Part shown: positions 1-64,000 of the stretch, piece by piece | Layout: each line of letters begins with the position of its first letter | Position numbering within the stretch: the first letter of the stretch is position 1 | NCBI RefSeq assembly: GCF_003633755.1 | Contig: NZ_RBIL01000001.1 | Span: 1,473,426-1,537,425, forward strand | Source: Solirubrobacter pauli | GTDB taxonomy: Bacteria > Actinomycetota > Thermoleophilia > Solirubrobacterales > Solirubrobacteraceae | Direction: 5' to 3' | Length of the DNA stretch: 64,000 nt | Notes under the pieces: generated by a model | Seen by the model: only the letters and a program-made list of their open reading frames with translations | The model's database searches: none | What the model was told of the DNA's origin: nothing | Translations under genes and position numbers: made by a program

Positions 1-920
1 CCCCACGCCACGCCGACGGACGTGCCCGCGTCGAAGGAGACGTCGCCGGTGAGCTTGGCGCCGGCGCGGCTCGAGCACTTGAACGGCTTGTCGGCGCCGC
101 CGTCCTTCTTGGCGTTGAAGGAGCGCAGCCCGTCCGGCAGCTTCTTGAGCGCCGAGCCCTGCTTGAAGGCGCCGGGGTCGGCCTGCGGGTCCGCGTTCGC
201 GACGCGCGCGAAGTCCTCCGCGGTCATCGACAGCTGCGGCTGGGAGATGATCTCGGCCTGCGGGCCGATCGCGGTCAGCGGCGCGGGGTCGGCCTGCGCG
301 ATCGCGAGGTCGCCCTGGCGCGTGACCGACTTGACCTCGACGAGCATGCCGCCCGGCGTCTTCGGGCCCACCCCCGCGGTCAGCACCGAGCCGACCTTGA
401 TCAGGCCCTGCGGGTCCTGCACCGTGACGGTGCGCGTCCCGTTCGGATCGCCGGTGACCGCCGTGACGGCCGACGGCTGCGCGACGAGCGTGCCCGTGCC
501 GACCTGCTGGCGGTAGCGCACGCCGACCCAGCCGACCGCGTGCTTGCGCACCTTCGCGACGGTCCTGCGGTAGGTCGCGAACGTCGCCAGGTCCGTGCCC
601 TTGATCGGCTCGGCGGTGACCACGTAGCGGCCCGGCTTGACGTTGCGGTACGTCTTGGTGGTCGACAGCTTGCGCTTGAAGCCGCCCGGCCCGGTGACCG
701 TGACCTTCGGCGTGCTGCCCGTCGGCGCGAACTTGACCGAGACGCGCAGCGACGTCGTCTTCTTCGCCTTGGTCTTCGGCTTCAGGACGACCGTGCGGGT
801 CGAGTCGGTGGCGGTGGCGCAATTGACGGGCGAGCACAGCGGGGCCGCGGCGCTCGCGGCGGCCGGCAACGCGAGTGCGAGCAGCGTCGACGCTGCGAGC
901 ACCAGGCGGGTGGGGCGCAA
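1..920 (-). CDS. Secreted protein of unknown function (3' end beyond window)
   Basis: The frame is open on the minus strand from a TTG at 920 to the window edge, so the C-terminus is missing (about 306 residues visible). It begins MRPTRLVLAASTLLALALP and has a signal-peptide end at ASA|AAPLC, so the product is exported. The next 100 residues are Lys/Thr-rich and look like a beta-sandwich (repeated VxVTGPGGF, TVTVQDPQG stretches). Two cysteines lie just after the cleavage site (LCSPVNC) and one near the visible end. I recognise no family. There is no Shine-Dalgarno site before the TTG; a GTG five codons downstream is an alternative. It lies 77 bp behind the alkaline phosphatase on the same strand and may share its transcript. 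Confidence 0.7.
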   Translation of the reverse strand, partial: MRPTRLVLAASTLLALALPAAASAAAPLCSPVNCATATDSTRTVVLKPKTKAKKTTSLRVSVKFAPTGSTPKVTVTGPGGFKRKLSTTKTYRNVKPGRYVVTAEPIKGTDLATFATYRRTVAKVRKHAVGWVGVRYRQQVGTGTLVAQPSAVTAVTGDPNGTRTVTVQDPQGLIKVGSVLTAGVGPKTPGGMLVEVKSVTRQGDLAIAQADPAPLTAIGPQAEIISQPQLSMTAEDFARVANADPQADPGAFKQGSALKKLPDGLRSFNAKKDGGADKPFKCSSRAGAKLTGDVSFDAGTSVGVAW

Positions 921-997
921 GGGGAGGACTCCAGAGGGGTGAGGATCAGTACGTCTCCCCGGTAGTCGTCCGGCGCCCCAGCCGCTTGATCTGACGT

Positions 998-2245
998 TTA
1001 ACGCATCACACGTTTGATGGCGTCGTGGACGTCGGTGTTGTCGATCACGCCGTCGAAGGCCTCGCTGCCGGGGCCGCTCGCGGTGATCGGCGTGTCGGCG
1101 CCCGTGTGCTGGCCCGTCGTCCAGTCGGCGAACACCTGCAGCTGCGTGCCCTTGACCGTGAACGGGCCGTCCTCCTTGGACAGCTCCTCGCCGGACTCGT
1201 CCGCGGTGTCGGGGTTCTCGATCGTGAGGCCGCCGGTCTCGTGGTCGCCCTGGACGACGATCAGCGTGCCGGGGTGCGACCGCGCGAAGTCGACGGCCAC
1301 CTTGACGGTCGCGTCGAGCGCCGCGCCGGCCTTGATCATCAGGCCCGCGTTGTTCTCGTGGGCCATCTCGTCGATGCCCTCTTCCTCGATCAGCACGAAG
1401 AACCCGTCACGGTCGCGGGAGAGGACGCTCAGCGCCTTGCTCGCCATCTCGGGAAGCGGGACGGCGGGGTCGTACAGGTCGCCCTTGCCCTCTTCGCGGT
1501 GCTCGAACAGCTCCTCGTTGGCGAACAGCCCGAGCAGCTTCGGCCCGCGGGCCTTGCGCAGCGCGTCGCGGGTGCTCACGTACGTGTAGCCGAGCCCCTT
1601 CGCCTTCTCGACCAGGTTGCCCTTGTCGCCCTTGCTGGCCTCGGACGGGTCGGTCGCCGGGTGGTCGGGCCAGCCGCCCTCGGTCCCGGCCGGGTACCAG
1701 TAGTCCTCGCCGCCGCCGAGGATCACGTCGGGCTTCGACTGCTCCAGGAACTGGCGGGCGATCTCGCTCTGCTGCGCCCGGTCGGACACGTGCGCGGCGT
1801 ACGCGGCCGGCGTCGCGTCCGTGACCTGCGACGTGGTCACGAGCCCGGTGGCCTTGCCCATCCGCCGCGCGTCCTCGAGCAGCGTGCGCACCGGCTTGCC
1901 CTGCGCGTCCACGCCGATCGCGCCGTTGAACGTCTTCACGCCCGTCGCGAACGCGGTCGCGGCCGCCGCGGAGTCGGTCACCGCCTGCTTCGGGTCGGCC
2001 GGGTCGGTGTGCACGAGCCCGGCGTGCTCGAGCCGGTTCATGTGCAGCTCCTTGCCCGGCCGGTTGCCGACCGTCACCAACCGGATGAGGTCGCGCTGCG
2101 CCGTTCCCATCCCGTCGCCCTGCAGCACGATCACGTACTTCGCCGTCTTCGGCCGAGCCCGTTGCTCAGCCTGCGTCTGCGACACCGGAACCGCCGCCAG
2201 CGCGGCGACGGCGGTGGCCGTAAGGGCCACGCGCTTGCCGTTCAT
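998..2245 (-). CDS. Secreted alkaline phosphatase (PhoA family)
   Basis: 415 residues; hydrolyses phosphomonoesters outside the membrane. A signal peptide (residues 1-26, ending SQTQA) precedes the catalytic domain. Family residues are all visible: the metal-binding Asp in GDGMG (D44), the nucleophile in VTDSAAAATAF (S92), the Zn ligands in IDEMAHENN (D292, H296), D334/H335 in GDHETGG and H380 in TGQHTG. Length is close to E. coli PhoA without its extra loops. The start is an ATG at 2245 preceded by GGGAGGACGAG, a clear ribosome-binding site, which is unusual in this window. A 7-bp inverted repeat lies between it and the FG-GAP gene upstream. Family assignment is firm; the preferred substrate is not known. 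Confidence 0.93.
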   Translation of the reverse strand: MNGKRVALTATAVAALAAVPVSQTQAEQRARPKTAKYVIVLQGDGMGTAQRDLIRLVTVGNRPGKELHMNRLEHAGLVHTDPADPKQAVTDSAAAATAFATGVKTFNGAIGVDAQGKPVRTLLEDARRMGKATGLVTTSQVTDATPAAYAAHVSDRAQQSEIARQFLEQSKPDVILGGGEDYWYPAGTEGGWPDHPATDPSEASKGDKGNLVEKAKGLGYTYVSTRDALRKARGPKLLGLFANEELFEHREEGKGDLYDPAVPLPEMASKALSVLSRDRDGFFVLIEEEGIDEMAHENNAGLMIKAGAALDATVKVAVDFARSHPGTLIVVQGDHETGGLTIENPDTADESGEELSKEDGPFTVKGTQLQVFADWTTGQHTGADTPITASGPGSEAFDGVIDNTDVHDAIKRVMR

Positions 2246-2260
2246 CTCGTCCTCCCGTTA

Positions 2261-2279
2261 GACCCGGATGAGCCGGGTC
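2261..2279 (-). terminator. Stem-loop between FG-GAP gene and alkaline phosphatase
   Basis: GACCCGG and CCGGGTC form a perfect 7-bp inverted repeat around a 5-nt loop. It sits 8 nt beyond the FG-GAP stop codon and ends 15 nt before the phosphatase ATG. No U-run follows, so it could be a weak terminator, an mRNA 3'-end stabiliser, or an operator for the phosphatase; the position allows all three. Confidence 0.4.
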
Positions 2280-2287
2280 CTACCCGC

Positions 2288-4075
2288 TCAGCGCCGGAGG
2301 GTGATCGTCTTCGTCGTCGTGCGCGTGTTGCCGGCCGCGTCGGTCGCGGTCAGGCGCAGCGTGAACTTCGCGCTCTTGGCCTGCTTGAGCGTCTTCTTCG
2401 CCGCCTTCGAGAGCTTGAGCGTGAGCGCCTTGCTCGCCGTCGTGAGCCTGACCGTGCGCTTGCCGACCTCCTTGCTCTTGAGCCGGAGCGAGGCCTTGAT
2501 CGTGCACGCCTCGTCACACGTGGCGGTGACCTTCAGGCCGCGGCTGAGCACGGTCTTGAGCTTCTGCTTGCGCACCGTCGCGGTGGCCTTCGGCTTCGTC
2601 TTGTCGGCGACGCCCGTGCCGAACAGCGGCGTCCGCGAGAGGCCGGGCAGCGTGACGCTGCCGGACGCCGCGCCCGCGGCCGTGGGCCTGAAGACGACGG
2701 TGAGCTGGCAGTGGGCGGTGAGCGCGAGCGTCTGCCCGGAGCAGGTGTCGGCGGTGATCGCGAACGGCCCGTCGACGACCGGCTTCGGCATCGCCAGCGG
2801 ACGCAGCCCGTAGTTCGGGTACCCGAGCTCACGCGACTCGCTGGTGGCGCCGACGACCGTGCTCTTGAACCCGGTCGGGTTGTCGAAGGTGAGGACGGCG
2901 GGCTCGTTGCGCAGCAGGTAGACCGAGCGCTTGTCGGGTGCGACCGCGAGGATGTCCAGGTCACCGTCGCGGTCGGCGTCCGTGACCCCCACGTCCGACA
3001 GCGGGCCGGACGGGGACTGGTCACCCAGGTCGTACGGGCGCTCGGCGGCGAACCCGCCGGCCCCGTTGCCGAACAGCACGTCGACGGACGGGCCACTCGA
3101 GCCGCCGACGACCACTGCGTCGGTGCGCCCGTCACCGTCGACGTCACCGGCGGTCCCGGTCGCCCAGCCGCCCGGCGGCGGGAACTCGAGGCCGGTCGTG
3201 ATCGCACCGGCGCTGAACGCGCCGCCGTCTCCGGCGAGCAGGCTCTGCGGCGTACGACCGGTGACGACGATCGCGTCGTCGCGGCCCGGCGTGCGCAGCT
3301 GCGCCGTGAGCACGTTCAGGACGGGGCCGCGGCTCGGGCTGGCCGGGCCCGGGGTGAGCGTGCCGTCGCCGTTGCCGGTGAACACCTTCACGCCGTCGGC
3401 GCAGGTCGCGCAGTCCCGGCCACCGACGATCACGTCGGGCGTGCCGTTCGCGTCGACGCGACCCACGGCCAGCGACTGGTACGACGTGCCGCTCAGGCCG
3501 TAGCGCACCAGCGGGTCGAACCCGGTGGGGTTGGCGAGCAGGACGTGCAGGCCGGCGTCGTCGAACGAGGTGATCAGGACGATCAGGTCGTCCCGCCCGT
3601 CGCCGTTGAGGTCGCCGGTGGCGATGCGGCCGGGCGTGGTGTTCGCGGAGGCGCCGCCGGCGACCATCGAGATGGCCCGCGGCGTGTCCACGAACGCACC
3701 GGAGGACGTGCGGGTGAAGACCCAGACGTGGTTGTTGTCGTTGCGGCCGAGGATGACGTCAGGGCGCTTGTCGCCGTCGACGTCGCCGACGGCCAGCCGC
3801 CCGCGCGCGGCGTCCTCGCAGATCCCCGGGTTGCTCAGGCGCTGGAACTCCGAGTAGGTGCCGTCGCCGCCGCCGAGCAGCACGGTGGCACGGCAGACCG
3901 AGCCGACGACGAGGTCGCCGATGCCGTCCTGGTTGACGTCCGCGACGCGCAGCTCGCGCACCGCGTCGCCGAACGAGGCGACCGGCGTGAAGCGCGGCTT
4001 CGCCGCGTGAGCCGCGGACGGCAGTGCGATGACCGCGAGCACGCCCGCGAGGACAATCCGTTGAACCCTGGACAC
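2288..4075 (-). CDS. Secreted FG-GAP/VCBS beta-propeller protein
   Basis: 595 residues. The GTG at 4075 is chosen because AAGGAA lies 8 nt upstream and the stop of the preceding gene is 2 nt away; a TTG two codons earlier is too close to that site. A signal peptide (VSRVQRIVLAGVLAVIALP, cleavage near AHA) is followed by at least six FG-GAP repeats, each with a calcium-loop-like DxNxDG or DxDGD motif (VNQDGIGDL, VDGDKRPD, LNGDGRDD, VDANGTPD, VDGDGRTD, ADRDGDLD), so a seven-bladed propeller is likely. A beta-sandwich of the ASPM/SPD-2/Hydin type follows (VVFRPTAAGAASGSVTL). The last 100 residues are Lys-rich and resemble the surface-associated tails common in this group. It probably acts in adhesion or matrix binding; the ligand is unknown. 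Confidence 0.82.
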   Translation of the reverse strand: MSRVQRIVLAGVLAVIALPSAAHAAKPRFTPVASFGDAVRELRVADVNQDGIGDLVVGSVCRATVLLGGGDGTYSEFQRLSNPGICEDAARGRLAVGDVDGDKRPDVILGRNDNNHVWVFTRTSSGAFVDTPRAISMVAGGASANTTPGRIATGDLNGDGRDDLIVLITSFDDAGLHVLLANPTGFDPLVRYGLSGTSYQSLAVGRVDANGTPDVIVGGRDCATCADGVKVFTGNGDGTLTPGPASPSRGPVLNVLTAQLRTPGRDDAIVVTGRTPQSLLAGDGGAFSAGAITTGLEFPPPGGWATGTAGDVDGDGRTDAVVVGGSSGPSVDVLFGNGAGGFAAERPYDLGDQSPSGPLSDVGVTDADRDGDLDILAVAPDKRSVYLLRNEPAVLTFDNPTGFKSTVVGATSESRELGYPNYGLRPLAMPKPVVDGPFAITADTCSGQTLALTAHCQLTVVFRPTAAGAASGSVTLPGLSRTPLFGTGVADKTKPKATATVRKQKLKTVLSRGLKVTATCDEACTIKASLRLKSKEVGKRTVRLTTASKALTLKLSKAAKKTLKQAKSAKFTLRLTATDAAGNTRTTTKTITLRR

Positions 4076-4077
4076 TT

Positions 4078-4647
4078 TCAATCTTCCTTGACCGAACGGC
4101 GAGCGCGGATCACTGTACCCGCGATCCCGGCCAGCACGACCAACGCCACCAGCGCGCCGACGTACAGCGGCCAGCGCGTCTGGCCGTCGACCTTGGGCGC
4201 GCCGTTGCCGGACAGGTCGAGGATCGCGGCCGGGCGCTCGTCGTCGGGGCCCGTGGCCTGGATCCAGCGGACGACCTCGCCGTCGGCGTAGGTCTGCAGG
4301 GCCTTGAAGACGATCCGGTCGGCCGTGGGGAGCGGGCCGAGCGTGACCTTGAACGCCTGGGCGCGGCCCGGCCCGATCGCGCCGTCGGGCCGCTCCGGGG
4401 CGAAGACGACGTCGCCGCCGCCGCGGTCGGTGCTGGTCCAGCCCTTGGGTGGCGCGAGCCGCGCCGGGACGCCCGGCGGCAGGAACAGCTCGAGGGCGGT
4501 CGTGGCGGCGTCCGGGCGCTCGTTCGGCACCGTGAACGTGAGCGTGACCGTGTCGCCGGGTCGGGCCACCTTGGGTGAGACGTCCACGTGCGCGGACGCG
4601 GGCGCGGCGAGCACGAGCAGGAGGATGAGCGCGGCGGCGAGCCTCAT
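4078..4647 (-). CDS. DUF1775 (YcnI-type) copper-binding membrane-anchored protein
   Basis: 189 residues. A signal peptide ends APASA|HVDVSP, so the mature protein starts with His, as in the DUF1775/YcnI family, which binds Cu(II) through the N-terminal amine and His. The domain continues with PGDTVTLTFTVPNERP and a Trp in GWTS, and ends with a single transmembrane helix (YVGALVALVVLAGIAGTVI) followed by RARRSVKED. The ATG at 4647 overlaps the stop of the upstream CopC-CopD gene (ATGA), which decides the start against longer readings and implies translational coupling. It is the second gene of the first copper cluster. Compared with the copy at 57191 it lacks the long Ala/Thr linker before the anchor. 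Confidence 0.88.
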   Translation of the reverse strand: MRLAAALILLLVLAAPASAHVDVSPKVARPGDTVTLTFTVPNERPDAATTALELFLPPGVPARLAPPKGWTSTDRGGGDVVFAPERPDGAIGPGRAQAFKVTLGPLPTADRIVFKALQTYADGEVVRWIQATGPDDERPAAILDLSGNGAPKVDGQTRWPLYVGALVALVVLAGIAGTVIRARRSVKED

Positions 4648-6200
4648 CGGATCCGCACCGGCACGTCGATGGTGCGCTCGTCGATCTCGGACGTGCGGAC
4701 GGTGAGGCGGAGCGTCCACTCACCCGTCGTCGGCACGGCCAGGCTGGTCGCGACGTAGTGCCCGGGCTCGGCCGACCCGAGCTCGACCGGCAACGGCGCG
4801 AGGTCCTGCCCCGCCGGCGCGACGAGCCTCGCGGTCACCTCGGGCGGGATGATCAGCCGCCCGCCCGCCGCCACCAGGTAGACGTCGGCCACGTTCTCGC
4901 CCTGCTTGGCGGGCGTGACGTGCACCTGGACCTGCCCGCCGTCCACGCCGGGGACGATCACGTCGACCGGGTCCACGTAGGCGACCCGCGCGGGCGCCGC
5001 GTTGACGAGCGCGGCGGTGACGCCGAGCACCACCACGCCCAGCACCGCCTCCGCCAGCACCGTCCGGCGCACGCTGCCGCCGCGGGCGACGGCGCGCCGC
5101 GACAGCACCGCCAGGCCCACGATGACGAGGACGATCCCGGTCTTGACGAGCAGCAGCCGCCCGAACCCGGTCGCCGGCAGCGCGGCCGGCGTGCCCGACT
5201 GCCGCCACGCGAGGTAGACGCCGGTCACGCCGAGGACGACGAAGCACGTGAGCGCGAGCCCTGAGAAGCGCGCGACGACGGTGCGCGGGGCGGCGGTGGC
5301 CAGCAGCGCCGCGAGCCCACCGAGCCACAGCCCCATCGCCAGCAGGTGCAGGCTCGCCGCGGGCACGCCGAGCCACACCTGCACACCGGTCCGCGAGTGA
5401 TCGGCGAGCGTCCACGTGAGCGTGAGACCGACCGCGCAGACCGCGGCGGCGAGCACGGGAGGCCGCGGAGCGGCGTCGGCCCCACGCAGCGCAGCCGTGA
5501 CCAGCGCCACGAACGCGGCCGTCAGCACCAGGCGTGCGATCAGCGCCTCGCCGAAGCGGGTCTTGAGCGAGAACCACAGCAGCGACGGGTCGAGCAGCGA
5601 GCCGCCCGTCGCGTAGGGGCCTTGCAGGAGCAGCAGGACGAGCGTCGCGGCGGCGAGGACGGTCGCGCCGACCCACACCCAGCGCAGGCCCCGACGGTCG
5701 CCGCCGAGCAGCAGCAGGACGGCCGCGCCGCCGAGCGCGAGCGCGAAGCCGGCGAACGCGAGGCCGCGCGCGATGCCGTCGGCGACCTTGACCGCCGGGC
5801 TCGCCGTACCCGGCTCGGTCGACACGACGACCGCGCTCGGCGCGCCGACCGAGAACGAGAACGCGCCGGACACCGGGTGCGAGTCCGCGGACGTCACGCG
5901 CCAGCTCACCACGTACGTGCCGTCCTTCAAGCCGGCGGGCAGCCGCAGCACCGCTGTCGCCGCGTCGCCGTCCGCGCGCGTGGGCTTGGGCGTGTCGATC
6001 ACGCCGCCGGTCGCGTCGAGCAGCCGCACCGAGTCCGGCCCGAGGTCGACCGCCTCGCTCCAGCGGATCTGGACCGTGCGCGGCGCCGAGCCGACCACGG
6101 CCCGGTCGGCGGGCGTGGTGCGGATGATCGTCGCGTGCGCGCCCGCGCTGGGGGCGCACACGAGCAGCACGAGGAGGACCGCGAGGAAGGCGCGCGTCAT
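4644..6200 (-). CDS. CopC-CopD fusion, copper resistance/import protein
   Basis: 518 residues. A signal peptide ends SAGA|HATIIRTTPADRA, giving a mature N-terminal His followed by a CopC domain (residues about 22-120) with the second conserved His in DSHPVSGAFSF, as in Cu(II)-binding CopC. A CopD domain of about eight transmembrane helices follows (residues about 150-420), then a C-terminal periplasmic-type domain (about 425-518). CopC delivers Cu(II) to the CopD channel; fusions of the two are well known in actinobacteria. The ATG at 6200 overlaps the upstream lipoprotein stop by 4 bp. With DUF1775 downstream it forms the first of two copper loci in the window. Direction of transport cannot be read from the sequence. 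Confidence 0.9.
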   Translation of the reverse strand: MTRAFLAVLLVLLVCAPSAGAHATIIRTTPADRAVVGSAPRTVQIRWSEAVDLGPDSVRLLDATGGVIDTPKPTRADGDAATAVLRLPAGLKDGTYVVSWRVTSADSHPVSGAFSFSVGAPSAVVVSTEPGTASPAVKVADGIARGLAFAGFALALGGAAVLLLLGGDRRGLRWVWVGATVLAAATLVLLLLQGPYATGGSLLDPSLLWFSLKTRFGEALIARLVLTAAFVALVTAALRGADAAPRPPVLAAAVCAVGLTLTWTLADHSRTGVQVWLGVPAASLHLLAMGLWLGGLAALLATAAPRTVVARFSGLALTCFVVLGVTGVYLAWRQSGTPAALPATGFGRLLLVKTGIVLVIVGLAVLSRRAVARGGSVRRTVLAEAVLGVVVLGVTAALVNAAPARVAYVDPVDVIVPGVDGGQVQVHVTPAKQGENVADVYLVAAGGRLIIPPEVTARLVAPAGQDLAPLPVELGSAEPGHYVATSLAVPTTGEWTLRLTVRTSEIDERTIDVPVRIR

Positions 6201-6892
6201 GCGAGCCGCTTGAGCACCGTCCGCAGCACGGCCTCGGCCTTCGCGGGCGCGTCGGAGCGCTCGCCGATGATCTTGCGGTGCGTGACGTCGAGGTAGAGGA
6301 TCACGTTCGCGCGCTGGACCACGACGTGGGCGGCGTCCTCGTAGTAGACGTCGTCGGCCGGGTTGGTGTGGGCGATCTGCTGGATCACGCCGGTCCAGCC
6401 GTCCTCGGTGTCGAGCGGACGGGCGCTGACGGCGTAGGTGCCGAGGATCGGTGACGGGCCGCCGCGCACCTCGTAGCTCGGCGGGCACTTGCTCATGGCC
6501 GCGCCGACGGCCTGCATGCCCTCGTCGGCGATCGCGCTCGTGCCGAACAGCAGCGCGCCCTGGGTGATCGCCGGGGTCCGGATGTCAGCGGCGTCGGCCG
6601 GCGCGACCACGAACTCGCTGACGGGCTCGGCGGCCTTCGGCCGGATGATGTTCTCCACGCGCACCGGGGCGTTCGCGCGCTGCATCAGCGGGCAGACCTC
6701 GAGCGCCTCGCGCGGGACGTAGTTCGCGTGCGAGTGGTACTCGTCGTCGACCCAGTAGTCCTCGAGCCCGGCCGCGTGGCCATCCTTGGCGGTGTAGTAC
6801 GCGGCCTTGACGTCGTCGGCGGTGTAGCTCGACGGCCCGGACGCCCCGCAGCCCGCGAGGACCACGGCGCACAGCGCGACGAGCCGCCTCAT
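6197..6892 (-). CDS. Lipoprotein of unknown function
   Basis: 231 residues. MRRLVALCAVVLAGC is a lipoprotein signal peptide with the lipidation Cys at residue 15. The remainder is a soluble extracytoplasmic domain with a His-rich stretch near residue 48 (DEYHSHANY) and two further cysteines (EVCPL, KCPPS). I recognise no family. It sits between the ABC-type binding protein and CopC-CopD, overlapping both by 4 bp (ATGA), so it is co-translated with them. The His-rich stretch and the copper genes downstream make a metal-related role possible, but nothing in the sequence proves it. Confidence 0.75.
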   Translation of the reverse strand: MRRLVALCAVVLAGCGASGPSSYTADDVKAAYYTAKDGHAAGLEDYWVDDEYHSHANYVPREALEVCPLMQRANAPVRVENIIRPKAAEPVSEFVVAPADAADIRTPAITQGALLFGTSAIADEGMQAVGAAMSKCPPSYEVRGGPSPILGTYAVSARPLDTEDGWTGVIQQIAHTNPADDVYYEDAAHVVVQRANVILYLDVTHRKIIGERSDAPAKAEAVLRTVLKRLA

Positions 6893-8061
6893 CCGTCCGA
6901 CCGCAGCCGGTTCTCGACCACGAGCTTCCCGCCGTCCACGCGCAGCACGATGTTGTTGTCGTACTTGATCGTGTGGTCGGAGGCGAACTCGAGCCCGCCG
7001 CCGAGGAACGTCTCGAACGCCGCGTCGAGCTGGGCGAGCTCCGCGCTGTTGCGCCCGGGCTCGACCTTGCCGCTCTGCGTCACGGCCTGCGCGAGCGCGC
7101 GCACGCCGTCGTAGGCCTGCAGCGCGTCCAGCGTCGGCGCGTGCTTGAACCGCTTGACGAAGCGCGCGGCGAAGTCCGCCGCCTCGGGCAGGTTCTGCGG
7201 GCTCGCGGGTGCGATCACGTAGGCGCCGTCGGCGGCGTCGCCCGCACCCGCCAGGAAGGCGGGGCTCTCCGCGCGGGCGTCGGCCACGAAGTCGCCGTCG
7301 TAGCCCGCCTTCCGCAGCGCCGCGAGCACCTCGCCGCCGCGGGCGGGAGCGCCGGCCCAGTAGACCGTGTCGGGCTTCGCGGCCAGCGTCGCCTTCACGG
7401 AGACGTCGACGTCCTCGACCACCTGCTCGGAGACGGGCTTGGGCACCGGCGCGGACAGGCCCAGCACGTCCTTGCCGAGCTGCCGGGACTCGGCGTCGGC
7501 GTCGGTGAGGACGGCGAGCGTCTGCGCCCGCGAGTACGCCAGCCAGTGCACCGCGGCCAGCGCCGACTGGTACGGCGTGCCGCTCAGCAGGTACGCGGTC
7601 GGCGTCTGCTTCGCCGAGACGATGTCCGGCTCGTTCGCCGACGTCACCAGGAACGGCAGCCCGTCGAGCTCGCGGGCTGCCGCCGTCGCCGCGTTCGCGC
7701 ACACCCCGCCGACCACGCCGGCGACGCCGAGCGCGCGCAGCTGCTTCGCCCCCGCCAGGGCGGCGACCGTCTTGCAGCCGTCGTCGGCGGACACCACCTT
7801 CACGTGCTGGCCGAGCACACCGCCGCGCACGTCGAGGTCCGCGGCCGCCAGCTCGGCGCCGTCGCGGACCTGTCCGCCACGCGGATCCGACAGCGGCGCG
7901 AGGACGCCGAAGGTCACGGCACCCGGCTTGAAGCCCCCGCCGGGCGGCGCCGTCCTGGCCGGGGCGGCGGGTGCCGAGCCCCCGCCGCCGCAACCCACCG
8001 CCAGCGCCGCGAGGGCGCCGGCCAGGCCGGCGCCCCCGAGGCGGTACATCGACTTCTTCAC
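6889..8061 (-). CDS. ABC-type substrate-binding lipoprotein (branched-chain amino acid family)
   Basis: 390 residues, Peripla_BP_6/LivJ fold. The start is a GTG at 8061 with TAGGAG 4 nt upstream, only 7 nt after the LVIVD gene. The signal peptide ends AVGC (Cys 24), followed by a Gly/Ala/Pro linker. The domain shows the family pattern: VTFGVLAPLSDPRGGQVRDG, ELAAADLDVRGGVLGQ, then SADDGC and VVGGVCANAATAAA. Such proteins capture amino acids or amides for an ABC importer, but no permease or ATPase gene is nearby, so it is an orphan binding protein here; it may serve a distant transporter or act as a sensor. It is translationally coupled to the lipoprotein gene downstream. Confidence 0.87.
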   Translation of the reverse strand: MKKSMYRLGGAGLAGALAALAVGCGGGGSAPAAPARTAPPGGGFKPGAVTFGVLAPLSDPRGGQVRDGAELAAADLDVRGGVLGQHVKVVSADDGCKTVAALAGAKQLRALGVAGVVGGVCANAATAAARELDGLPFLVTSANEPDIVSAKQTPTAYLLSGTPYQSALAAVHWLAYSRAQTLAVLTDADAESRQLGKDVLGLSAPVPKPVSEQVVEDVDVSVKATLAAKPDTVYWAGAPARGGEVLAALRKAGYDGDFVADARAESPAFLAGAGDAADGAYVIAPASPQNLPEAADFAARFVKRFKHAPTLDALQAYDGVRALAQAVTQSGKVEPGRNSAELAQLDAAFETFLGGGLEFASDHTIKYDNNIVLRVDGGKLVVENRLRSDG

Positions 8062-8068
8062 ACAGCTC

Positions 8069-10279
8069 CTACGGATTCGTCGTCGACAGCGTGAACGTCA
8101 GCGTCTTGGAGTACGAGCCCGTACGCAGCGCGTCACCCGCGCCGATCGCCTGCTTGAACGTCACCGTCGCCTCGTCGTTGCTGACCGGGCCGCTGTACGT
8201 CTTGACGACGCCCAGGCCCTGCAGCGGCTGCGGGAGCGAGAACGCGCCGTTGACCAGGTGGCCGTTGGCGGTCGTGCTCGGATCGGCCGCGGTCAGCGTC
8301 GCGTCGCCGGCGGTCGAGATGACCATCGCCTTCGTCGTCGCCGTGTACTCCTGCGCCACGCCCGGGAGGAACGTCCCGAACGTGGCCGGAGCACCGAGCG
8401 TGAGCGCCAGCGTGGCCGGCACCGTGCCGCCCGCGTTGCCGGACGCGTCCGCCCAGTCGCCCATCGTCTGGTTGTCGGCGCACGAGTTCCAGCACGTCTT
8501 GGGCTGCGTCGTGCCCTTCGGCGCGCTGAACTTCAGGACGTCGATGCCGCGCGCGTAGTCGGCGACGTAGACGTACTGGTCGTGCCAGATGGCCGACGCC
8601 GTGTTCGAGGAGATGACCGCCGGCGCGCTGCCGGCCGCGGCCTTGGCCGGCACGCGGAAGTAGCCGACCTGCTGCGGGTTGCGCGGGTCGGAGATGTCCA
8701 CGAAGCGCGTGCCCTGCTCGTAGTTGCCGAGCGCGACGATGTTGCCCTTGACCGTGAACCAGTGCGCGGAGCAGTCGCCGATCGCGCGCGTCGGGTCGAT
8801 GAACTCGCCCGGCTTGCCCGCCGTCGTGTACGAGGCGAGCTGCGGCATCAGCGCCGGCGTCGTCGTGGCGCCCGCGGGCAGGTTGTTCTCGACGTCGCGA
8901 GCGCCCTTGAGCGAGGCGATGATGAACTTGCCCGCGACGTTGCAGTTGGTGCGGTTGTCCTCGTTCGTGATCAGCATCACGTCGCCCGCCGCCTGGTCGC
9001 CCAGCGCCTGCGGCACGTGGTAGGCGTTGTGCATGAACAGGCCCGTCGCGCCGGCGACCGAGCCGCCGCCGTAGGGCAGCGGGTCGTACGGCGTGGCGTA
9101 GCGCATCTCGCCCGTGGCCGTGTCCTTGTGCTGGCCTTCCGTCCACCAGCCACGGACGCCGCCGGAGCCGGAGACCCAGGCGACGCCGTCGAAGTCGACG
9201 TCCACCGAGTGGGTCGAGCCGCTCGTGCTGCTCGTACGACGCACGGCCGCCTCGAACACGTTCGAGTAGGTGAACGGATGCTCGATGTCGCGGATGTCGG
9301 TCACCGCGACCGCGCTGCGGCGCCCGGAGACGCCGGAGCCGACCTGCCAGATGAAGCGGCAGTCGTTCAGGCACGTCGCGGTGTGGCCGAGCTGCGTCTT
9401 CTGGAAGCCGACGAGCTTCGGGTGCCACGGGTCCTTGAGGTCGACGATCGCGATGCCCTTGGTCCCGGAGTCCTTCGACAGGTAGGCGATCTTGCGCCGG
9501 CTGTCGACGGTCATGTTCTCGCCCTCCCAGAACCGGGTGAGCGCCTCGCCGGTCTTCTCGCCGATCTGCGCGGCGGAGACCGAGGCGATGTACTCGGGGT
9601 GCTTCGGGTCCTTGAGCGACCACACGCCCAGGCCGGGCGTGCCGTTGGCGACGAGGATGTCGTAGCCGAGGTTCTCGTAGTGCAGGAAGTTCAGCGCGCT
9701 GAACGCCGGGCAGCCCGTCGGGTTGTACGCGGGGCAGCTGCCGTTGACGGCGATCGGACCGCGCGCGTGGCCGACGTAGTCGACGTTGTCGCTCTTCTGG
9801 ACGTCCGGCTTGGCCGTGTCGTCGGGCAGCGGCGTGCCTTCCGTGCTCGTGCCCTTGTCGACCTTGGCGAGCGAGGCCGCTTCGCGCGCGGCGTTCGCGG
9901 CGGCGGCGGTCGAGTCGGCCGCGGCCTTGGTCGACGCCGCGGTCTTGGCGTCGAAGTTCTGCTGCGCCGTGGCCTGCGCGGCGGAGGCGGCGGCCGCGGC
10001 CGCGATGTCGGCCGGGTCGTTCGTGGCGGCGGCCTTGTCCGCCGCGGCCTTCGCGGCGGCCTTGGCGGCGTCGAGCGCAACCCCGGCGTCGGCCGCGACG
10101 CGCGCGGCCTCGGTCGCCGCGGTGGCGGCGGCGGTGGCTTCCGTCTGCGCGGCGGCGACCGTCTGCGCGGTCACGGGACCACGTGGAAGCTCGGCCGCCT
10201 GGACGATGCCAGGGGCCGCGAATGCGGTGGCGGCTGCGACAAGCGCCGCCACGCGAGCGTGAACTCGCATGCTCTCCAT
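8069..10279 (-). CDS. Secreted LVIVD-repeat beta-propeller with shared C-terminal module
   Basis: 736 residues. A signal peptide (1-28, ending VQAA) leads into an Ala/Thr/Lys-rich, probably helical stretch of about 115 residues, then a propeller of LVIVD repeats (GVWSLKDPKHPEYIASVS, GIAIVDLKDPWHPKLVGF, FVDISDPRNPQQVGYFRV), and finally a module of about 115 residues (VPATLALTLGAPATF to TLTFTLSTTNP). That module recurs at the end of the M1 peptidase at 20031-22586. Several Cys pairs suggest an extracellular protein. GGAGGG lies just before the ATG at 10279; the ATG at 10270 is equally possible. The propeller presumably mediates binding; no catalytic motif is visible. The binding-protein gene follows 7 nt downstream. 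Confidence 0.85.
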   Translation of the reverse strand: MESMRVHARVAALVAAATAFAAPGIVQAAELPRGPVTAQTVAAAQTEATAAATAATEAARVAADAGVALDAAKAAAKAAADKAAATNDPADIAAAAAASAAQATAQQNFDAKTAASTKAAADSTAAAANAAREAASLAKVDKGTSTEGTPLPDDTAKPDVQKSDNVDYVGHARGPIAVNGSCPAYNPTGCPAFSALNFLHYENLGYDILVANGTPGLGVWSLKDPKHPEYIASVSAAQIGEKTGEALTRFWEGENMTVDSRRKIAYLSKDSGTKGIAIVDLKDPWHPKLVGFQKTQLGHTATCLNDCRFIWQVGSGVSGRRSAVAVTDIRDIEHPFTYSNVFEAAVRRTSSTSGSTHSVDVDFDGVAWVSGSGGVRGWWTEGQHKDTATGEMRYATPYDPLPYGGGSVAGATGLFMHNAYHVPQALGDQAAGDVMLITNEDNRTNCNVAGKFIIASLKGARDVENNLPAGATTTPALMPQLASYTTAGKPGEFIDPTRAIGDCSAHWFTVKGNIVALGNYEQGTRFVDISDPRNPQQVGYFRVPAKAAAGSAPAVISSNTASAIWHDQYVYVADYARGIDVLKFSAPKGTTQPKTCWNSCADNQTMGDWADASGNAGGTVPATLALTLGAPATFGTFLPGVAQEYTATTKAMVISTAGDATLTAADPSTTANGHLVNGAFSLPQPLQGLGVVKTYSGPVSNDEATVTFKQAIGAGDALRTGSYSKTLTFTLSTTNP

Positions 10280-10343
10280 TTCCCTCCGTGAGTTGCGCCC
10301 GGCAACCAGACCTTCCCGGGACGACAGACCAGCGAGACTCCCA

Positions 10344-10361
10344 GACGGCGCCCGGGCCGTC
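10344..10361 (-). terminator. GC-rich stem-loop after the cyclase gene
   Basis: GACGGC and GCCGTC form a perfect 6-bp stem around a 6-nt GC loop, 15 nt past the cyclase stop codon. No U-run follows, so termination is only a possibility. It also lies in the leader of the LVIVD gene. Confidence 0.3.
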
Positions 10362-10375
10362 AATCAATCGAGCGT

Positions 10376-13261
10376 TTAGGCCTCTACGCGATGTGAGGGT
10401 TCGGTGAGCGGCGCGGGGGCGTCGCCGTCGCGCAGCGACCACAGCTTGACCTTGGCCTTGCGCCCGCGGACCTCCGCCTCGCCGACCTCGACGAGGTCGT
10501 CCACCGGCCGCGTCAGCGCCTGGCGGGTGGTGTCGGAGATGTAGAGCTGGTGCGGCGTGCCCTTGGTCATGCCCTCCAGGCGCGCCGCGGTGTTCGTCGT
10601 GTCGCCCAGCGCCGTGTACTCCAGCCGCCGCTCGGACCCGACGTTGCCGGACATGACCGGCCCGGAGTTCAGGCCGATGCCCATCTTGAAGCCGTCGTGC
10701 AAGCCCTGCTCGCGCAGCCAGCCGTTGAAGCCGTCCATCCGCCCGAGCATGTCGCGCGCGGCCTCCAGCGCCCGGTCCGCGTGGTCGGACTGCTTCAGCG
10801 GCGCGCCGAACACGGCCATGATCCCGTCGCCCATGTAGGCGACGAGCGTGCCGCCGTGGTCGAGAATCGCCTCGCTCATCTCGGTCAGGTAGCGGTTGAG
10901 CGACTCGATCACGCGCTCCGGCTCGAGCGTCTCGCTGAAGCTCGTGAACCCGCGCAGGTCGCTGAACATGACCGTCGCCTCGCCGCGCACGCCGCCGAGC
11001 CGGACGCCCTCGGCGTCGGCGAGCACCTGGTCCACTACGGCCTCCGGCACGAACCGTGCGAACGCGTCGCGCGCCTGCTCGCGCTCGAACGCCGTCGTCA
11101 GCCCGTGCACGACGCCCGTGACCAGCAAGCCGGCCAGCCCCGCGATCAGCGGGTAGCTGACGTGGCTGATCACGCCCTCGCGCTCGAACAGCACCTGCGC
11201 GCCGACGAGCAGGACGGCGATCCCGACCGCGCCGGTCAGCAGCGCCGGCACCACCTTCAGGCGCAGCCCGGCCACCGGTGCGAGCAGCCCGAGCACGAAG
11301 ACCGACAGCAGGTTCAGCCACCCCGGCCCGTCCCGCAGCGGGAAGCCCTCGAGTGCCGTCTGGATGCCGGCCACGTGGATCTCCGGGCCGGCCATCAGCG
11401 CGCCGCCGCTGCTCGACGTGCCGTGGTAGTCCTGCAGCACGTTCGCCGTGCCGCCGACGACGACGACCTTGCCGCGGACGTCGGCCTGGTCGAAGCGGTT
11501 GTTCTTGACGTCGACGAAGCTGAGCGTGCGGACCGTCCCCGGCGGGCCGGGGAAGTCGATCCAGTTGTAGTAGTCCGGAGCCCGCACGTCGCGGCCGCTC
11601 GCGAGCCGCGCCGCCGCGATGTCGAAGTGCACGAGCCCGTTCTTGTCGCGCTCGAGCCGCCGGACCTTGCTGTCGGCGTCCTGCGGGAACGCGGAGAAGG
11701 CCGGCACGGCCTTGGTCGAGGCCAGGCTCTCGCCGCCGCCGAAGATCTCGGTCTCGCCGTTCGAGCGCACCTCGGTCGACGCGAGCACGATGCGGCCGTT
11801 CGCCTCTTCGACCGCGTTCGCGAGGTCCTGGTCGGACTCGGGATCCGGCCCCGCCTCGGTGAACTGGACGTCGTAGGCGATCACGTCCGCGCCCGCGGCG
11901 AGCAGGTTGCGGATCACCTTCGCGTGGTCGGCGCGGTCGAACGGCCACTGCGGCTTGGGCGGCAGCGTGAACGTGTACTCGTCGATGGCCACGAGCACCA
12001 CGTCGTCGGGCGGCCCGGCGCTGCCGCGCGCGTCGAAGCGCTTGTTCACCGTCGACAGCTCGAACCGCTCCAGCGCGTCGGTGGACTGCAGCAGCAGCAC
12101 CGTGGCGACGATGAACGCGCCCGAGCCCATCAGCGTCGTCGCCAGGATGCGCCGTGTCCGCGCGTTGGCCTGTGGCGGTCCGAGGCGCTCCATCAGGTCG
12201 CCGACGGCGACGGGCACGCGCGAGGCGGCAACCGGCGTCAACGCGAACGCCACGAGGGCGGCCACGAGCGGCGGCACCATCGCCACCACGACGCCGGCGC
12301 CGAACAGCAGCTGCGCCGCGACGACGTAGAGGACGAGGCCGACGACGCCGGCCGACACGCCTCGGAGTGCGCCCCAGCGCCGCGCCGCGAACGGCGTCAG
12401 CCCGGCCATCAGCAGGATCGAGAGCGCGTCGACCCACCACGGGGCGGTGCGGAGCGGGAAGTCCTCCAGCGCGGTGGCGACGGCCGAGGCGTGCAGCTCC
12501 GGCTCGGCCATCCGGTCGGCCGTCGGCGTCGCGACCGTCCCGCCGAGCCTGGCGGCGGTCGGGCCGACCACGACGATCTTCCCCCGGAACGTCGACGCCG
12601 GGACGGTGCCGGCCTCGACGTCGGCGAAGCTGACGTGCGCGAACGTGCCCGCCGGGCCGCGGAAGTCGATCAGCTCGTCGCCCGCCTCCGGGAAGTGCGC
12701 CGCACGCCCCAGCTTCAGCCGCGCCGCCGCGATCGCCAGCGAGTCGACCTGGTTGACCTTGATGTCCAGGCGCCGGACCCGTCCGTCGCCGTCCCGGGGC
12801 AGGCCGGTGGCGGCCGGGGTCGCGCCGCTGTAGGCGAGCGCCTCGCCGTCGCCGAACAGCACGGTCGAGCCGTCGTCGCTGACCTCGCGGGTGCCCAGCA
12901 CGGTGCGCGGCGCGTCGTGCACCGCCTCGATCAGCGAGGCGTTGGACTCCTCGTCGTCGCCGGCGCCGTCGAAGGGCACGTCGTAGGCGATCACGGACGC
13001 GCCGGCCTTGGCCAGCCGGCGGATCACGCGCGCGTGCCGGCGGCGGTCCAGTGGGTACCCCTCGCCCGCCGCGAGCGTCTTGTCGTCGATCGCGACGAGC
13101 ACCACCTGGTCGGCCGGGCCCTGGTCGCCGCGGATCGAGAACCGCGCGTCGACCGTGGCGTGCTCGCCGCGCTGCAGCCAGTGCGTCGAGTTGAAGGCGA
13201 AGCCGACCATCGCCGCGACGATCGCGACGGCGATCAGCGCGAACCGGCCCGGCCGTGTCAT
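10376..13261 (-). CDS. Membrane class III adenylate/guanylate cyclase with two CHASE2 sensor domains
   Basis: 961 residues. Residues 6-22 are a membrane helix; two successive CHASE2 domains (about 30-325 and 440-690) each start with a DARFSIRG or DARGSAGP segment and VVLVAID(D/E), and each is followed by a cluster of membrane helices. The C-terminal catalytic domain carries the two metal-binding Asp residues in FSDLRGF (D768) and YMGDGIMAVFG (D812) and the GDTTNTAARLEG motif. It would sense an extracellular signal and make cAMP or cGMP. A single CHASE2 is usual, so the duplication is notable. The ATG at 13261 overlaps the DUF3307 stop (ATGA). Nucleotide specificity cannot be assigned with confidence. 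Confidence 0.9.
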   Translation of the reverse strand: MTRPGRFALIAVAIVAAMVGFAFNSTHWLQRGEHATVDARFSIRGDQGPADQVVLVAIDDKTLAAGEGYPLDRRRHARVIRRLAKAGASVIAYDVPFDGAGDDEESNASLIEAVHDAPRTVLGTREVSDDGSTVLFGDGEALAYSGATPAATGLPRDGDGRVRRLDIKVNQVDSLAIAAARLKLGRAAHFPEAGDELIDFRGPAGTFAHVSFADVEAGTVPASTFRGKIVVVGPTAARLGGTVATPTADRMAEPELHASAVATALEDFPLRTAPWWVDALSILLMAGLTPFAARRWGALRGVSAGVVGLVLYVVAAQLLFGAGVVVAMVPPLVAALVAFALTPVAASRVPVAVGDLMERLGPPQANARTRRILATTLMGSGAFIVATVLLLQSTDALERFELSTVNKRFDARGSAGPPDDVVLVAIDEYTFTLPPKPQWPFDRADHAKVIRNLLAAGADVIAYDVQFTEAGPDPESDQDLANAVEEANGRIVLASTEVRSNGETEIFGGGESLASTKAVPAFSAFPQDADSKVRRLERDKNGLVHFDIAAARLASGRDVRAPDYYNWIDFPGPPGTVRTLSFVDVKNNRFDQADVRGKVVVVGGTANVLQDYHGTSSSGGALMAGPEIHVAGIQTALEGFPLRDGPGWLNLLSVFVLGLLAPVAGLRLKVVPALLTGAVGIAVLLVGAQVLFEREGVISHVSYPLIAGLAGLLVTGVVHGLTTAFEREQARDAFARFVPEAVVDQVLADAEGVRLGGVRGEATVMFSDLRGFTSFSETLEPERVIESLNRYLTEMSEAILDHGGTLVAYMGDGIMAVFGAPLKQSDHADRALEAARDMLGRMDGFNGWLREQGLHDGFKMGIGLNSGPVMSGNVGSERRLEYTALGDTTNTAARLEGMTKGTPHQLYISDTTRQALTRPVDDLVEVGEAEVRGRKAKVKLWSLRDGDAPAPLTEPSHRVEA

Positions 13262-13653
13262 GCCGAGCCCACCAGCAGCGCGACGAGGAACAGCGACAGC
13301 ACGTGGAACGACTGGTCGACCGACGCGGCCAGGCCCAGGTTCAGCCCGTCCGCGCGTTTGACGCGCACGAGGTACAGGCGCACGATGCGGCCGTCGTCGA
13401 TCAGCAGATGCGGGAAGAAGACGAGCACGCCGGCGACGACCGCCCAGACGGGCTCGAGCTCGGTGCCGATCCACACCAGCGCCGGCAGGAACGCGATCGT
13501 GTAGGTGGTGACGTGGCTGACGAGCGCGCGCCGCGCGACCGGGTCCGTGCCGAGCCCACCGCGCTTGTTGCGTGCCTGCCAGTCGGTCTGGAAGAGGTAG
13601 TCACCCACCATGTGGGCGACGAGGAAAGCCGCGAGGACGGAGACCCAGCTCAC
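13258..13653 (-). CDS. DUF3307 small membrane protein
   Basis: 131 residues and about four transmembrane helices. The N-terminal segment HMVGDYLFQTDWQARNK is the signature of DUF3307, a family of unknown function. A second conserved stretch follows (LLIDDGRIVRLYLV and SVDQSFHVLSL). The GTG at 13653 shares its G with the TAG stop of the upstream gene (TAGTG), and the 3' end overlaps the cyclase start, so the three genes are probably read together. No Shine-Dalgarno site is present. Confidence 0.8.
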   Translation of the reverse strand: MSWVSVLAAFLVAHMVGDYLFQTDWQARNKRGGLGTDPVARRALVSHVTTYTIAFLPALVWIGTELEPVWAVVAGVLVFFPHLLIDDGRIVRLYLVRVKRADGLNLGLAASVDQSFHVLSLFLVALLVGSA

Positions 13654-15047
13654 TAGCGACGCGCCAGGTACTTCTTCCCGGCCTTGACGAGGACGTTGCG
13701 CTTGCGCTTGAAGTCGCGCACGAGGACGCTGCCCTGCTTGACCTGCGTGAGCGTGCCGTCGCAGCGGTCCGTGACCAGCCACTTGGTGCCGCGCACGGTC
13801 GCGGAGCTGTACTTGCCCGTGGTGCGGAACGCGCCCTTGCCTTCGCCCCACAGCTTGCGTGACTTCTTCTTCTTGGCCGCCGCGGTCGCCTTCTTGCCCT
13901 TGGCCTTGGCCTTCGGGCACTTGGCGAGCGTCTCGGCCAGCGTCAGGTCCGTGATCGGCTGCGCGCCGCTCGTCTGCCCGATCTTGAAGATGCCGTCGTA
14001 GAACCACGCGAGCTGCGTCTCGCCGGGCTTGGCGGTGGTCGAGACGAGGTTCACGCGGCCCTTGGTGGCGTCGATCGTCGCGCCGAGCGGGATCTGCATC
14101 GCGCCCTTGAGCTCGACGAACTTCTTCGACGGCGGGATCTTGATGAAGATGCGGCCCTTGCGGACGCTGACGTTGACCGTCTTGCCCTTGACGGGCGGCG
14201 GGAGCTGCTCGATCAGCGGTGCGGCGGCGCCGGGGTTCCCGTTGCCACCGGGCGCGGTGGGCGAGACCGTGCCGGGCGGGGCCGGCGCGGCCAGCAGCCA
14301 GCGCACGTCGACGTCACGCCGCTCCCCGGGCTGCAGGGCGTCCAGCGCGAACTCGACGCCGACGCCGTTGTCGGGCGCGGCGGAGTCGATCGTGTTGTCC
14401 AGCCCGTTGGCGGCGAAGTTGCCGAACACGGCCTCGTAGTCGCCTTCCTGGAAGGCGCGCCACGGCGTGACCTCCTGCAGGCCGTAGACGAAGCCGGTGC
14501 GCTCCTCGCGGCCGCCGACGAAGCGCGGCGACACGCCGGCGATCGCGCCGTTGCCGCTGTCGTTGCTGCCGACGTACAGGTCGGCGAGCGCGCCCGCGCG
14601 CAGCGACGTCGGCGTGAGCGAGACGTTCTCGATCCCGTAGCGGACGTTCACCTGCGGGACACCGTTGGTGTAGGTGATCAGCTCGGTCACGCGCAGGTTC
14701 GGGCCGACCGTGTAGACGCTCGTGAGCGACTTGGTCGCGCCCTGGTCGGCGAGCACGGGCCCGGACACGCGCGTGCGGCCGGGCGTCTGGTCGAAGCCCG
14801 CCTCCAGCGGGAAGTAGCTCGCGCCCTCCTTGATCTCCAGGCCCGCGTGCGCCGGGTTCTCGTCCGGGTTGTAGAAGAGCCCGGCGGCGACGCCGTCCTG
14901 ACGCACCTGGAGCGCGCCGAGACCGTCGGCGATCACGTCCAGCGGTGAACCATCGATCTGCGCGCTCGCCGCGGAAGGCGCGCACAGCGCAGCGACGCCC
15001 GCGAGGGCGGCTGTGACCAAGACCCGAATGCCGCTCCTCAAGACCAA
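13653..15047 (-). CDS. Secreted FecR-like protein
   Basis: 464 residues from a TTG at 15047 (a TTG two codons later is the alternative). A signal peptide ends ASA|QIDG. The N-terminal 230 residues form a beta-rich domain with Asn/Gly turns (VGSNDSGNGAIAGV). After a Pro/Gly linker comes a FecR-like half (GATIDATKGRVNLVST, then VRGTKWLVTDRCDGTLT and VKQGSVLVRDF) interrupted by a Lys-rich segment (KAKAKGKKATAAAKKKK). FecR-like beta-sandwiches of this type are common in secreted proteins of Solirubrobacterales; no enzyme motif is seen. A promoter with TTGACA at 15086-15081 lies immediately upstream. It heads an operon with DUF3307 and the CHASE2 cyclase. Confidence 0.78.
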   Translation of the reverse strand: MVLRSGIRVLVTAALAGVAALCAPSAASAQIDGSPLDVIADGLGALQVRQDGVAAGLFYNPDENPAHAGLEIKEGASYFPLEAGFDQTPGRTRVSGPVLADQGATKSLTSVYTVGPNLRVTELITYTNGVPQVNVRYGIENVSLTPTSLRAGALADLYVGSNDSGNGAIAGVSPRFVGGREERTGFVYGLQEVTPWRAFQEGDYEAVFGNFAANGLDNTIDSAAPDNGVGVEFALDALQPGERRDVDVRWLLAAPAPPGTVSPTAPGGNGNPGAAAPLIEQLPPPVKGKTVNVSVRKGRIFIKIPPSKKFVELKGAMQIPLGATIDATKGRVNLVSTTAKPGETQLAWFYDGIFKIGQTSGAQPITDLTLAETLAKCPKAKAKGKKATAAAKKKKSRKLWGEGKGAFRTTGKYSSATVRGTKWLVTDRCDGTLTQVKQGSVLVRDFKRKRNVLVKAGKKYLARR

Positions 15048-15056
15048 ACCACCGCG

Positions 15057-15086
15057 ATCGTCTCCCGGCGGGACCGCCGCTGTCAA
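15057..15086 (-). promoter_or_regulatory. Promoter of the FecR-like gene with internal dyad
   Basis: A perfect -35 box TTGACA (15086-15081) is followed after 18 nt by GACGAT (15062-15057), 9 nt before the TTG start. The spacer contains a perfect inverted repeat, CGGCGG-N2-CCGCCG (15066-15079), well placed for a repressor that would block RNA polymerase. Confidence 0.55.
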
Positions 15087-15127
15087 GTCCGTCTGGACGG
15101 GTGGACGGGCGGCCCTTCGGGCAGTCC

Positions 15128-15133
15128 TACTCT
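15128..15133 (+). promoter_or_regulatory. -10 box TACTCT of the GNAT gene (leaderless start)
   Basis: TACTCT lies 8 nt before the GTG at 15142 with no ribosome-binding site between, so transcription should start at or next to the start codon. Confidence 0.5.
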
Positions 15134-15141
15134 GCTTGACC

Positions 15142-15786
15142 GTGCGCTGCTACGTCGAGCCGAGCCCTGCGGGCGGGTACTTCGTCCGCATGCGCGGCGA
15201 GGCGGCGCCGGTGTCCCGCCACGACACCGAGGAGGAGGCCGAGGCCGCCGCCGCGGCCTACGAGCGTGGCCTGGCGCGCGAGGACACGGCCGATCTGGTC
15301 GCGCTGAGCGACGGCTCGGAGGTGCTCATCCGGACCGTGCAGCCGGCGGACAAGCCGCTGTTCGTCGCCGGCTGGAAGCATCTCTCGGGCGAGTCGGTGC
15401 GCCGGCGCTTCCTGCAGCCGCGCGCGGCGCTGAACGTGCACGAGCTCGCGTTCTTCACCGAGATCGACCACGTCGACCACGAGGCGGTCGGCGCGCTCGA
15501 CAGCGTCACGCGCGAGGGCGTGGGCGTCGCGCGCTATGTGCGCGAGCGCGACCGGCCGCACGTCGCCGAGGTCGCGGTCACGGTGGTGGACGCCTGGCAG
15601 CGGCGCGGGCTCGGCGGCAAGCTCCTCCGGCAGCTGCGCACGCGGGCGGTGGCCAACGGCATCCGCCACTTCACCGCCTCGCTGTTCGCGGACAATGCGG
15701 TGATGCTCACGCTCTTCCAGCACGTCGGCACGGTCACGGTGACCCGCCGCGACGGTCCCGTGATCGAGCTCGAGGTCGAGCTGTGA
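15142..15786 (+). CDS. GNAT-family N-acetyltransferase with N-terminal DUF2188-like extension
   Basis: 214 residues. The first 45 residues (YVEPSPAGGYFVRMRGEAAP then a Glu/Ala-rich helix) resemble the small DUF2188 fold. The GNAT domain follows from about residue 60, with the acetyl-CoA-binding motif A at VVDAWQRRGLGGKLLRQL. It would transfer an acetyl group from acetyl-CoA to an amine; the substrate is unknown. The GTG at 15142 is preferred because a TACTCT -10 box lies 8 nt upstream; longer readings would start inside the divergent promoter. Its stop overlaps the GTG of the fumarylacetoacetase gene (GTGA), so both are co-expressed. Confidence 0.82.
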   Translation: MRCYVEPSPAGGYFVRMRGEAAPVSRHDTEEEAEAAAAAYERGLAREDTADLVALSDGSEVLIRTVQPADKPLFVAGWKHLSGESVRRRFLQPRAALNVHELAFFTEIDHVDHEAVGALDSVTREGVGVARYVRERDRPHVAEVAVTVVDAWQRRGLGGKLLRQLRTRAVANGIRHFTASLFADNAVMLTLFQHVGTVTVTRRDGPVIELEVEL

Positions 15787-16835
15787 GCGGCTTCGGGCTC
15801 GACCACCTGCCCTACGGCGTCGTCGGCGGGCGCTGCGTCGTCCGCTACGAGGATCAGGTGCTCGACCTGAGCACGGTGCCCGGCCTCCCGCCCGTCTTCG
15901 ACGAGCCGAGCCTGAACCGCTTCCTCGCGCTCGGCCGGTCGGCCTGGGAGGACGTGCGCGAGCAGATCACGCGCGTGCTCGAGGCGGGCACCGCCGACCT
16001 GGACCCCCTCGCCGAGCCGGACCTGCCGCTCGCGGTCGGCGACTACGTCGACTTCTACTCGTCGATCGAGCACGCGACCAACGTGTCGCGGCGGTTCCGC
16101 CCCGACGACCCCGATCCGCTGCCCGCCGCCTGGCGGTCGCTGCCGATCGGCTACCACGGGCGCGCCGGCTCGATCGTGGTGAGCGGCACCGACATCGTCC
16201 GCCCGCACGGCCTGCGGCCGAGCTACGGGCCGACCCAGGAGCTGGACTTCGAGCTCGAGCTCGGGTTCGTCACCGGGCCGGGAAAGCCGCTCGGGCAGCC
16301 GATCCCCGCGCGCGACGTGCGCGAGCACGTGTTCGGCTTCGTGCTCGTCAACGACTGGAGCGCGCGCGACCTGCAGCGGTTCGAGTACCGCCCGCTGGGC
16401 CCCTTCCTCGGCAAGTCGTTCGCCACCTCGGTCTCCGGGTGGATCACGCCGCTCACCGCGCTCGAGCCGTACCTGGTGCCCGCGCGCGAGCAGGAGCCGG
16501 CGCCGGAGGCGTACCTGCGCGTCGACGGCGACTGGGCGCTGGACATCGCGCTCGAGGTCGAGCGTGGCGGCGAGACGATCACGCGCGGCAACGCACGCGG
16601 GCTGTACTGGACGTTCCCGCAGCAGCTCGCGCACGCGACCGCCAACGGCGCGACCGTGCGGCCCGGCGACCTGTTCGCGTCGGGCACGATCTCCGGTTGG
16701 GAGCCTGGCACGCACGGCTGCCTGCTCGAGTCGGGCGCGCCGTTCCTCGCGGACGGCGAGACGGTCACGCTGCGCGGACGCGCCGGGGCGATCGCGCTCG
16801 GCGAGGTGCGCGGGACCGTCGTCAGCGCGCCGTGA
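15783..16835 (+). CDS. fahA: Fumarylacetoacetase
   Basis: 350 residues, shorter than the usual 400-430 because the N-terminal domain is reduced. It hydrolyses fumarylacetoacetate to fumarate and acetoacetate, the last step of tyrosine degradation. Aligning by motif with the mouse enzyme, the metal ligands are D90 (DFYSSIEHATN), E157 and E159 (LDFELELG) and D191 (NDWSARD); the catalytic His is H97, and K211 is in GKSF. All are intact. The GTG start overlaps the GNAT stop. No other tyrosine-pathway gene is near. Its last 14 bp overlap the convergent response-regulator gene. Confidence 0.92.
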   Translation: MSGFGLDHLPYGVVGGRCVVRYEDQVLDLSTVPGLPPVFDEPSLNRFLALGRSAWEDVREQITRVLEAGTADLDPLAEPDLPLAVGDYVDFYSSIEHATNVSRRFRPDDPDPLPAAWRSLPIGYHGRAGSIVVSGTDIVRPHGLRPSYGPTQELDFELELGFVTGPGKPLGQPIPARDVREHVFGFVLVNDWSARDLQRFEYRPLGPFLGKSFATSVSGWITPLTALEPYLVPAREQEPAPEAYLRVDGDWALDIALEVERGGETITRGNARGLYWTFPQQLAHATANGATVRPGDLFASGTISGWEPGTHGCLLESGAPFLADGETVTLRGRAGAIALGEVRGTVVSAP

Positions 16836-17184
16836 TCGCCGCGACCTCGCGTGGGAGCGAGATCGGGTCGAACGGCTTCGCGATCACGCCCGCCGCGCCG
16901 AGCGCGAGCAGCGACGCGGACTCGCCCTTGGCGGTGAGGAAGATCACGGGCACGGCGTCGCCCAGCAGCGGGCGCAGCCGCGCGAGCGTGGCGGGCCCGT
17001 CGGTGTCGGGCATCATCACGTCGAGCAGGACGACGTCGGGAACGTCCTCGCGGACCGCGGCGATCGCCTCGTCCGCCGACGCCGCGGCCGTGACGGCCCA
17101 GCCGCCGACGCGCTCGAGTGCCAGCGTCGCGATCGCGCGGATGTCCGGCTCGTCGTCGACGAGCAGCAGCCGGCCGGCGCTCAC
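16822..17184 (-). CDS. Single-domain response regulator
   Basis: 120 residues, one receiver domain without output domain. The acidic pocket D10/D11, phosphoacceptor D55 (VVLLDVMMPD), T82 and K101 are all present. It would receive a phosphoryl group, probably from the kinase encoded just upstream, whose stop overlaps this GTG start (GTGA). Lacking an effector, it may act by protein contacts or pass phosphate to the HPt protein at 19013-19306. The 3' end overlaps fumarylacetoacetase by 14 bp in convergent orientation. Confidence 0.9.
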   Translation of the reverse strand: MSAGRLLLVDDEPDIRAIATLALERVGGWAVTAAASADEAIAAVREDVPDVVLLDVMMPDTDGPATLARLRPLLGDAVPVIFLTAKGESASLLALGAAGVIAKPFDPISLPREVAAITAR

Positions 17185-18980
17185 CTGAGCGCCTCGGCCA
17201 CGGCGGCGTCCAGGTCCTCGTCCTCGCCCTCGACGCGGACGACCGGGAGCCCGGGGTCGAGGTCCTCGATGCCCGCGCCGGCGACGAGCACGAGCGCGAA
17301 GCCGTCGGCCTCGGCGAGCGCGTCCGGGTCCGCGAACGTCGTCACGCGGCGGCCGAGCCGGCGGGCCGCGCGGGCGAGCGCCTCGCGGCGGGGCGCGCGG
17401 CGGTCGTAGACGGCGATCGGCGGCTTCGCCAGCGGCAGCGGCAGCGTGATCCGGAACGTCGACCCCGCGCCGGGCTCGCTCTCGGCCCAGATCCGGCCGG
17501 CGTGCTGCTCGACGATCGCGCGGGTGATCGGGAGCCCGAGGCCGGTCCCGCCCTTCTCGCGGTGGTCGGACGCGTCGACCTGGCGGAAGCGCTCGAAGAC
17601 CGCCTCCAGCTGGTCGAGCGGGATGCCGCGGCCTTCGTCGCGGACGGAGATCAGCACCTCGCTGCCGTGCGCCTTGACGATCGTGCGGACGCTCCCGCCG
17701 GGCGGGGAGAACTTGATCGCGTTGCCGACCAGGTTCACGAGCGCCTGCACGATCCGGTCGGGGTCGACGTGCAGCTGCAGGTCGGCGGGTGCTTCCCAGA
17801 GCAGCTCGACGCCCGCGTCGTCGGCGACGTGCTGCACCACCTGCGCCGTGCTCTGCAGCAGCTCGAGCGCCGTGACGCCGCGGACCTCCAGCTCGACGCG
17901 TCCGGCCTGCAGCCGCTCGAGGTCGAGCGTCTCGTCGACCAGCCGCGACAGCCGCTCGGTGTTCTGGCGCGCGATCGCGACCATGTCGGTCGCCTCCTGC
18001 GGCAGCTCGCCCGCGATCCCCGCCTCGAGCAGCCCGAGCGACCCGCGGATCGACGTGAGCGGCGTGCGCAGCTCGTGGCCGACGACCGAGACCAGCTCGT
18101 CCTTGAGGCGCTCGACCTCCTTGCGCTCGGTGATGTCCTCGATCATCCCGATCGCGACGTCCGGCCGGCCCTCGCGGTCACGCAGCATCGACGCGGTCAG
18201 CGCGCCCCAGAACCACGTGCCGTCGGGGCGCACGTAGCGCCGCTCGCGCCGCAGCCGGTCGATCTGCCCGGCGAAGAGCTGCCCGACGTCGTCGTTGTCG
18301 CGCTCGGCGGGGTGGGTGATGGCGGAGACCGGGAGCCCGCGCAGCTCGTCGGGCTGGATGTCGACCATGGCCGCGAACGCGAGGTTGGCCTCGACCAGGC
18401 GACCGTCGGCGTCGACCATCGTCATGCCGATCGCTGACTCGTGGAAGACGGCGCGGAAGCGCTGCTCGCTCTCGCGCCACGCGGCCAGCGCGGCCGAGAG
18501 CTCCTTGTGGTTGAGCTCGTCCTCGGCGATCCGCGCGAGGTCGTGCAGGAGCGCGAGCTCCTCGTCGCCGAACGCGCGCGGCTTGGTGTCGATCACGCAC
18601 AGCGTGCCGACGCGGAAGCCCGTCGCGGTCGTGAGCGGGATGCCGGCGTAGAAGCGGATGTGGGGCGGCCCGGTGACGAGCCGGTTGTCCGCGAAGCGCG
18701 GGTCCTGCGTGGCGTCGGGGACGATCAGCGGCCGCGGCTTCTCGATCGCCACGCTGCAGAACGACACGGCGCGGTCGTCCTCACGCGAGTCGACCCCCAG
18801 GCACGCCTTGTGCCACTGGCGGTCCTCGTCGATGAGCGTGACCGTCGAGATCGCCGTGTCGAACACCGCGACGGCGATCCGGGTGAGCCGGTCGAAACGT
18901 TCTTCCGGCGGTGTGTCGAGGATCCTCAGCGTGTGCAGCGCGCTGAGGCGGTCGGACTCCAAATCCGCTGTTGTCGCCAC
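17181..18980 (-). CDS. Cytoplasmic hybrid-like sensor histidine kinase (GAF-PAS-HisKA-HATPase)
   Basis: 599 residues, no membrane segment. Domains in order: GAF (about 20-160), PAS (about 175-300, SEQRFRAVFHESAIGMTMVD), HisKA with the phosphorylated His in VVGHELRTPLTSIRG (near residue 315), HATPase (N-box LVNLVGNAIKFS, G1 DEGRGIP, G2 GGTGLGLPI), and about 80 C-terminal residues that look like a receiver domain without a phosphoacceptor Asp (LVLVAGAGIEDLDPG). The GTG at 18980 is chosen because TACCGT lies exactly 7 nt upstream; GTG at 18989 is the longer option. It is coupled to the response regulator by a 4-bp overlap and divergent from an HPt gene, giving a complete phosphorelay. Confidence 0.9.
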   Translation of the reverse strand: MATTADLESDRLSALHTLRILDTPPEERFDRLTRIAVAVFDTAISTVTLIDEDRQWHKACLGVDSREDDRAVSFCSVAIEKPRPLIVPDATQDPRFADNRLVTGPPHIRFYAGIPLTTATGFRVGTLCVIDTKPRAFGDEELALLHDLARIAEDELNHKELSAALAAWRESEQRFRAVFHESAIGMTMVDADGRLVEANLAFAAMVDIQPDELRGLPVSAITHPAERDNDDVGQLFAGQIDRLRRERRYVRPDGTWFWGALTASMLRDREGRPDVAIGMIEDITERKEVERLKDELVSVVGHELRTPLTSIRGSLGLLEAGIAGELPQEATDMVAIARQNTERLSRLVDETLDLERLQAGRVELEVRGVTALELLQSTAQVVQHVADDAGVELLWEAPADLQLHVDPDRIVQALVNLVGNAIKFSPPGGSVRTIVKAHGSEVLISVRDEGRGIPLDQLEAVFERFRQVDASDHREKGGTGLGLPITRAIVEQHAGRIWAESEPGAGSTFRITLPLPLAKPPIAVYDRRAPRREALARAARRLGRRVTTFADPDALAEADGFALVLVAGAGIEDLDPGLPVVRVEGEDEDLDAAVAEALR

Positions 18981-18987
18981 GATCAAC

Positions 18988-19005
18988 ACGGTACCCGCCT
19001 ACCAT
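18988..19005. promoter_or_regulatory. Divergent pair of -10 boxes for kinase and HPt genes
   Basis: On the minus strand TACCGT (18993-18988) lies 7 nt before the kinase GTG. On the plus strand TACCAT (19000-19005) lies 7 nt before the HPt GTG at 19013. Neither gene has a ribosome-binding site. The two boxes are only 6 bp apart, so the promoters must compete or be co-controlled. Confidence 0.6.
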
Positions 19006-19012
19006 CGGTGCC

Positions 19013-19306
19013 GTGCAGGAAGCGGATGAGCTGCAGGCGGTGATCGCGGCCATGTTCGCGAGTGCCCGCCCCCGGCTGCTCGCACGCGTCGAAGCGCTGG
19101 AGGCGGCCGTCACCGCCGACCTGCGAGAGCCCGAGCGCGCTGAGGCGTTGATCCAGGCGCACACGCTCGTCGGCACGCTGGGCACGTTCGGCCGCCCGGA
19201 GGCCTCCGACGCGGCCCGGCTGGCCGAGTCCGGCCTGGAGTCACGCGACCGCGACGTCGTGTGCGCCGCGGTCGAGCGCCTGCGCGCCGAGATCGAAGCC
19301 GGCTAG
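19013..19306 (+). CDS. HPt (histidine phosphotransfer) domain protein
   Basis: 97 residues forming one helical bundle. The motif QAHTLVGTLGTFGRPEASDA matches the HPt consensus HxLKGxxxxxG, with the phosphorylatable His at residue 50; the usual Lys is replaced by Val. The start is a GTG at 19013, 7 nt after TACCAT. It is divergent from the kinase and response-regulator pair and probably shuttles phosphate between the kinase and one or more receivers. Its stop codon shares the CTAG tetranucleotide with the convergent DedA gene. Confidence 0.8.
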   Translation: MQEADELQAVIAAMFASARPRLLARVEALEAAVTADLREPERAEALIQAHTLVGTLGTFGRPEASDAARLAESGLESRDRDVVCAAVERLRAEIEAG

Positions 19307-19998
19307 GGCCGCCGCGCCTGGCGCGAGGCGACGTAGTACTGGCGCACGAACACGACCACGATCAGCCCGAGCCCCAGGTAGAGGCCGTACCGGGAGATCG
19401 CTTTCGCGGTGTCCACGGCCTCCTGCCCGATCGCGTACCCGAGCCCGATGCACAACGCGATCCACAGCCCCGAGCCGATCGCGTCCAGCACGAGGAACTT
19501 CCACAGCTTCATCCGCGTCCAGCCCGCCGCCGCGTAGATCAGCACGTTCGGCACCGGCTGGAAGTACGCGATCACGATCGCGAGCCAGCCCCACCGCCGC
19601 GTCAGCCGCTCGAGCCGTTGCGCGCGCTTCTCCGCCTTCGGGTGGTTGCCGATGAACACGTCGATCGCCCGCCGTCCCCACCGTCGCCCGGCCCACCAGT
19701 AGAGCCAGTCGAACATCATCATCCCGGGGATCGACACCAGCACCACGAGCGGCAGCGACGCCTCGCCGATCCGCACCATCCCGCCGAGCGTGACCATCCC
19801 CGACATCGAGCCCTTGAGCAGCACGAGGATGTACGGGTGCGCCAGCAGCCCGGGCGTCAGCGGCATCAGCGCGAGCAGGTACAGCCCGCTGGCGACGATC
19901 GCGCCCATCAGGAACTTGTCCGCGGGCTGGGCCTTGCCCTCCCACGGGAGCGGGGACGGCTGCGCGTTGTTGGGCACGGCGGCCCCGTCCTCGCTCAT
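19303..19998 (-). CDS. DedA/SNARE-associated (VTT domain) membrane protein
   Basis: 231 residues. About five hydrophobic segments; the VTT-domain signature is seen in GRRWGRRAIDVFIGNHPK and in the following IAYFQPVPNVLIYAAAGWTRM. Proteins of this family move phospholipids or undecaprenyl phosphate across the membrane, and some affect envelope stress resistance. The N-terminal 35 residues are soluble (MSEDGAAVPNNAQPSPLPWE). The ATG at 19998 is set by TATCCT exactly 7 nt upstream, which excludes readings that start inside the M1 peptidase region. It ends convergently with the HPt gene at a shared CTAG. Confidence 0.82.
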   Translation of the reverse strand: MSEDGAAVPNNAQPSPLPWEGKAQPADKFLMGAIVASGLYLLALMPLTPGLLAHPYILVLLKGSMSGMVTLGGMVRIGEASLPLVVLVSIPGMMMFDWLYWWAGRRWGRRAIDVFIGNHPKAEKRAQRLERLTRRWGWLAIVIAYFQPVPNVLIYAAAGWTRMKLWKFLVLDAIGSGLWIALCIGLGYAIGQEAVDTAKAISRYGLYLGLGLIVVVFVRQYYVASRQARRP

Positions 19999-20005
19999 TT
20001 GATCG

Positions 20006-20011
20006 AGGATA
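20006..20011 (-). promoter_or_regulatory. -10 box TATCCT of the DedA gene (leaderless start)
   Basis: TATCCT, then 7 nt (CGATCAA), then ATG, without a ribosome-binding site. It sits between the M1 peptidase stop at 20031 and the DedA start, so DedA need not depend on the peptidase transcript. Confidence 0.55.
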
Positions 20012-20030
20012 GGGCCGCCGGCCACGATGC

Positions 20031-22586
20031 CTACGGCTGCGTCGTCGACAGCGTGAAGGTCAGCGTCTTCGAGTACGTGCCCGTGCGCAGGGCGTCGGTC
20101 GCGCCGATCTCCTGCGTGAAGGTCGCGTTGACCTTGTCGTTGCTGGCCGGGCCCGTGTAGGCCTTGACCACGCCGAGGCCGCCGAGCGGCTTGGGCAGCG
20201 CGAAGGACCCGTTGACGAGGTAGCCGGGCTTGTTCGCGCTCGTGTCGGCCACCGACAGCGTCGCCTCGCCGGCCGTGGTGGTCACGGTCGCCTCGGTCGT
20301 GGCGGTGTACGTCTTGGCGAAGCCCGGGGTGAACGGCGCGAACGTGCCGGGCGCGCCGAGCGTCAGCGACAGCGTCGCGGGGACCGAGCCGTCGACCGTG
20401 CCGGTCGTGTCCGTGCCGTACGGCGAGCAGCCGCCGTTGGCGTCGTAGAAGCCGCCGCCGGCGAGGCCCGGGCCGGTGATCGTCGGCTTGTTGCCGGCGC
20501 CGGTGTAGGCCGTGTCCCACCACTGCTGGAAGAAGGCGTCGAGCTTGTTCGTGCAGCCCGCGGTCTTGACCGGCAGCCACTTCTTGTAGATCGCGATCTG
20601 CTGCGGCTGCGTGATCGAGCTGCCGCCGTAGGTGGTCTGGATCTCCTTCGAGGCCTTGTCGAAGTTGCCGGCGCCGAGGATCGCCCGCAGTGCGATGTAC
20701 GCGCGGCCGGACCGGGTGTAGGTCTGCGAGCCGAAGAGGTTCGCGTTCGTCGGCTTGGACGGCGCGACGGCCCAGCTCGTGTTCGGGCCGTTGTAGGTGT
20801 TGTTGAAGCGCGTGACCAGCGAGGCCTCGAACGCCGCGTCACCGGCCGGCGTGCCGAGGCCGCCCGCGTTGGTGGCCGCGGTGCGGGCGGTGTTGTAGCC
20901 CTCGGACAGGTCGGCGTAGCCCTCCTTGAAGAAGGTGCGCTCGTAGATGTCCTCGGACACGTTGTCGCCCCACCACTGGTGCATGTTCTCGTGGTTGAAC
21001 GTGCCGAAGCTGATCGAGCCGCCCTGGAACGTGATCTTGGTCTGCATCTCCTCCGCGAAGCTCACGCTCGGGAGGCCGATGATCACGCCGTTGGTGGAGA
21101 ACGGGAACGGGCCGTTGAAGGGGATCTGGAAGTTCGTGATCTCCTCGTGGCGATCCATGACGGCCTTGTTGGACACCTTGCGCGTCGCGGAGATGCCGGC
21201 GGCCTGGGCCGTGTAGTAGACGGTGCCGCTGGGCGACACGCGCTCGGTCATCTCGTAGTTGCCGATCGAGTTCTCGACGAGGTAGTTGGCGATCGGCTCC
21301 GGCGACTTCCAGTGCCACGTGCGCGAGCCGCCGGGGAACAGGGCATCCGCGGCGTTGTCCGTGAAGCCGATCAGGCGGCCGTTGGAGATCGCGGTGCGAC
21401 CGGTGCCGGTCGCCGAGTCCCAGTTCGTGGTGCTCCAGAACTCGTACGTCGGCTTGGACGTCGGGTGGTTGTTGAGCGGCATCCAGGCCATCGAGCCGAC
21501 GGGCTCGGTGGTCATGAAGCCACCGTCGCCGGCCGGGTTCTCGTTGCGGAACCAGCCCTCGGTGGCGCCGTCACCGTCGACGTGGACGCCAGGGCGGCCG
21601 GTGTACTTGATCTGGACCTTGAAGTCCGTGCCGGCCGGGATCGGCGCCGAAGGCGTGATCACGAGCTTGGTGGCCGGGCACTGCAGGCCCTGGAGCGACG
21701 CCTCCGGGCCCACCGGGGCGCACGCGGGCGGGTTCGGGTTGCTCGCGCTGACCGGGTTGGAGTTCGACGCGGCGTGCGCGAGCGGGTTCGGGTCGTCCGG
21801 ACCGTTCGGGTTGCCGGGGAACGTCGGCTGCTTGAAGGTGTAGGTGACCGGGACCCCGTTGATCGTGATCTCCTTGACCGTCAGGTCAGGGCCCTTGACC
21901 TCGGGGTGGGACGGATCGACGTAGCCGTTGGAGCGCTCGAAGTCGAGGCTGAACTCCGTCAGGCACTTGTCCGCGCGCTGCTGCAGGTCGACGTAGGTGC
22001 CGTCGAGGAACAGGTTCGAAGGCGCGTCGTACACCAGGTGGATGTCCGTATGCAGGCTCTTGTAGCCCGTGTTGCCCGTCTCCGGGTACAGGCGCGAGCC
22101 GGCCGGCTGCAGCGAGCGCCCGCCGGGGCCGCACTCGGCCGGGGCCTGCGCGGCGCGCGCCGTCGCGGGCCGGACGGGCGTGCCGCCGCCGATCAGGACC
22201 TCGTCCTGCGCGGTCGCGCAGCCGAGCGAGCCGTCGCCCTTGCCGTACGACGTGCAGGCGCCGAGGTAGTAGTTGCCGCGCTCGAGCGACGAGGGCAGCG
22301 CGACCTTGACGCGGTAGTCGGCCTTGCCGTGTGCGCCGACGTCCACCGCGGTGCGCCCGATGACGGCCGCGTCCGTGCCACGCCGGAAGATGCGCACCGT
22401 GACGGCGGCCCGCTTGGCGTGGCCGGTGTCATTGACGACCGTGCCGTTGAGCGTCCCGGCGGTGGCTCCGGCCTTGAGCGAGCTGAGCGACGACACCGAG
22501 ACTCCCGGCGCCGCCTGCGCCGGCGCCGCGGCTACGCCCAGCGCGACCAGGGCGACGCCCAGGGCGCGCCTGCTTCGACGATCCAT
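20031..22586 (-). CDS. Secreted M1-family metallopeptidase with shared C-terminal module
   Basis: 851 residues. A signal peptide ends AQA|APGV; a beta-rich N-terminal region follows. The zinc site is complete: HENMH at 532-536 and, exactly 18 residues on, E555 in FFKEGYADLSEG, the HExxH-X18-E pattern of M1 aminopeptidases. The last 115 residues (VPATLSLTLGAPGTF to TLTFTLSTTQP) are homologous to the end of the LVIVD protein at 8069 and probably serve attachment or sorting. The ATG at 22586 is preceded by GAGGGGG about 12 nt away, a loose ribosome-binding site. It should cleave peptides outside the cell. Confidence 0.9.
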   Translation of the reverse strand: MDRRSRRALGVALVALGVAAAPAQAAPGVSVSSLSSLKAGATAGTLNGTVVNDTGHAKRAAVTVRIFRRGTDAAVIGRTAVDVGAHGKADYRVKVALPSSLERGNYYLGACTSYGKGDGSLGCATAQDEVLIGGGTPVRPATARAAQAPAECGPGGRSLQPAGSRLYPETGNTGYKSLHTDIHLVYDAPSNLFLDGTYVDLQQRADKCLTEFSLDFERSNGYVDPSHPEVKGPDLTVKEITINGVPVTYTFKQPTFPGNPNGPDDPNPLAHAASNSNPVSASNPNPPACAPVGPEASLQGLQCPATKLVITPSAPIPAGTDFKVQIKYTGRPGVHVDGDGATEGWFRNENPAGDGGFMTTEPVGSMAWMPLNNHPTSKPTYEFWSTTNWDSATGTGRTAISNGRLIGFTDNAADALFPGGSRTWHWKSPEPIANYLVENSIGNYEMTERVSPSGTVYYTAQAAGISATRKVSNKAVMDRHEEITNFQIPFNGPFPFSTNGVIIGLPSVSFAEEMQTKITFQGGSISFGTFNHENMHQWWGDNVSEDIYERTFFKEGYADLSEGYNTARTAATNAGGLGTPAGDAAFEASLVTRFNNTYNGPNTSWAVAPSKPTNANLFGSQTYTRSGRAYIALRAILGAGNFDKASKEIQTTYGGSSITQPQQIAIYKKWLPVKTAGCTNKLDAFFQQWWDTAYTGAGNKPTITGPGLAGGGFYDANGGCSPYGTDTTGTVDGSVPATLSLTLGAPGTFAPFTPGFAKTYTATTEATVTTTAGEATLSVADTSANKPGYLVNGSFALPKPLGGLGVVKAYTGPASNDKVNATFTQEIGATDALRTGTYSKTLTFTLSTTQP

Positions 22587-22671
22587 GTCTTTCTTGACCC
22601 CCTCGAACTTCCAACCCAGTGAGACGCGCGAGCATCTCGGCGATTGATGGGGGGACGATGAGAAACAGGGC

Positions 22672-23871
22672 CTAAGCCAGCTGTCCTAGCCAAATGTCGG
22701 GGGCGCTCCGCACCTCGATGTCCGTCGCTCCCCGCCAGGACGCGAGCCGCTCGAGCTCGCGCCGGATCGCCTTCGGCAGGCGTGCTCCGCGCGGCACCTT
22801 CTCCTCCGCGTGCACCGCGTGCGCGACCAGCACTCCGCGCTGGCGGTCCATCGCCAGGTCGGCGCGGCCGACGAGCCGGTCGCCGTCGAGGATCGGCAAC
22901 ACGAAGTACCCCCAGCGGCGTTTGGGCTTGGGCACGTAGATCTCGAGCCGGTGGTGGAAGCCGAACAGCGCCTCGGTGCGCGCGCGGTCGCACAGCAGGT
23001 TGTCGAACGGGCTCAGCAGCGCCGTGCGCGGCTTGAAGTCGTCGTCGCCCAGGCGCTCGACGTCCTCCGCCAGCACCCACCAGTCCTCGCCGAGCCCGTC
23101 GACGGCGAGCGGCACGATCACGCCCTCGCGCCGCAGCGCCTCGAGCACCGCCGGCATGTCGGGGTAGCGGAAGCGGGTGAAGTGCACGCGGATGTGCGGG
23201 GCGCGGGCGGCGCCGAGCGCGCGGATCGCGTGCACGACCGCGCGCCGCTGGACCTCGAAGCCGCTCAGCTCCTCGGCCGGCGCGTCGGGCGGCCAGCACC
23301 GCTCCATCAGGTCCCATACGCGCTGCGCCCCGTCCCGCCGCGCGATGCCGGCCTGGCCGGCGACCCACAGCATGTCGAGCATGCGCGCGACGGTGCGGCC
23401 GTTGGTCCAGCCGCCGGTGGAGGTCCACCCCACGTTCGCCTCGTCCTCGATCTCCCGTGCGCGCAGCGGGCCGTGCTCGCCCAGCCGGGCGAGGATGCGC
23501 GCGCGGAACTCGGGCTCGCCGTCCCACCACGCGCGCTGGCGCGGGTAGCGCGGCGGGTGGAAGGCGAAGCGGTGGATCGGCAGGTCCTCCGCGAGGACGT
23601 ACGACGCCTCGTGCGCCCAGTACTCGAACAGGCGCCGGTCCTCGTACGCGAGCCGCTCGAACGCGCGCTCGTCGAACCCGCCATGGCGGCTGAACAGCAC
23701 GAGCAGGTGGTTGCGGGCGACGACCGCGGTCGGATCGAGCTGCAGGCAGCGCAGCGCGCGCACGGTCTCGAGCAGGTCCTGCGCAGTCGGCTTGCGGCGC
23801 GGAGCCGGGCCGTCGAGGCGCTGGTTGCGGATGGCGAGCCGGCGGACGGCCTGGGGAGTGGCGCGGAGCAC
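22672..23871 (-). CDS. AlkX/YcaQ-type DNA glycosylase (winged-helix, HTH_42 family)
   Basis: 399 residues, the length of E. coli YcaQ. Family features are clear: RCLQLDPTAVVARNHLLVLFSR contains the catalytic-type Q-x-D motif (Q44, D46), then EYWAHEASY, ALLSPFDNLLCDRARTEALF and YGYFVLP-like RWGYFVLPILDGDRLVGRAD. Members open DNA interstrand crosslinks or remove bulky N7 adducts by base excision. The GTG at 23871 is 4 nt after the ABC permease stop, so it is the third gene of a TetR-controlled exporter operon. In antibiotic producers related glycosylases act in self-resistance; the same role is inferred here from the neighbours. Confidence 0.87.
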   Translation of the reverse strand: MLRATPQAVRRLAIRNQRLDGPAPRRKPTAQDLLETVRALRCLQLDPTAVVARNHLLVLFSRHGGFDERAFERLAYEDRRLFEYWAHEASYVLAEDLPIHRFAFHPPRYPRQRAWWDGEPEFRARILARLGEHGPLRAREIEDEANVGWTSTGGWTNGRTVARMLDMLWVAGQAGIARRDGAQRVWDLMERCWPPDAPAEELSGFEVQRRAVVHAIRALGAARAPHIRVHFTRFRYPDMPAVLEALRREGVIVPLAVDGLGEDWWVLAEDVERLGDDDFKPRTALLSPFDNLLCDRARTEALFGFHHRLEIYVPKPKRRWGYFVLPILDGDRLVGRADLAMDRQRGVLVAHAVHAEEKVPRGARLPKAIRRELERLASWRGATDIEVRSAPDIWLGQLA

Positions 23872-23875
23872 CCGC

Positions 23876-24613
23876 TCAACTCTGCCGGAACAGGTGCGCG
23901 GCCGCGACGCGCCCCGCGACGATCCCGACCGCGCACCACGCGAACGCGATCCACAGGCTGTCTCCCACGGGCGTGCCCATCGTGAGCGCGCGGACGCTGT
24001 CCACGATCGGTGTCACCGGCTGGTGCTCCGCGATCCAGCTGAGCCCGGCGGGCATCGAGTCGGCGGGGACGAACGCGCTCGACACGTACGGTGCGAACGC
24101 GGCGATGAACGTCATCGCGTTGGCGCCCTCGACGGTCTTGGCGAGCAGTCCGAACGCCGCCGCCACCCACGAGATCGCGACCATCAGCGCGAGCAGGAGC
24201 GCGGCCGCGGCGAGCCAGCGCAGCGGGTCGGCTTCCGGGCGGAAGCCGACGACCAGCGCGACCGCGAGCACCAGGCTCGTCGAGACGACGTTGCGGGCGA
24301 CGGACGCGGCCACGTGACCCGTGAGCACCGCCCCGCCGGCGATCGGCAGCGTGCGGAAGCGGTCGATCACGCCGGTCGTCATGTCCATCGCGACGGCGAC
24401 CGCGGTGCTCGCCGCGCCGAACCCGACGCACAGGACGATGATGCCCGGCACGACGTAGTCGACGTACCGGCCGCCCGCGTCGATCGCGCCGCCGAAGACG
24501 TAGACGAACATCAGCAGGATCGCGACCGGCAGCAGGATCGCGGTCAGCAGCGCGTCGACCGAGCGGACGCTGTGGCGCAGGCTGCGGCCGACGAACGTGA
24601 GCGAGGCGGTCAT
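23876..24613 (-). CDS. ABC-2 type exporter permease (DrrB-like)
   Basis: 245 residues with six predicted membrane helices. The ABC-2 signature region reads DMTTGVIDRFRTLPIAGGAVLTGH, matching the daunorubicin-exporter DrrB type (MDxxxGxxDRFRSLPI). It pairs with the ATPase encoded upstream: the ATG at 24613 overlaps its stop codon (ATGA). It would export a hydrophobic or drug-like molecule; the cargo is unknown. Confidence 0.9.
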   Translation of the reverse strand: MTASLTFVGRSLRHSVRSVDALLTAILLPVAILLMFVYVFGGAIDAGGRYVDYVVPGIIVLCVGFGAASTAVAVAMDMTTGVIDRFRTLPIAGGAVLTGHVAASVARNVVSTSLVLAVALVVGFRPEADPLRWLAAAALLLALMVAISWVAAAFGLLAKTVEGANAMTFIAAFAPYVSSAFVPADSMPAGLSWIAEHQPVTPIVDSVRALTMGTPVGDSLWIAFAWCAVGIVAGRVAAAHLFRQS

Positions 24614-25464
24614 CGCGCCGCCTCCATGACCTCGCCGCCCGTGAGGGCGAAGAACACGTCGTCGAGGGTCGGGCGGTGCAGCTCGATCCGCTCCGCGTCG
24701 GGATGGTCCTCGAGCGCGCGGCGCACGTCGGCGGGCGCGTCGACCGGCACCCGGAGCGGCGGCCGGTCGGCGAAGTGCACCTCCAGCGTCTCGCTCGCCA
24801 CGCGGGCCTTGAGCTCCTGCGCGGTGCCCTGCGCGATCACACGGCCGTCGTCGATCACCGCGATCCGCCGGGCGAGCCGGTCCGCCTCCTCCAGGTACTG
24901 CGTGGTCAGCAGCACGGTCACGCCCTCGCCCGCCAACGTCTGGACCGCGTCCCAGACGGCGCGGCGGCTGCGCGGGTCCAGCCCGGTGGTCGGCTCGTCC
25001 AGGAACAGCACCTGGGGTCGCACCACGAGGCTCATCGCCAGGTCGAGCCGGCGGCGCATGCCACCGCTGTAGGACTCCACGCGCCGGTCCGCGGCGTCGG
25101 CGAGGTCGAAGCGCTCGAGCAGGTCGTCGGCGACCGTCGGCTTCACCCCGCGCAGGCGGGCCATCATCCGCAGGTTCTCGGCGCCGGTGAGGATGCCGTC
25201 GACCGCCGCCTCCTGCGCGGTGAGCGAGATCGCCGCCCGCACCGCGGCCGGGTCGCGGACGACGTCGTGGCCGGCCACCCACGCCGCCCCCGCGTCGGGC
25301 GCGAGCAGCGTCGTGAGGATGCGGACCGTGGTCGTCTTGCCCGCGCCGTTGGGGCCGAGCAGCGCGAACACCTCGCCCGCCTCGACCCGCAGGTCCAGGC
25401 CGTCCAGTACGCGCTGCTCGCCGAAGGCCTTGACGAGCCCGTCCGCTTCGATTGTGTATGCCAT
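24610..25464 (-). CDS. ABC exporter ATPase (DrrA-like)
   Basis: 284 residues. Walker A GPNGAGKTT (37-45), signature SYSGGMRRRLDLA, Walker B VLFLDEPTTGLDP, and the C-terminal domain typical of DrrA-type drug exporters (HRPTLDDVFFALTG). It energises the permease encoded next. The ATG at 25464 (MAYTIEAD) is set by TACACT exactly 7 nt upstream; an ATG two codons earlier is less likely. The promoter is overlapped by two inverted repeats that should bind the divergently encoded TetR regulator. Confidence 0.92.
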   Translation of the reverse strand: MAYTIEADGLVKAFGEQRVLDGLDLRVEAGEVFALLGPNGAGKTTTVRILTTLLAPDAGAAWVAGHDVVRDPAAVRAAISLTAQEAAVDGILTGAENLRMMARLRGVKPTVADDLLERFDLADAADRRVESYSGGMRRRLDLAMSLVVRPQVLFLDEPTTGLDPRSRRAVWDAVQTLAGEGVTVLLTTQYLEEADRLARRIAVIDDGRVIAQGTAQELKARVASETLEVHFADRPPLRVPVDAPADVRRALEDHPDAERIELHRPTLDDVFFALTGGEVMEAAR

Positions 25465-25469
25465 ACACA
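25453..25469. promoter_or_regulatory. TetR operator 1 (17-bp perfect palindrome)
   Basis: TGTGTATG-C-CATACACA is a perfect palindrome centred on 25461. It covers the start codon of the ABC ATPase. Binding by the neighbouring TetR protein is inferred from position and symmetry. Confidence 0.7.
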
Positions 25470-25471
25470 TC

Positions 25472-25488
25472 AGTGTACGCCATACACT
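25472..25488. promoter_or_regulatory. TetR operator 2 with both -10 boxes
   Basis: AGTGTA-N5-TACACT is a second inverted repeat centred on 25480, 19 bp from operator 1, so two dimers would sit on nearly the same DNA face. Its two arms are themselves the -10 boxes: TACACT on the minus strand 7 nt before the ATPase ATG, and TACACT on the plus strand 6 nt before the TetR ATG. Binding would shut both promoters at once. Confidence 0.7.
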
Positions 25489-25494
25489 CCTCGT

Positions 25495-26118
25495 ATGGCA
25501 AGAGGGCTCAACGTGGATCTCGTCGTCGAGGCGGCGGTCGCGATCGCCGACGAGGACGGCTTGGCGGCCGTCTCGATGGCGAGCGTGGCCAAGCGCTGCG
25601 GCTTCACGACGATGTCGCTGTACCGGCACGTGGCGAGCAAGGACGAGCTCGTCTGGCGGATGGTCGACGTGGCGCTCGGCCCGGCGCCCGCCTACGCGTT
25701 CGACGGCTGGCGCGACGGGCTCGAGCGCTGGGGCCACGCGCTGATGGCGCGCCTGCGCGAGCACCCGTGGGCGATCGACATCCCGATCAACGGGACGCTG
25801 CCGACCTACGCGCAGCTGTCATGGCTCAACCGCGGCCTCGAGGTGCTCGACGGCCACGGCCTGCAGCCGGGAGCGGCGGGCGACCTCGTGCTGCTGCTCA
25901 ACGGCTACGTCTTCTGGGCGCTGCGGCTCGAGGTCGCCCTGGGCGCGCAGCCGCCGCAGCCGCTCGTCCCGCCCGAGCTGGACCTCGAGGACCTCCCGTA
26001 CGTGCGGCGCGCGATGGCCGAGGGCGGCTTCGACGACGACCCGCAGCTCACCGCCGAGGACACCTTCCGGCTCGGGCTCAAGCGCACCCTGGACGGGATC
26101 GCGGGCGCGATCCCTTAG
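25495..26118 (+). CDS. TetR-family transcriptional repressor
   Basis: 207 residues. The N-terminal helix-turn-helix is clear (VSMASVAKRCGFTTMSLYRHVASKDELVWRMVD), followed by a TetR_C_1-type ligand domain. The ATG at 25495 lies 6 nt after TACACT with no ribosome-binding site. The divergent exporter/glycosylase operon and the two inverted repeats between them make it the likely autoregulated repressor of that operon, released by a compound the exporter handles. The ligand cannot be inferred. Confidence 0.9.
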   Translation: MARGLNVDLVVEAAVAIADEDGLAAVSMASVAKRCGFTTMSLYRHVASKDELVWRMVDVALGPAPAYAFDGWRDGLERWGHALMARLREHPWAIDIPINGTLPTYAQLSWLNRGLEVLDGHGLQPGAAGDLVLLLNGYVFWALRLEVALGAQPPQPLVPPELDLEDLPYVRRAMAEGGFDDDPQLTAEDTFRLGLKRTLDGIAGAIP

Positions 26119-26130
26119 CCTGGGACCGCA

Positions 26131-27135
26131 ATGGCCCGCGTCGTCGTCGTCGGTTCCATCAACGTCGACCTCGTGGTCGTGAGCGAGCGCCTGCCCGCGG
26201 CCGGGGAGACCGTCGCCGGCGGCACCTTCGCCAGCTACGGCGGTGGCAAGAGCGCGAACCAGGCGGTCGCGGCGGCGCGCCTGGGCGCGGACGTCGAGTT
26301 CGTCGGCGCGGTCGGCCGCGACGCGATGGGCGACGAGGCCGAGGCCGCCCTGCGCGAGGAAGGCATCGACGTCGCGGGCCTGGCCCGCGTGGACGCGCCG
26401 ACCGGCGTCGCGCTGATCGTCGTCGACGCGCAGGGCGAGAACCAGATCGCGGTCGCCTCGGGCGCGAACGCCGCGCTGGACGCCACCGCGATCGCGACGC
26501 GGCTGGACGAGCTGCTCACGCCCGCCACGAACTCGCCGCCCACCGCCGCCGACACGCCCGCCGCGGCCCCGCCGCTCGCCGCCGCCGCCGCGTCTGGCAC
26601 GCACTCGCCGCCCGCCCCCGGCCCGGGCGCGCCGGCCGCCCCCACGGGCGTCGTGCTGCTCGGCCACGAGGTCGGCGAGGACGTCGTGATCGCCGCCGCA
26701 CGCGCCGCGGAGGCCGCCGGGTGGCCCGTCGTGCTCAACCCCGCGCCCGCGCGCGAGCTGCCCGGCGCGCCGCTCGCCGTGCTCACGCCGAACGCGTCCG
26801 AGGCGGCGCAGCTCACCGGCGAGGACGAGCCCGAGGCGGCGGCCCGCGCGCTCGTGGCGGCCACCGGCGCGGCCGTGCTGATCACGCTCGGCGCGCGCGG
26901 CGCGCTGCTGCTCGAGCCCGGCGGCGAGCCCGCGCGGCTGCCCGCGACGGAGGTCGACGTCGTCGACACGACCGGCGCCGGGGACACCGTCAACGGCGCG
27001 CTCGCCGCCGAGCTCGCGGCCGGCCGGTCGCTGCGCGAAGCCGCCGACTTCGCCCTGAAGGCGGCGGCGCTCTCGACGACCAAGCCGGGCGCGCGCGGCG
27101 GGATGCCGACCCGCGCGGACGTGGACGCCGCATGA
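26131..27135 (+). CDS. rbsK: Ribokinase (PfkB family) with Pro/Ala-rich insertion
   Basis: 334 residues. It phosphorylates ribose with ATP. The sugar-binding start VGSINVDLVV, the GGGKSANQAVAAARLGA motif and the catalytic DTTGAGDTVNG (base D285) are intact. Residues 131-172 are an insertion made almost only of Pro, Ala, Thr and Gly (ATNSPPTAADTPAAAPPL onward), placed in a surface loop before the GVVLLGHEV strand; normal ribokinases have no such segment. TAGCCT lies 9 nt before the ATG. The next gene overlaps its stop (ATGA). No ribose transporter is nearby, so the true sugar may be another pentose or a nucleoside. Confidence 0.87.
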   Translation: MARVVVVGSINVDLVVVSERLPAAGETVAGGTFASYGGGKSANQAVAAARLGADVEFVGAVGRDAMGDEAEAALREEGIDVAGLARVDAPTGVALIVVDAQGENQIAVASGANAALDATAIATRLDELLTPATNSPPTAADTPAAAPPLAAAAASGTHSPPAPGPGAPAAPTGVVLLGHEVGEDVVIAAARAAEAAGWPVVLNPAPARELPGAPLAVLTPNASEAAQLTGEDEPEAAARALVAATGAAVLITLGARGALLLEPGGEPARLPATEVDVVDTTGAGDTVNGALAAELAAGRSLREAADFALKAAALSTTKPGARGGMPTRADVDAA

Positions 27136-28004
27136 GGCCGCGCGAGCTGCTCGCCGCCGTGCCCACGCCCGTGGCCGCCGGTGCCGCCGCGGTCGGGCTG
27201 GGGCTCGCGACGTGGGCCGGATGGGTCGAGCCGCGCCGGCTGGTCGTGCGCGATGTCGAGCTCGCGCTCCCGCACTGGCCGGCGACGCTGGACGGGGTGC
27301 GCGCCGGGGTGATGTCCGACCTGCACGCCGGCGTGCCGCACGTGGGGCTGGGCACGATCGCGCGGGCGGTCGACGCGCTCAACGCGCTCGCGCCCGACGT
27401 GCACCTCCTCCTCGGCGACTACCTGGACTCCAGCCAGCAGTGGCGACGCGACCTCGCCCCCGAGGCGATCGCCGAGCAGCTCGCGCGGCTGCGCTCGCCG
27501 CTCGGCACGTACGCGGTGATCGGCAACCACGACTGGCGCAACTCGGGTGACCGGATGTGGCGCGCGCTTGACGCGCAAGGCATCACGGTGCTGGAGGATC
27601 GCGCGGTCAAGGTCGGCGCGTTCTGGGTCGCCGGGCTCGGGGACATGCGCTACCGGATGCCGAACGTCGTGCACGCGCTGCGCGCCGTCCCGGAGGATGA
27701 GCCGGTGATCGTCCTCTCGCACGACCCGGACCTCTTCCCGCGCATCCCCGCGCGCGTCTCGCTGACGCTGGCCGGCCACACGCACGGCGGGCAGGTCGCA
27801 ATCCCGCTCGTCCGCCGCCCGCTGCTGCCCTCGCACTACGGCGAGCGCTACGCCCGCGGGCACATCGTCGAGGACGGGCGCCACCTGCTGGTGACGAGCG
27901 GCGTCGGCACCAGCGGGCTGCCCGTGCGCTTCCTCGCGCCACCCGAGATCCTCCACCTCCACTTGCGTAACCCACAGGTTACGCGTAACCTTTCAGTTAC
28001 ATGA
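27132..28004 (+). CDS. Membrane-anchored metallophosphoesterase (YkuE/YaeI type)
   Basis: 290 residues. One N-terminal membrane helix (PTPVAAGAAAVGLGLATWAG) precedes a calcineurin-like domain with all metal motifs: SDLHAG, GDYLD, GNHDW, LSHDPD and GHTHGGQ. Such enzymes act on phospholipid headgroups or UDP-sugars lipids at the membrane. It overlaps ribokinase by 4 bp and so is co-translated with it. Its last 40 bp contain the operator of the next genes, so the coding sequence and a regulatory site overlap. Confidence 0.88.
   Translation: MRPRELLAAVPTPVAAGAAAVGLGLATWAGWVEPRRLVVRDVELALPHWPATLDGVRAGVMSDLHAGVPHVGLGTIARAVDALNALAPDVHLLLGDYLDSSQQWRRDLAPEAIAEQLARLRSPLGTYAVIGNHDWRNSGDRMWRALDAQGITVLEDRAVKVGAFWVAGLGDMRYRMPNVVHALRAVPEDEPVIVLSHDPDLFPRIPARVSLTLAGHTHGGQVAIPLVRRPLLPSHYGERYARGHIVEDGRHLLVTSGVGTSGLPVRFLAPPEILHLHLRNPQVTRNLSVT
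27965..27984. promoter_or_regulatory. ArsR-type operator, perfect 8-bp arms
   Basis: GCGTAACC-CACA-GGTTACGC is a perfect inverted repeat lying inside the end of the phosphoesterase gene and upstream of the SRPBCC/ArsR pair. ArsR-family proteins bind such sites; the link to the ArsR protein at 28417 is inferred. Confidence 0.65.
27985..28000. promoter_or_regulatory. Second ArsR-type half-sites and -10 box
   Basis: GTAAC-N6-GTTAC follows the first operator directly, centre to centre 18 bp, and ends at the ATG of the SRPBCC gene. TAACCT (27986-27991) within it can serve as the -10 box 9 nt before the ATG, so bound repressor would cover the promoter. Confidence 0.55.
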
Positions 28005-28420
28005 ACAGCATCGAGCGAGAGATCATCATCGACGCGCCGGTCGAGCGCGTGTGGGACATCGTCACGCGCCCGGAGCACATGGGCGTCTGGTTCGGCGACG
28101 CGGGCGCCTCGCGCGCCGGCGACACGATCACGATGGCCTGGAAGGAGCACGGCGAGGCCGAGCTGCGGATCGTCCGCGAGGAGCCGCCGCACGTCTTCGC
28201 CTACCGCTGGGACGCGAACGACCCCGGCATCGGCGACACGCTCGTCGAGTTCACCCTCACCGCGGAGGGCGACGGCACGCGCGTGAAGGTGACCGAGAGC
28301 GGCTGGGGCGAGCTCCGCACCGGCGCCGACCGCCAGGCCGAGCTGCGCGACGGCAACACCCGCGGCTGGGCGGCCGAGCTCGGCGACCTGGAGCGCTACG
28401 CGCAGACCGTCACCGTGTGA
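28001..28420 (+). CDS. SRPBCC/AHSA1-domain protein
   Basis: 139 residues, one START-like domain of the AHSA1 (activator of Hsp90 homolog) type: EREIIIDAPVERVWDIVTRP at the start, then a beta-sheet and a long C-terminal helix (NTRGWAAELGDLERYA). These proteins hold hydrophobic ligands in a cavity. In many actinobacteria they are paired with an ArsR regulator, as here. The ATG overlaps the phosphoesterase stop (ATGA) but the gene also has its own promoter region with two inverted repeats. The ligand is unknown. Confidence 0.88.
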   Translation: MNSIEREIIIDAPVERVWDIVTRPEHMGVWFGDAGASRAGDTITMAWKEHGEAELRIVREEPPHVFAYRWDANDPGIGDTLVEFTLTAEGDGTRVKVTESGWGELRTGADRQAELRDGNTRGWAAELGDLERYAQTVTV

Positions 28421-28746
28421 CCGAGGACGTCTTCACCGCCCTCGCCGACCCGACCCGGCGCACGATCCTCGACCTGCTGGCGACCCACGGGCACGGCACC
28501 GCGACCACCCTCGCCGCGGAGCTGCCCGTGAGCCGCCCGGCGGTCATCAAGCATCTCGCCGTCCTCGACCGCGCCGGGCTCGTTGTCGCGCAGCGGCACG
28601 GTCGCGAGGTGAGGTACGTCGTCCGGCCCGAGCCCCTCCAGGCGACGGCGGCGTGGATGTCACGACTGGCGGCGGACTGGGACGCTCGGCTGGCGGCGGT
28701 GAAGCGGCTGGCCGAGGCGCCGGACGCCGACGGCTCTCGCGGATGA
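28417..28746 (+). CDS. ArsR-family transcriptional regulator
   Basis: 109 residues. Winged helix-turn-helix: FTALADPTRRTILDLL, then LPVSRPAVIKHLAVLDRAGL and the wing RHGREVRYVVRPE. No Cys pair of the metal-sensing ArsR/SmtB type is present, so it is the non-metal kind that partners SRPBCC proteins. The GTG overlaps the SRPBCC stop (GTGA). It probably represses its own operon through the GTAAC/GTTAC repeats at 27965-28000. A minus-strand small membrane protein gene overlaps its second half. Confidence 0.9.
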   Translation: MTEDVFTALADPTRRTILDLLATHGHGTATTLAAELPVSRPAVIKHLAVLDRAGLVVAQRHGREVRYVVRPEPLQATAAWMSRLAADWDARLAAVKRLAEAPDADGSRG

Positions 28747-28894
28747 GGATCACCAGCTGAGCGGCGAAGAAGAGCAGGCCGGGGACGGCCAGGATCCACA
28801 GGCCCTGGCTCGCGGTGAGGACCGTGAAGACCGCGGCGAGCGGCAGCGTCAGGAGCGCCACCCGCCTGCGTTGCTGGCCGAGGGTTCGCGGCAT
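28547..28894 (-). CDS. Possible small membrane protein, antisense to ArsR gene
   Basis: 115 residues. Two membrane helices are visible in the first 52 residues (VALLTLPLAAVFTVL and GLWILAVPGLLFFAAQLVIL) followed by RESRRRP. The remaining half is Pro/Arg-rich and lies opposite the ArsR gene, so it looks like read-through of an antisense frame. TACAAC lies 7 nt before the ATG. The helical part (28740-28894) is covered by no other gene and looks coding; the long 200-bp antisense tail lowers confidence. It may be a shorter gene that lost its stop codon. Confidence 0.5.
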   Translation of the reverse strand: MPRTLGQQRRRVALLTLPLAAVFTVLTASQGLWILAVPGLLFFAAQLVILIRESRRRPAPRPAASPPPAERPSPPPVVTSTPPSPGGARAGRRTSPRDRAAARQRARRGRGRRDA

Positions 28895-28920
28895 CCCCAG
28901 AGTTGTACTGGCGCGCCGGA

Positions 28921-29125
28921 GGGGTTGAAAGCCCCGATTGCCTACCTACATTGAGCGACTCGATCGCCGAGCGTCCGGGAGATGCGCTCGGCGAGGACAG
29001 CGTGCACGACGTCGCCGCCCAGCGGTTGGGGAGCCGAGCGGGCGCACCGTGCACCGCAGCCATGGCACGTCCGCTCCCTGTGTGGCCTTCGGCGGGAGGC
29101 GCGGCCACGCAGGGGGCGGACGTTG
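28921..29125 (+). ncRNA. Candidate structured RNA with a 21-bp hairpin
   Basis: No gene is convincing in 28895-29164. Instead three stem-loops follow each other: GGGG-N7-CCCC at 28921-28935; a perfect 10-bp stem TCGCCGAGCG / CGCTCGGCGA at 28964-28994 with an 11-nt loop; and a 21-bp stem pairing 29067-29087 with 29103-29123 around a 15-nt loop. The long stem has only two non-Watson-Crick positions, and both are U-G on the plus strand (A-C on the minus strand), which favours a plus-strand RNA. It ends 41 nt before the propeller gene at 29165, so it is either the leader of that gene or a free RNA. No known RNA family is recognised. Confidence 0.4.
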
Positions 29126-29164
29126 CCGCGCGTACGGCGGAACGCCTCGGGGCATAGGTCCTCG

Positions 29165-30568
29165 ATGCGCTGGATCCCGCTCGTCCTCGCGGTGCTCGGG
29201 CTCGCCGCCGGCATAACGCTCCCGTTCTTCTGGGCGAGCGCGGCACCGGTGTGGCTCGGCGCCGCCCTGCTCGTGGTCGCGGGTGCGCTCTCGCGCCGGC
29301 TCGTGCCCGCGGCGGCCGCGCTGGTCGCCGCCGTGGTGCTCGTCCTCGCGCCGGGCCTGGTCAACGGGTACCGCAACGGCCAGGGGATCGCGTGGGCGGT
29401 GCCGGCGGGCGAGCGCCTCGAGCTCGCGCAGGAGGGCCTCGCCGTGACGCGCACCCGATCGGGGCTGCGTGGGCGGGACCTGCGCACGGGCGAGCGCCGC
29501 TGGGACCTGCGGCTGCCCGAGGGCGACGGCGACGTCCGAGTGTGGCGAATCGATGACCGGCTGATCGTCAACTGGTCGGATGACATCCTGCGTGCGGTCG
29601 GCGTCGACGACGGCAGGGAGCGCTGGCAGGCCGTGCCGCTCGACACGCAGCTCGTCGGCGTGACCGACGGCGAGCACGTCGCCGTCACCCGTTGCTCGGG
29701 CTTCCCGCAGTGCGAGATCCAGAGCCTCTCGCTGGAGACGGGGCTCGTCGTCTGGCGAGCGGACATCACCGGCACGGGCGACTACCTCGGCGTGCCGATG
29801 CCCGACCGCGGCGCCCCGCAGCGCGCGCTCGCGCCGTGGCGGGCGAGCTTCGTGCTCGTCGGCGACGACGAGCGCTGGCAGGCCCGCGACCTCGCGACCG
29901 GACGCGTGCTGGAGACCGGCAGCCACCAGGACGGGTCGACGGCGATCCACGGCGACGTGCTCGTGCGCTCGACCGACGACGGCGCGCTGCGCGCGACGAA
30001 CGTGCAGACGGGTGAGGAGCTGTGGTCACGCCCACCCGGCGACGGGCGCGCGTCGCTGAGCCCGATCGTCAGCACGGACACGCTCGCCCTGCCCGAGGGC
30101 GTGCTCGTGCTCTCCGGCGACGGCTACGCCACCGACAGCATCCGCCTCGGCGAGCGGCTCCGGACGCTGAACACCCTCACCGGCGAGGAGCGCACGGCCA
30201 AGCTCGACACGGGCCACGGCCTCGTCGAGGTGCTCGGCTCCGAGCGCCCACGCGCCAAGCGGCCCGTCGTCCTCGCACGTGACTACGAGGAGGACGGGCG
30301 GCCGTCGAAGATCGCCGCCGACGGACGCACCTATGCCCGCGAAGACGTCCGCGACGTGCACGTCACCGCCGACCGGATCGGCTTCGAGAGCGACGGCCAC
30401 ACCTGGGGCACGGGCCGCGGCCGCGTGATCGAGGTCTTCGACCGTCGCAGCGGCAAGCGGCTCGTGCGCCATGCGGCCCAGGACGCCGACATCCGCACGC
30501 AAGGCGACGCGCTCGTCATATCCGAGGGCTCCGACGAGGAGCTCGTCCAGCGCGTCGTCTCGCCCTAG
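29165..30568 (+). CDS. Membrane-anchored PQQ-like beta-propeller protein
   Basis: 467 residues. Two or three N-terminal membrane helices (WIPLVLAVLGLAAGITLPFF, VWLGAALLVVAGAL, LVPAAAALVAAVVLVLAPG) anchor a propeller of PQQ-like repeats, each of the type LRGRDLRTGERRWDLRL, VRAVGVDDGRERWQAV-like, LSLETGLVVWRAD, ATNVQTGEELWSR and FDRRSGKRLVRH. The Trp-docking pattern (G-x-x-x-W) is conserved but no dehydrogenase active site is present, so it is probably a binding or scaffold protein outside the membrane. The ATG at 29165 is preferred because the membrane segment begins there. It follows the hairpin-rich region and ends at a CTAG shared with the convergent YciI gene. Confidence 0.8.
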   Translation: MRWIPLVLAVLGLAAGITLPFFWASAAPVWLGAALLVVAGALSRRLVPAAAALVAAVVLVLAPGLVNGYRNGQGIAWAVPAGERLELAQEGLAVTRTRSGLRGRDLRTGERRWDLRLPEGDGDVRVWRIDDRLIVNWSDDILRAVGVDDGRERWQAVPLDTQLVGVTDGEHVAVTRCSGFPQCEIQSLSLETGLVVWRADITGTGDYLGVPMPDRGAPQRALAPWRASFVLVGDDERWQARDLATGRVLETGSHQDGSTAIHGDVLVRSTDDGALRATNVQTGEELWSRPPGDGRASLSPIVSTDTLALPEGVLVLSGDGYATDSIRLGERLRTLNTLTGEERTAKLDTGHGLVEVLGSERPRAKRPVVLARDYEEDGRPSKIAADGRTYAREDVRDVHVTADRIGFESDGHTWGTGRGRVIEVFDRRSGKRLVRHAAQDADIRTQGDALVISEGSDEELVQRVVSP

Positions 30569-30858
30569 CCGCGCAGGAACGCGGCGCTGAATCCGCGCAG
30601 CTCACCCGTCGCGATCCCGGACGCGATCGTCGGGTCCTCGTTCATGTACGCCCGCGCGGCCTCCTCGTCCGGCGCCTCGAACACGCAGACGCCGGTGTTG
30701 ATCGTGCCGAGCGTCGGGCCGGCGAGGATCAGCGAGCCGTCCGCCAGCCGCTTCGTCAGGAGCTGGACGTGCTGGCCCCACACGGCTTGCTCCTCCTCGG
30801 TCATCGTCGCCGCGAAGTCCTCGCGCGGTGCATGGATGAAGTAGATCCACTGGTCCAT
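30565..30858 (-). CDS. YciI-like protein
   Basis: 97 residues with the dimeric alpha/beta ferredoxin-like fold of YciI: WIYFIHAPREDF, HVQLLTKRLADGSLILAGPT, and VFEAPDEEAARAYMNEDP. The conserved His (H9) and the Asp of LADG are present, as in YciI enzymes proposed to hydrolyse or dehydrochlorinate small aromatics; the substrate is unknown. The ATG is set by TAAGGT exactly 7 nt upstream (leaderless). It is distinct from the longer DGPF-type YCII proteins at 43878 and 48792, which accompany sigma factors. Confidence 0.85.
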   Translation of the reverse strand: MDQWIYFIHAPREDFAATMTEEEQAVWGQHVQLLTKRLADGSLILAGPTLGTINTGVCVFEAPDEEAARAYMNEDPTIASGIATGELRGFSAAFLRG

Positions 30859-30865
30859 GCGCCGG

Positions 30866-30871
30866 ACCTTA
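30866..30871 (-). promoter_or_regulatory. -10 box TAAGGT of the YciI gene (leaderless start)
   Basis: TAAGGT is followed by exactly 7 nt (CCGGCGC) and the ATG, with no ribosome-binding site. Confidence 0.55.
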
Positions 30872-30930
30872 ACCCGGCGCCCGCGATCGTCGCTACGACG
30901 TTCCGTACACTCGGCCGTAAGCGTTCGTAA

Positions 30931-31509
30931 TCACTCGGTCAGCACCACGCACCCGCGGGCCAACAGCTCACCCGGTGGGTCGTAGACCGCGTTCCAGCGC
31001 AGGTCGAGCTTCTCCAGGCGCGGGAGCTCGACGATCCAGTCGGGGACGGACTCCAGGCGGTTGGCGCGCAGGTCCAGCAGGCGCAGCTCGTGCAGGTCGC
31101 GCACCGTCTCGGGCACCGCGGTGAGCGCGTTCGTGCGCAGGTGCAGCTCGCGCAGCTTCGGGAGCCGGAGTGGCGGCACCGACGTCAGGCCCAGGTCCAG
31201 CGCGCGCAGCTCGATCAGGTTCGGCAGGTCGAAGGCGGGCAGCGCGGGGAGCGGGTTCTCGCTCACGTTCAGGTACGTGAGCGAGTCCGGGAGCGCGGGC
31301 ACGGCCTCCAGCGCGTTGTCGTGGATGTAGAGGATCTCGAGCCGGGTCAGCGCGGACAGGTCGGGCAGCGCGCGCAGCGCGTTGTGGCCGAGGTCGAGCG
31401 TGCGCAGGCCGGTCAGGGAGCCGTACCAGTCCGGCACGGCCTCCAGCCCCAGCTCACACGTGTAGAGGCGCTCCAGCTCCGGGTCGGGAGCCGCGAGCAG
31501 CCCTCTCAG
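30931..31509 (-). CDS. Leucine-rich-repeat protein, probable CTG start
   Basis: About 192 residues made of seven LRRs of 22-23 residues (LRTLDLGHNALRALPDL, LEILYIHDNALEAVPAL, LTYLNVSENPLPALPAF, LRELHLRTNALTAVPETV, LRLLDLRANRLESVPDWI, LEKLDLRWNAVYDPP), so a protein-binding solenoid. No ATG, GTG or TTG exists in frame before the first repeat; the first is a GTG at 31437 inside it. A CTG at 31509 overlaps the TGA of the nucleosidase-like gene (CTGA), like the ATGA couplings elsewhere, and is the best start. The alternative is a ribosomal frameshift that fuses the LRRs to the upstream protein. Either way the two are expressed together. Confidence 0.72.
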   Translation of the reverse strand: MRGLLAAPDPELERLYTCELGLEAVPDWYGSLTGLRTLDLGHNALRALPDLSALTRLEILYIHDNALEAVPALPDSLTYLNVSENPLPALPAFDLPNLIELRALDLGLTSVPPLRLPKLRELHLRTNALTAVPETVRDLHELRLLDLRANRLESVPDWIVELPRLEKLDLRWNAVYDPPGELLARGCVVLTE

Positions 31510-33230
31510 GCGTCGTACAGCCCCTCCAGCGACAGGATCCGCCGCATGATGGCCACGCTCGAGGCGTAGGTCGAGTCCAGCCCGTAGTACGAGAGCCCGC
31601 GAGCGCCGAGCGTGCGCGCCTGCGAGTACGGCGTGTCGGAGGCGTAGTGGATGATCCCGAAGTCGATCGGGAGCTTGGAGAAGTTGACCGCCTCCCCGCT
31701 CGGGTAGCGGTCGGCGTCGGCGATCTCGTAGACCGCGTTGCAGAACGGCCCGGCCTCCATCTCGACCACGGTGTACGCCTCGCGGTAGTAGAAGTCGAGG
31801 TAGTTGCGGTTCTGCAGGAACGTCGACTTGACGGTGACCGCGCGCTGGTTGTCGAGGCCGCTGCCGAACACGAGGTAGGGCGCGACGTCGTCGAACGTGA
31901 ACGCGTTGTCGAGCCAGTAGGTCGAGCCGGAGTGCTCGTCGTGGATGACCCCGCTGATCAGGACGTCGCCGACGTCGGCGTTGAGCGTCGCCGCCTTGCC
32001 GAGGACGTAGACGCCGCGCAGCGTGTCGTGCGCGGTCGTGATCTCGCGCAGGATGTTGTAGGCCGCGAGGCCCAGCGGGTACTCGATGTTGACCACGACG
32101 CCGTTGGCCCGCGCGAGCTTGTCCGCGTCGATCGGGCCGAGCCGCGTGTCCAGCCCTTCCGGATCGAGCTTCGCCAGGTCGATCACCTGCGCCGAGACGC
32201 GCAGGCCGGTGCGTGAGGAGATGTGCGTGATGCCGAGCTCGCGCTCGGCCTTGCGGCGGCGGTCCCACGCCTCGCCGTCCTCCGGCTGGCGCTCGTAGAA
32301 CAGCCGCGCGCCGTAGTAGAGGAAGTTCTCCCACGAGCCCTCCGTGCGCCCTTCGCGGAAGTCCCCGAGCTCCTCGACGAGGTAGTCGGGACCCTCGGAC
32401 TCCACGAACGCGACGATCTCGTCCTCGCTGACGCCCGCCTTGGTCGAGACCAGGTTCATCAGCGAGTGCGTGTTGGAGGAGACGAAGTACATCGGCTTGT
32501 CCGACAGCGACTGGTCGGTCAACCGCGCCCGGACCGGCGCCCACCAGCGACGGGTGAGCCGTTGGTAGCCGGCCTGCGAGCCGCCGAGCATCCGGATCCG
32601 CAGGTTGAGCTTGCGGTCACGCACCTCGCTCACGAATGCGGCGAGCCCGTCGGGCCAGGACTCGGCGACGCGTGCCCAGTCGCCCTCCGAGCCCCCGCAC
32701 GCGGCCGCCACGGCGGCCGGGTCCGGGTCATCGGCAACGGCGGCCGCGCGCATCAGCGCGTGCAGCTTGTTCCACTCGAGCTGGTAGGCGACGAGCGACG
32801 GGATCGCGTCGTCGAGGTCCGACGTGGACGCGAGCAGCACGGCGAGCGTGCCCTCGCCGTTGTCGAACCAGCGCCGCCGGCGCGCGGGCGCCTCCATCGG
32901 CGTCCAGTCCTCGATCCGGCCGAAGCCCGCGCGCGCGAACGCCTCGGCCTCCTGGCCCATCACGACGACGTTCGCCCGCCACACCGACTCCGGGAGCCGC
33001 CGCAGCGAGTACAGGAACGCGCCCAGGTCGGGCTGCTCGAGGTCGTACGCGAGCGGGTGCAGGCTCGAGTTCATCGCGGCGTGCGACGGCTCGAGCACCC
33101 GCAGCAGCGTCTCGCCTGAGGACCGCAGCAGCGTCGTGTACGTGCGGTGGTAGAGCTCCACCTCGTCCGACGCCCGGTGGAGGGTCCCACTCGGCTCGGC
33201 GGACGGGACGCGAAGACGAGGGACGGCCAT
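31506..33230 (-). CDS. Large protein with nucleoside phosphorylase-like C-terminal domain
   Basis: 574 residues. The C-terminal 250 residues carry marks of the purine nucleoside phosphorylase/nucleosidase fold: GVYVLGKAATLNADVGDVLI, VVEMEAGPFCNAVYEI (MEA motif near residue 488) and HYASDTPYS (SD near 528). The N-terminal half is helical with no known motif (VELYHRTYTTLLRSSGETLLRVLEPSH). From memory it matches proteins labelled DUF6909. It may cleave or phosphorolyse a nucleoside or a nucleotide derivative. The ATG is 8 nt after TAGCGT. It is followed by the LRR gene with a 4-bp overlap and is divergent from the SWIM locus. Confidence 0.75.
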   Translation of the reverse strand: MAVPRLRVPSAEPSGTLHRASDEVELYHRTYTTLLRSSGETLLRVLEPSHAAMNSSLHPLAYDLEQPDLGAFLYSLRRLPESVWRANVVVMGQEAEAFARAGFGRIEDWTPMEAPARRRRWFDNGEGTLAVLLASTSDLDDAIPSLVAYQLEWNKLHALMRAAAVADDPDPAAVAAACGGSEGDWARVAESWPDGLAAFVSEVRDRKLNLRIRMLGGSQAGYQRLTRRWWAPVRARLTDQSLSDKPMYFVSSNTHSLMNLVSTKAGVSEDEIVAFVESEGPDYLVEELGDFREGRTEGSWENFLYYGARLFYERQPEDGEAWDRRRKAERELGITHISSRTGLRVSAQVIDLAKLDPEGLDTRLGPIDADKLARANGVVVNIEYPLGLAAYNILREITTAHDTLRGVYVLGKAATLNADVGDVLISGVIHDEHSGSTYWLDNAFTFDDVAPYLVFGSGLDNQRAVTVKSTFLQNRNYLDFYYREAYTVVEMEAGPFCNAVYEIADADRYPSGEAVNFSKLPIDFGIIHYASDTPYSQARTLGARGLSYYGLDSTYASSVAIMRRILSLEGLYDA

Positions 33231-33238
33231 GCGCCATG

Positions 33239-33244
33239 ACGCTA
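33239..33244 (-). promoter_or_regulatory. -10 box TAGCGT of the nucleosidase-like gene
   Basis: TAGCGT lies 8 nt before the ATG at 33230, with no ribosome-binding site. The divergent plus-strand gene starts about 50 bp away. Confidence 0.5.
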
Positions 33245-33295
33245 CCGCACCCTCGGCTGCGACCCGCCACCCGCTCGGTGTGGAACGCTTCCCCG

Positions 33296-35794
33296 GTGCT
33301 GGGTGGGATCATCGAGCGCGATCCACGGCGGGTCGCGCGGGAGCTGCATGGCCTCACCGAGGCCGAGCGGCGCGCGCTCGCGCCCGAGCTGCTGCGGTAC
33401 GCGCGCAGCCGGCCCGGCATGGAGAACGAGCCCACGGTCCACGTCGGGCTCGTCGGCACCGCGACCTTGAAGGAGATCCGCCGCTTCGGCGGCTGGTCCG
33501 CGTCGATGATCGACGCGGAGCACGGCCTCGCGGTGCTGCTGGACCGGCGGCCGAGCTGGCTGCAGGCGTACGCGGAGTGGCGGCTGACGGCCGAGTCGTT
33601 CGAGTCGCCGTGGTCGCTGGTGCGCGGCCTCGTGCGCGCGGGCGCGATCGAGCGGCCGGGCGCGCCGTACCTCAGCGCGCTGGTCCGCGAAGGGCGCAAG
33701 GCGTACTCGGAGGACCGCGGGGCGGCGGAGCTCGTCGCCGACGACCCGGAGCTGCTCGAGCGCGAGGTCTGGGACCTGCTCACGTCCGACACGGGCGACG
33801 AGTCACTGCGCGCCGCCGATGTCCACAACGAGTGGGCGCCCGGTGCGGGCTGGGGCGACCTGATGCGGGAGCGGCTCCCGCGCGAGCGCCTGCTCGACGC
33901 GATCCTCGACGGGCTCGCGAACGACATGGTCGCGTACCGGGCGACCTGGCACACGAAGCTGTGGAAGGACCTCGCGCCCACCGTGGAGGAGCGGGCACAG
34001 CGCGCCGACCGGCTGCGCGCGCTGCTCGGCGCGGCGGCAGAGCCGGTCGTGGCGTTCGCGGTCGCGGAGCTCGGGCGCGCGAAGGTGCGGGTGCCTGCGG
34101 AGGCGCTCAGCCCCGCCCTGGCCGCGTCCTCGAAGGCCACCGTGCGCGGTGCGCTCAAGCTGCTCGACCACGATCCCGGCGCGGCCACCATCGCCCTCGG
34201 CCACCCCGACGCGGCGCTGCAGGGCCACGTGCTCGACCGGCTCGAGCGCTGGGGGCTCGACGCCGCCGCCCGCGACGGGCTCCTGCGCCACTTGGACCTG
34301 CTCGCGGCGACGGTGCGCCCGCGGGCGGAGGCGCTGCTCGGCGTCGCGCTGCCGGCGGCCGAGGAGGTCGTCGCGGTCGACGTGTCAGGCATCCCCGAGG
34401 CGATCCGGGTGGCGCTGAACTTCGGCGGCCCGCTGCCGCCGGCGCCGATCCCCGGGGAGCCCCTGCTCGGCGAGCCGGTCGCGCCGATCGCGACCCTCGA
34501 GGAGCTGGCGGCGTCGCTGGAGGAGCGGCACGTGTACGGCCCGCCGTTCCCGGAGGCGGAGCGCCAGCTGGACGCGATCCTGCGCCACTGCGGCACGCGG
34601 GAGCCGTTCGACGGTCCGCTGGCGCCGCTCGTCGAGCCGTTGCGGGAGCTCGTGGCGGACGGCTGGCTGGTATGGCCCCGCGGCGTCGCGGCGTCGTGGC
34701 TGACCGGCACGGAGCCCCGCCTGCGGGAGGAGACGAAGGCGGTCAGCTACCTCCGCGTCGCCGTGGTCGGCACGCGTGCGGCTCGGGGCGAAGCCGGCCC
34801 GCTGCTCGCGCTGCCCACGCACGCGGGCGCCTGGATCGACCCGCGCGTCCTCGTCGAGCGCGTCGCCGCCGCGGGCACGCGCGTGGACGAGATCGAGCTG
34901 GCGCAGGCGTTCCTGCGGCTCGCTCCGGATCACCGCGCGGACGCGCTCGCCGCCGCGGCGGACCTGCCCGGCGCCGCCGGTGCGGCGGTGCGCTGCGCGC
35001 TCGGCGGCGAGCCCGTGGACGGCGGCGGGTGGGCCGCGGACGCCGCGCGCGCCGTCGCCGGGATCACGCCGATCGAGGTCCACGTCGAGCGTCACTCGAC
35101 GCAGTGGGGCGAGCGGTTCCGCGCGCGCGTCACCGGCCCGGGCGGAGATGGCCCGCTCGGCGAGGCGCTCGGCGACGTGGCCGGCGACCGGTTCTGCGAC
35201 AGTCACGACTTCCCGGCGCGCAGCGACCTCGCCGCGGCGGCCGCCATCGGGAGGATCAGCCAGTACCTCGACGGCACCGAGGCGGTCGCGACGGCGGGCG
35301 AGCTGCTGCCGCGCCTGCTGCCGGCGCGGGAGCCGATCGCGCCGCTGACGTTGCGCTTCCTCGTGCTCGCGCTGGGCTCCGGCGCGCCGGTCGAGCACCT
35401 GCTCGCCGTCGACGTCTTGATCGCCGCGATCGAGGACGGCCGCGTCGACGCGCTCCCGCCGGAGGACGTCGACATGCTCAAGCCGAACCGGCTCGCCGCG
35501 CGGTTGACCACGATCGCCGAAGCCGGTCCGCTGCACCGCGCGGTCGTGCGGGAGCTGCTGGACGCCTCCATCCACCTCGTTCCCGCCCGGTCCGGCCCGC
35601 TGCTCGTGCTCTTCGACGAGCTGTGCGCGCAGACGGGCGTCGGCCCCACGCACGCCCGCGCGCACCTGGGCACGCTCAAACACAAGGCGGCGAAGGCGCT
35701 GCTCAGGCGCGAGGGCACGCCACCGCCGCAGGAAGCCCAGCTCGCGCTCGCCGCGCGCGTGCGCCGGGCACGACGCTGGATGGAGCGCACATGA
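33296..35794 (+). CDS. Large helical-repeat protein, paralog A (DUF6493-like)
   Basis: 832 residues, cytoplasmic, rich in Ala/Leu/Arg helices like HEAT repeats. Start GTG at 33296 is chosen because the paralog at 36992 begins at the same point (VLGGIIERDPRRVARELHGL against VLEAVVAGDATRVAAQLHGL); an ATG at 33236 is possible. Shared islands with paralog B include DVSGIPEAIRVALNFGGPLP and LPTHAGAWIDPRVLVERV. From memory this resembles the actinobacterial family DUF6493, found beside SWIM zinc-finger genes. No catalytic motif is seen. The stop overlaps the SWIM gene start (ATGA), so they are translated together. Confidence 0.75.
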   Translation: MLGGIIERDPRRVARELHGLTEAERRALAPELLRYARSRPGMENEPTVHVGLVGTATLKEIRRFGGWSASMIDAEHGLAVLLDRRPSWLQAYAEWRLTAESFESPWSLVRGLVRAGAIERPGAPYLSALVREGRKAYSEDRGAAELVADDPELLEREVWDLLTSDTGDESLRAADVHNEWAPGAGWGDLMRERLPRERLLDAILDGLANDMVAYRATWHTKLWKDLAPTVEERAQRADRLRALLGAAAEPVVAFAVAELGRAKVRVPAEALSPALAASSKATVRGALKLLDHDPGAATIALGHPDAALQGHVLDRLERWGLDAAARDGLLRHLDLLAATVRPRAEALLGVALPAAEEVVAVDVSGIPEAIRVALNFGGPLPPAPIPGEPLLGEPVAPIATLEELAASLEERHVYGPPFPEAERQLDAILRHCGTREPFDGPLAPLVEPLRELVADGWLVWPRGVAASWLTGTEPRLREETKAVSYLRVAVVGTRAARGEAGPLLALPTHAGAWIDPRVLVERVAAAGTRVDEIELAQAFLRLAPDHRADALAAAADLPGAAGAAVRCALGGEPVDGGGWAADAARAVAGITPIEVHVERHSTQWGERFRARVTGPGGDGPLGEALGDVAGDRFCDSHDFPARSDLAAAAAIGRISQYLDGTEAVATAGELLPRLLPAREPIAPLTLRFLVLALGSGAPVEHLLAVDVLIAAIEDGRVDALPPEDVDMLKPNRLAARLTTIAEAGPLHRAVVRELLDASIHLVPARSGPLLVLFDELCAQTGVGPTHARAHLGTLKHKAAKALLRREGTPPPQEAQLALAARVRRARRWMERT

Positions 35795-36999
35795 TCGAGC
35801 ACGCCTACCTCTACCCCGCGCCGTCGACCGCGACGGCCGACGCGCTCAACCTCGCCACGAGCGGCGGCGTCGCCACGCACCCGCACCTCTTCCGCGGCGA
35901 GCTGAACGACCCCGCGATCCACGCGAGCGCGATCCTCGCCGTGGCGCGCACGGCTCGCGCCCGGTTCTTCGAGCACGGCAAGGTGATCACCGACCCGGTC
36001 GTGACCTGCCACGCGGACCGGATCCGCTTCGAGGCGCTCAGCTCGTGCGCGGGCGTGTACGCCCGCCACGACGCGATGCTGAGCGGCGCCGACGGCGAGG
36101 TGCTGCGGGTCGGGGTGACCAACGTGGACGTCAACGAGGCCACGCGCGGCGTGCTCGCCCGCGTCGGCGGCGGCGGTTGGCTGCACCTGGCGGTCGGCGA
36201 GGACGAGGTCCAGGTCGCCGGCCCGGGCGGCGTGGCGGTGGAGCGCAAGGTCGCGCTGCCGACGCGCTGGGTGAAGGGCTTCGGCGAGGTCGGCGTGGCC
36301 GCGCGGGCGCTGCAGCCGGGGTTCGAGCTGCCCGGCGTCGTCGCCCAGCGCTTCCTGCGGGCGGCGTTCCCGCGCACGCGTGAGGTCTCCCTGATGCCGG
36401 GTGGGCGGTGGTCGGTCGCGGGCGGCGCCGGCGCGGTGGCCGTGCGCGACCCCGAGCGGTTGAAGCTGCTGGAGCCGCTCGCACGCTTCGGCACGGGGCT
36501 GCGCGTGTGGGGCGGGCCGACCGGCGTGAGCGCGTTCACGCTGCAGCTGGGCGCCGCCGGCGCGTTCACCCTGGTGCTCAGCCCGGCCAAGTCGCGCGGG
36601 TTCAGCGGCGAGGGCGGCACGCTCGCGCCGCTCGCGGCCGAGGCGTTGCAGCCCGCCGCCGACGACGCCGAGCTCGACCTCGCCTGGCAGCCGCGCCTGG
36701 CCGGCGCGCCGGAGGTGCTCGATGTGCTCGCCGCGCGCGGGCGCGCGGGCTTCGACCTCGACGCCGGCGCCTACTTCCACCGCGATCTCCCGTACGACCT
36801 CACACAGGTCGAAGCGCTGCACCCACGGCTGCAGGCGGCGCGCAAGCTCGTGCCCGAGGTGCGCTGGGAGGGCGACCACGCGTGGGTCGGCTCCTACCGC
36901 GTGGTGCCGCCGGCCTGCACGTGCGAGTGGTGGGCGCGCCATCGCGGTGAGCGCGGCCCGTGCAAGCACGTGCTGGCGGCCGAGCTGGCGCGTGCTTGA
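35791..36999 (+). CDS. SWIM zinc-finger protein
   Basis: 402 residues. The C-terminus carries a SWIM finger CxCx12CxH (C376, C378, C391, H393 in CTCEWWARHRGERGPCKH), a fold that binds DNA or protein. The rest is a beta-rich domain (GVATHPHLFRGELNDP, RWVKGFGEVGVAARALQPGF) without known motif. ATG at 35791 overlaps the stop of paralog A by 4 bp; its own stop overlaps the start of paralog B by 8 bp. The order paralog A - SWIM - paralog B in one tight operon suggests the three form a complex. SWIM proteins of this kind often neighbour MoxR-type ATPases, but none is in this window. Confidence 0.85.
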   Translation: MIEHAYLYPAPSTATADALNLATSGGVATHPHLFRGELNDPAIHASAILAVARTARARFFEHGKVITDPVVTCHADRIRFEALSSCAGVYARHDAMLSGADGEVLRVGVTNVDVNEATRGVLARVGGGGWLHLAVGEDEVQVAGPGGVAVERKVALPTRWVKGFGEVGVAARALQPGFELPGVVAQRFLRAAFPRTREVSLMPGGRWSVAGGAGAVAVRDPERLKLLEPLARFGTGLRVWGGPTGVSAFTLQLGAAGAFTLVLSPAKSRGFSGEGGTLAPLAAEALQPAADDAELDLAWQPRLAGAPEVLDVLAARGRAGFDLDAGAYFHRDLPYDLTQVEALHPRLQAARKLVPEVRWEGDHAWVGSYRVVPPACTCEWWARHRGERGPCKHVLAAELARA

Positions 37000-39415
37000 G
37001 GCGGTCGTCGCGGGCGACGCGACGCGCGTTGCCGCCCAGCTGCACGGCTTGTCGGAGTCGGAACGGCGAGCGGTCGTGCCGGAGCTGCTCGGCCTGTTGA
37101 AGGCATTGCGCAAGCCCAGCCACTACACGTCGGTCCTGGACGCGTCGGGGCAGCCGCAGGAGGTGGAGTGGGCCGACCACCGCGGCTGGGAAACGCACAT
37201 GGATCAGGAGCGGGCGGTGCATACCGGGCTGCTGGCGAGCGCGACGTTGAGCGAGTTGCGGCGCGCGCGGATCACGTTCGTCGCCCACGACGACGCGCTG
37301 GCGATCCTGCTCGATCGCCGACCTCCCTGGATGCAGGAGTGGGTCGAGCTCTACGACGGCTGGGCACTGGGCCACGAGTTGGTCACCCGCAGCCTCATCG
37401 AGCGCCCGACCGGCTACTACGCGGGCCTACTCCGCCAGTCCGCGAGCTGGGCGTTGGCGACGTACCCTGAGCTGCTCGAGCACGACGTCTGGGCGCTGCT
37501 CAACTACGTCGGCGAGGACAGCCTGCGTGCCGCCGACGACAACGGCGGCAGTGGCTGGGCGGACGCGCTGCTGGCGTGCGCCGCCGATGGCCGGCTCCCA
37601 CGTGCCCGGCTGCTCGACGCGACCCTCGACGCCCTCGCCGGCGACATCGACGCTTACCGCGCTGTCTGGTTCACGCGGTTCTGGCGCGCGCTCGCGCCCA
37701 CGCGCGAGGAGCGGCGGGAACGGGCGGAGCGACTCGCGGCGGTGCTCGCCGCGCCCGCCGCGTCGGCGGTCTCCTTCGCGGTCACCGAGCTCCTGCGCGA
37801 CGACGCCGCGGTGCCCACACGCGAGCTGGCCCCGGCGCTCGCCGCCGGCCCGAAGGGCACGGCGCTCAAAGCGCTCCGGTTGCTCGACCGCGCACCCGAT
37901 GCCGAAGCCGCGGTCGTCGCGCTCGCCCACGTGGCGCCAGAGGTGCAGGCGGCGGCGCTGGACCGGCTGGAGCGCTGGGGCGTGGAGCCGGCGGCGCTGG
38001 AGCCGTACTTCGACGGCCTCGCGGCCACCCAGCGCCCGCGGGCCCTCGCCCTGCTCGACGGAACGCCGGCGCCGGCCGTGCAGGACGAGGCCGTCGACGT
38101 GTCGGGCATCCCCGAGGCGATCCGTCTCGCGCTCAACTTCGGCGGGCCGGTGCCCGAGGCACCGGTGGCGGGCGAGCCGGTCCTCGGCGCCCCGATGGCG
38201 CCGATCTCGCTCGCGGAGGCGGCTCACCGCGTCGGGACGGCGCTCGTCGACCACGAGGCACCCGAGCACGAGGACGAGTGGCTGCTGGACGCGCTCCTGC
38301 GGTGCTGCGACGAGCCGACCGCGTGGGACGGACCGCTGCGCCCGTTCGCCACGCGGCTCGACGATCGCTGGTCAGAGACCGTGCTGGCCGTCGCGGCGGC
38401 GTGGCGCAGCGGCCAGGCGCGCGCACGCTTCTACGAGCCCGGCCTGTGGGAACGACGCCTCCTCGCCGCCGAACGCCGCGCCGCGGCGGGCCAGTCCGCG
38501 CCCCTGCTCGCGCTGCCCACGCACGCGGGCGGCTGGATCGAGCCCGTTGCGCTCGTCGAACGCCTCCGCACCGTCGGCGACACCGCCGACGAGGACGAGC
38601 TCGCCCAAGCCATCCTGCGCCTCGCCCCGGAGGGTCGTGCCACCGCACTCGCGGCGGCGTCCGACCTCCCGGGCCGAGCGGGCGCGGCCCTCCGCTGCGC
38701 GCTCGGGGGAGCGCGCGTCGACGGCGACCGCGCGGACGAGCTCGTCGCCCGCCACGTGCGCGTCCCCGCGCTCGAGCCGCGACTCGGCGTCGAGGTGCGC
38801 GTCTGGGACATCCCGGACTACGAGTACGACCATCGCGACTGGATCGTGACGGCAAGCCCGGTCGACGAGCGCGAGCCGCTCAGCCAGCTCGGGGCGCGCG
38901 CGGCCGGCCACGACTTCCGGACGACGCCGCTCGACTGGCCGGCGCGGCGCGACCTGGCGTGCGCGGAGCCGTTCGGCCGCTACGGGCAGTGCGCGCCGCT
39001 GCTGCTGACGCTCCTGCCCTCCAGCGAGCCGCTGCCGCCGCTCGCACTGCGGCTCGCGCTCGTGTCGCTCGCTCACCAGGATGAGGTGGTGCGGCTCGCG
39101 GCGACCGATCTGCTGATCGCCGCGATCGACGACGGCCGGGCCGACGCGCCCGCGCTCATCCCACACCTGCGCGAGGATCTGCCGCTCCTCCTGACGAACC
39201 GGCTCACGCCGCGCTTCACCGACATCGCGGCCACGGGCGTGCTGCACGCGGTCGTCGTGCGCGACGCGCTTGCCGCCACGATCGACGTGGTGACCAAGCG
39301 GCCTGGCCCGCTGCGTCGGTTGCTCGGGGAGCTCGAGGCCCAGACCGAGGGCGTCGATCCGGCACCGTTGCTGCTCGCCGCGCAGGTGCGTCGCGCTCAG
39401 CGCTGGATCGGGTAG
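36992..39415 (+). CDS. Large helical-repeat protein, paralog B (DUF6493-like)
   Basis: 807 residues, homologous to paralog A over nearly full length: DVSGIPEAIRLALNFGGPVP, LPTHAGGWIEPVALVERL, DELAQAILRLAPEG. It lacks a short segment near the C-terminus that paralog A has (HLGTLKHKAAKALLRREG). The GTG at 36992 overlaps the SWIM stop by 8 bp. Both proteins begin with a conserved helix about rejecting or handling RV-A-ELHGL and end with a basic (V)RRAxRW helix, which may be a contact site. Function unknown. Its last 19 bp overlap the convergent metallo-beta-lactamase gene. Confidence 0.75.
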   Translation: MLEAVVAGDATRVAAQLHGLSESERRAVVPELLGLLKALRKPSHYTSVLDASGQPQEVEWADHRGWETHMDQERAVHTGLLASATLSELRRARITFVAHDDALAILLDRRPPWMQEWVELYDGWALGHELVTRSLIERPTGYYAGLLRQSASWALATYPELLEHDVWALLNYVGEDSLRAADDNGGSGWADALLACAADGRLPRARLLDATLDALAGDIDAYRAVWFTRFWRALAPTREERRERAERLAAVLAAPAASAVSFAVTELLRDDAAVPTRELAPALAAGPKGTALKALRLLDRAPDAEAAVVALAHVAPEVQAAALDRLERWGVEPAALEPYFDGLAATQRPRALALLDGTPAPAVQDEAVDVSGIPEAIRLALNFGGPVPEAPVAGEPVLGAPMAPISLAEAAHRVGTALVDHEAPEHEDEWLLDALLRCCDEPTAWDGPLRPFATRLDDRWSETVLAVAAAWRSGQARARFYEPGLWERRLLAAERRAAAGQSAPLLALPTHAGGWIEPVALVERLRTVGDTADEDELAQAILRLAPEGRATALAAASDLPGRAGAALRCALGGARVDGDRADELVARHVRVPALEPRLGVEVRVWDIPDYEYDHRDWIVTASPVDEREPLSQLGARAAGHDFRTTPLDWPARRDLACAEPFGRYGQCAPLLLTLLPSSEPLPPLALRLALVSLAHQDEVVRLAATDLLIAAIDDGRADAPALIPHLREDLPLLLTNRLTPRFTDIAATGVLHAVVVRDALAATIDVVTKRPGPLRRLLGELEAQTEGVDPAPLLLAAQVRRAQRWIG

Positions 39416-40752
39416 CCCGCGCGGCCCCAGGTGCCGACGCCGCCGTCGACGACGTGCAGCACCTCGCGCGCGCCCAGCCGCTGCACGAGGGAGGCGCCGA
39501 CCGCCGCCCGCTGCCCCGACGCGCAGATGACCGCGACGGGCGTGTCCGCGTCGACGGGCAGGTCGTGGAGGTCGTGGTAGGGCACGAACACCGAGCCGGG
39601 GATGTGGCCGGACTCCCACTCGTCGCGCTCGCGCACGTCGAGCACCTGCAGGCCGTCGCGGCGCTCGTGCAGCTCGTGGACCGTGATCCGCTCGATCGAG
39701 GCGACCGGCAGCTTCTCCTCGCGCCAGCTCGTCATGCCGCCGGCCAGGTAGCCGGCGATCCGCTCCACGCCGACCGCCGCGGCCAGCTCGGCGGCGTGCA
39801 GCGCGTCGGCGTCGTCGCGGCCGACGAGCACGATCTCCTCGTCGGGCCCGGCGATCCACGCCAGCCGCGTGCCGAAGCCCGACTGCAGCATCGTGTTGCA
39901 GATCGCGCCCGGGATGTGGGCGTCGTCGAACTGGAGCGAGGTGCGCACGTCGATCACGGGCGCGTCGAGCGTCTGGATCTGGCGCGGCGTGAGCGGGTGC
40001 GCGTCGACCGTCCGGCGGTCCAGCGGGCCGCGGTTGATGGCCACGATCGCCTTGAAGTTCGGCGGCTGCGGCCGGAGCGCGCTGGTCGCGCGGGCGACGA
40101 ACTCGTCCTCCTCCCCCACGCCCAGCAGCGCGTTGTGGCGGCGCTCGAAGCCGATCGTCGTCGACACCTTCAGGTCCATCGCCGGCCCGCCGCAGAGCGA
40201 GCCGCCCAGGTGCCCGGGCCAGACCTCGACGTCGTCGCCGAGGCTGAGCAGCTGCTCGTGCAGCGAGCGGAAGATGTCCCGCGCGCCGTCCTCCTTCTCC
40301 ACCGCGAGGTCGGGCCGGGCGATGTCGCCGACGAACAGCGAGTCGCCCGTGAGCACCGCCCACGGCTCGGCGCCGCGCGCCGTGTCGATGAGCGCGAACG
40401 CGGTGTGCTCGGGCCGGTGGCCGGGCGTGTGCAGCGCGCGGACGACGACCGCGCCGAGCGCGAGCTCCCAGCCGTCGTCGAACGGCTCGTGGTCGTAGTC
40501 GGGCGCCGCCAGCCGGTGCACGTGGATGCGCGCACCCGTCGCCGCCGCCAGGCGGCCGTGGCCGCTCACGTGGTCGGCGTGGTTGTGCGTCTCGAGGATG
40601 TGCTCGATCTGCACGCCGAGGTAGCGCGCGACGCGCAGGTACTCGCCGATCTCAAGCCGTGGGTCGACCACCGCCGCGACGCCCGCGGACTCGTCGCCGA
40701 TCAGGTAGGAGGCGCACCCGAGGTCCTCGTGGGCGATCTGCCGGAAGATCAC
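39397..40752 (-). CDS. Metallo-beta-lactamase fold / rhodanese protein (persulfide dioxygenase-like)
   Basis: 451 residues. The N-terminal MBL domain has the metal motif THNHADHVSGH (H56, H58, D60, H61) and HTPGH, as in ETHE1-type persulfide dioxygenases, which oxidise glutathione-like persulfides to sulfite. Two rhodanese domains follow: the first lacks a catalytic Cys (VLVGRDDAD), the second has it in VICASGQRA (C410). This MBL-Rhd-Rhd layout resembles CstB-type sulfide detoxification enzymes. The GTG at 40752 is fixed by TAGGGT exactly 7 nt upstream. It is divergent from the ClpE-like gene. Confidence 0.87.
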   Translation of the reverse strand: MIFRQIAHEDLGCASYLIGDESAGVAAVVDPRLEIGEYLRVARYLGVQIEHILETHNHADHVSGHGRLAAATGARIHVHRLAAPDYDHEPFDDGWELALGAVVVRALHTPGHRPEHTAFALIDTARGAEPWAVLTGDSLFVGDIARPDLAVEKEDGARDIFRSLHEQLLSLGDDVEVWPGHLGGSLCGGPAMDLKVSTTIGFERRHNALLGVGEEDEFVARATSALRPQPPNFKAIVAINRGPLDRRTVDAHPLTPRQIQTLDAPVIDVRTSLQFDDAHIPGAICNTMLQSGFGTRLAWIAGPDEEIVLVGRDDADALHAAELAAAVGVERIAGYLAGGMTSWREEKLPVASIERITVHELHERRDGLQVLDVRERDEWESGHIPGSVFVPYHDLHDLPVDADTPVAVICASGQRAAVGASLVQRLGAREVLHVVDGGVGTWGRAGYPIQR

Positions 40753-40759
40753 GCAGCGA

Positions 40760-40765
40760 ACCCTA
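40760..40765 (-). promoter_or_regulatory. -10 box TAGGGT of the MBL/rhodanese gene (leaderless start)
   Basis: TAGGGT, 7 nt (TCGCTGC), then GTG; no ribosome-binding site. Confidence 0.55.
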
Positions 40766-40780
40766 CAGACGTCAGTGTCC

Positions 40781-40801
40781 GCAATCACATTGCATGCGCA
40801 A
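40781..40801. promoter_or_regulatory. Overlapping inverted repeats in the clpE-like promoter
   Basis: GCAAT-CAC-ATTGC (40781-40793) runs into TTGC-ATGC-GCAA (40790-40801), just upstream of the TATCTT -10 box. Position suggests an operator for a stress regulator; no known Clp regulator motif (CtsR, HspR or ClgR box) is matched exactly. Confidence 0.4.
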
Positions 40802-40809
40802 GCAACCGC

Positions 40810-40815
40810 TATCTT
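40810..40815 (+). promoter_or_regulatory. -10 box TATCTT of the ClpE-like gene (leaderless start)
   Basis: TATCTT, 7 nt (AGTCTGC), then GTG at 40823; no ribosome-binding site. Confidence 0.6.
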
Positions 40816-40822
40816 AGTCTGC

Positions 40823-42838
<2,016 letters not shown>

Positions 42839-42872
42839 AGCTCCGACCATCGCCGCCGATCACCGGAGGTCG

Positions 42873-43808
42873 ATGGACCGGATTCTGAGCCGCCGTGAGG
42901 TGATCGCCAGCGCGATCGGCCTCGCGGCGGCGCTGTCGTTGTGGAGCCCGCTGGGGCTCGCGGCGCCGCTGCTCGTCATCCCGCTGTTCGCGGTGCTGTG
43001 GTTCTTCGCGCGCGAGCGGCGGATCCGCACGCAGCAGGTCGAGACGCTGCGGGTGATCCTGCAGCACGCCTCCGACCTGATCCTGATCGTCGAGCGCGAC
43101 GGCCGCGTGCGCCGGGTGCTCGGCGCGTCCGCCGCGCTGCTCGGCGACGCGGAGTCCGGGCACCTGATCGACCACGTCCACGCGGACGACGTGGCCGGCG
43201 TGCGCCGCTTCCTGGCGTCGGGCAGCGGCGAGGCGGAGTTCCGGCTGCGTCACGCGGACGGCGCCGTGCGCCACGTGCACGCGGTCGCCGCCGACCTCAC
43301 GCGCGACGACCGCGTGCGCGGGCTCGTCCTGACCATCCGCGACGACGAGGCGCGCCAGGCGCTCCGCCACCGCGCGTGGCACGACCCGCTGACCGGGCTC
43401 GCGAACCGCGCGCTGTTCGACGAGCGGCTCGCGGAGGCCGACGAGCCGGCGGTGCTGTTCATCGACCTGGACGGGTTCAAGCCGGTCAACGACCGGCTCG
43501 GGCACGCGGCGGGCGACGAGGTGCTGCGGATCGTCGCCCGGCGGTTGCAGACGTGCGTGCGCGCGACCGACACCGTCGCGCGGCTGGGCGGCGACGAGTT
43601 CGCGCTGCTGGTCGAGGCCGGCTCCGAGGACGAAGTCGCCGCGCGGGTGGCGGACGCGTTCGCCGACCCGTTCGCGGTCGGCGGCGAGCTGCTCGTCGTG
43701 ACGGCCAGCGTCGGCGTCGCGGTGGGCGGCGAGGACGTGCTGGCCGCGGCCGACCGTGCGATGTACGCCGTCAAGCGACGGGACGAGCGGCAACGCGCCA
43801 TAAGCTGA
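42873..43808 (+). CDS. Membrane PAS-GGDEF diguanylate cyclase
   Basis: 311 residues. Two N-terminal membrane helices (to about residue 45), a PAS-like domain (about 55-165, ILQHASDLILIVERDGRV) and a GGDEF domain. The active site is intact (GGDEF at 239-243) and an inhibitory I-site RxxD (R230-D233) lies five residues before it, so it should make cyclic-di-GMP from two GTP under product inhibition. GGAGG precedes the ATG by 3 nt. It lies 34 bp after the ClpE-like gene on the same strand and may be read from its promoter. Confidence 0.92.
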   Translation: MDRILSRREVIASAIGLAAALSLWSPLGLAAPLLVIPLFAVLWFFARERRIRTQQVETLRVILQHASDLILIVERDGRVRRVLGASAALLGDAESGHLIDHVHADDVAGVRRFLASGSGEAEFRLRHADGAVRHVHAVAADLTRDDRVRGLVLTIRDDEARQALRHRAWHDPLTGLANRALFDERLAEADEPAVLFIDLDGFKPVNDRLGHAAGDEVLRIVARRLQTCVRATDTVARLGGDEFALLVEAGSEDEVAARVADAFADPFAVGGELLVVTASVGVAVGGEDVLAAADRAMYAVKRRDERQRAIS

Positions 43809-43877
43809 GCCGCTGTCGAAATCGCGGAGGCCCGGTCGTCGCGCTGGTAGACCCGCAACTGAAGGAGACTGCGCACC

Positions 43878-44249
43878 ATGGCTCGCTTCCTGCTCTTCAT
43901 GTACCCCGTCATCAGCGACGAGGAGTACGCCGCCGGACCGTCGCTCGAGGACGTCGAGGCGATGAACACGTTCAACCAGGCGCTCCAGGACGCCGGCGCG
44001 CTGCTCGCCGCCGACGGGTTGGCGCCCGAGTACACCCGCGTGAGCGAGGGCGGCGTGACCGACGGGCCGTTCAGCGAGGCGAAGGAGCTCGTCGGCGGCT
44101 ACTGGATCATCCAGGCCAAGGACCACGCCGAGGCGGTCGAGTGGACCAAGCGGATCCCGCTGTCGGGACAGTCGTTCGTCGAGGTCCGCCGGATCATGGA
44201 GCTCTCAGACTTCCCGGAGGAGATCGCCGCGGCGGCCGAGATCAAGTGA
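43878..44249 (+). CDS. DGPF-domain (YCII-related) protein, partner of ECF42 sigma factor
   Basis: 123 residues with the DGPF hallmark (GVTDGPFSEAKELVGGYWII) and YCII-like fold. DGPF proteins are the constant neighbours of ECF42 sigma factors in actinobacteria; how they act is not established. AAGGAG lies 10 nt before the ATG, one of the few genes here with a good ribosome-binding site. Its stop overlaps the sigma-factor GTG (GTGA). A second DGPF-ECF42 pair lies at 47599-49148. Confidence 0.9.
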   Translation: MARFLLFMYPVISDEEYAAGPSLEDVEAMNTFNQALQDAGALLAADGLAPEYTRVSEGGVTDGPFSEAKELVGGYWIIQAKDHAEAVEWTKRIPLSGQSFVEVRRIMELSDFPEEIAAAAEIK

Positions 44250-45475
44250 CCTCGTCGCGCGAGGCCGTCGAAGCCGTCTGGCGGATCGAGTCCGCCCGGT
44301 TGATCGGCGGCCTCGCGCGGATGGTCCGCGACGTCGGCGTGGCCGAGGACCTCGCCCAGGACGCGCTGGTCGCGGCGCTCGAGACGTGGCCGCGGACCGG
44401 CGTGCCGGACAACCCGGGCGCGTGGCTGATGGCGACGGCCAAGCATCGTGCGATCGACCTGATGCGGCGCAACCAGCGTCTGCAGAGCAAGCAGGAGGAG
44501 CTCGCCTGGGAGCTCGGCGTCCAGTTGGCGATGGCGCGGCCGGCGGCGCTCGGCGAGGAGATCGGCGACGACGTGCTCGCGCTGATGTTCACCTGCTGCC
44601 ACCCGGTCCTGAAGGTCGAGGCGCGGGTGGCGCTGACCCTGCGGATGCTGGGCGGGCTCTCGACACCCGCGATCGCCCGCGCGTTCCTCGTGCCCGAGGC
44701 GACGGTGGCGCAGCGGATCGTGCGCGCCAAGCGCGCGCTCGCGGATGAGCACGTGCCGTTCGCGGTGCCGAGCGGCGAAGCGCTGCAGCCGCGGCTCGCC
44801 TCCGTGCTGGAGGTCGTCTACCTGATCTTCAACGAGGGCTACACCGCCTCGGCCGGCGAGGACTGGATGCGACCGGACCTGTGCGAGGACGCGCTGCGGC
44901 TCGCGCGCATCCTGGCGCGGCTGGCGCCGCAGGCGAGCGAGGCGCACGGGCTCGTCGCGCTGCTGGAGATCCAGGCGTCGCGCACGGCCGCGCGGACCGA
45001 CCGCGCCGGCCGCCCGGTCCTGCTGCTCGACCAGGACCGCCGGCGCTGGGACCCGCTGCTGATCCGCCGCGGGCTGGCGGCGCTGGCGCGGGCCGAGGCG
45101 CTCGGGCTCGGCCCCTACGGGCTGCAGGCCGCGATCGCCGCGTGCCACGCGCGGGCGCGGCGGGCGGAGGACACCGACTGGTACCGGATCACGGCGCTCT
45201 ACGAGCAGCTCGCTCGGCGCTCCCCCTCGCCGGTCGTCGAGCTCAACCGGGCGGTGGCGATCGGCATGGCGTTCGGACCGCAGGCGGCGTTGGCGCACGT
45301 CGACCAGCTCCAGGACGCGCTGCCGGGCTACCACCTGCTGCCCAGCGTCCGCGCCGACCTGCTGGCCAAGCTCGGCCGGACCGAGGAGGCGCGCGCGGAG
45401 CTCGAGCGTGCCGCAACGCTCACCGGCAACGCCGCCGAGCAGCGGCTGCTTCGCGCCCGCGCCGCGGCCCTGTAA
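44246..45475 (+). CDS. ECF42-type RNA polymerase sigma factor
   Basis: 409 residues. Sigma region 2 (AEDLAQDALVAALETWPRTGVPDNPGAW) and region 4 (LGGLSTPAIARAFLVPEATVAQRI) are followed by a long C-terminal helical domain (DUF6596/TPR-like; VVYLIFNEGYTA, VVELNRAVAIGM) that replaces an anti-sigma factor in regulation. Such sigma factors are coupled to a DGPF protein, which is encoded just upstream and overlaps by 4 bp. Target promoters cannot be identified here. The paralog at 47599 shares the same layout. Confidence 0.92.
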   Translation: MTSSREAVEAVWRIESARLIGGLARMVRDVGVAEDLAQDALVAALETWPRTGVPDNPGAWLMATAKHRAIDLMRRNQRLQSKQEELAWELGVQLAMARPAALGEEIGDDVLALMFTCCHPVLKVEARVALTLRMLGGLSTPAIARAFLVPEATVAQRIVRAKRALADEHVPFAVPSGEALQPRLASVLEVVYLIFNEGYTASAGEDWMRPDLCEDALRLARILARLAPQASEAHGLVALLEIQASRTAARTDRAGRPVLLLDQDRRRWDPLLIRRGLAALARAEALGLGPYGLQAAIAACHARARRAEDTDWYRITALYEQLARRSPSPVVELNRAVAIGMAFGPQAALAHVDQLQDALPGYHLLPSVRADLLAKLGRTEEARAELERAATLTGNAAEQRLLRARAAAL

Positions 45476-45511
45476 CGTCCGCGCGGTCAAGCGGCAGGGA
45501 GGAGAGACCCC

Positions 45512-47287
45512 GTGAGCGACGTTGACCAGTGGCTGTCGGACTTCGGTGCTGCGCTGAGTCGCGGCGACAGCGCGGGCGCTGCGGCGCTGTTCCACGAAGA
45601 GAGCTTCTGGCGCGACCTGGTCGCGTTCACGTGGAACCTCAAGACGGTCGAAGGACCGGAGGAGATCGAGGCGATGCTCGACGCCACGCTCGAGCACACG
45701 CAGCCGAGCGGCTGGCACACCACGGAGCCGCCTGACACCGCCGACGGGATCACGACCGCGTGGATCGCGTTCGAGACGGCGACCGGCCGCGGCAACGGCC
45801 TGCTGCGCCTGCGCGACGGCAAGGCGTGGACGCTGCTCACCGCGCTCTACGAGCTGAAGGGGTTCGAGGAGCCGCGCGGCACGCACCGGCCCAAGGGCGT
45901 GGTGCACGGCGCCGACCCGGACCGCGTCACGTGGCTGGAGGCGCGGCAGCGGGAGGCGGAGGAGCTCGGCTACACGGTCGATCCCGAGGTGGTGATCGTG
46001 GGCGGCGGCCAGGGCGCGATCGGCCTCGGCGCGCGGCTCCGCCAGCTCGGCGTCCCGACGATCATCTGCGAGCGCAACGCCCGCCCCGGGGACTCGTGGC
46101 GGCGCCGCTACAAGTCGCTCTGCCTGCACGACCCGGTCTGGTACGACCACCTGCCCTACATCAAGTTCCCCGAGAACTGGCCGGTGTTCTCGCCGAAGGA
46201 CAAGATCGGCGACTGGCTGGAGATGTACACGCGGGTGATGGAGCTCAACTACTGGGGCTCGACGGTCGTGCGGTCGGCCTCCTTCGACCCCGACGAGGGG
46301 CGCTGGACCGTGCAGGTCGAGCGCGAGGGCCAGGCGCTCACGTTGCGCCCGCGCCAGCTTGTCCTCGCCACCGGCATGTCCTCGCAGCCGAACGTGCCCG
46401 AGATCGAGGGCATGGACGTCTTCAAGGGCGACCAGCACCACTCGTCCAAGCACCCCGGTCCGGACGCGTACGCGGGCAAGCGGGCGGTGGTGATCGGCTC
46501 CAACAACTCCGCGCACGACATCTGCGCGGCGCTGTGGGAGGTCGGCGCGGACGTGACGATGGTGCAGCGCTCCTCCACCCACATCGTGCGGTCGGACACG
46601 CTGATGGAGATCGGGCTCGGCGCCCTGTACTCCGAAGAGGCGCTGGCGGCCGGGGTCACGACCGAGAAGGCGGACCTGATCTTCGCGTCGCTGCCCTACC
46701 GGATCCTGCACGAGTTCCAGATCCCGCTCTACGACCAGATGCGTGAGCGCGACAAGGACTTCTACGACCGCCTGGAGGCTGCCGGCTTCTGGCTCGACTG
46801 GGGCGAGGACGGCTCGGGCCTGTTCATGAAGTACCTCCGGCGGGGCTCGGGCTACTACATCGACGTGGGCGCCTCGGAGCTGGTCGCCGACGGCAAGATC
46901 AAGCTCGCCCACGGGCGCGTGGCGCGGCTCACCGAGGACGCCGTCGAGCTCGAGGACGGCACGGTGCTCGGTGCCGACCTCGTCGTCTACGCGACGGGTT
47001 ACAACTCGATGAACGGCTGGGCCGCGGAGCTGATCTCGCCGGAGGTGGCCGACAAGGTCGGCAAGGTGTGGGGCCTCGGGTCCGCCACGACCAAGGACCC
47101 GGGCCCCTGGGAGGGCGAGCAGCGGAACATGTGGAAGCCGACGCAGCAGGAGCACCTGTGGTTCCACGGCGGCAACCTGCACCAGTCGCGGCACTACTCG
47201 CTCTACCTCGCCTTGCAGCTAAAGGCGCGCCTCGAGGGGATCGACACGCCCGTGTACGGGCTTCAGGAGGTCCATCACCTCGCCTGA
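45512..47287 (+). CDS. Flavin-containing monooxygenase with N-terminal NTF2-like domain
   Basis: 591 residues. Residues 1-130 form a SnoaL/NTF2-like domain; the oxygenase follows with the FAD-binding motif VVIVGGGQGAIGLGARLRQLG and an NADPH-site motif VVIGSNNSAHDI, whose second Gly is replaced by Asn. The C-terminal DLVVYATGYNS motif fits class B flavin monooxygenases. It probably oxidises a small N-, S- or carbonyl compound, possibly held by the NTF2 domain. The GTG is preceded by GGAGAG at good distance. It lies between the two sigma-factor pairs and may belong to the regulon of either. Its 3' end overlaps the convergent YeaQ-like gene by 13 bp. Confidence 0.88.
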   Translation: MSDVDQWLSDFGAALSRGDSAGAAALFHEESFWRDLVAFTWNLKTVEGPEEIEAMLDATLEHTQPSGWHTTEPPDTADGITTAWIAFETATGRGNGLLRLRDGKAWTLLTALYELKGFEEPRGTHRPKGVVHGADPDRVTWLEARQREAEELGYTVDPEVVIVGGGQGAIGLGARLRQLGVPTIICERNARPGDSWRRRYKSLCLHDPVWYDHLPYIKFPENWPVFSPKDKIGDWLEMYTRVMELNYWGSTVVRSASFDPDEGRWTVQVEREGQALTLRPRQLVLATGMSSQPNVPEIEGMDVFKGDQHHSSKHPGPDAYAGKRAVVIGSNNSAHDICAALWEVGADVTMVQRSSTHIVRSDTLMEIGLGALYSEEALAAGVTTEKADLIFASLPYRILHEFQIPLYDQMRERDKDFYDRLEAAGFWLDWGEDGSGLFMKYLRRGSGYYIDVGASELVADGKIKLAHGRVARLTEDAVELEDGTVLGADLVVYATGYNSMNGWAAELISPEVADKVGKVWGLGSATTKDPGPWEGEQRNMWKPTQQEHLWFHGGNLHQSRHYSLYLALQLKARLEGIDTPVYGLQEVHHLA

Positions 47288-47589
47288 GGAGGACCTGACG
47301 GCTTGCGCTCCGGTGACATGCCCGTGCGCCGGAGCACGAAGCCCGCGATCGGCAGCACGATCAGCACGCCGATGATCGCGGAGAGGATGCCGCCGAGGTC
47401 GAAGACGTCCTCGTCGCCGATCCCGAGCAGCTTGGTGAAGAGGAACCAGCCCACGGCCGCGCCGATCAGGCCGAGGACGAGCGAGACGAGCCACGACGCG
47501 GGCCCGCTCATGTGGCGGAAGACGTCGCCGGGCATGAGGACCCGCCCGATGACGCCGGCCAAGAAGCCGAGGATGAGTGCTCCGATCAT
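47275..47589 (-). CDS. GlsB/YeaQ/YmgE-family small membrane protein
   Basis: 104 residues with three membrane helices and the family start IGALILGFLAGVIGRVLMPG and GLIGAAVGWFLFTKLLGIG. Members are stress-induced membrane proteins of unclear function. TAGCGT lies 6 nt before the ATG; its TAG is also the stop codon of the sigma-factor gene. The tail (RRTGMSPERKPSGPPQAR) is soluble. Confidence 0.87.
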   Translation of the reverse strand: MIGALILGFLAGVIGRVLMPGDVFRHMSGPASWLVSLVLGLIGAAVGWFLFTKLLGIGDEDVFDLGGILSAIIGVLIVLPIAGFVLRRTGMSPERKPSGPPQAR

Positions 47590-47598
47590 GCCTCGACG

Positions 47599-48795
47599 CT
47601 ACCCGAGGGTCGCGCGGCGCGCGGCCAGAGCGGCCCGCTCGTGCGGAAGGGCCGACAGCGAGAGCGCCGTCGCGTAGGCCGCATCTGCGCCGTCGATGTC
47701 GCCGAGGCGGCGCAGCAGCTCGGCCCGCGCGGCGTGCAACGGGTGGTAGCGCTCGAGGCCGGACACGGTGTCCAGCAGTGAGAGCCCGGTCGCTGGGCCT
47801 GCGGCGAACCCCACCGCGATCGCACGGTTGATCGTGATCACAGGAGACGGGTCGACGCGTGCCAGCTCCGCGTACAACGCGGCGATCTGCAGCCAGTCGG
47901 TGGAAGCGAACGCCGGCGCCTGGTCGTGCAATGCCGCGATCGCGGCCTGGATCACGTACGTGCCCGGCGAGGGCAACCGCAGCGCCCGCTCGAGCACCGC
48001 CACGCCTTCGTCCACCAACCCCCGGTCCCACCGCCCTCGGTCCTGCTCCTCCAGCGACACGAGCTCGCCGTCGCGCACCCGCGCCGACGACCGCGCATCG
48101 GTCAGCAGGACCAGCGCGAGCAGCCCGTGCGCCTCGGCGGCGTCCGGCATCAACCGCGCGAGCAGGCGCGCGAGCCGCACGCCCTCGTCGCGCAGCTCGT
48201 CGCGGACCGCGGCGTGGCCTTCGTTGAACACGAGGTAGACCACCCGGAGCACCGCGCCCAGCCGCTCGGGCAGCAGGTCGTCAGGGGGCACGCGGAACGG
48301 GATCCGCCCCTTGCTGATCTTGTTGCGGGCCCGTGTCAGCCGTCGCTCCATGGCGGGCTCGGACGAGATGAGCGCCCGCGCGATCTCCTCGACCGTGAGC
48401 CCGGCGACGCTGCGCAGGGTCAGCGCCATCCGCACTTCCGGGGACAGCGCCGGATGACAGCACGCGAACAGCATCCGCAGCTGGTCGTCCTCCAGCGAGG
48501 ACCGCTCGAAGTCGATCTCGTCGTAGGTCACGGCCTCTCCCACCTGCATCGCGTGCGCGTCCACCACGCGCTGGTGACGAAGCCGGTCGAGCGCATTGCG
48601 CCAGGCCGTCGTGGTCAGCCAGGCACCTGGCCGGTCCGGCACGCCGCGGCGATCCCATTCGACCGCCGCGGCCACGAACGCGTCCTGGACGACGTCCTCC
48701 GCCAGCGCGAGGTCGCCGTCGAGCCGGCGCGTGATCGTCGCCAGCACCGCGGCTCGCTCGTCGCGGAAGGCCCGCTCGAGCGAATCCGCGCTCAC
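47599..48795 (-). CDS. ECF42-type RNA polymerase sigma factor (second copy)
   Basis: 398 residues, same architecture as the protein at 44246: region 2 (LALAEDVVQDAFVAAAVEW), region 4 (VAGLTVEEIARALISSEPAMERRL) and the C-terminal helical domain (VVYLVFNEGHAA, VITINRAIAVGF). The GTG at 48795 overlaps the DGPF gene stop (GTGA). The two copies differ throughout, so they are old paralogs rather than a recent duplication. It ends just before the YeaQ-like gene, which it may help to express. Confidence 0.92.
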   Translation of the reverse strand: MSADSLERAFRDERAAVLATITRRLDGDLALAEDVVQDAFVAAAVEWDRRGVPDRPGAWLTTTAWRNALDRLRHQRVVDAHAMQVGEAVTYDEIDFERSSLEDDQLRMLFACCHPALSPEVRMALTLRSVAGLTVEEIARALISSEPAMERRLTRARNKISKGRIPFRVPPDDLLPERLGAVLRVVYLVFNEGHAAVRDELRDEGVRLARLLARLMPDAAEAHGLLALVLLTDARSSARVRDGELVSLEEQDRGRWDRGLVDEGVAVLERALRLPSPGTYVIQAAIAALHDQAPAFASTDWLQIAALYAELARVDPSPVITINRAIAVGFAAGPATGLSLLDTVSGLERYHPLHAARAELLRRLGDIDGADAAYATALSLSALPHERAALAARRATLG

Positions 48796-49148
48796 GCCGT
48801 CTGGAATCCGTAGGAGGAGGCGTGGATCTGGACCGAGCCGTACTCGGTGGCCGGCATCCGGCGTGCCCAGGCGAGCGCGGCGTCCAGGTCCTCGACGTCG
48901 ATGACGTACAGCGAGAACAGGATCTCCTTGGTCTCGGCGAACGGCCCATCGGTGACGATCTCCTCGCCCCCGCGAGTGCGCAGCGTCGTGGCGGTCTCCG
49001 GCGAGAGCCCGCCGACGCCGACGATCACGCCGGCCGCCTTCATCTCATCGTTGAGGGCGTTCCAGACCTTCATCTCGGCCTCGAACTCCGGAGTTCCCAT
49101 CTCCGGGCCCTCGCCGTCGCGGTAGTGCAGTGTGAGTACGTAGTGCAT
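48792..49148 (-). CDS. DGPF-domain (YCII-related) protein (second copy)
   Basis: 118 residues, YCII fold with the hallmark EIVTDGPFAETKEILFSLYV. It starts at ATG 49148 and overlaps the second ECF42 gene by 4 bp. No convincing ribosome-binding site or -10 box at the usual distance is seen. It and its sigma factor face the first pair across 2.1 kb. Confidence 0.9.
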   Translation of the reverse strand: MHYVLTLHYRDGEGPEMGTPEFEAEMKVWNALNDEMKAAGVIVGVGGLSPETATTLRTRGGEEIVTDGPFAETKEILFSLYVIDVEDLDAALAWARRMPATEYGSVQIHASSYGFQTA

Positions 49149-49230
49149 GGTGGTACGACGCGGCTATCCCGCGCCACCCGACACACCTTGCCAGAGTTGG
49201 CACGTTGCCACTCTTGACCGAACGGAGCGT

Positions 49231-50853
49231 TCAGGCCGTAGCCTTGCGCTCCGCGAACCGCTCGCGGAGCGTCTTCTTGGAGAACTTGCCCACGGACGTC
49301 TTGGGCACCTCCTCGATCAGCTCGAGGTCGTTCGGGATCCACCACTTGGGCACGCGCTCGGCCAGGAACGCGCGCAGCTCGTCGAGCGTGAGTCCCTCGC
49401 CGGGCTCGGGCACGACGCACGCCAGCGGGCGCTCGGACCACTTCTCGTCGGGGATGCCGATGACCGCGGCCTCGGCCACCTTCGGGTGGGCCATGATCGC
49501 GTTCTCGAGCTCCACGGAGGAGATCCACTCGCCGCCCGACTTCACCAGGTCCTTGGTGCGGTCCACGAGCCGCACGTAGCCGTCGGGCGAGATCGTCGCC
49601 ACGTCGCCCGTGCGCAGCCAGCCGTCCTCGGTGAACGACTGGTCCGAGCGCTCGTCGTTGTAGTAGGCGCGGGCGATCCACGGCCCGACCGCCTGCAGCT
49701 CGCCGCGCGCCTCGCCGTCCCAGGGCAGCTCCTCGCCCGTCGCGGGGTCGGCGATCCGCAGCTCCACGAGCGGGATCGGCGTGCCCTGCGCGGCGCGTAG
49801 GTCGGCGAGCTCCTCTTCGGAGGCGTCGGCGAGCGTCGACTTGATCCGCCCCGTGGTCGCCACCGGCGACGTCTCGGTCATGCCCCAGGCCTGCAGGATC
49901 GGCAGCCCGACCTGCTCGCGGTAGGCCTCGCTCAGGGACTTCGGCACGGCGGACCCGCCGCACACGATGTCCCGTAGAGACGACAGGTCCCGCCCCTTGA
50001 GCTCCGGCAGCACGCCCATCCAGATCGTCGGCACGCCCGCGGCCAGCGTCACCTTCTCGCCCTCCATCAGCTCGGCGATCGCGGCGGGCTGCATCTTCGG
50101 GCCGGGCATGACGAGGTCCGCCCCCGCCATCACCGCCGCCTGGCAGAGGCCCCACGCGTTGGCGTGGAACATCGGCACGACCGGCATCACCCGGTCCTTC
50201 TCGGACACCGCGGCCGCGTCCACGCACAGCGCGCCCATCGAGTGCAGGACGGTCGAGCGGTGCGAGTAGACGACGCCCTTCGGGTGCCCCGTGGTGCCGC
50301 TCGTGTAGCACATGGCGGCGGCCTGGTTCTCGTCCTCCAGCACGCCGAACTCGGCCGGCGCGGCGGCCGCCAGCAGCGTCTCGTAGTCCTGCACGCGCGG
50401 ATCGTCGGGGATGTCCTCAGGAACACCGTCGTCCATGACGATCACCTGCTTGACGGTGCTCAGCCGGTCCACGAGCGGCCAGAAGATGCCGAGCAGCGAC
50501 CGGTCCACGAACACGACCTCGTCCTCGGCGTGGTCGGCGATGTAGACGACGTCGTCAGGAAAGAGACGGATGTTGAGCGTGTGCAGGACGCGCCCCGAGC
50601 AGGGCGCGGCGAAGTAGAGCTCGAGATGGCGCGCGGTGTTCCAGGCGAAGGTCGCCACGCGGCCGTCCGGGCTGACGCCGAGCTCGTCCAGCACGGTCGC
50701 GAGCTTGCGCGTCCGCTGCGCCCACTCGCCGTAGGTGATCCGCTCGATGCCACCGGCCTGGACGGTCGCCACCCCCTTGCCCGCGAACAAGCGCTCAGCA
50801 CGATTGAAGATGTGGGTGAGCGTGAGCGGGTACTGCGACATCAGTCCTTGCAT
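49231..50853 (-). CDS. Acyl-CoA synthetase (medium/long-chain fatty acid-CoA ligase)
   Basis: 540 residues. AMP-binding motifs: YTSGTTGHPKGV, WGMTETSP, GWLRTGDVATISPDGYVRLVDRTKD and the catalytic-loop Lys in KTSVGKFSKKTLR. It activates a carboxylic acid to its CoA ester using ATP; motif spacing fits the FadD/AlkK type acting on medium to long chains. GGAGAG lies 8 nt before the ATG at 50853; an ATG four codons later is possible. It stands alone, but the desaturase and cyclopropane synthase genes nearby fit a fatty-acid context. Confidence 0.9.
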   Translation of the reverse strand: MQGLMSQYPLTLTHIFNRAERLFAGKGVATVQAGGIERITYGEWAQRTRKLATVLDELGVSPDGRVATFAWNTARHLELYFAAPCSGRVLHTLNIRLFPDDVVYIADHAEDEVVFVDRSLLGIFWPLVDRLSTVKQVIVMDDGVPEDIPDDPRVQDYETLLAAAAPAEFGVLEDENQAAAMCYTSGTTGHPKGVVYSHRSTVLHSMGALCVDAAAVSEKDRVMPVVPMFHANAWGLCQAAVMAGADLVMPGPKMQPAAIAELMEGEKVTLAAGVPTIWMGVLPELKGRDLSSLRDIVCGGSAVPKSLSEAYREQVGLPILQAWGMTETSPVATTGRIKSTLADASEEELADLRAAQGTPIPLVELRIADPATGEELPWDGEARGELQAVGPWIARAYYNDERSDQSFTEDGWLRTGDVATISPDGYVRLVDRTKDLVKSGGEWISSVELENAIMAHPKVAEAAVIGIPDEKWSERPLACVVPEPGEGLTLDELRAFLAERVPKWWIPNDLELIEEVPKTSVGKFSKKTLRERFAERKATA

Positions 50854-50916
50854 GCGGCCTCTCTCCTTCCCGTTCGTCCAGCTCATCTTCCCGCATCGGC
50901 TGGCATGGTGGTCCTG

Positions 50917-52488
50917 GTGAAGTGGTGGAGGGTCCTTGTCGTGGTCGCCCTGGTGGCCGCGGGCTGTGGCGAGGAGCGCGCGCCCGCGCCCGTGCCGACG
51001 CCCGAGCGCTACGACGAGCTCGACCGCCTGCCGCCCAAGACCGGCGGCTTCGACGCGCTCGTCGAGCGGCGCAAGGCCTACGAGGCGGCGCGGCGCGCGG
51101 AGATCGCGCGGATGCGGCGCTCGAAGACGGTGGAGGGCGCGCTGCGGGTCGCGCGCCTGACGGGACGCATCACAGTCGGGGCCGAGGGCTCGATGCGCGC
51201 CGAGTGGCAGGCCGCCAACGCCGCACTCGGCCGCCTGGGCGGGCAGCCGCGCACCGAGCTCGGCTACGTCGTCGGCTCCGTGCGTGCGCTCGCGGCTCAG
51301 CGCGCGCTGACCGCCGATCGGCTGCGCCCGACGTTCCTGATCCTGCGCCAGAACGTCCGCTTCTGGAAGGACCAGCCGGTGCCCGCGTCCGGCTGGCGGA
51401 CGACGTTCGGCCGCGACCCGACGATCTTCCAGTACTACCCGGGCCACGGCCTGCAGGTCCAGCCGCTGGCGAGCTGGGGCCGCGCGAACGCGATCGCCGG
51501 CGCGTGCCTGGCCGCGCTGCGGTCGAAGACGACGAAGGACACCTGCCGTCGCGCCGCGCTGACGCGCTCACTGGACCGGCTGGCCTCGCTCGGCGCGCGC
51601 CGCAGCGGCTACCTCGCCTGGGAGTACTACTTCGCGTACGGAACCGGCGCCCCGCCGTGGGTGTCCGGGATGACGCAGGCGACGGCCGCGCAGGCGCTCT
51701 CGCGCGGCTACCGCGCGCTCGGCCACACGCGCTGGAAGCGCGCGGCGGAGCGGTCGCTGGGCGCGTTCGAGCAGCCGCCGCCGAGCGGCGTCGCCGTCTC
51801 CGTGCCCGGCGGCAAGCACTACCTCCTGTACTCGTTCTCGCCCGGCTACCACGTGTTCAACGGCGGCCTGCAGGCCGTGCTCGGCCTGCGCGACACGAGC
51901 GCCCTGCTGCACTCCTCCCGCGCGCGCCGGCTGTTCCGCGCCGGTGACCGCGCGGCTCGCCGTCAGGTGGCGGACTTCGACACGGGCGCCTGGTCGTTGT
52001 ATTCCGAACGCGGCGCGGAGTCCACGCTCAGCTACCACTCGCTGACGGCCGGCTTCCTCGGCGGGCTGTGCGACCGGACCGACGCCCGCGTCTACTGCCG
52101 CGCCTACTCGCGGTTCGAGCGGTACGAGCGCGAGCCGACGCGGATCGACCTGGCCGCGCTCAAGGGCACCCGCTGGGATCGCGTGCGGACCGTCCGCTTC
52201 ACGCTCTCGAAAGTGTCCTCCGTCAAGGTCCGCGTGTGGGGCCAGCGCGGCATCAGCGTGTCCCGCGACTTCGCGAGCCTCCCACGCGGGACGCACTCGT
52301 TCCCGTGGAAGCCGGAGGGCCGTGGCCGCTACCGCGTGCGGATCGAGGCGCGCGGTCCCAGCGGGCCGGTGGGGGTCGAGACCCGGACGGTCCGCGTCAC
52401 GACGCCCGCCGCCAAGAAGAAGAAGCCGAAGAAGCAGGAGAAGGCCAGATCCCGCCGCTCGCCCGGTGAGAAACGCGACCGAGGTTGA
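50917..52488 (+). CDS. Lipoprotein with D-glucuronyl C5-epimerase-like domain
   Basis: 523 residues. VKWWRVLVVVALVAAGC is a lipoprotein signal peptide (Cys 17). The middle 300 residues match the C-terminal domain of glucuronyl C5-epimerases: GRDPTIFQYYPGHGLQVQP, YYFAYGTGAPPWVSGMTQ, and YSFSPGYHVFNGGLQAVLGL; the Tyr residues typical of the active site are present. In animals such enzymes epimerise heparan-type sugars; in bacteria the substrate is unknown, probably a uronate-containing exopolysaccharide. The C-terminus has a beta domain and a Lys/Arg-rich tail. The GTG at 50917 is preferred; an ATG at 50905 is possible. Confidence 0.8.
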   Translation: MKWWRVLVVVALVAAGCGEERAPAPVPTPERYDELDRLPPKTGGFDALVERRKAYEAARRAEIARMRRSKTVEGALRVARLTGRITVGAEGSMRAEWQAANAALGRLGGQPRTELGYVVGSVRALAAQRALTADRLRPTFLILRQNVRFWKDQPVPASGWRTTFGRDPTIFQYYPGHGLQVQPLASWGRANAIAGACLAALRSKTTKDTCRRAALTRSLDRLASLGARRSGYLAWEYYFAYGTGAPPWVSGMTQATAAQALSRGYRALGHTRWKRAAERSLGAFEQPPPSGVAVSVPGGKHYLLYSFSPGYHVFNGGLQAVLGLRDTSALLHSSRARRLFRAGDRAARRQVADFDTGAWSLYSERGAESTLSYHSLTAGFLGGLCDRTDARVYCRAYSRFERYEREPTRIDLAALKGTRWDRVRTVRFTLSKVSSVKVRVWGQRGISVSRDFASLPRGTHSFPWKPEGRGRYRVRIEARGPSGPVGVETRTVRVTTPAAKKKKPKKQEKARSRRSPGEKRDRG

Positions 52489-52526
52489 GACGCGAAGGCC
52501 CGGGCACGTGGCACACTGGCGCGGAC

Positions 52527-53456
52527 ATGACGGCGACCCAAACCACGCGCGACGACGTCCAGCCCGTCGCCAACGAGAACCTCGACCGCTTCCTCACCGG
52601 GACCGTGACCGTTCTTCCGATCCTGGCTTTGGGAGTGGTCGCCTGGCAGCTGTGGTCTTCGCTGCTCGGCTGGAGCGACCTGATCGTGTTCGCGATCATG
52701 TACATCTCGACCGGGCTCGGGATCACGGTCGGCTTCCACCGGCTGTTCACGCACCGCTCGTTCAAGACGGGCAAGGCCGTACGCGCGATCCTCGCCGCGC
52801 TCGGCAGCGCGGCGATCGAAGGCCCGGTCATCTCGTGGGTGGCCGACCACCGCAAGCACCACACGTTCTCGGACCAGCCGGGTGACCCGCACTCCCCGCA
52901 CGTGGACCACGGGCACGGCCTCAAGGGCGCGCTGCGCGGCCTGTTCCACGCGCACGTCGGCTGGCTGTTCATCCACACCCAGCGCGGCCTGAAGACGCGC
53001 TACGCGCCGGACCTGATGAAGGACCCCGTGGTGGCGTTCATCAACCGCACGTTCGTGTGGTGGGTGGCCGCGGGCCTCGTCGTCCCGTTCCTCCTCGGCT
53101 GGGCGATCGGCGGCACCGTCGCCGAAGGCCTCACCGGGCTCCTGTGGGGCGGTGCCGTGCGGATGCTCGTCCTGCATCACGCCACCTACAGCATCAACTC
53201 GCTGTGCCACTTCTTCGGCCGCCGCAAGTACGAGACGACGGACGAGTCGCGCAACCTGTGGTGGCTGTCGTTCTTCACCTTCGGCGAGGCGTGGCACAAC
53301 AACCATCATGCGTTTCCCACGTCCGCACGGCATGGTCTCTCACGATGGAACTTCGATCCTTCCGCGTGGGTGATCTGGGCCCTCGAGAAGACGGGCCTCG
53401 CCTGGGACGTGGTCCGCGTGTCCCCCGAACGTCAGGCCGCCAAGCTCGCGACGTGA
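52527..53456 (+). CDS. Membrane fatty-acid (acyl-CoA) desaturase
   Basis: 309 residues with four membrane helices. The three histidine boxes are intact: HRLFTH, HRKHH and HNNHH, which hold the diiron centre. Similarity to delta-9 acyl-CoA desaturases (GITVGFHRLFTHRSF, WVADHRKHHTFSDQPGDPHSP) is strong. It introduces a cis double bond, the substrate needed by the cyclopropane synthase whose GTG overlaps its stop (GTGA). The ATG at 52527 has no clear ribosome-binding site. Confidence 0.92.
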   Translation: MTATQTTRDDVQPVANENLDRFLTGTVTVLPILALGVVAWQLWSSLLGWSDLIVFAIMYISTGLGITVGFHRLFTHRSFKTGKAVRAILAALGSAAIEGPVISWVADHRKHHTFSDQPGDPHSPHVDHGHGLKGALRGLFHAHVGWLFIHTQRGLKTRYAPDLMKDPVVAFINRTFVWWVAAGLVVPFLLGWAIGGTVAEGLTGLLWGGAVRMLVLHHATYSINSLCHFFGRRKYETTDESRNLWWLSFFTFGEAWHNNHHAFPTSARHGLSRWNFDPSAWVIWALEKTGLAWDVVRVSPERQAAKLAT

Positions 53457-54655
53457 CGCAGGAGCTCCGCGCAGCACTGGCGGAGGCGCTGCCTGACCGC
53501 CCCTTCACGCTCGCCCTCTGGGACGGCAGCTCGCTGCCGCCCACGAACGGGCACCAAGGCCCGACCTTCACGCTCACCTCGCCGGTCGCGCTCGGCCACA
53601 TCCTGCGCGCGCCGTCGCAGCTCGGCGTCGGCCGGGCGTACGTGAGCGGCGGCATCGAGGTCGACGACATGGACGCGGCGATGGCGCTGATCGCACGCTG
53701 GTCGCCGCCGCCGCTCGACAACCCGACGAAGCTGCGGATCGCGCGCGCCGCGGTCAAGGCGGGCGCGCTGCGGCGCGTGCCGAAGGTGCCGGCGATGGAG
53801 TTCCGGCCCAAGGGGGCGCGGCACAGCATCCTGCGCGACAAGCGCTCGGTCACGCACCACTACAACCTCTCCAACGAGTACTTCTCGCTCTTCCTCGACG
53901 AGTCGATGACGTACTCGTGCGCGATCTGGTCGCGCGGGGCGAAGACGCTCGAGGAGGCGCAGTTCACCAAGCTCGAGCTGGTCTGCACGAAGCTGGCGCT
54001 CAAGCCCGGGATGCGCGTGCTCGACGTCGGCTGCGGCTGGGGCGCGTTCGCCATCCACGCGGCGCGTGAGCACGGGGTGCACGTCACCGGCATCACGCTC
54101 AGCGAGCCGCAGGCGCAGCTGGCCCGCGAGCGCGCGGCCGCCGCCGGGCTGGCCGATCAGGTGGACATCCGCGTCATGGACTACCGCGAGATCGCGGGCG
54201 AGACGTTCGACGCGATCGCCTCGATCGGCATGGTCGAGCACGTCGGCTCGGTCAACGTCGACGTCTACATGGCCAAGCTCGCCTCGCTGCTCAAGCCCGG
54301 CGGCACGCTGCTCAACCACGGGATCGCGCGGCTGCGCGTCGGCGACTCCGAGGCCGGCCCGTTCTCGGAGCGCTACGTGTGGCCGGACGCCGCGCCGCTG
54401 CACGTCTCGCGCATCCAGACGGCGATCGAGCGCGCCGGGCTGCACACCCGCCACGTCGAGGACTTCCCGGACGACTACGCGAGGACGCTGCTCGAGTGGC
54501 AGCACCGCTTCGAGGCGAACATCGACCGCGCACGGCAGCTCGGCGGCGACGAACGCGTGCGCGTGTGGCGCATCTACCTCCGCGTCTCCCGTCAGGGTTT
54601 CGAGAGCGGGTTCATGTCCGTCTACCAAGTGCGCGCCGAGAAGCCGTCGCGCTAG
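53453..54655 (+). CDS. cfa: Cyclopropane-fatty-acyl-phospholipid synthase family methyltransferase
   Basis: 400 residues. S-adenosylmethionine site VLDVGCGWGAFAIHAA, the family motif SVTHHYNLSNEYFSLFLDESMTYS (given in parts: THHYNLSNEYF and MTYSCAIW), and SIGMVEHVG. It adds a methylene (or methyl) group to a double bond in membrane phospholipids. The N-terminal 110 residues form the usual lipid-binding domain. It is co-translated with the desaturase, so unsaturated chains are made and modified together. Whether the product is cyclopropane or a branched chain such as 10-methyl stearate cannot be told from the sequence. Confidence 0.92.
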   Translation: MTQELRAALAEALPDRPFTLALWDGSSLPPTNGHQGPTFTLTSPVALGHILRAPSQLGVGRAYVSGGIEVDDMDAAMALIARWSPPPLDNPTKLRIARAAVKAGALRRVPKVPAMEFRPKGARHSILRDKRSVTHHYNLSNEYFSLFLDESMTYSCAIWSRGAKTLEEAQFTKLELVCTKLALKPGMRVLDVGCGWGAFAIHAAREHGVHVTGITLSEPQAQLARERAAAAGLADQVDIRVMDYREIAGETFDAIASIGMVEHVGSVNVDVYMAKLASLLKPGGTLLNHGIARLRVGDSEAGPFSERYVWPDAAPLHVSRIQTAIERAGLHTRHVEDFPDDYARTLLEWQHRFEANIDRARQLGGDERVRVWRIYLRVSRQGFESGFMSVYQVRAEKPSR

Positions 54656-54660
54656 CATGT

Positions 54661-54693
54661 ACCTCACGGGCGGCATCCGGCTGCTCGTGAGGT
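54661..54693 (+). promoter_or_regulatory. Leader hairpin 1 upstream of the DEAD-box helicase
   Basis: ACCTCACG and CGTGAGGT form a perfect 8-bp stem around a 17-nt loop, 5 nt after the cyclopropane synthase stop. It may end that transcript or begin the helicase leader. Confidence 0.4.
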
Positions 54694-54709
54694 TCGAGCG
54701 CACTTGAGT

Positions 54710-54724
54710 CCGCCACCCGGGCGG
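54710..54724 (+). terminator. Stem-loop followed by TTTGGGG
   Basis: CCGCC and GGCGG pair around 5 nt, followed by a short T-run. It is a weak intrinsic terminator for the fatty-acid genes or part of the 130-nt helicase leader. Confidence 0.4.
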
Positions 54725-54793
54725 TTTGGGGTCGTCACAGCCTCCCCAGATCTTCCGCGGCCGCTCCCCAGTGCCGCCCCCTTAGGAGTTTCT

Positions 54794-55987
<1,194 letters not shown>

Positions 55988-55998
55988 CGAGCTCGCGA

Positions 55999-56023
55999 GG
56001 CGCCGCGCTCACCGCGCGGCGCC
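55999..56023. terminator. Bidirectional terminator-like hairpin 1
   Basis: GGCGCCGCG and CGCGGCGCC form a perfect 9-bp stem with a 7-nt loop between the convergent helicase and cytochrome genes; pairing extends further with one bulge. No U-run. Confidence 0.55.
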
Positions 56024-56035
56024 CTCGTGCTCGCC

Positions 56036-56062
56036 GACGCATCGCCCTCTCGGCGATGCGTC
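56036..56062. terminator. Bidirectional terminator-like hairpin 2
   Basis: GACGCATCGCC and GGCGATGCGTC form a perfect 11-bp stem with a 5-nt loop that reaches into the cytochrome stop codon. With hairpin 1 it separates two convergent genes, in contrast with the overlapping convergent pairs elsewhere. Confidence 0.6.
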
Positions 56063-56412
56063 TAGGACTTTCCGGCGTTCTCCGACACGTAGTCGGCGAC
56101 CGCCTGGATCTCCGCGTCGGAGAGCTTGCCCTTGAAGGAGGGCATCGCGCCGCCGCCGTTCTCCGTCTGGGTCTTCACGAGGTCCGGCCCCGGACGCAGG
56201 TCGTCCAGGTTCGGGCCGACCTGGCCCTTGGAACCCGCCGCCGCGAGCGTGTGGCAGTTCGCGCAGTTCTGCGTGAACACCTGCGCGCCGTCGGCCGTGC
56301 CGCCGCCTCCGCCCTGCGCCGGAGTCGGGGTGCTCTCTGAATCTGAACCGCCCCCGCAGGCCGCGAGGACGAGCGCCGCGCCGAGCGCGGCGATACACGC
56401 CGGGGTCTTCAC
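56062..56412 (-). CDS. Cytochrome c lipoprotein
   Basis: 116 residues. Lipoprotein signal peptide VKTPACIAALGAALVLAAC (Cys 19), a Gly/Ser/Thr linker, then a class I cytochrome c domain with the haem motif CANCH and the Met ligand in AMPSFKGKLS. It transfers electrons at the outer face of the membrane. The GTG at 56412 is fixed by TAGGGT exactly 7 nt upstream. It is divergent from the small membrane protein that opens the second copper cluster. Confidence 0.9.
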   Translation of the reverse strand: MKTPACIAALGAALVLAACGGGSDSESTPTPAQGGGGGTADGAQVFTQNCANCHTLAAAGSKGQVGPNLDDLRPGPDLVKTQTENGGGAMPSFKGKLSDAEIQAVADYVSENAGKS

Positions 56413-56419
56413 AGGACGC

Positions 56420-56425
56420 ACCCTA
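56420..56425 (-). promoter_or_regulatory. -10 box TAGGGT of the cytochrome gene (leaderless start)
   Basis: TAGGGT, 7 nt (GCGTCCT), then GTG; no ribosome-binding site. Confidence 0.55.
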
Positions 56426-56463
56426 TCTGGCCGGAGTACCTGTCGGACGCGGCGATTGTCGCC

Positions 56464-56469
56464 TATGCT
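56464..56469 (+). promoter_or_regulatory. -10 box TATGCT at the head of the second copper cluster
   Basis: TATGCT lies 8 nt before the ATG at 56478, with no ribosome-binding site. Confidence 0.55.
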
Positions 56470-56477
56470 CGTCTGCG

Positions 56478-56783
56478 ATGAAGCGCGCATTGGCGTTCGT
56501 CTGCATGTTCGTGCTGATCGCGACCGCTCTGGTCGCGTCGGCTGGGCTTGCCCTGACGATGGCGCCCGCGCTGCTGCTGCTCGCGCTGCTCGCGGGTGGC
56601 GTCCGGCCGGGCGAGGCGCTGATCGAGCGCCTGCGCGACCGTCGCCGGGCCGCCGTCCCACGCCCGCGCGCCGTGTCGATGCCCCGCCCGCGGCTCGCGC
56701 TCGTCGCGCGCCCGGCGGCCGGCCCGGTGGCCTGCGCGCTCGCCATGCGGCCTCCCCCTTCCGCGTTCGCCCTCACCAGCTAG
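56478..56783 (+). CDS. Small membrane protein of unknown function
   Basis: 101 residues. The first half holds two hydrophobic segments (AFVCMFVLIATALVASAGLA and MAPALLLLALLAG); the second half is basic and Pro-rich (RDRRRAAVPRPRAVSMPRPR). No family is recognised. TATGCT 8 nt upstream supports the start. It is 48 bp ahead of CopC and is probably the first gene of the copper operon, but a copper role is only inferred from position. Confidence 0.65.
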   Translation: MKRALAFVCMFVLIATALVASAGLALTMAPALLLLALLAGGVRPGEALIERLRDRRRAAVPRPRAVSMPRPRLALVARPAAGPVACALAMRPPPSAFALTS

Positions 56784-56831
56784 CGAACGTGGCGCGCGTG
56801 TGCGCGCCGTCCAACGGAAGAAGGAACTCAG

Positions 56832-57194
56832 ATGCGCAAGCAAGTCACCACGGCACTGGCGGCCACGGCCGCCGTCTCGGCGATCGTCACCGCGACCGCC
56901 TTTGCCCACACCGAGGTCAAGTCGACCTACCCGAGCAAGAACCAGTCGGTCTCCAAGAAGCTGAGCAAGGTCACCGTGACCTTCTCGGGGCAGATCCGCA
57001 GCGGCACGATCAAGGTCACGGGGCCGAGCGGGACGATCTCGTCCGGCAAGGGCGGCCGCGACCCGCGCGACGTCAAGCGCATCGCCGTGCCGATCAAGTC
57101 GTCCAAGAAGGCCGGCACGTACACCGCCAAGTGGACGATGAAGGCCGCCGACGGCCACACGCAGTCCGGCACCTTCAAGTTCAAGATCAAGTGA
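56832..57194 (+). CDS. copC: CopC copper-binding protein
   Basis: 120 residues, single CopC domain. Signal peptide ends TAFA|HTEVKSTYP, so the mature chain starts with the Cu(II)-binding His; the second site is in AADGHTQSGTF. It carries Cu(II) outside the membrane and is expected to pass it to CopD, which is encoded as part of the fusion protein at 58536. AAGGAA precedes the ATG. Its stop overlaps the DUF1775 GTG (GTGA). Confidence 0.9.
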   Translation: MRKQVTTALAATAAVSAIVTATAFAHTEVKSTYPSKNQSVSKKLSKVTVTFSGQIRSGTIKVTGPSGTISSGKGGRDPRDVKRIAVPIKSSKKAGTYTAKWTMKAADGHTQSGTFKFKIK

Positions 57195-57853
57195 TCCGGC
57201 GCGCCCTGCTTGCCACGGCCGCGACGACGCTCGTCGCCGCGGCTCCCGCGTCCGCGCACGTGCAGGTCCGCCCGGCGCTCGTCGCGCCCGGCGACCCCGT
57301 GCTCTTCGAGGTGATCGTGCCGAACGAGCGCGACGCCCACACGACCGAGGTCACGCTTCAGGTCCCGAAGGACCTGATCCCGTTCTCGTTCGCCGAGCCG
57401 GACGGATGGACGCGCGAGAACAAGGAGGGCGCGGACGGCAGCCTGGAGACGATCACGTGGAAGGGCGAGCTGGCCGAGGACGGCTTCGCGCGCTTCTCGT
57501 TCCTCGCCTCCACGCCCGAGCAGGAGGGTGAGATCTCCTGGAAGTCGATCCAGACGTACGACGACGGGTCCGTGTCGCGGTGGATCGGCGCCGCGGACTC
57601 CGAGAACCCGGCCGCGGTGACGACGGTCAGCGCGGACGCGCCGCGCCAGAACGCGGGCGGCGAGGGCGCGGAGGCCGCGACCGAAGGCTCCGCCACCGCC
57701 ACGCCGGCCGCCGACACCACCGACGCCGCGCCCGCCGCGGCGACGGTCGCCGAGGACTCCGACTCCCCGCTGCCCCTGATCCTCTCGATCGTGGCCGTGG
57801 CGCTCGCCGCCGCGGCCGTCCTCCTGCAACTGCTCCGCCGCCGCACACCATGA
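57191..57853 (+). CDS. DUF1775 (YcnI-type) copper-binding protein with membrane anchor
   Basis: 220 residues. Signal peptide ends PASA|HVQVRPALVAPGD, again giving an N-terminal His; the family Trp is in DGWTREN. An Ala/Thr/Asp-rich linker (about 155-190) leads to one membrane helix (LILSIVAVALAAAAVLLQLL) and RRRTP. It is homologous to the copy at 4078. It overlaps CopC by 4 bp and the next gene by 4 bp, so copper genes are translated as a unit. Confidence 0.9.
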   Translation: MIRRALLATAATTLVAAAPASAHVQVRPALVAPGDPVLFEVIVPNERDAHTTEVTLQVPKDLIPFSFAEPDGWTRENKEGADGSLETITWKGELAEDGFARFSFLASTPEQEGEISWKSIQTYDDGSVSRWIGAADSENPAAVTTVSADAPRQNAGGEGAEAATEGSATATPAADTTDAAPAAATVAEDSDSPLPLILSIVAVALAAAAVLLQLLRRRTP

Positions 57854-58542
57854 TCAAGCCCGCTGCACTGCTCGCCCTCGTCGCCCTGCTGCTTGCCGCT
57901 CCGGTGGCGATGGCCCACGAAGGCAACCCGAACTACCGCTCCGTGGTCAAGGGCATCACGCCCGCCACCAAGGGCGTCACGGTCGAGATCCTCAACTTCG
58001 ACGACCGCGTCCTGCTGCACAACACGAGCGGCAAGGACGTCGAGGTGTTCGGCTACGAGAACGAGCCCTACGCCCAGGTCAAGGCCGACGGCACGGTGCT
58101 CCTGAACACCAACTCGAAGGCCTACTACCTCAACGAGGACCGCCAGGGCGAGGCCGCGGTGCCGCAGAACCTCGCGTCCGAGCCCAACTGGAAGGAGCAG
58201 TCCAAGAGCGGCCGCTTCGAGTGGCACGACCATCGCATGCACTGGATGGGCGAGGGCGACCCGCCCGCGCTGACGGACAAGGGCAAGGAGACGGTGATCT
58301 ACGACAACTGGCAGATCCCGATCTCGATCGGCGGCCAGAAGGGCGAGGTCACGGGCACGCTGACGTGGGTGCCGCTGGACGGCGGCGGCCTGCCGATCGG
58401 CGCGATCTTCGGCTTCGCCGCGCTGCTGATCGTCCTGTCGATCGCCGTCTTCGTCGTGCGTCGTCGTCGCTCGGCCGACGACGGCGGTGACGGTGGCGAG
58501 TCCGCCGAGCAGCCGAAGAAGGGGCCCGTCGAAGCATGGTGA
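57850..58542 (+). CDS. Unknown secreted, membrane-anchored protein of the copper cluster
   Basis: 230 residues. The signal peptide ends VAMA|HEGNPNYRS, so the mature protein also starts with His. The 150-residue ectodomain (VTVEILNFDDRVLLHNTSGKDV) contains a His-rich patch WHDHRMHWMG and is followed by one membrane helix (IGAIFGFAALLIVLSIAVFVV) and an acidic/Gly tail. I know no named family. Position between DUF1775 and CopC-CopD with 4- and 7-bp overlaps, plus the His residues, points to copper binding; this is inference. Confidence 0.8.
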   Translation: MIKPAALLALVALLLAAPVAMAHEGNPNYRSVVKGITPATKGVTVEILNFDDRVLLHNTSGKDVEVFGYENEPYAQVKADGTVLLNTNSKAYYLNEDRQGEAAVPQNLASEPNWKEQSKSGRFEWHDHRMHWMGEGDPPALTDKGKETVIYDNWQIPISIGGQKGEVTGTLTWVPLDGGGLPIGAIFGFAALLIVLSIAVFVVRRRRSADDGGDGGESAEQPKKGPVEAW

Positions 58543-60461
58543 GGCGGGCGCTCGCCCTGGTCCTGGTGCTCCTCGCGGAGCTGGTCGCGCCGGCTTCGGC
58601 GCTGGCCCACGCGACGCTGCAGTCGACCCTTCCGGAGCGCGGCCAGAAGCTGGACGCCGCGCCCAAGGAGGTCGTCTTCATCTTCGACGAGTCCGTCGAG
58701 GGGGCGTTCGGCGCGCTGCGCGTGTTCGACGCGAGCGGCAAGGAGGTCCAGACGGGCGAGGCCTTCCATCCGGACAACCGCGGCGAGCGGATCGCCATCA
58801 AGCTCAAGCCCGGCCTCGGCGACGGCACCTACACCGCGACCTACCGCGTCGTGTCCGCCGACGGGCACCCGATCTCGTCCGGCTTCGTCTTCACCGTCGG
58901 CGAGGGCGCCGCGCCCGCGCAGTCGCTGGACGAGCTGCTGGGCTCGGGCACGTCCGCGCCGGTCACCAACACGGCCCTCGCGATCGCGCGCGGGCTCCAG
59001 TACAGCGCGATCGCCCTCGGCCTCGGCGCCCTGATCTTCTTCCTCGTCTGCTGGCGCCCGGTCGGCCGCGTCTCGCGCCCGTTCACCGCCCGCCTGGAGA
59101 AGCTCCTGCTCGTCGCCGGCGTCGTCGGCTTCGTGTCCGCGCTGCTCGCGGTGATCCTCCAGGGCGCGATCGGCTCCGGCGAGTCCTTCTGGAACGCCGC
59201 CCGCCCCGACGTCTTCACCGAGGTCCTCGGCACCCGGTTCGGCCGCGCCTGGGGCATCGGCGCCGCCGTCTGGCTGGTCGTGCTCGCCGTGCTGGCGACA
59301 CGCCCGCTGCGCGAGGCCGGCAACGGCCACGCGAGCGCGCCCGAGGACGCGGCCGGCAACGGCGGCGGAACCGCGCCGGCGGGTGACACCGGCAACGGCG
59401 GCGCCGCGCCCGCAGGCCGCGCCGGCAACGGCGGCGCCGCGCCCGCAGGCCGCGCCGGAGCCGCGCCGACCGGCGCCCTCGCCGCGACCGCCCTCGCCGC
59501 GCCCGCGGCCGCCGCCCCCGCCCTCGCGGCGGCGACCCGCCCGCGCCCCGTGCTGTCCACGCCCAAGCTCGTCGCGCTCGCCGTGCCGCTCTTCGCGCTC
59601 GCCCTGCTGCCGTCGCTCGGCGGGCACACCAGCGTGCAGAAGCCGGTCGCGGTGCTGATGCCGATGAACGTGCTGCACGTGCTCGCGATGGCCGCGTGGC
59701 TCGGCGGCGTCGCCGTGCTCGTGCTGGCGCTGCGCGCGGCCACCGCGAGCGTGTCGCCCGAGGAGCGCACGCCACTGCTCGCGACCGTCGTCGGGCGCTT
59801 CTCCACGCTCGCCGGGCCCGCGCTCGCCGTGCTGCTGATCTCGGGCTCCGTTCAGGGGATCATCGAGGTCGGGCGCTTCGGCGCGCTGCTGGACACGCCG
59901 TTCGGCCGATCGGTGCTGATCAAGATCGCCGTCGCGCTGCTGATCGTCGCCGCGGGGGCCTACAACCGACAGAAGCTCGTTCCCGCGCTCAAGCGGCTCA
60001 CCGGCTCACCGGGCCAGACGGGTGTGCTGCTGCGGCGGATCCTCGTCGCCGAGCTCGTGCTCGGCGTGATCGCGCTGGGCGCGACCGGCGCGCTGTCGAG
60101 CTACGCGCCGTCCACCGCGCAGTCGGCGGGCCCGTTCTCGACCACGGTCAACGTCGGCCCGGCCCGCGTCGAGGTCACCGTCGACCCCGCCCGCGTCGGC
60201 CCCAACGAGACGCACGTCTACCTCTTCGACCGCAAGACCGGCGCGCCCTACGAGGCGACGAAGGAGCTGCGGCTCACGGCCGAGATGCCGTCCAAGCAGA
60301 TCGCCAAGATCACGCTCGAGCCGAACGTCGCCGGCCCCGGCCACTACGTCGTGAACGCGGCGAGCCTGGGCGTGGCGGGCGACTGGACGATGGAGATCAC
60401 CGTGCGGGTCTCCGACTTCGACGAGTACACCTCGAAGTTCGAGGTGCCGATCGACGGCTAG
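58536..60461 (+). CDS. CopC-CopD fusion protein (second copy)
   Basis: 641 residues. Signal peptide ends SALA|HATLQSTLPERG; CopC domain with second His in SADGHPISSGF; then CopD helices and a C-terminal ectodomain (DPARVGPNETHVYLFDRKTG) as in the copy at 4644. Between helices 3 and 4 lies a Gly/Ala/Asn-rich loop that includes an exact 33-bp tandem duplication (59391-59456, protein GNGGAAPAGRA twice). ATG at 58536 overlaps the preceding gene by 7 bp; a GTG one codon later gives the usual 4-bp overlap and is equally likely. Its stop shares CTAG with the convergent small gene. Confidence 0.9.
   Translation: MVRRALALVLVLLAELVAPASALAHATLQSTLPERGQKLDAAPKEVVFIFDESVEGAFGALRVFDASGKEVQTGEAFHPDNRGERIAIKLKPGLGDGTYTATYRVVSADGHPISSGFVFTVGEGAAPAQSLDELLGSGTSAPVTNTALAIARGLQYSAIALGLGALIFFLVCWRPVGRVSRPFTARLEKLLLVAGVVGFVSALLAVILQGAIGSGESFWNAARPDVFTEVLGTRFGRAWGIGAAVWLVVLAVLATRPLREAGNGHASAPEDAAGNGGGTAPAGDTGNGGAAPAGRAGNGGAAPAGRAGAAPTGALAATALAAPAAAAPALAAATRPRPVLSTPKLVALAVPLFALALLPSLGGHTSVQKPVAVLMPMNVLHVLAMAAWLGGVAVLVLALRAATASVSPEERTPLLATVVGRFSTLAGPALAVLLISGSVQGIIEVGRFGALLDTPFGRSVLIKIAVALLIVAAGAYNRQKLVPALKRLTGSPGQTGVLLRRILVAELVLGVIALGATGALSSYAPSTAQSAGPFSTTVNVGPARVEVTVDPARVGPNETHVYLFDRKTGAPYEATKELRLTAEMPSKQIAKITLEPNVAGPGHYVVNAASLGVAGDWTMEITVRVSDFDEYTSKFEVPIDG
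59391..59456 (+). repeat. Exact 33-bp tandem duplication in CopC-CopD
   Basis: Two identical, in-frame 33-bp units (GGCAACGGCGGCGCCGCGCC and the following 13 bp) encode GNGGAAPAGRA twice in a loop. Identity of the two copies indicates a recent slippage event. Confidence 0.85.
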
Positions 60462-60673
60462 CGCACCGTTCTACGCAGCAGCACGAAGCAGATCGCGGCG
60501 ATCACGAGCGCGAGGATCGGCAGGCCGGCGCCGATGATGCCGAGGATCGCGAGGACGATCCCCACGGTGCCGATCAACCCGAATGCGCCGGTCGCGAGCA
60601 CGAGTTGGTAGGCGCGGTCGGCGCGCTGCTTGCGGGAGGGGCGGGAACCGCCGCGGCGTTCGAGATCGCTCAT
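60458..60673 (-). CDS. Small membrane protein of unknown function
   Basis: 71 residues: a basic N-terminus (MSDLERRGGSRPSRKQRADR) and two membrane helices (LVLATGAFGLIGTVGIVLAIL and GLPILALVIAAICFVLL). No family recognised; size and layout resemble small stress-linked membrane proteins. ATG at 60673 has CATCCT 8 nt upstream, a weaker match to the -10 pattern. It ends at a CTAG shared with CopC-CopD and is divergent from the phosphatase gene. Confidence 0.72.
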   Translation of the reverse strand: MSDLERRGGSRPSRKQRADRAYQLVLATGAFGLIGTVGIVLAILGIIGAGLPILALVIAAICFVLLRRTVR

Positions 60674-60698
60674 CGCCGTTAAGGATGCCACGGGTCAA

Positions 60699-60704
60699 TA
60701 CGAT
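60699..60704 (+). promoter_or_regulatory. -10 box TACGAT of the phosphatase gene (leaderless start)
   Basis: TACGAT lies 8 nt before the ATG at 60713, with no ribosome-binding site. Confidence 0.55.
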
Positions 60705-60712
60705 CCCGCCCG

Positions 60713-62704
60713 ATGAGCGACCCGCTCCGCTCACTGGCGGACGCTGCACGCGCGGTCACGGCCGCCGCGACCGACCAAGCTGTGCTGGACATCGTCGCGG
60801 CCGCCGCGCGCGACGTGATCGGTGCGCGTCAGGCCGTCGCCCGACGCGGGCCCAACGGCGCGCCGCACGGCCCGCGGCTCGTCGCGCCGCTCGTGGCCCG
60901 TTACGGCTCCAGCCTCGGGCTGCTGGAGCTGTGGGACAAGGACGGGGCGTTCACGCGCGACGACGAGACGATCGTGGCCGCGCTCGCGCAGATGGCCGCG
61001 AACGCGATCGAGACGCTCGAGCTGCTCAACCGCGAGCACGCGGCGCGCCTGGAGGCCGAGGAGACCGGCCGGCGGCTGCTGCTCGAGAAGCAGCGCGCGG
61101 AGGCGCTGCACCGCGTCGGGCAGGCGATCTCGCGCCGGCTCGAGCTGCAGGAGATCGTGCAGCTGGCGACGGACGCGGCGCGTGAGCTGACCCCCGCGCA
61201 GTTCGGCGCCTTCTTCTACAACGTGCTCTCGGACGCGGGCGAGGCGTACATGCTCTACACGCTCTCGGGCGTGGAGCGCAGCGTGTTCGAGCGGTTCCCG
61301 ATGCCGCGCAACACGGACATCTTCGCGCCGACGTTCAACGGCGAGGGCATCGTCCGCATCGACGACGTCCGCCAGGACGCGCGGTACGGCCGCAGCGCGC
61401 CCTACAACGGCATGCCCGACGGCCACCTGCCCGTCCGCAGCTACCTCGCGGTGCCGGTGATGGCGAGCGACGGCGAGGTCGTCGGCGGCCTCTTCTTCGG
61501 CCACCCGGAGCCCGGCATGTTCACCGCCGAGGACGAGCACATGGTCGCCGGGATCGCGGCGCAGTCGGCGATCGCGATCGAGAACGCGCGCCTGTACCAG
61601 GAGCGCACGCGCACCGCCCAGACGCTGCAGCGCGCGCTCCTGCCGCCCCACCTGCCGACGATCGACGGCCTCGAGCTGGCCGCCACCTACCGCGCCGCGG
61701 GCGAGGGCAACGAGGTCGGCGGCGACTTCTACGACGTGTTCGTCCAGGGCGACGGCAGCTACGCGCTCGTCGTCGGCGACGTGTGCGGCAAGGGCCCGCA
61801 GGCCGCGGCCGTGACCGCGCTGGGCCGCTACACGCTGCGCGCGCACGCGGTCGCTGGCCTGCGCCCGAGCTACCAGCTCCTGCGCCTGAACGACCAGCTG
61901 CTGCGCCAGCAGGCGCCCGGCTTCGTCACCGCCGCGCTCGCCCGCGTCGACCTCACGCCCACCGGCGCGGACCTGGAGCTCTCGACCGCCGGCCACCCGC
62001 TGCCGATCCTCGCCCGCGCCGACGGCACCGCCGCGCCGGTCGGCGACGTCGGCACGCCGCTGGGCATCCTCGAGCGCCCGGAGCTGCCGGAGATCACCGC
62101 GACCCTCGAGCCCGGCGACCTGCTCGTCTTCTACACCGACGGCGTGAGCGAGGCCGCCGCGCCGCGCCGGATCCTGACCGAGCACGACCTCGCCGCGCTC
62201 GTGGCCGAGAAGGCGGCAGAAGGCCCGCGCGCGGTCGTCGAGCACCTCGAGCGCGTCGCGGTCGAGAACGCCGGCGGCCAGCCGCGCGACGACATCGCCT
62301 GCCTGGCGCTGCGGATCGCGGCGCCGCTGCGCGTGTCCGAGCGGTTCCCCGCCGTGCCGCGCGCCGCGCACGACGTCGCCGACGCGCTCGCCCCGGTCGC
62401 GGAGGAGCTGGGCGAGCGGCTCGCGCAGGACGTGCGCCTGCTCGCGACCGAGCTCGTCGCCAACGCCGTCCGGCACACGGGCGTCGAGGACGGGACGGTC
62501 GCGATCGAGCTGCGGATCGCCCCGCGCACCGTGCACCTGAGCGTCTCCGACGACGGGCCCGGCTTCCCCCTGCCCGAACGCCCGATCGCCAACCCCGAGG
62601 GCCCGGGCGGGTGGGGCCTGTACCTCGTCGACCAGTGCGCCGCCCGCTGGGGTGCCGAGCGCACCGACCGCCACCGCGTGTGGCTGGAGCTGGACCGTGG
62701 CTGA
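60713..62704 (+). CDS. GAF-GAF-PP2C phosphatase with C-terminal anti-sigma kinase domain
   Basis: 663 residues, cytoplasmic. Order: partial GAF (1-105), coiled coil (about 105-140), GAF (about 140-300), SpoIIE/RsbU-type PP2C phosphatase (about 310-540; GGDFYDVF, VGDVCGKG, VFYTDGVSEA, DDIACLAL), and a RsbW-like HATPase (about 555-663; TELVANAVRHTG, DDGPGF, GGWGLYLV). It thus joins the phosphatase and the anti-sigma kinase of a partner-switching system in one chain. Its stop overlaps the STAS gene by 8 bp. It should control phosphorylation of that STAS protein in answer to a GAF ligand. Confidence 0.92.
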   Translation: MSDPLRSLADAARAVTAAATDQAVLDIVAAAARDVIGARQAVARRGPNGAPHGPRLVAPLVARYGSSLGLLELWDKDGAFTRDDETIVAALAQMAANAIETLELLNREHAARLEAEETGRRLLLEKQRAEALHRVGQAISRRLELQEIVQLATDAARELTPAQFGAFFYNVLSDAGEAYMLYTLSGVERSVFERFPMPRNTDIFAPTFNGEGIVRIDDVRQDARYGRSAPYNGMPDGHLPVRSYLAVPVMASDGEVVGGLFFGHPEPGMFTAEDEHMVAGIAAQSAIAIENARLYQERTRTAQTLQRALLPPHLPTIDGLELAATYRAAGEGNEVGGDFYDVFVQGDGSYALVVGDVCGKGPQAAAVTALGRYTLRAHAVAGLRPSYQLLRLNDQLLRQQAPGFVTAALARVDLTPTGADLELSTAGHPLPILARADGTAAPVGDVGTPLGILERPELPEITATLEPGDLLVFYTDGVSEAAAPRRILTEHDLAALVAEKAAEGPRAVVEHLERVAVENAGGQPRDDIACLALRIAAPLRVSERFPAVPRAAHDVADALAPVAEELGERLAQDVRLLATELVANAVRHTGVEDGTVAIELRIAPRTVHLSVSDDGPGFPLPERPIANPEGPGGWGLYLVDQCAARWGAERTDRHRVWLELDRG

Positions 62705-63035
62705 GATCACCACCGAGCCGCTCGGCCCGGGAACGGCCGTCGTCGCCGTGACCGGCGAGATCACGTTCTCGAACGTCGCGGCGCTGGACCGCCAGCTCGC
62801 GCTCGCGCTGGCCGAGGCCACCCACCTCGTCGTCGACCTCACGGCCGTGGCCTTCATCGACTCGTCGGGGCTGTCCACGCTGCTCACGGCGAGCGCCCGC
62901 GCGCGTGAGGACGGCGGCACCGTCGCCCTCGTGCTCACGCAGGACGAGCCGCCGTCGATCTTCCGCTTCCGCGGCGTGGACCGCCTGCTCGCGCTCTACC
63001 CGAGCCGCGAGGCGGCGCTGGCCGCCGTGTCCTGA
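62697..63035 (+). CDS. STAS-domain anti-sigma factor antagonist
   Basis: 112 residues, single STAS domain. The phosphorylation site is in AFIDSSGLSTLL (S56/S57). By analogy with RsbV/SpoIIAA, the unphosphorylated form would bind an anti-sigma kinase. The GTG overlaps the phosphatase/kinase gene by 8 bp, so both partners are made together. No sigma factor gene of the SigB type lies next to it. Confidence 0.92.
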   Translation: MAEITTEPLGPGTAVVAVTGEITFSNVAALDRQLALALAEATHLVVDLTAVAFIDSSGLSTLLTASARAREDGGTVALVLTQDEPPSIFRFRGVDRLLALYPSREAALAAVS

Positions 63036-63105
63036 CGCGCCCCGCACGATTTCGGCCCTGCGGTCCACACACCGCACGTCCTCCGGTCGGCACGCTGTCG
63101 CGACC

Positions 63106-64000
63106 GTGCAGAACGGTCTGGTCCTCCCCGGCGGCGGGGCGCGCGGCGCGTACGAGGCCGGCGCCCTCTCGATCCTGCTCCCCGCGCTCGAGGCGCGCGG
63201 GGAGCGGGTCGACATCGTCTGCGGGACGAGCGTCGGCGGCATCAACGCGGCGGTCGTCGCGGCCGTGGCGGCGTTGCCCGCGCGTGAGCAGGCGCTGACG
63301 TTCCTGGAGCGCTGGCGCTCCGTCCGCAAGGGGTCGGTGATCCGGCCGGTGATCGGCGTCGGCACCGGGATCGGGCTCGCGCGCCTCGCGGGCGAGCTGC
63401 TCGAGCTGCCGGGGCTGCGGGCGGCCTCGCTGCTGGACCCGTCGCCGCTCGCGCACAGCCTCAGCCGCTGGATCGACTGGGACGCGCTGCACGCCAACGT
63501 CGCGGGGCGCGCGATCGACGCGGTCTGCGTCGTGGCCACGTCGGTCGAGCGCGGCGTGCCGGTGGGGTTCGTCGAGAGCGCGGCCCGGCCACCCCGCGGC
63601 GATCACGAGATCGAGTACGTGCACACGCGGCTCGACGGCCGCCATGTCCGGGCCAGCGCCGCGATCCCGTTGCTGTTCCCGCCGGTCGAGGTGACCGCGC
63701 CGCTCGGCGCCGCGGGGCACTACGTCGACGGCGCCACCCGCTTGAACGCGCCGATCTCCCCCGCTCTGGCGCTCGGCGCCGAACGGGTCATCGTGGTCGG
63801 CTACGAGCCGTTCGCCGTCGCGCACCCACCCGGGCGCGCCGCCACGCCGCGGCTGGCCGACGTCGCCGCCAACGCGCTCGACGGGCTGCTGCTGGACCAG
63901 GTCGCCCATGACGTGCGCCGGATGCTCGCGGTCAACGCGTTCTTCGCCGAGCACGCGACGACGGGCACGTCGCGCGCGGCCCGCGCGTACCGCGAGGCGC
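63106..64000 (+). CDS. Patatin-like phospholipase (3' end beyond window)
   Basis: 298 residues visible; the frame is open to the window edge. It starts VQNGLVLPGGGARGAYEAGA: oxyanion-hole GGGARG (9-14), nucleophile in GTSVGG (S42) and the catalytic Asp in YVDGATR (D208), so the Ser-Asp dyad is complete. It hydrolyses acyl chains from lipids in the cytoplasm or at the membrane. The GTG at 63106 is the first start in frame before the hydrophobic strand; CACGCT 9 nt upstream could be a weak -10 box. The 70 bp before it hold nothing else I can see. Confidence 0.87.
   Translation, partial: MQNGLVLPGGGARGAYEAGALSILLPALEARGERVDIVCGTSVGGINAAVVAAVAALPAREQALTFLERWRSVRKGSVIRPVIGVGTGIGLARLAGELLELPGLRAASLLDPSPLAHSLSRWIDWDALHANVAGRAIDAVCVVATSVERGVPVGFVESAARPPRGDHEIEYVHTRLDGRHVRASAAIPLLFPPVEVTAPLGAAGHYVDGATRLNAPISPALALGAERVIVVGYEPFAVAHPPGRAATPRLADVAANALDGLLLDQVAHDVRRMLAVNAFFAEHATTGTSRAARAYREA

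What the first reader, a model, noticed from the sequence alone, without database searches (positions are those of the whole stretch)
30931..39415. Little-known locus: LRR + nucleosidase-like protein divergent from a paralog-SWIM-paralog operon
Two large homologous helical proteins flank a SWIM zinc-finger protein in an operon with 4- and 8-bp overlaps, which suggests a fixed-ratio complex. Back to back with it are a protein with phosphorylase/nucleosidase motifs (MEAG, ASDTP) and a leucine-rich-repeat protein. A repeat-type sensor, a nucleotide-directed enzyme and a nucleic-acid-binding finger next to two scaffold-like proteins is the kind of mix seen in conflict or stress systems. The function of each family is, to my knowledge, unassigned.
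Basis: partly seen in the sequence, partly recalled or inferred. Interest (0 to 1): 0.8.

Follow-up and report, generated by a model that had tools for sequence, protein, structure and literature searches.

The report
Nucleoside enzyme beside retron-like zinc-finger cassette
Two separate gene sets sit back to back: a protein with the nucleoside-phosphorylase fold, unrecognised by sequence, whose relatives often sit among nucleoside-uptake genes, and a removable cassette pairing a zinc-finger protein related to one from retron immune systems with unusually fast-changing partner proteins.

Summary
The genes are real and as described, but they look like two independent units, not one system. (1) The "nucleosidase-like" protein is Pfam DUF6909. 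A confident model (pLDDT 88.8, pTM 0.88) puts residues 227-570 in the NP-I nucleoside phosphorylase/nucleosidase fold (Z 20.2), with EME and SD residues invariant in 75 of 75 aligned rows. Sequence searches miss this. In 10 of 80 relatives it directly follows an ABC permease gene of BMP/PnrA type, and some lie near deoB, deoC, upp or add: nucleoside catabolism. (2) DUF6493-SWIM-DUF6493 is a 6.1-kb accessory cassette, found in 3 of 7 genus genomes, with an empty site in relatives. Its SWIM protein is homologous to the SWIM component of type XIII retrons, but no reverse transcriptase, WGR or HEAT-ARM partner was found. SWIM is 89-92% identical among the three carriers, while DUF6493 proteins are 44-77% identical between them and number 2, 3 or 4. 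The halves were found together only in three Solirubrobacter genomes; 9 of 9 outside genomes with a SWIM_XIII match lack DUF6909. A defence role for the cassette is plausible, not shown. The LRR gene is a genus-level neighbour without a conventional start codon.

The parts
30931..31500 (-). LRR protein (about 189 aa); start codon uncertain: frame conserved back to about 31500 (CTG), first GTG at 31437
   Evidence: Pfam LRR_4/LRR_8; -1 frame abutting the DUF6909 stop, LRR gene in 6 of 7 genus genomes
31506..33230 (-). DUF6909 protein, NP-I nucleoside phosphorylase/nucleosidase fold in residues 227-570
   Evidence: PF21850 706 bits; AlphaFold2 pLDDT 88.8, pTM 0.88; VIA Z 20.2, rmsd 2.6, 213 aligned to 1odi; Foldseek best 5.2e-8
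33258..39391 (.). accessory cassette (about 6.1 kb), absent from L021 (S. deserti), where 38 bp lie in its place
   Evidence: blastn of the empty site against the window
33296..35794 (+). DUF6493 + DUF7824 paralog 1
   Evidence: PF20103 32.7 bits, PF25148 37.4 bits; start
35791..36999 (+). SWIM zinc-finger protein, homologue of the SWIM component of type XIII retrons
   Evidence: PF04434; PADLOC SWIM_XIII 96.5 bits, E 3.4e-28; profile A4 against the M. bullatum SWIM 120 bits, hhalign probability 99.57
36992..39415 (+). DUF6493 + DUF7824 paralog 2; its 3' end overlaps the convergent rhodanese gene by 19 bp
   Evidence: PF20103 50.5 bits, PF25148 34.6 bits
39397..40752 (-). MBL-fold/rhodanese protein; right-hand neighbour of the cassette and direct neighbour of DUF6909 at the empty sites L021, L022 and L024 (not part of the cassette)
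   Evidence: Rhodanese 93.7 bits, Lactamase_B 39.1 bits; synteny

Best explanation
Two independent units meet here. (A) DUF6909 is a nucleosidase or nucleoside phosphorylase of the NP-I superfamily that works in (deoxy)nucleoside uptake and breakdown. Shown: predicted fold, invariant EME and SD residues, gene neighbourhood in part of the family. Inferred: Glu490/Met491/Glu492 hold the ribose and Asp532 protonates the leaving base, as in DeoD and MTAN (residue roles recalled). Substrate, and whether water or phosphate is the nucleophile, are unknown. (B) The DUF6493-SWIM-DUF6493 operon is an accessory cassette built on the same SWIM protein family as type XIII retrons but without a reverse transcriptase. 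Shown: homology, presence/absence, varying paralog number, fast change of DUF6493 against conserved SWIM. Inferred: the SWIM protein is the constant nucleic-acid-binding core, the DUF6493 proteins (probably helical repeats) are interchangeable recognition or effector subunits docked on it, and the whole acts in defence against invaders.
For: A: model pLDDT 88.8, pTM 0.88; NP-I enzymes fill the 50 rows shown, Z 18.8-20.2; 598 Foldseek matches at E<=1e-3, best MTAN; E490 M491 E492 S531 D532 invariant in 75 of 75. Neighbours among 80 loci, by blast clusters named from one representative each: permease 3-51 nt before the aligned start, same strand, in 10; phosphopentomutase 22-52 nt after the aligned end, same strand, in 4; within 9 kb DeoC in 6, Upp in 8, adenosine deaminase in 3; divergent PfkB kinase at 71-314 nt in 16. 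B: SWIM_XIII match; positive control, a WGR-SWIM-RT type XIII locus in M. bullatum; SWIM homology over 328 columns; empty site; 2/3/4 paralogs in one clade 100/100; dN/dS paralog 1 0.37 [0.30-0.46] against SWIM 0.19 [0.11-0.28], second pair 0.62 [0.52-0.72] against 0.22 [0.14-0.32]; same contrast in four g77 genomes, SWIM 75-86%, DUF6493-type partner 47-64%, two flanking genes 74-88%; SWIM patchy, 59 of 150 g77 genomes, 4 of these only fragments; plasmid copies in Diaphorobacter (beside an integrase), Asticcacaulis and Streptomyces.
Against: A: Pfam PNP_UDP_1 does not match and sequence-profile comparison finds no NP-I homology. Canonical PNP_UDP_1 proteins are present in 61 of 61 relatives, so DUF6909 fills no gap. 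70 of the 80 loci show no permease directly before DUF6909 (some contigs are short), and in the window no nucleoside gene adjoins. B: no dN/dS above 1, so relaxed constraint is possible; dS of the second DUF6493 pair is also raised, 0.56 against 0.25-0.46 for SWIM and flanks. SWIM not found in phage records or confirmed in IMG/VR. Only 7 of 72,556 plasmid records match, 6 of them predicted non-mobilizable. In four g77 genomes the pair has the same flanking genes, so it behaves like a resident locus. Of ten flanking window proteins, only the ClpB-like AAA protein and an ArsR-type HTH protein matched PADLOC models, through generic domains. No phage phenotype was tested.
Confidence: 0.6

Rival explanations
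1. One reading: all five genes form one conflict or stress system, with LRR as sensor, DUF6909 as nucleotide-directed effector or second-messenger maker, and SWIM/DUF6493 as a scaffolded nucleic-acid module.
For: Adjacency in 3 Solirubrobacter genomes, one of which lacks the LRR. PNP-superfamily domains are proposed second-messenger enzymes in conflict systems (PMC7159879, passages seen).
Against: DUF6909 in 7 of 7 genus genomes but the cassette in 3 of 7; clean empty site; 78 of 80 DUF6909 loci without SWIM/DUF6493; 9 of 9 outside genomes with a SWIM_XIII match without DUF6909; nucleoside-catabolic neighbours elsewhere.
Confidence: 0.06
2. The SWIM-DUF6493 module is not defence but a cellular stress or regulatory complex, and DUF6493 simply tolerates change (relaxed constraint on helical repeats).
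For: dN/dS below 1; same flanking genes in four g77 genomes; no match in phages, none confirmed in viral contigs; of the module's proteins only SWIM matches a defence model well (one DUF6493 gives a weak GajB match, 13.3 bits).
Against: Patchy distribution with remnants, plasmid copies, presence/absence with empty site, copy-number change 2/3/4, homology to a retron component.
Confidence: 0.35
3. DUF6909 is a specialised NP-I nucleosidase acting on a nucleotide or modified nucleoside (AMP-nucleosidase-like) rather than a general salvage enzyme.
For: Two-part layout (about 220 aa plus NP-I domain) as in AMP nucleosidase, which is among the matches; PNP_UDP_1 proteins already present in 61 of 61 relatives; by eye, no Arg aligns with the phosphate-site Arg of DeoD in the GKAATL segment (inference).
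Against: Direct linkage to a BMP-type transporter and phosphopentomutase suits a phosphorylase making ribose-1-phosphate.
Confidence: 0.3

Closest known systems
Type XIII retron (PADLOC models RT_XIII, SWIM_XIII, WGR_XIII, HEAT-ARM_XIII)
   Same: SWIM homology over most of the protein; SWIM encoded next to a large partner protein
   Different: RVT_1 search of 10 genomes with a SWIM match: none near the SWIM gene, 5 with no RVT_1 match at all; partner is DUF6493, which matches neither WGR_XIII nor HEAT-ARM_XIII
SWIM-DUF6493 gene pairs of actinobacteria and proteobacterial plasmids (annotated, function unassigned)
   Same: Same two families, adjacent, often overlapping
   Different: One or two DUF6493-type genes there; two to four in Solirubrobacter; Solirubrobacter SWIM has a 13-aa gap in the region of a weak winged-helix match
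NP-I enzymes: DeoD purine nucleoside phosphorylase, MTA/SAH nucleosidase, AMP nucleosidase
   Same: Fold, EME and SD motifs; deo-type gene context in part of the family
   Different: No detectable sequence similarity beyond the EME word; extra N-terminal region of about 220 aa; not matched by PF01048
E. coli yehLMPQ (MoxR, YehM, VWA, SWIM)
   Same: Contains a SWIM protein (YehQ)
   Different: No similarity of the SWIM profile to YehQ beyond a chance-level finger match, nor of the DUF6493 profile to YehI or YehM; no MoxR or VWA gene in the cassette

Membership tests
Type XIII retron | SWIM component | tested here: met
   SWIM_XIII 96.5 bits, E 3.4e-28; control M. bullatum 706 bits
Type XIII retron | Adjacent reverse transcriptase | tested here: not met
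   RVT_1 in own genome: two matches, one 1.1 Mb away, one on another contig; in 9 other genomes with a SWIM match none near the SWIM gene; none named in the tables of 5 plasmid records (these tables are incomplete)
Type XIII retron | WGR or HEAT-ARM partner | tested here: not met
   Window DUF6493 proteins match no PADLOC model at E<=1, nor do relatives match a type XIII model; the control WGR protein does, 836 bits
Type XIII retron | msr/msd non-coding RNA | tested here: inconclusive
   No Rfam match in the window; whether Rfam holds a type XIII family was not checked
NP-I nucleoside phosphorylase/nucleosidase superfamily | NP-I fold | tested here: met
   Predicted model: Z 20.2, rmsd 2.6, 213 residues; Foldseek 5.2e-8
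NP-I nucleoside phosphorylase/nucleosidase superfamily | Ribose-site Glu/Met/Glu and catalytic Ser-Asp | tested here: met
   E490 M491 E492 S531 D532 invariant in 75 of 75 rows; correspondence by motif, roles recalled
NP-I nucleoside phosphorylase/nucleosidase superfamily | Match to Pfam PNP_UDP_1 (PF01048) | tested here: not met
   Not among matches at E<=1
NP-I nucleoside phosphorylase/nucleosidase superfamily | Phosphate-binding arginines (phosphorylase rather than hydrolase) | tested here: inconclusive
   No residue-level superposition available; profile alignment failed
NP-I nucleoside phosphorylase/nucleosidase superfamily | Catalytic activity | not testable with these tools
   Needs enzyme assay
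vWA-MoxR ternary conflict systems / yehLMPQ | MoxR ATPase and VWA genes in the operon | tested here: not met
   The cassette's three proteins match neither; the neighbouring AAA protein is ClpB-like and matches bpMoxR only below cut-off, 23.2 against 27

The most novel reading that the evidence does not exclude
SWIM-DUF6493 is a stand-alone immune system that shares its SWIM core with type XIII retrons but needs no reverse transcriptase. An array of two to four fast-diverging DUF6493 receptors is combined with one conserved SWIM protein, so that recognition is diversified by duplication and turnover of the partner rather than of the core.
Probability: 0.3. Interest if true: 0.75.

Novelty: new variant of a known kind. 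Interest (0 to 1): 0.55.

Why it matters
It turns two unknown-function families into testable ones. DUF6909, not recognisable as an enzyme by sequence search, becomes a candidate nucleosidase with a defined active site and an assay. SWIM-DUF6493 pairs become candidate reverse-transcriptase-free relatives of type XIII retrons; the SWIM gene alone is found in 59 of 150 genomes of one actinobacterial genus. One can then ask whether retrons borrowed a ready-made SWIM module or whether this module lost its reverse transcriptase. The contrast of a conserved SWIM with rapidly changing partners suggests where recognition may lie.

Tried and rejected
Rejected: one five-gene system. Rejected: DUF6909 as a replacement for a missing PNP, since PF01048 is in 61 of 61 relatives. 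deoB is in all 12 DUF6909 genomes and in 31 of 61 overall, but the 12 all belong to one family, so this says little. Led nowhere: DUF6909 against solved structures by sequence (only a weak folliculin match, E 0.034); profile alignment with DeoD, Udp, Mtn and Amn; DUF6493 (nothing) and SWIM (one weak match to a transcriptional regulator, E 0.44) against solved structures; SWIM in phages (no match) and in viral contigs (17 pattern matches, none confirmed); DUF6493 paralog 2 in plasmids by tblastn (no match); Rfam on the window (no match). Paper searches: 'DUF6909' and 'DUF6493' gave 0 papers each; SWIM with MoxR/defence, SWIM domain with MoxR, VWA and conflict (27 papers, 20 listed), retron with SWIM, WHSWIM or type XIII and SWIM/WGR/HEAT showed no title or start of abstract that describes the type XIII SWIM protein. 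'Retron type XIII' is named in PMC11953036 (passages seen); PMC12548924 gave only a gene-abbreviation legend (passage seen); PMC7159879 has no 'SWIM' in its main text. The composition of type XIII retrons therefore rests on PADLOC model names and the M. bullatum control. A DUF6493 structure was not predicted because both jobs went to DUF6909; its helical-repeat nature rests on HEAT matches below cut-off in one relative. Neighbour families were named from one representative per blast cluster, and most other flanking genes were judged only by their first residues. Rows dropped: of 80 DUF6909 loci, L085 and L086 were skipped as too short or bearing X, and L041 fell out as identical (77 kept); I left out L057, L066 and L083 before alignment A3 (window plus 74 loci). 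Search one search scored at most 11 candidates per genome, so its counts are lower bounds, as is the pattern-based scan (107 relatives, best 80 kept; the window's own or very near records may be left out).
Full report
What is there. The five genes exist as described. On the minus strand lie an LRR gene and DUF6909 (PF21850, 706 bits). On the plus strand lie DUF6493+DUF7824 paralog 1, a SWIM protein and DUF6493+DUF7824 paralog 2, overlapping by 4 and 8 bp. The window belongs to a 7.1-Mb genome. Among the named loci fetched, the nearest at DUF6909 is Solirubrobacter phytolaccae at 94% (which may leave out the window's own record).

The cassette is separate from DUF6909. In seven genus genomes DUF6909 occurs in 7 and the SWIM gene in 3 (one carrier has a second, weak 20.7-bit match). 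In S. deserti (L021, and L024, the same strain) and Ca. S. pratensis (L022) DUF6909 lies directly beside the MBL-rhodanese gene; in S. soli (L023) no such gene was called. Blastn of the L021 junction matches the window up to about 33257 and again from about 39392, with 38 bp in place of 6.1 kb. SWIM dS between carriers (0.32-0.41) is like that of the flanking genes (0.18-0.46), so the cassette seems to have been inherited with the chromosome since the carriers split; whether others lost it or never had it is not resolved. Profiles of SWIM and DUF6493 find only L036 and L038, both Solirubrobacter, among 80 DUF6909 loci; some of those loci are short contigs. DUF6909 is absent from 9 of 9 genomes with a SWIM_XIII match outside the genus. 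Six of these hold the intact pair; the others are weak cases. In a sample of 246 genomes of the phylum DUF6909 was found only in the own genome.

DUF6909 has an NP-I fold. With 75 aligned sequences the model has mean pLDDT 88.8 and pTM 0.88. Residues 227-570 align with Thermus purine nucleoside phosphorylase 1odi at Z 20.2, rmsd 2.6, 213 residues, 8% identity; the 50 rows shown are PNP, uridine or MTA phosphorylases, MTA/SAH nucleosidases and futalosine hydrolase. Foldseek gives 598 matches at E<=1e-3, the best an MTA/SAH nucleosidase. Sequence methods do not see this: no PF01048 match, no solved relative, no profile alignment beyond the EME word. The first 226 residues were barely tested by the fold search.

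Part of its family sits in nucleoside catabolism. A genome scan found 107 relatives, 80 kept, titled mostly Solirubrobacterales, Dormibacterota, 'Chloroflexi' or unplaced. Families are named from one representative per blast cluster. In 10 of 80 loci a BPD_transp_2 permease gene ends 3-51 nt before the aligned start, on the same strand; a second permease precedes it in 7 and a BMP/PnrA-like protein in 4. Phosphopentomutase follows at 22-52 nt in 4 loci, and within 9 kb lie DeoC (6), Upp (8), adenosine deaminase (3) and aldehyde dehydrogenases. In 16 other loci a PfkB-family kinase is divergent at 71-314 nt; the best NCBIfam models of its representative, nucleoside kinase and ribose-1-phosphate kinase, are below cut-off. 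This resembles E. coli deoC-deoA-deoB-deoD, with DUF6909 in the place of a nucleoside phosphorylase. Against a simple replacement, PNP_UDP_1 proteins occur in 61 of 61 relatives. Many loci, the window included, show none of these neighbours.

The SWIM protein and retrons. The window SWIM matches PADLOC SWIM_XIII (96.5 bits, E 3.4e-28). A Methylobacterium bullatum record gives a positive control: three consecutive genes matching WGR_XIII (836 bits), SWIM_XIII (706) and RT_XIII (584). The profile of the SWIM family here matches the M. bullatum SWIM at 120 bits, and hhalign aligns 328 columns at 30% identity, probability 99.57. So the SWIM proteins are homologous over most of their length. But an RVT_1 search of 10 genomes with a SWIM match found none near the SWIM gene: 5 have no match, and in the others the matches lie on other contigs or more than 1 Mb away. 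The tables of five plasmid records name none, though those tables are incomplete. DUF6493 proteins match no type XIII model. The locus is therefore not a type XIII retron; it shares one component with it. SWIM-DUF6493 pairs occur in other actinobacteria and on plasmids of Diaphorobacter (next to an integrase, with two DUF6493 genes), Asticcacaulis and Streptomyces; in one Streptomyces plasmid the partner is only 'hypothetical protein'. S. cadmiisoli has a SWIM gene without DUF6493 beside it, and in L136 no called gene matches SWIM. In genus g77 (unnamed; probably Streptomyces) SWIM is found in 59 of 150 genomes, 4 of them only as short fragments.

Fast partners, steady core. The three Solirubrobacter cassettes hold 2, 3 and 4 DUF6493 genes, all nine in one clade with 100/100 support that is poorly resolved inside. 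SWIM is 89-92% identical between species. The gene just after SWIM is only 45-49% identical, and the best orthologous pair, window paralog 1 with S. phytolaccae, is 77%. For that pair dN is 0.155 [0.132-0.179] against 0.060 [0.039-0.084] for SWIM and 0.041-0.046 for three flanking genes; dN/dS is 0.37 against 0.19, and for a second orthologous pair 0.62 against 0.22. In four g77 genomes at one syntenic site SWIM is 75-86%, its partner 47-64% and two flanking genes 74-88% identical. No value exceeds 1, and dS of the second pair is raised too, so diversifying selection, relaxed constraint and old allelic divergence are all open. All nine genes are uninterrupted reading frames as called.

Mechanism proposed. 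Unit A: imported nucleosides are cleaved by DUF6909 and the pentose moiety is passed on through phosphopentomutase, DeoC and aldehyde dehydrogenase; fold, motifs and context are shown, chemistry and substrate inferred. Unit B: SWIM binds nucleic acid and DUF6493 proteins, encoded in overlapping frames, dock to it as changeable sensors or effectors; homology, cassette behaviour and rates are shown, binding and defence inferred.

Noticed in passing
window 31437-31509 and L020, L021, L022, L023, L024: The LRR frame is conserved right back to the DUF6909 stop codon, in the -1 frame, yet has no ATG or GTG there (TTG in L020 and L022, CTG or CTC in the others): translation coupled through a weak start, or a programmed frameshift making a DUF6909-LRR fusion.
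   Followed up: partly
L019 (S. phytolaccae) 2802-3197: No LRR gene follows DUF6909; another small predicted gene does, so the LRR is not always kept with DUF6909 or with the cassette.
   Followed up: no
window 35791-36999, alignment A4: The three Solirubrobacter SWIM proteins have a 13-aa gap in the region where a relative weakly matches a winged helix; a DNA-binding helix may be lost.
   Followed up: no
L145 2441-9373 (Methylobacterium bullatum plasmid 1): Complete type XIII retron candidate (WGR, SWIM, RT) in a stretch for which the held gene table lists nothing.
   Followed up: partly
G000:C1:2643884-2644465 and G000:C2:963995-964384: Two reverse-transcriptase domains elsewhere in the window's genome, type not determined.
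   Followed up: no
genus g77 genomes G374, G388, G411, G413, G415, G438, G450, G469: Short or split SWIM-family matches, in some beside a full copy elsewhere, suggest decaying copies of the module.
   Followed up: no
window 40823-42838: ClpB/ClpC-like AAA protein whose N-terminus has two CxxC pairs (CAVC...CETC), a possible zinc-binding element; it lies beside the rhodanese gene also in L019, L020, L021 and L024.
   Followed up: no
G001 (L021) and G006 (L024): Two species-level genomes of the collection carry the same strain name, CPCC 204708, and the same neighbourhood; counts per genome in this genus are inflated by one.
   Followed up: partly
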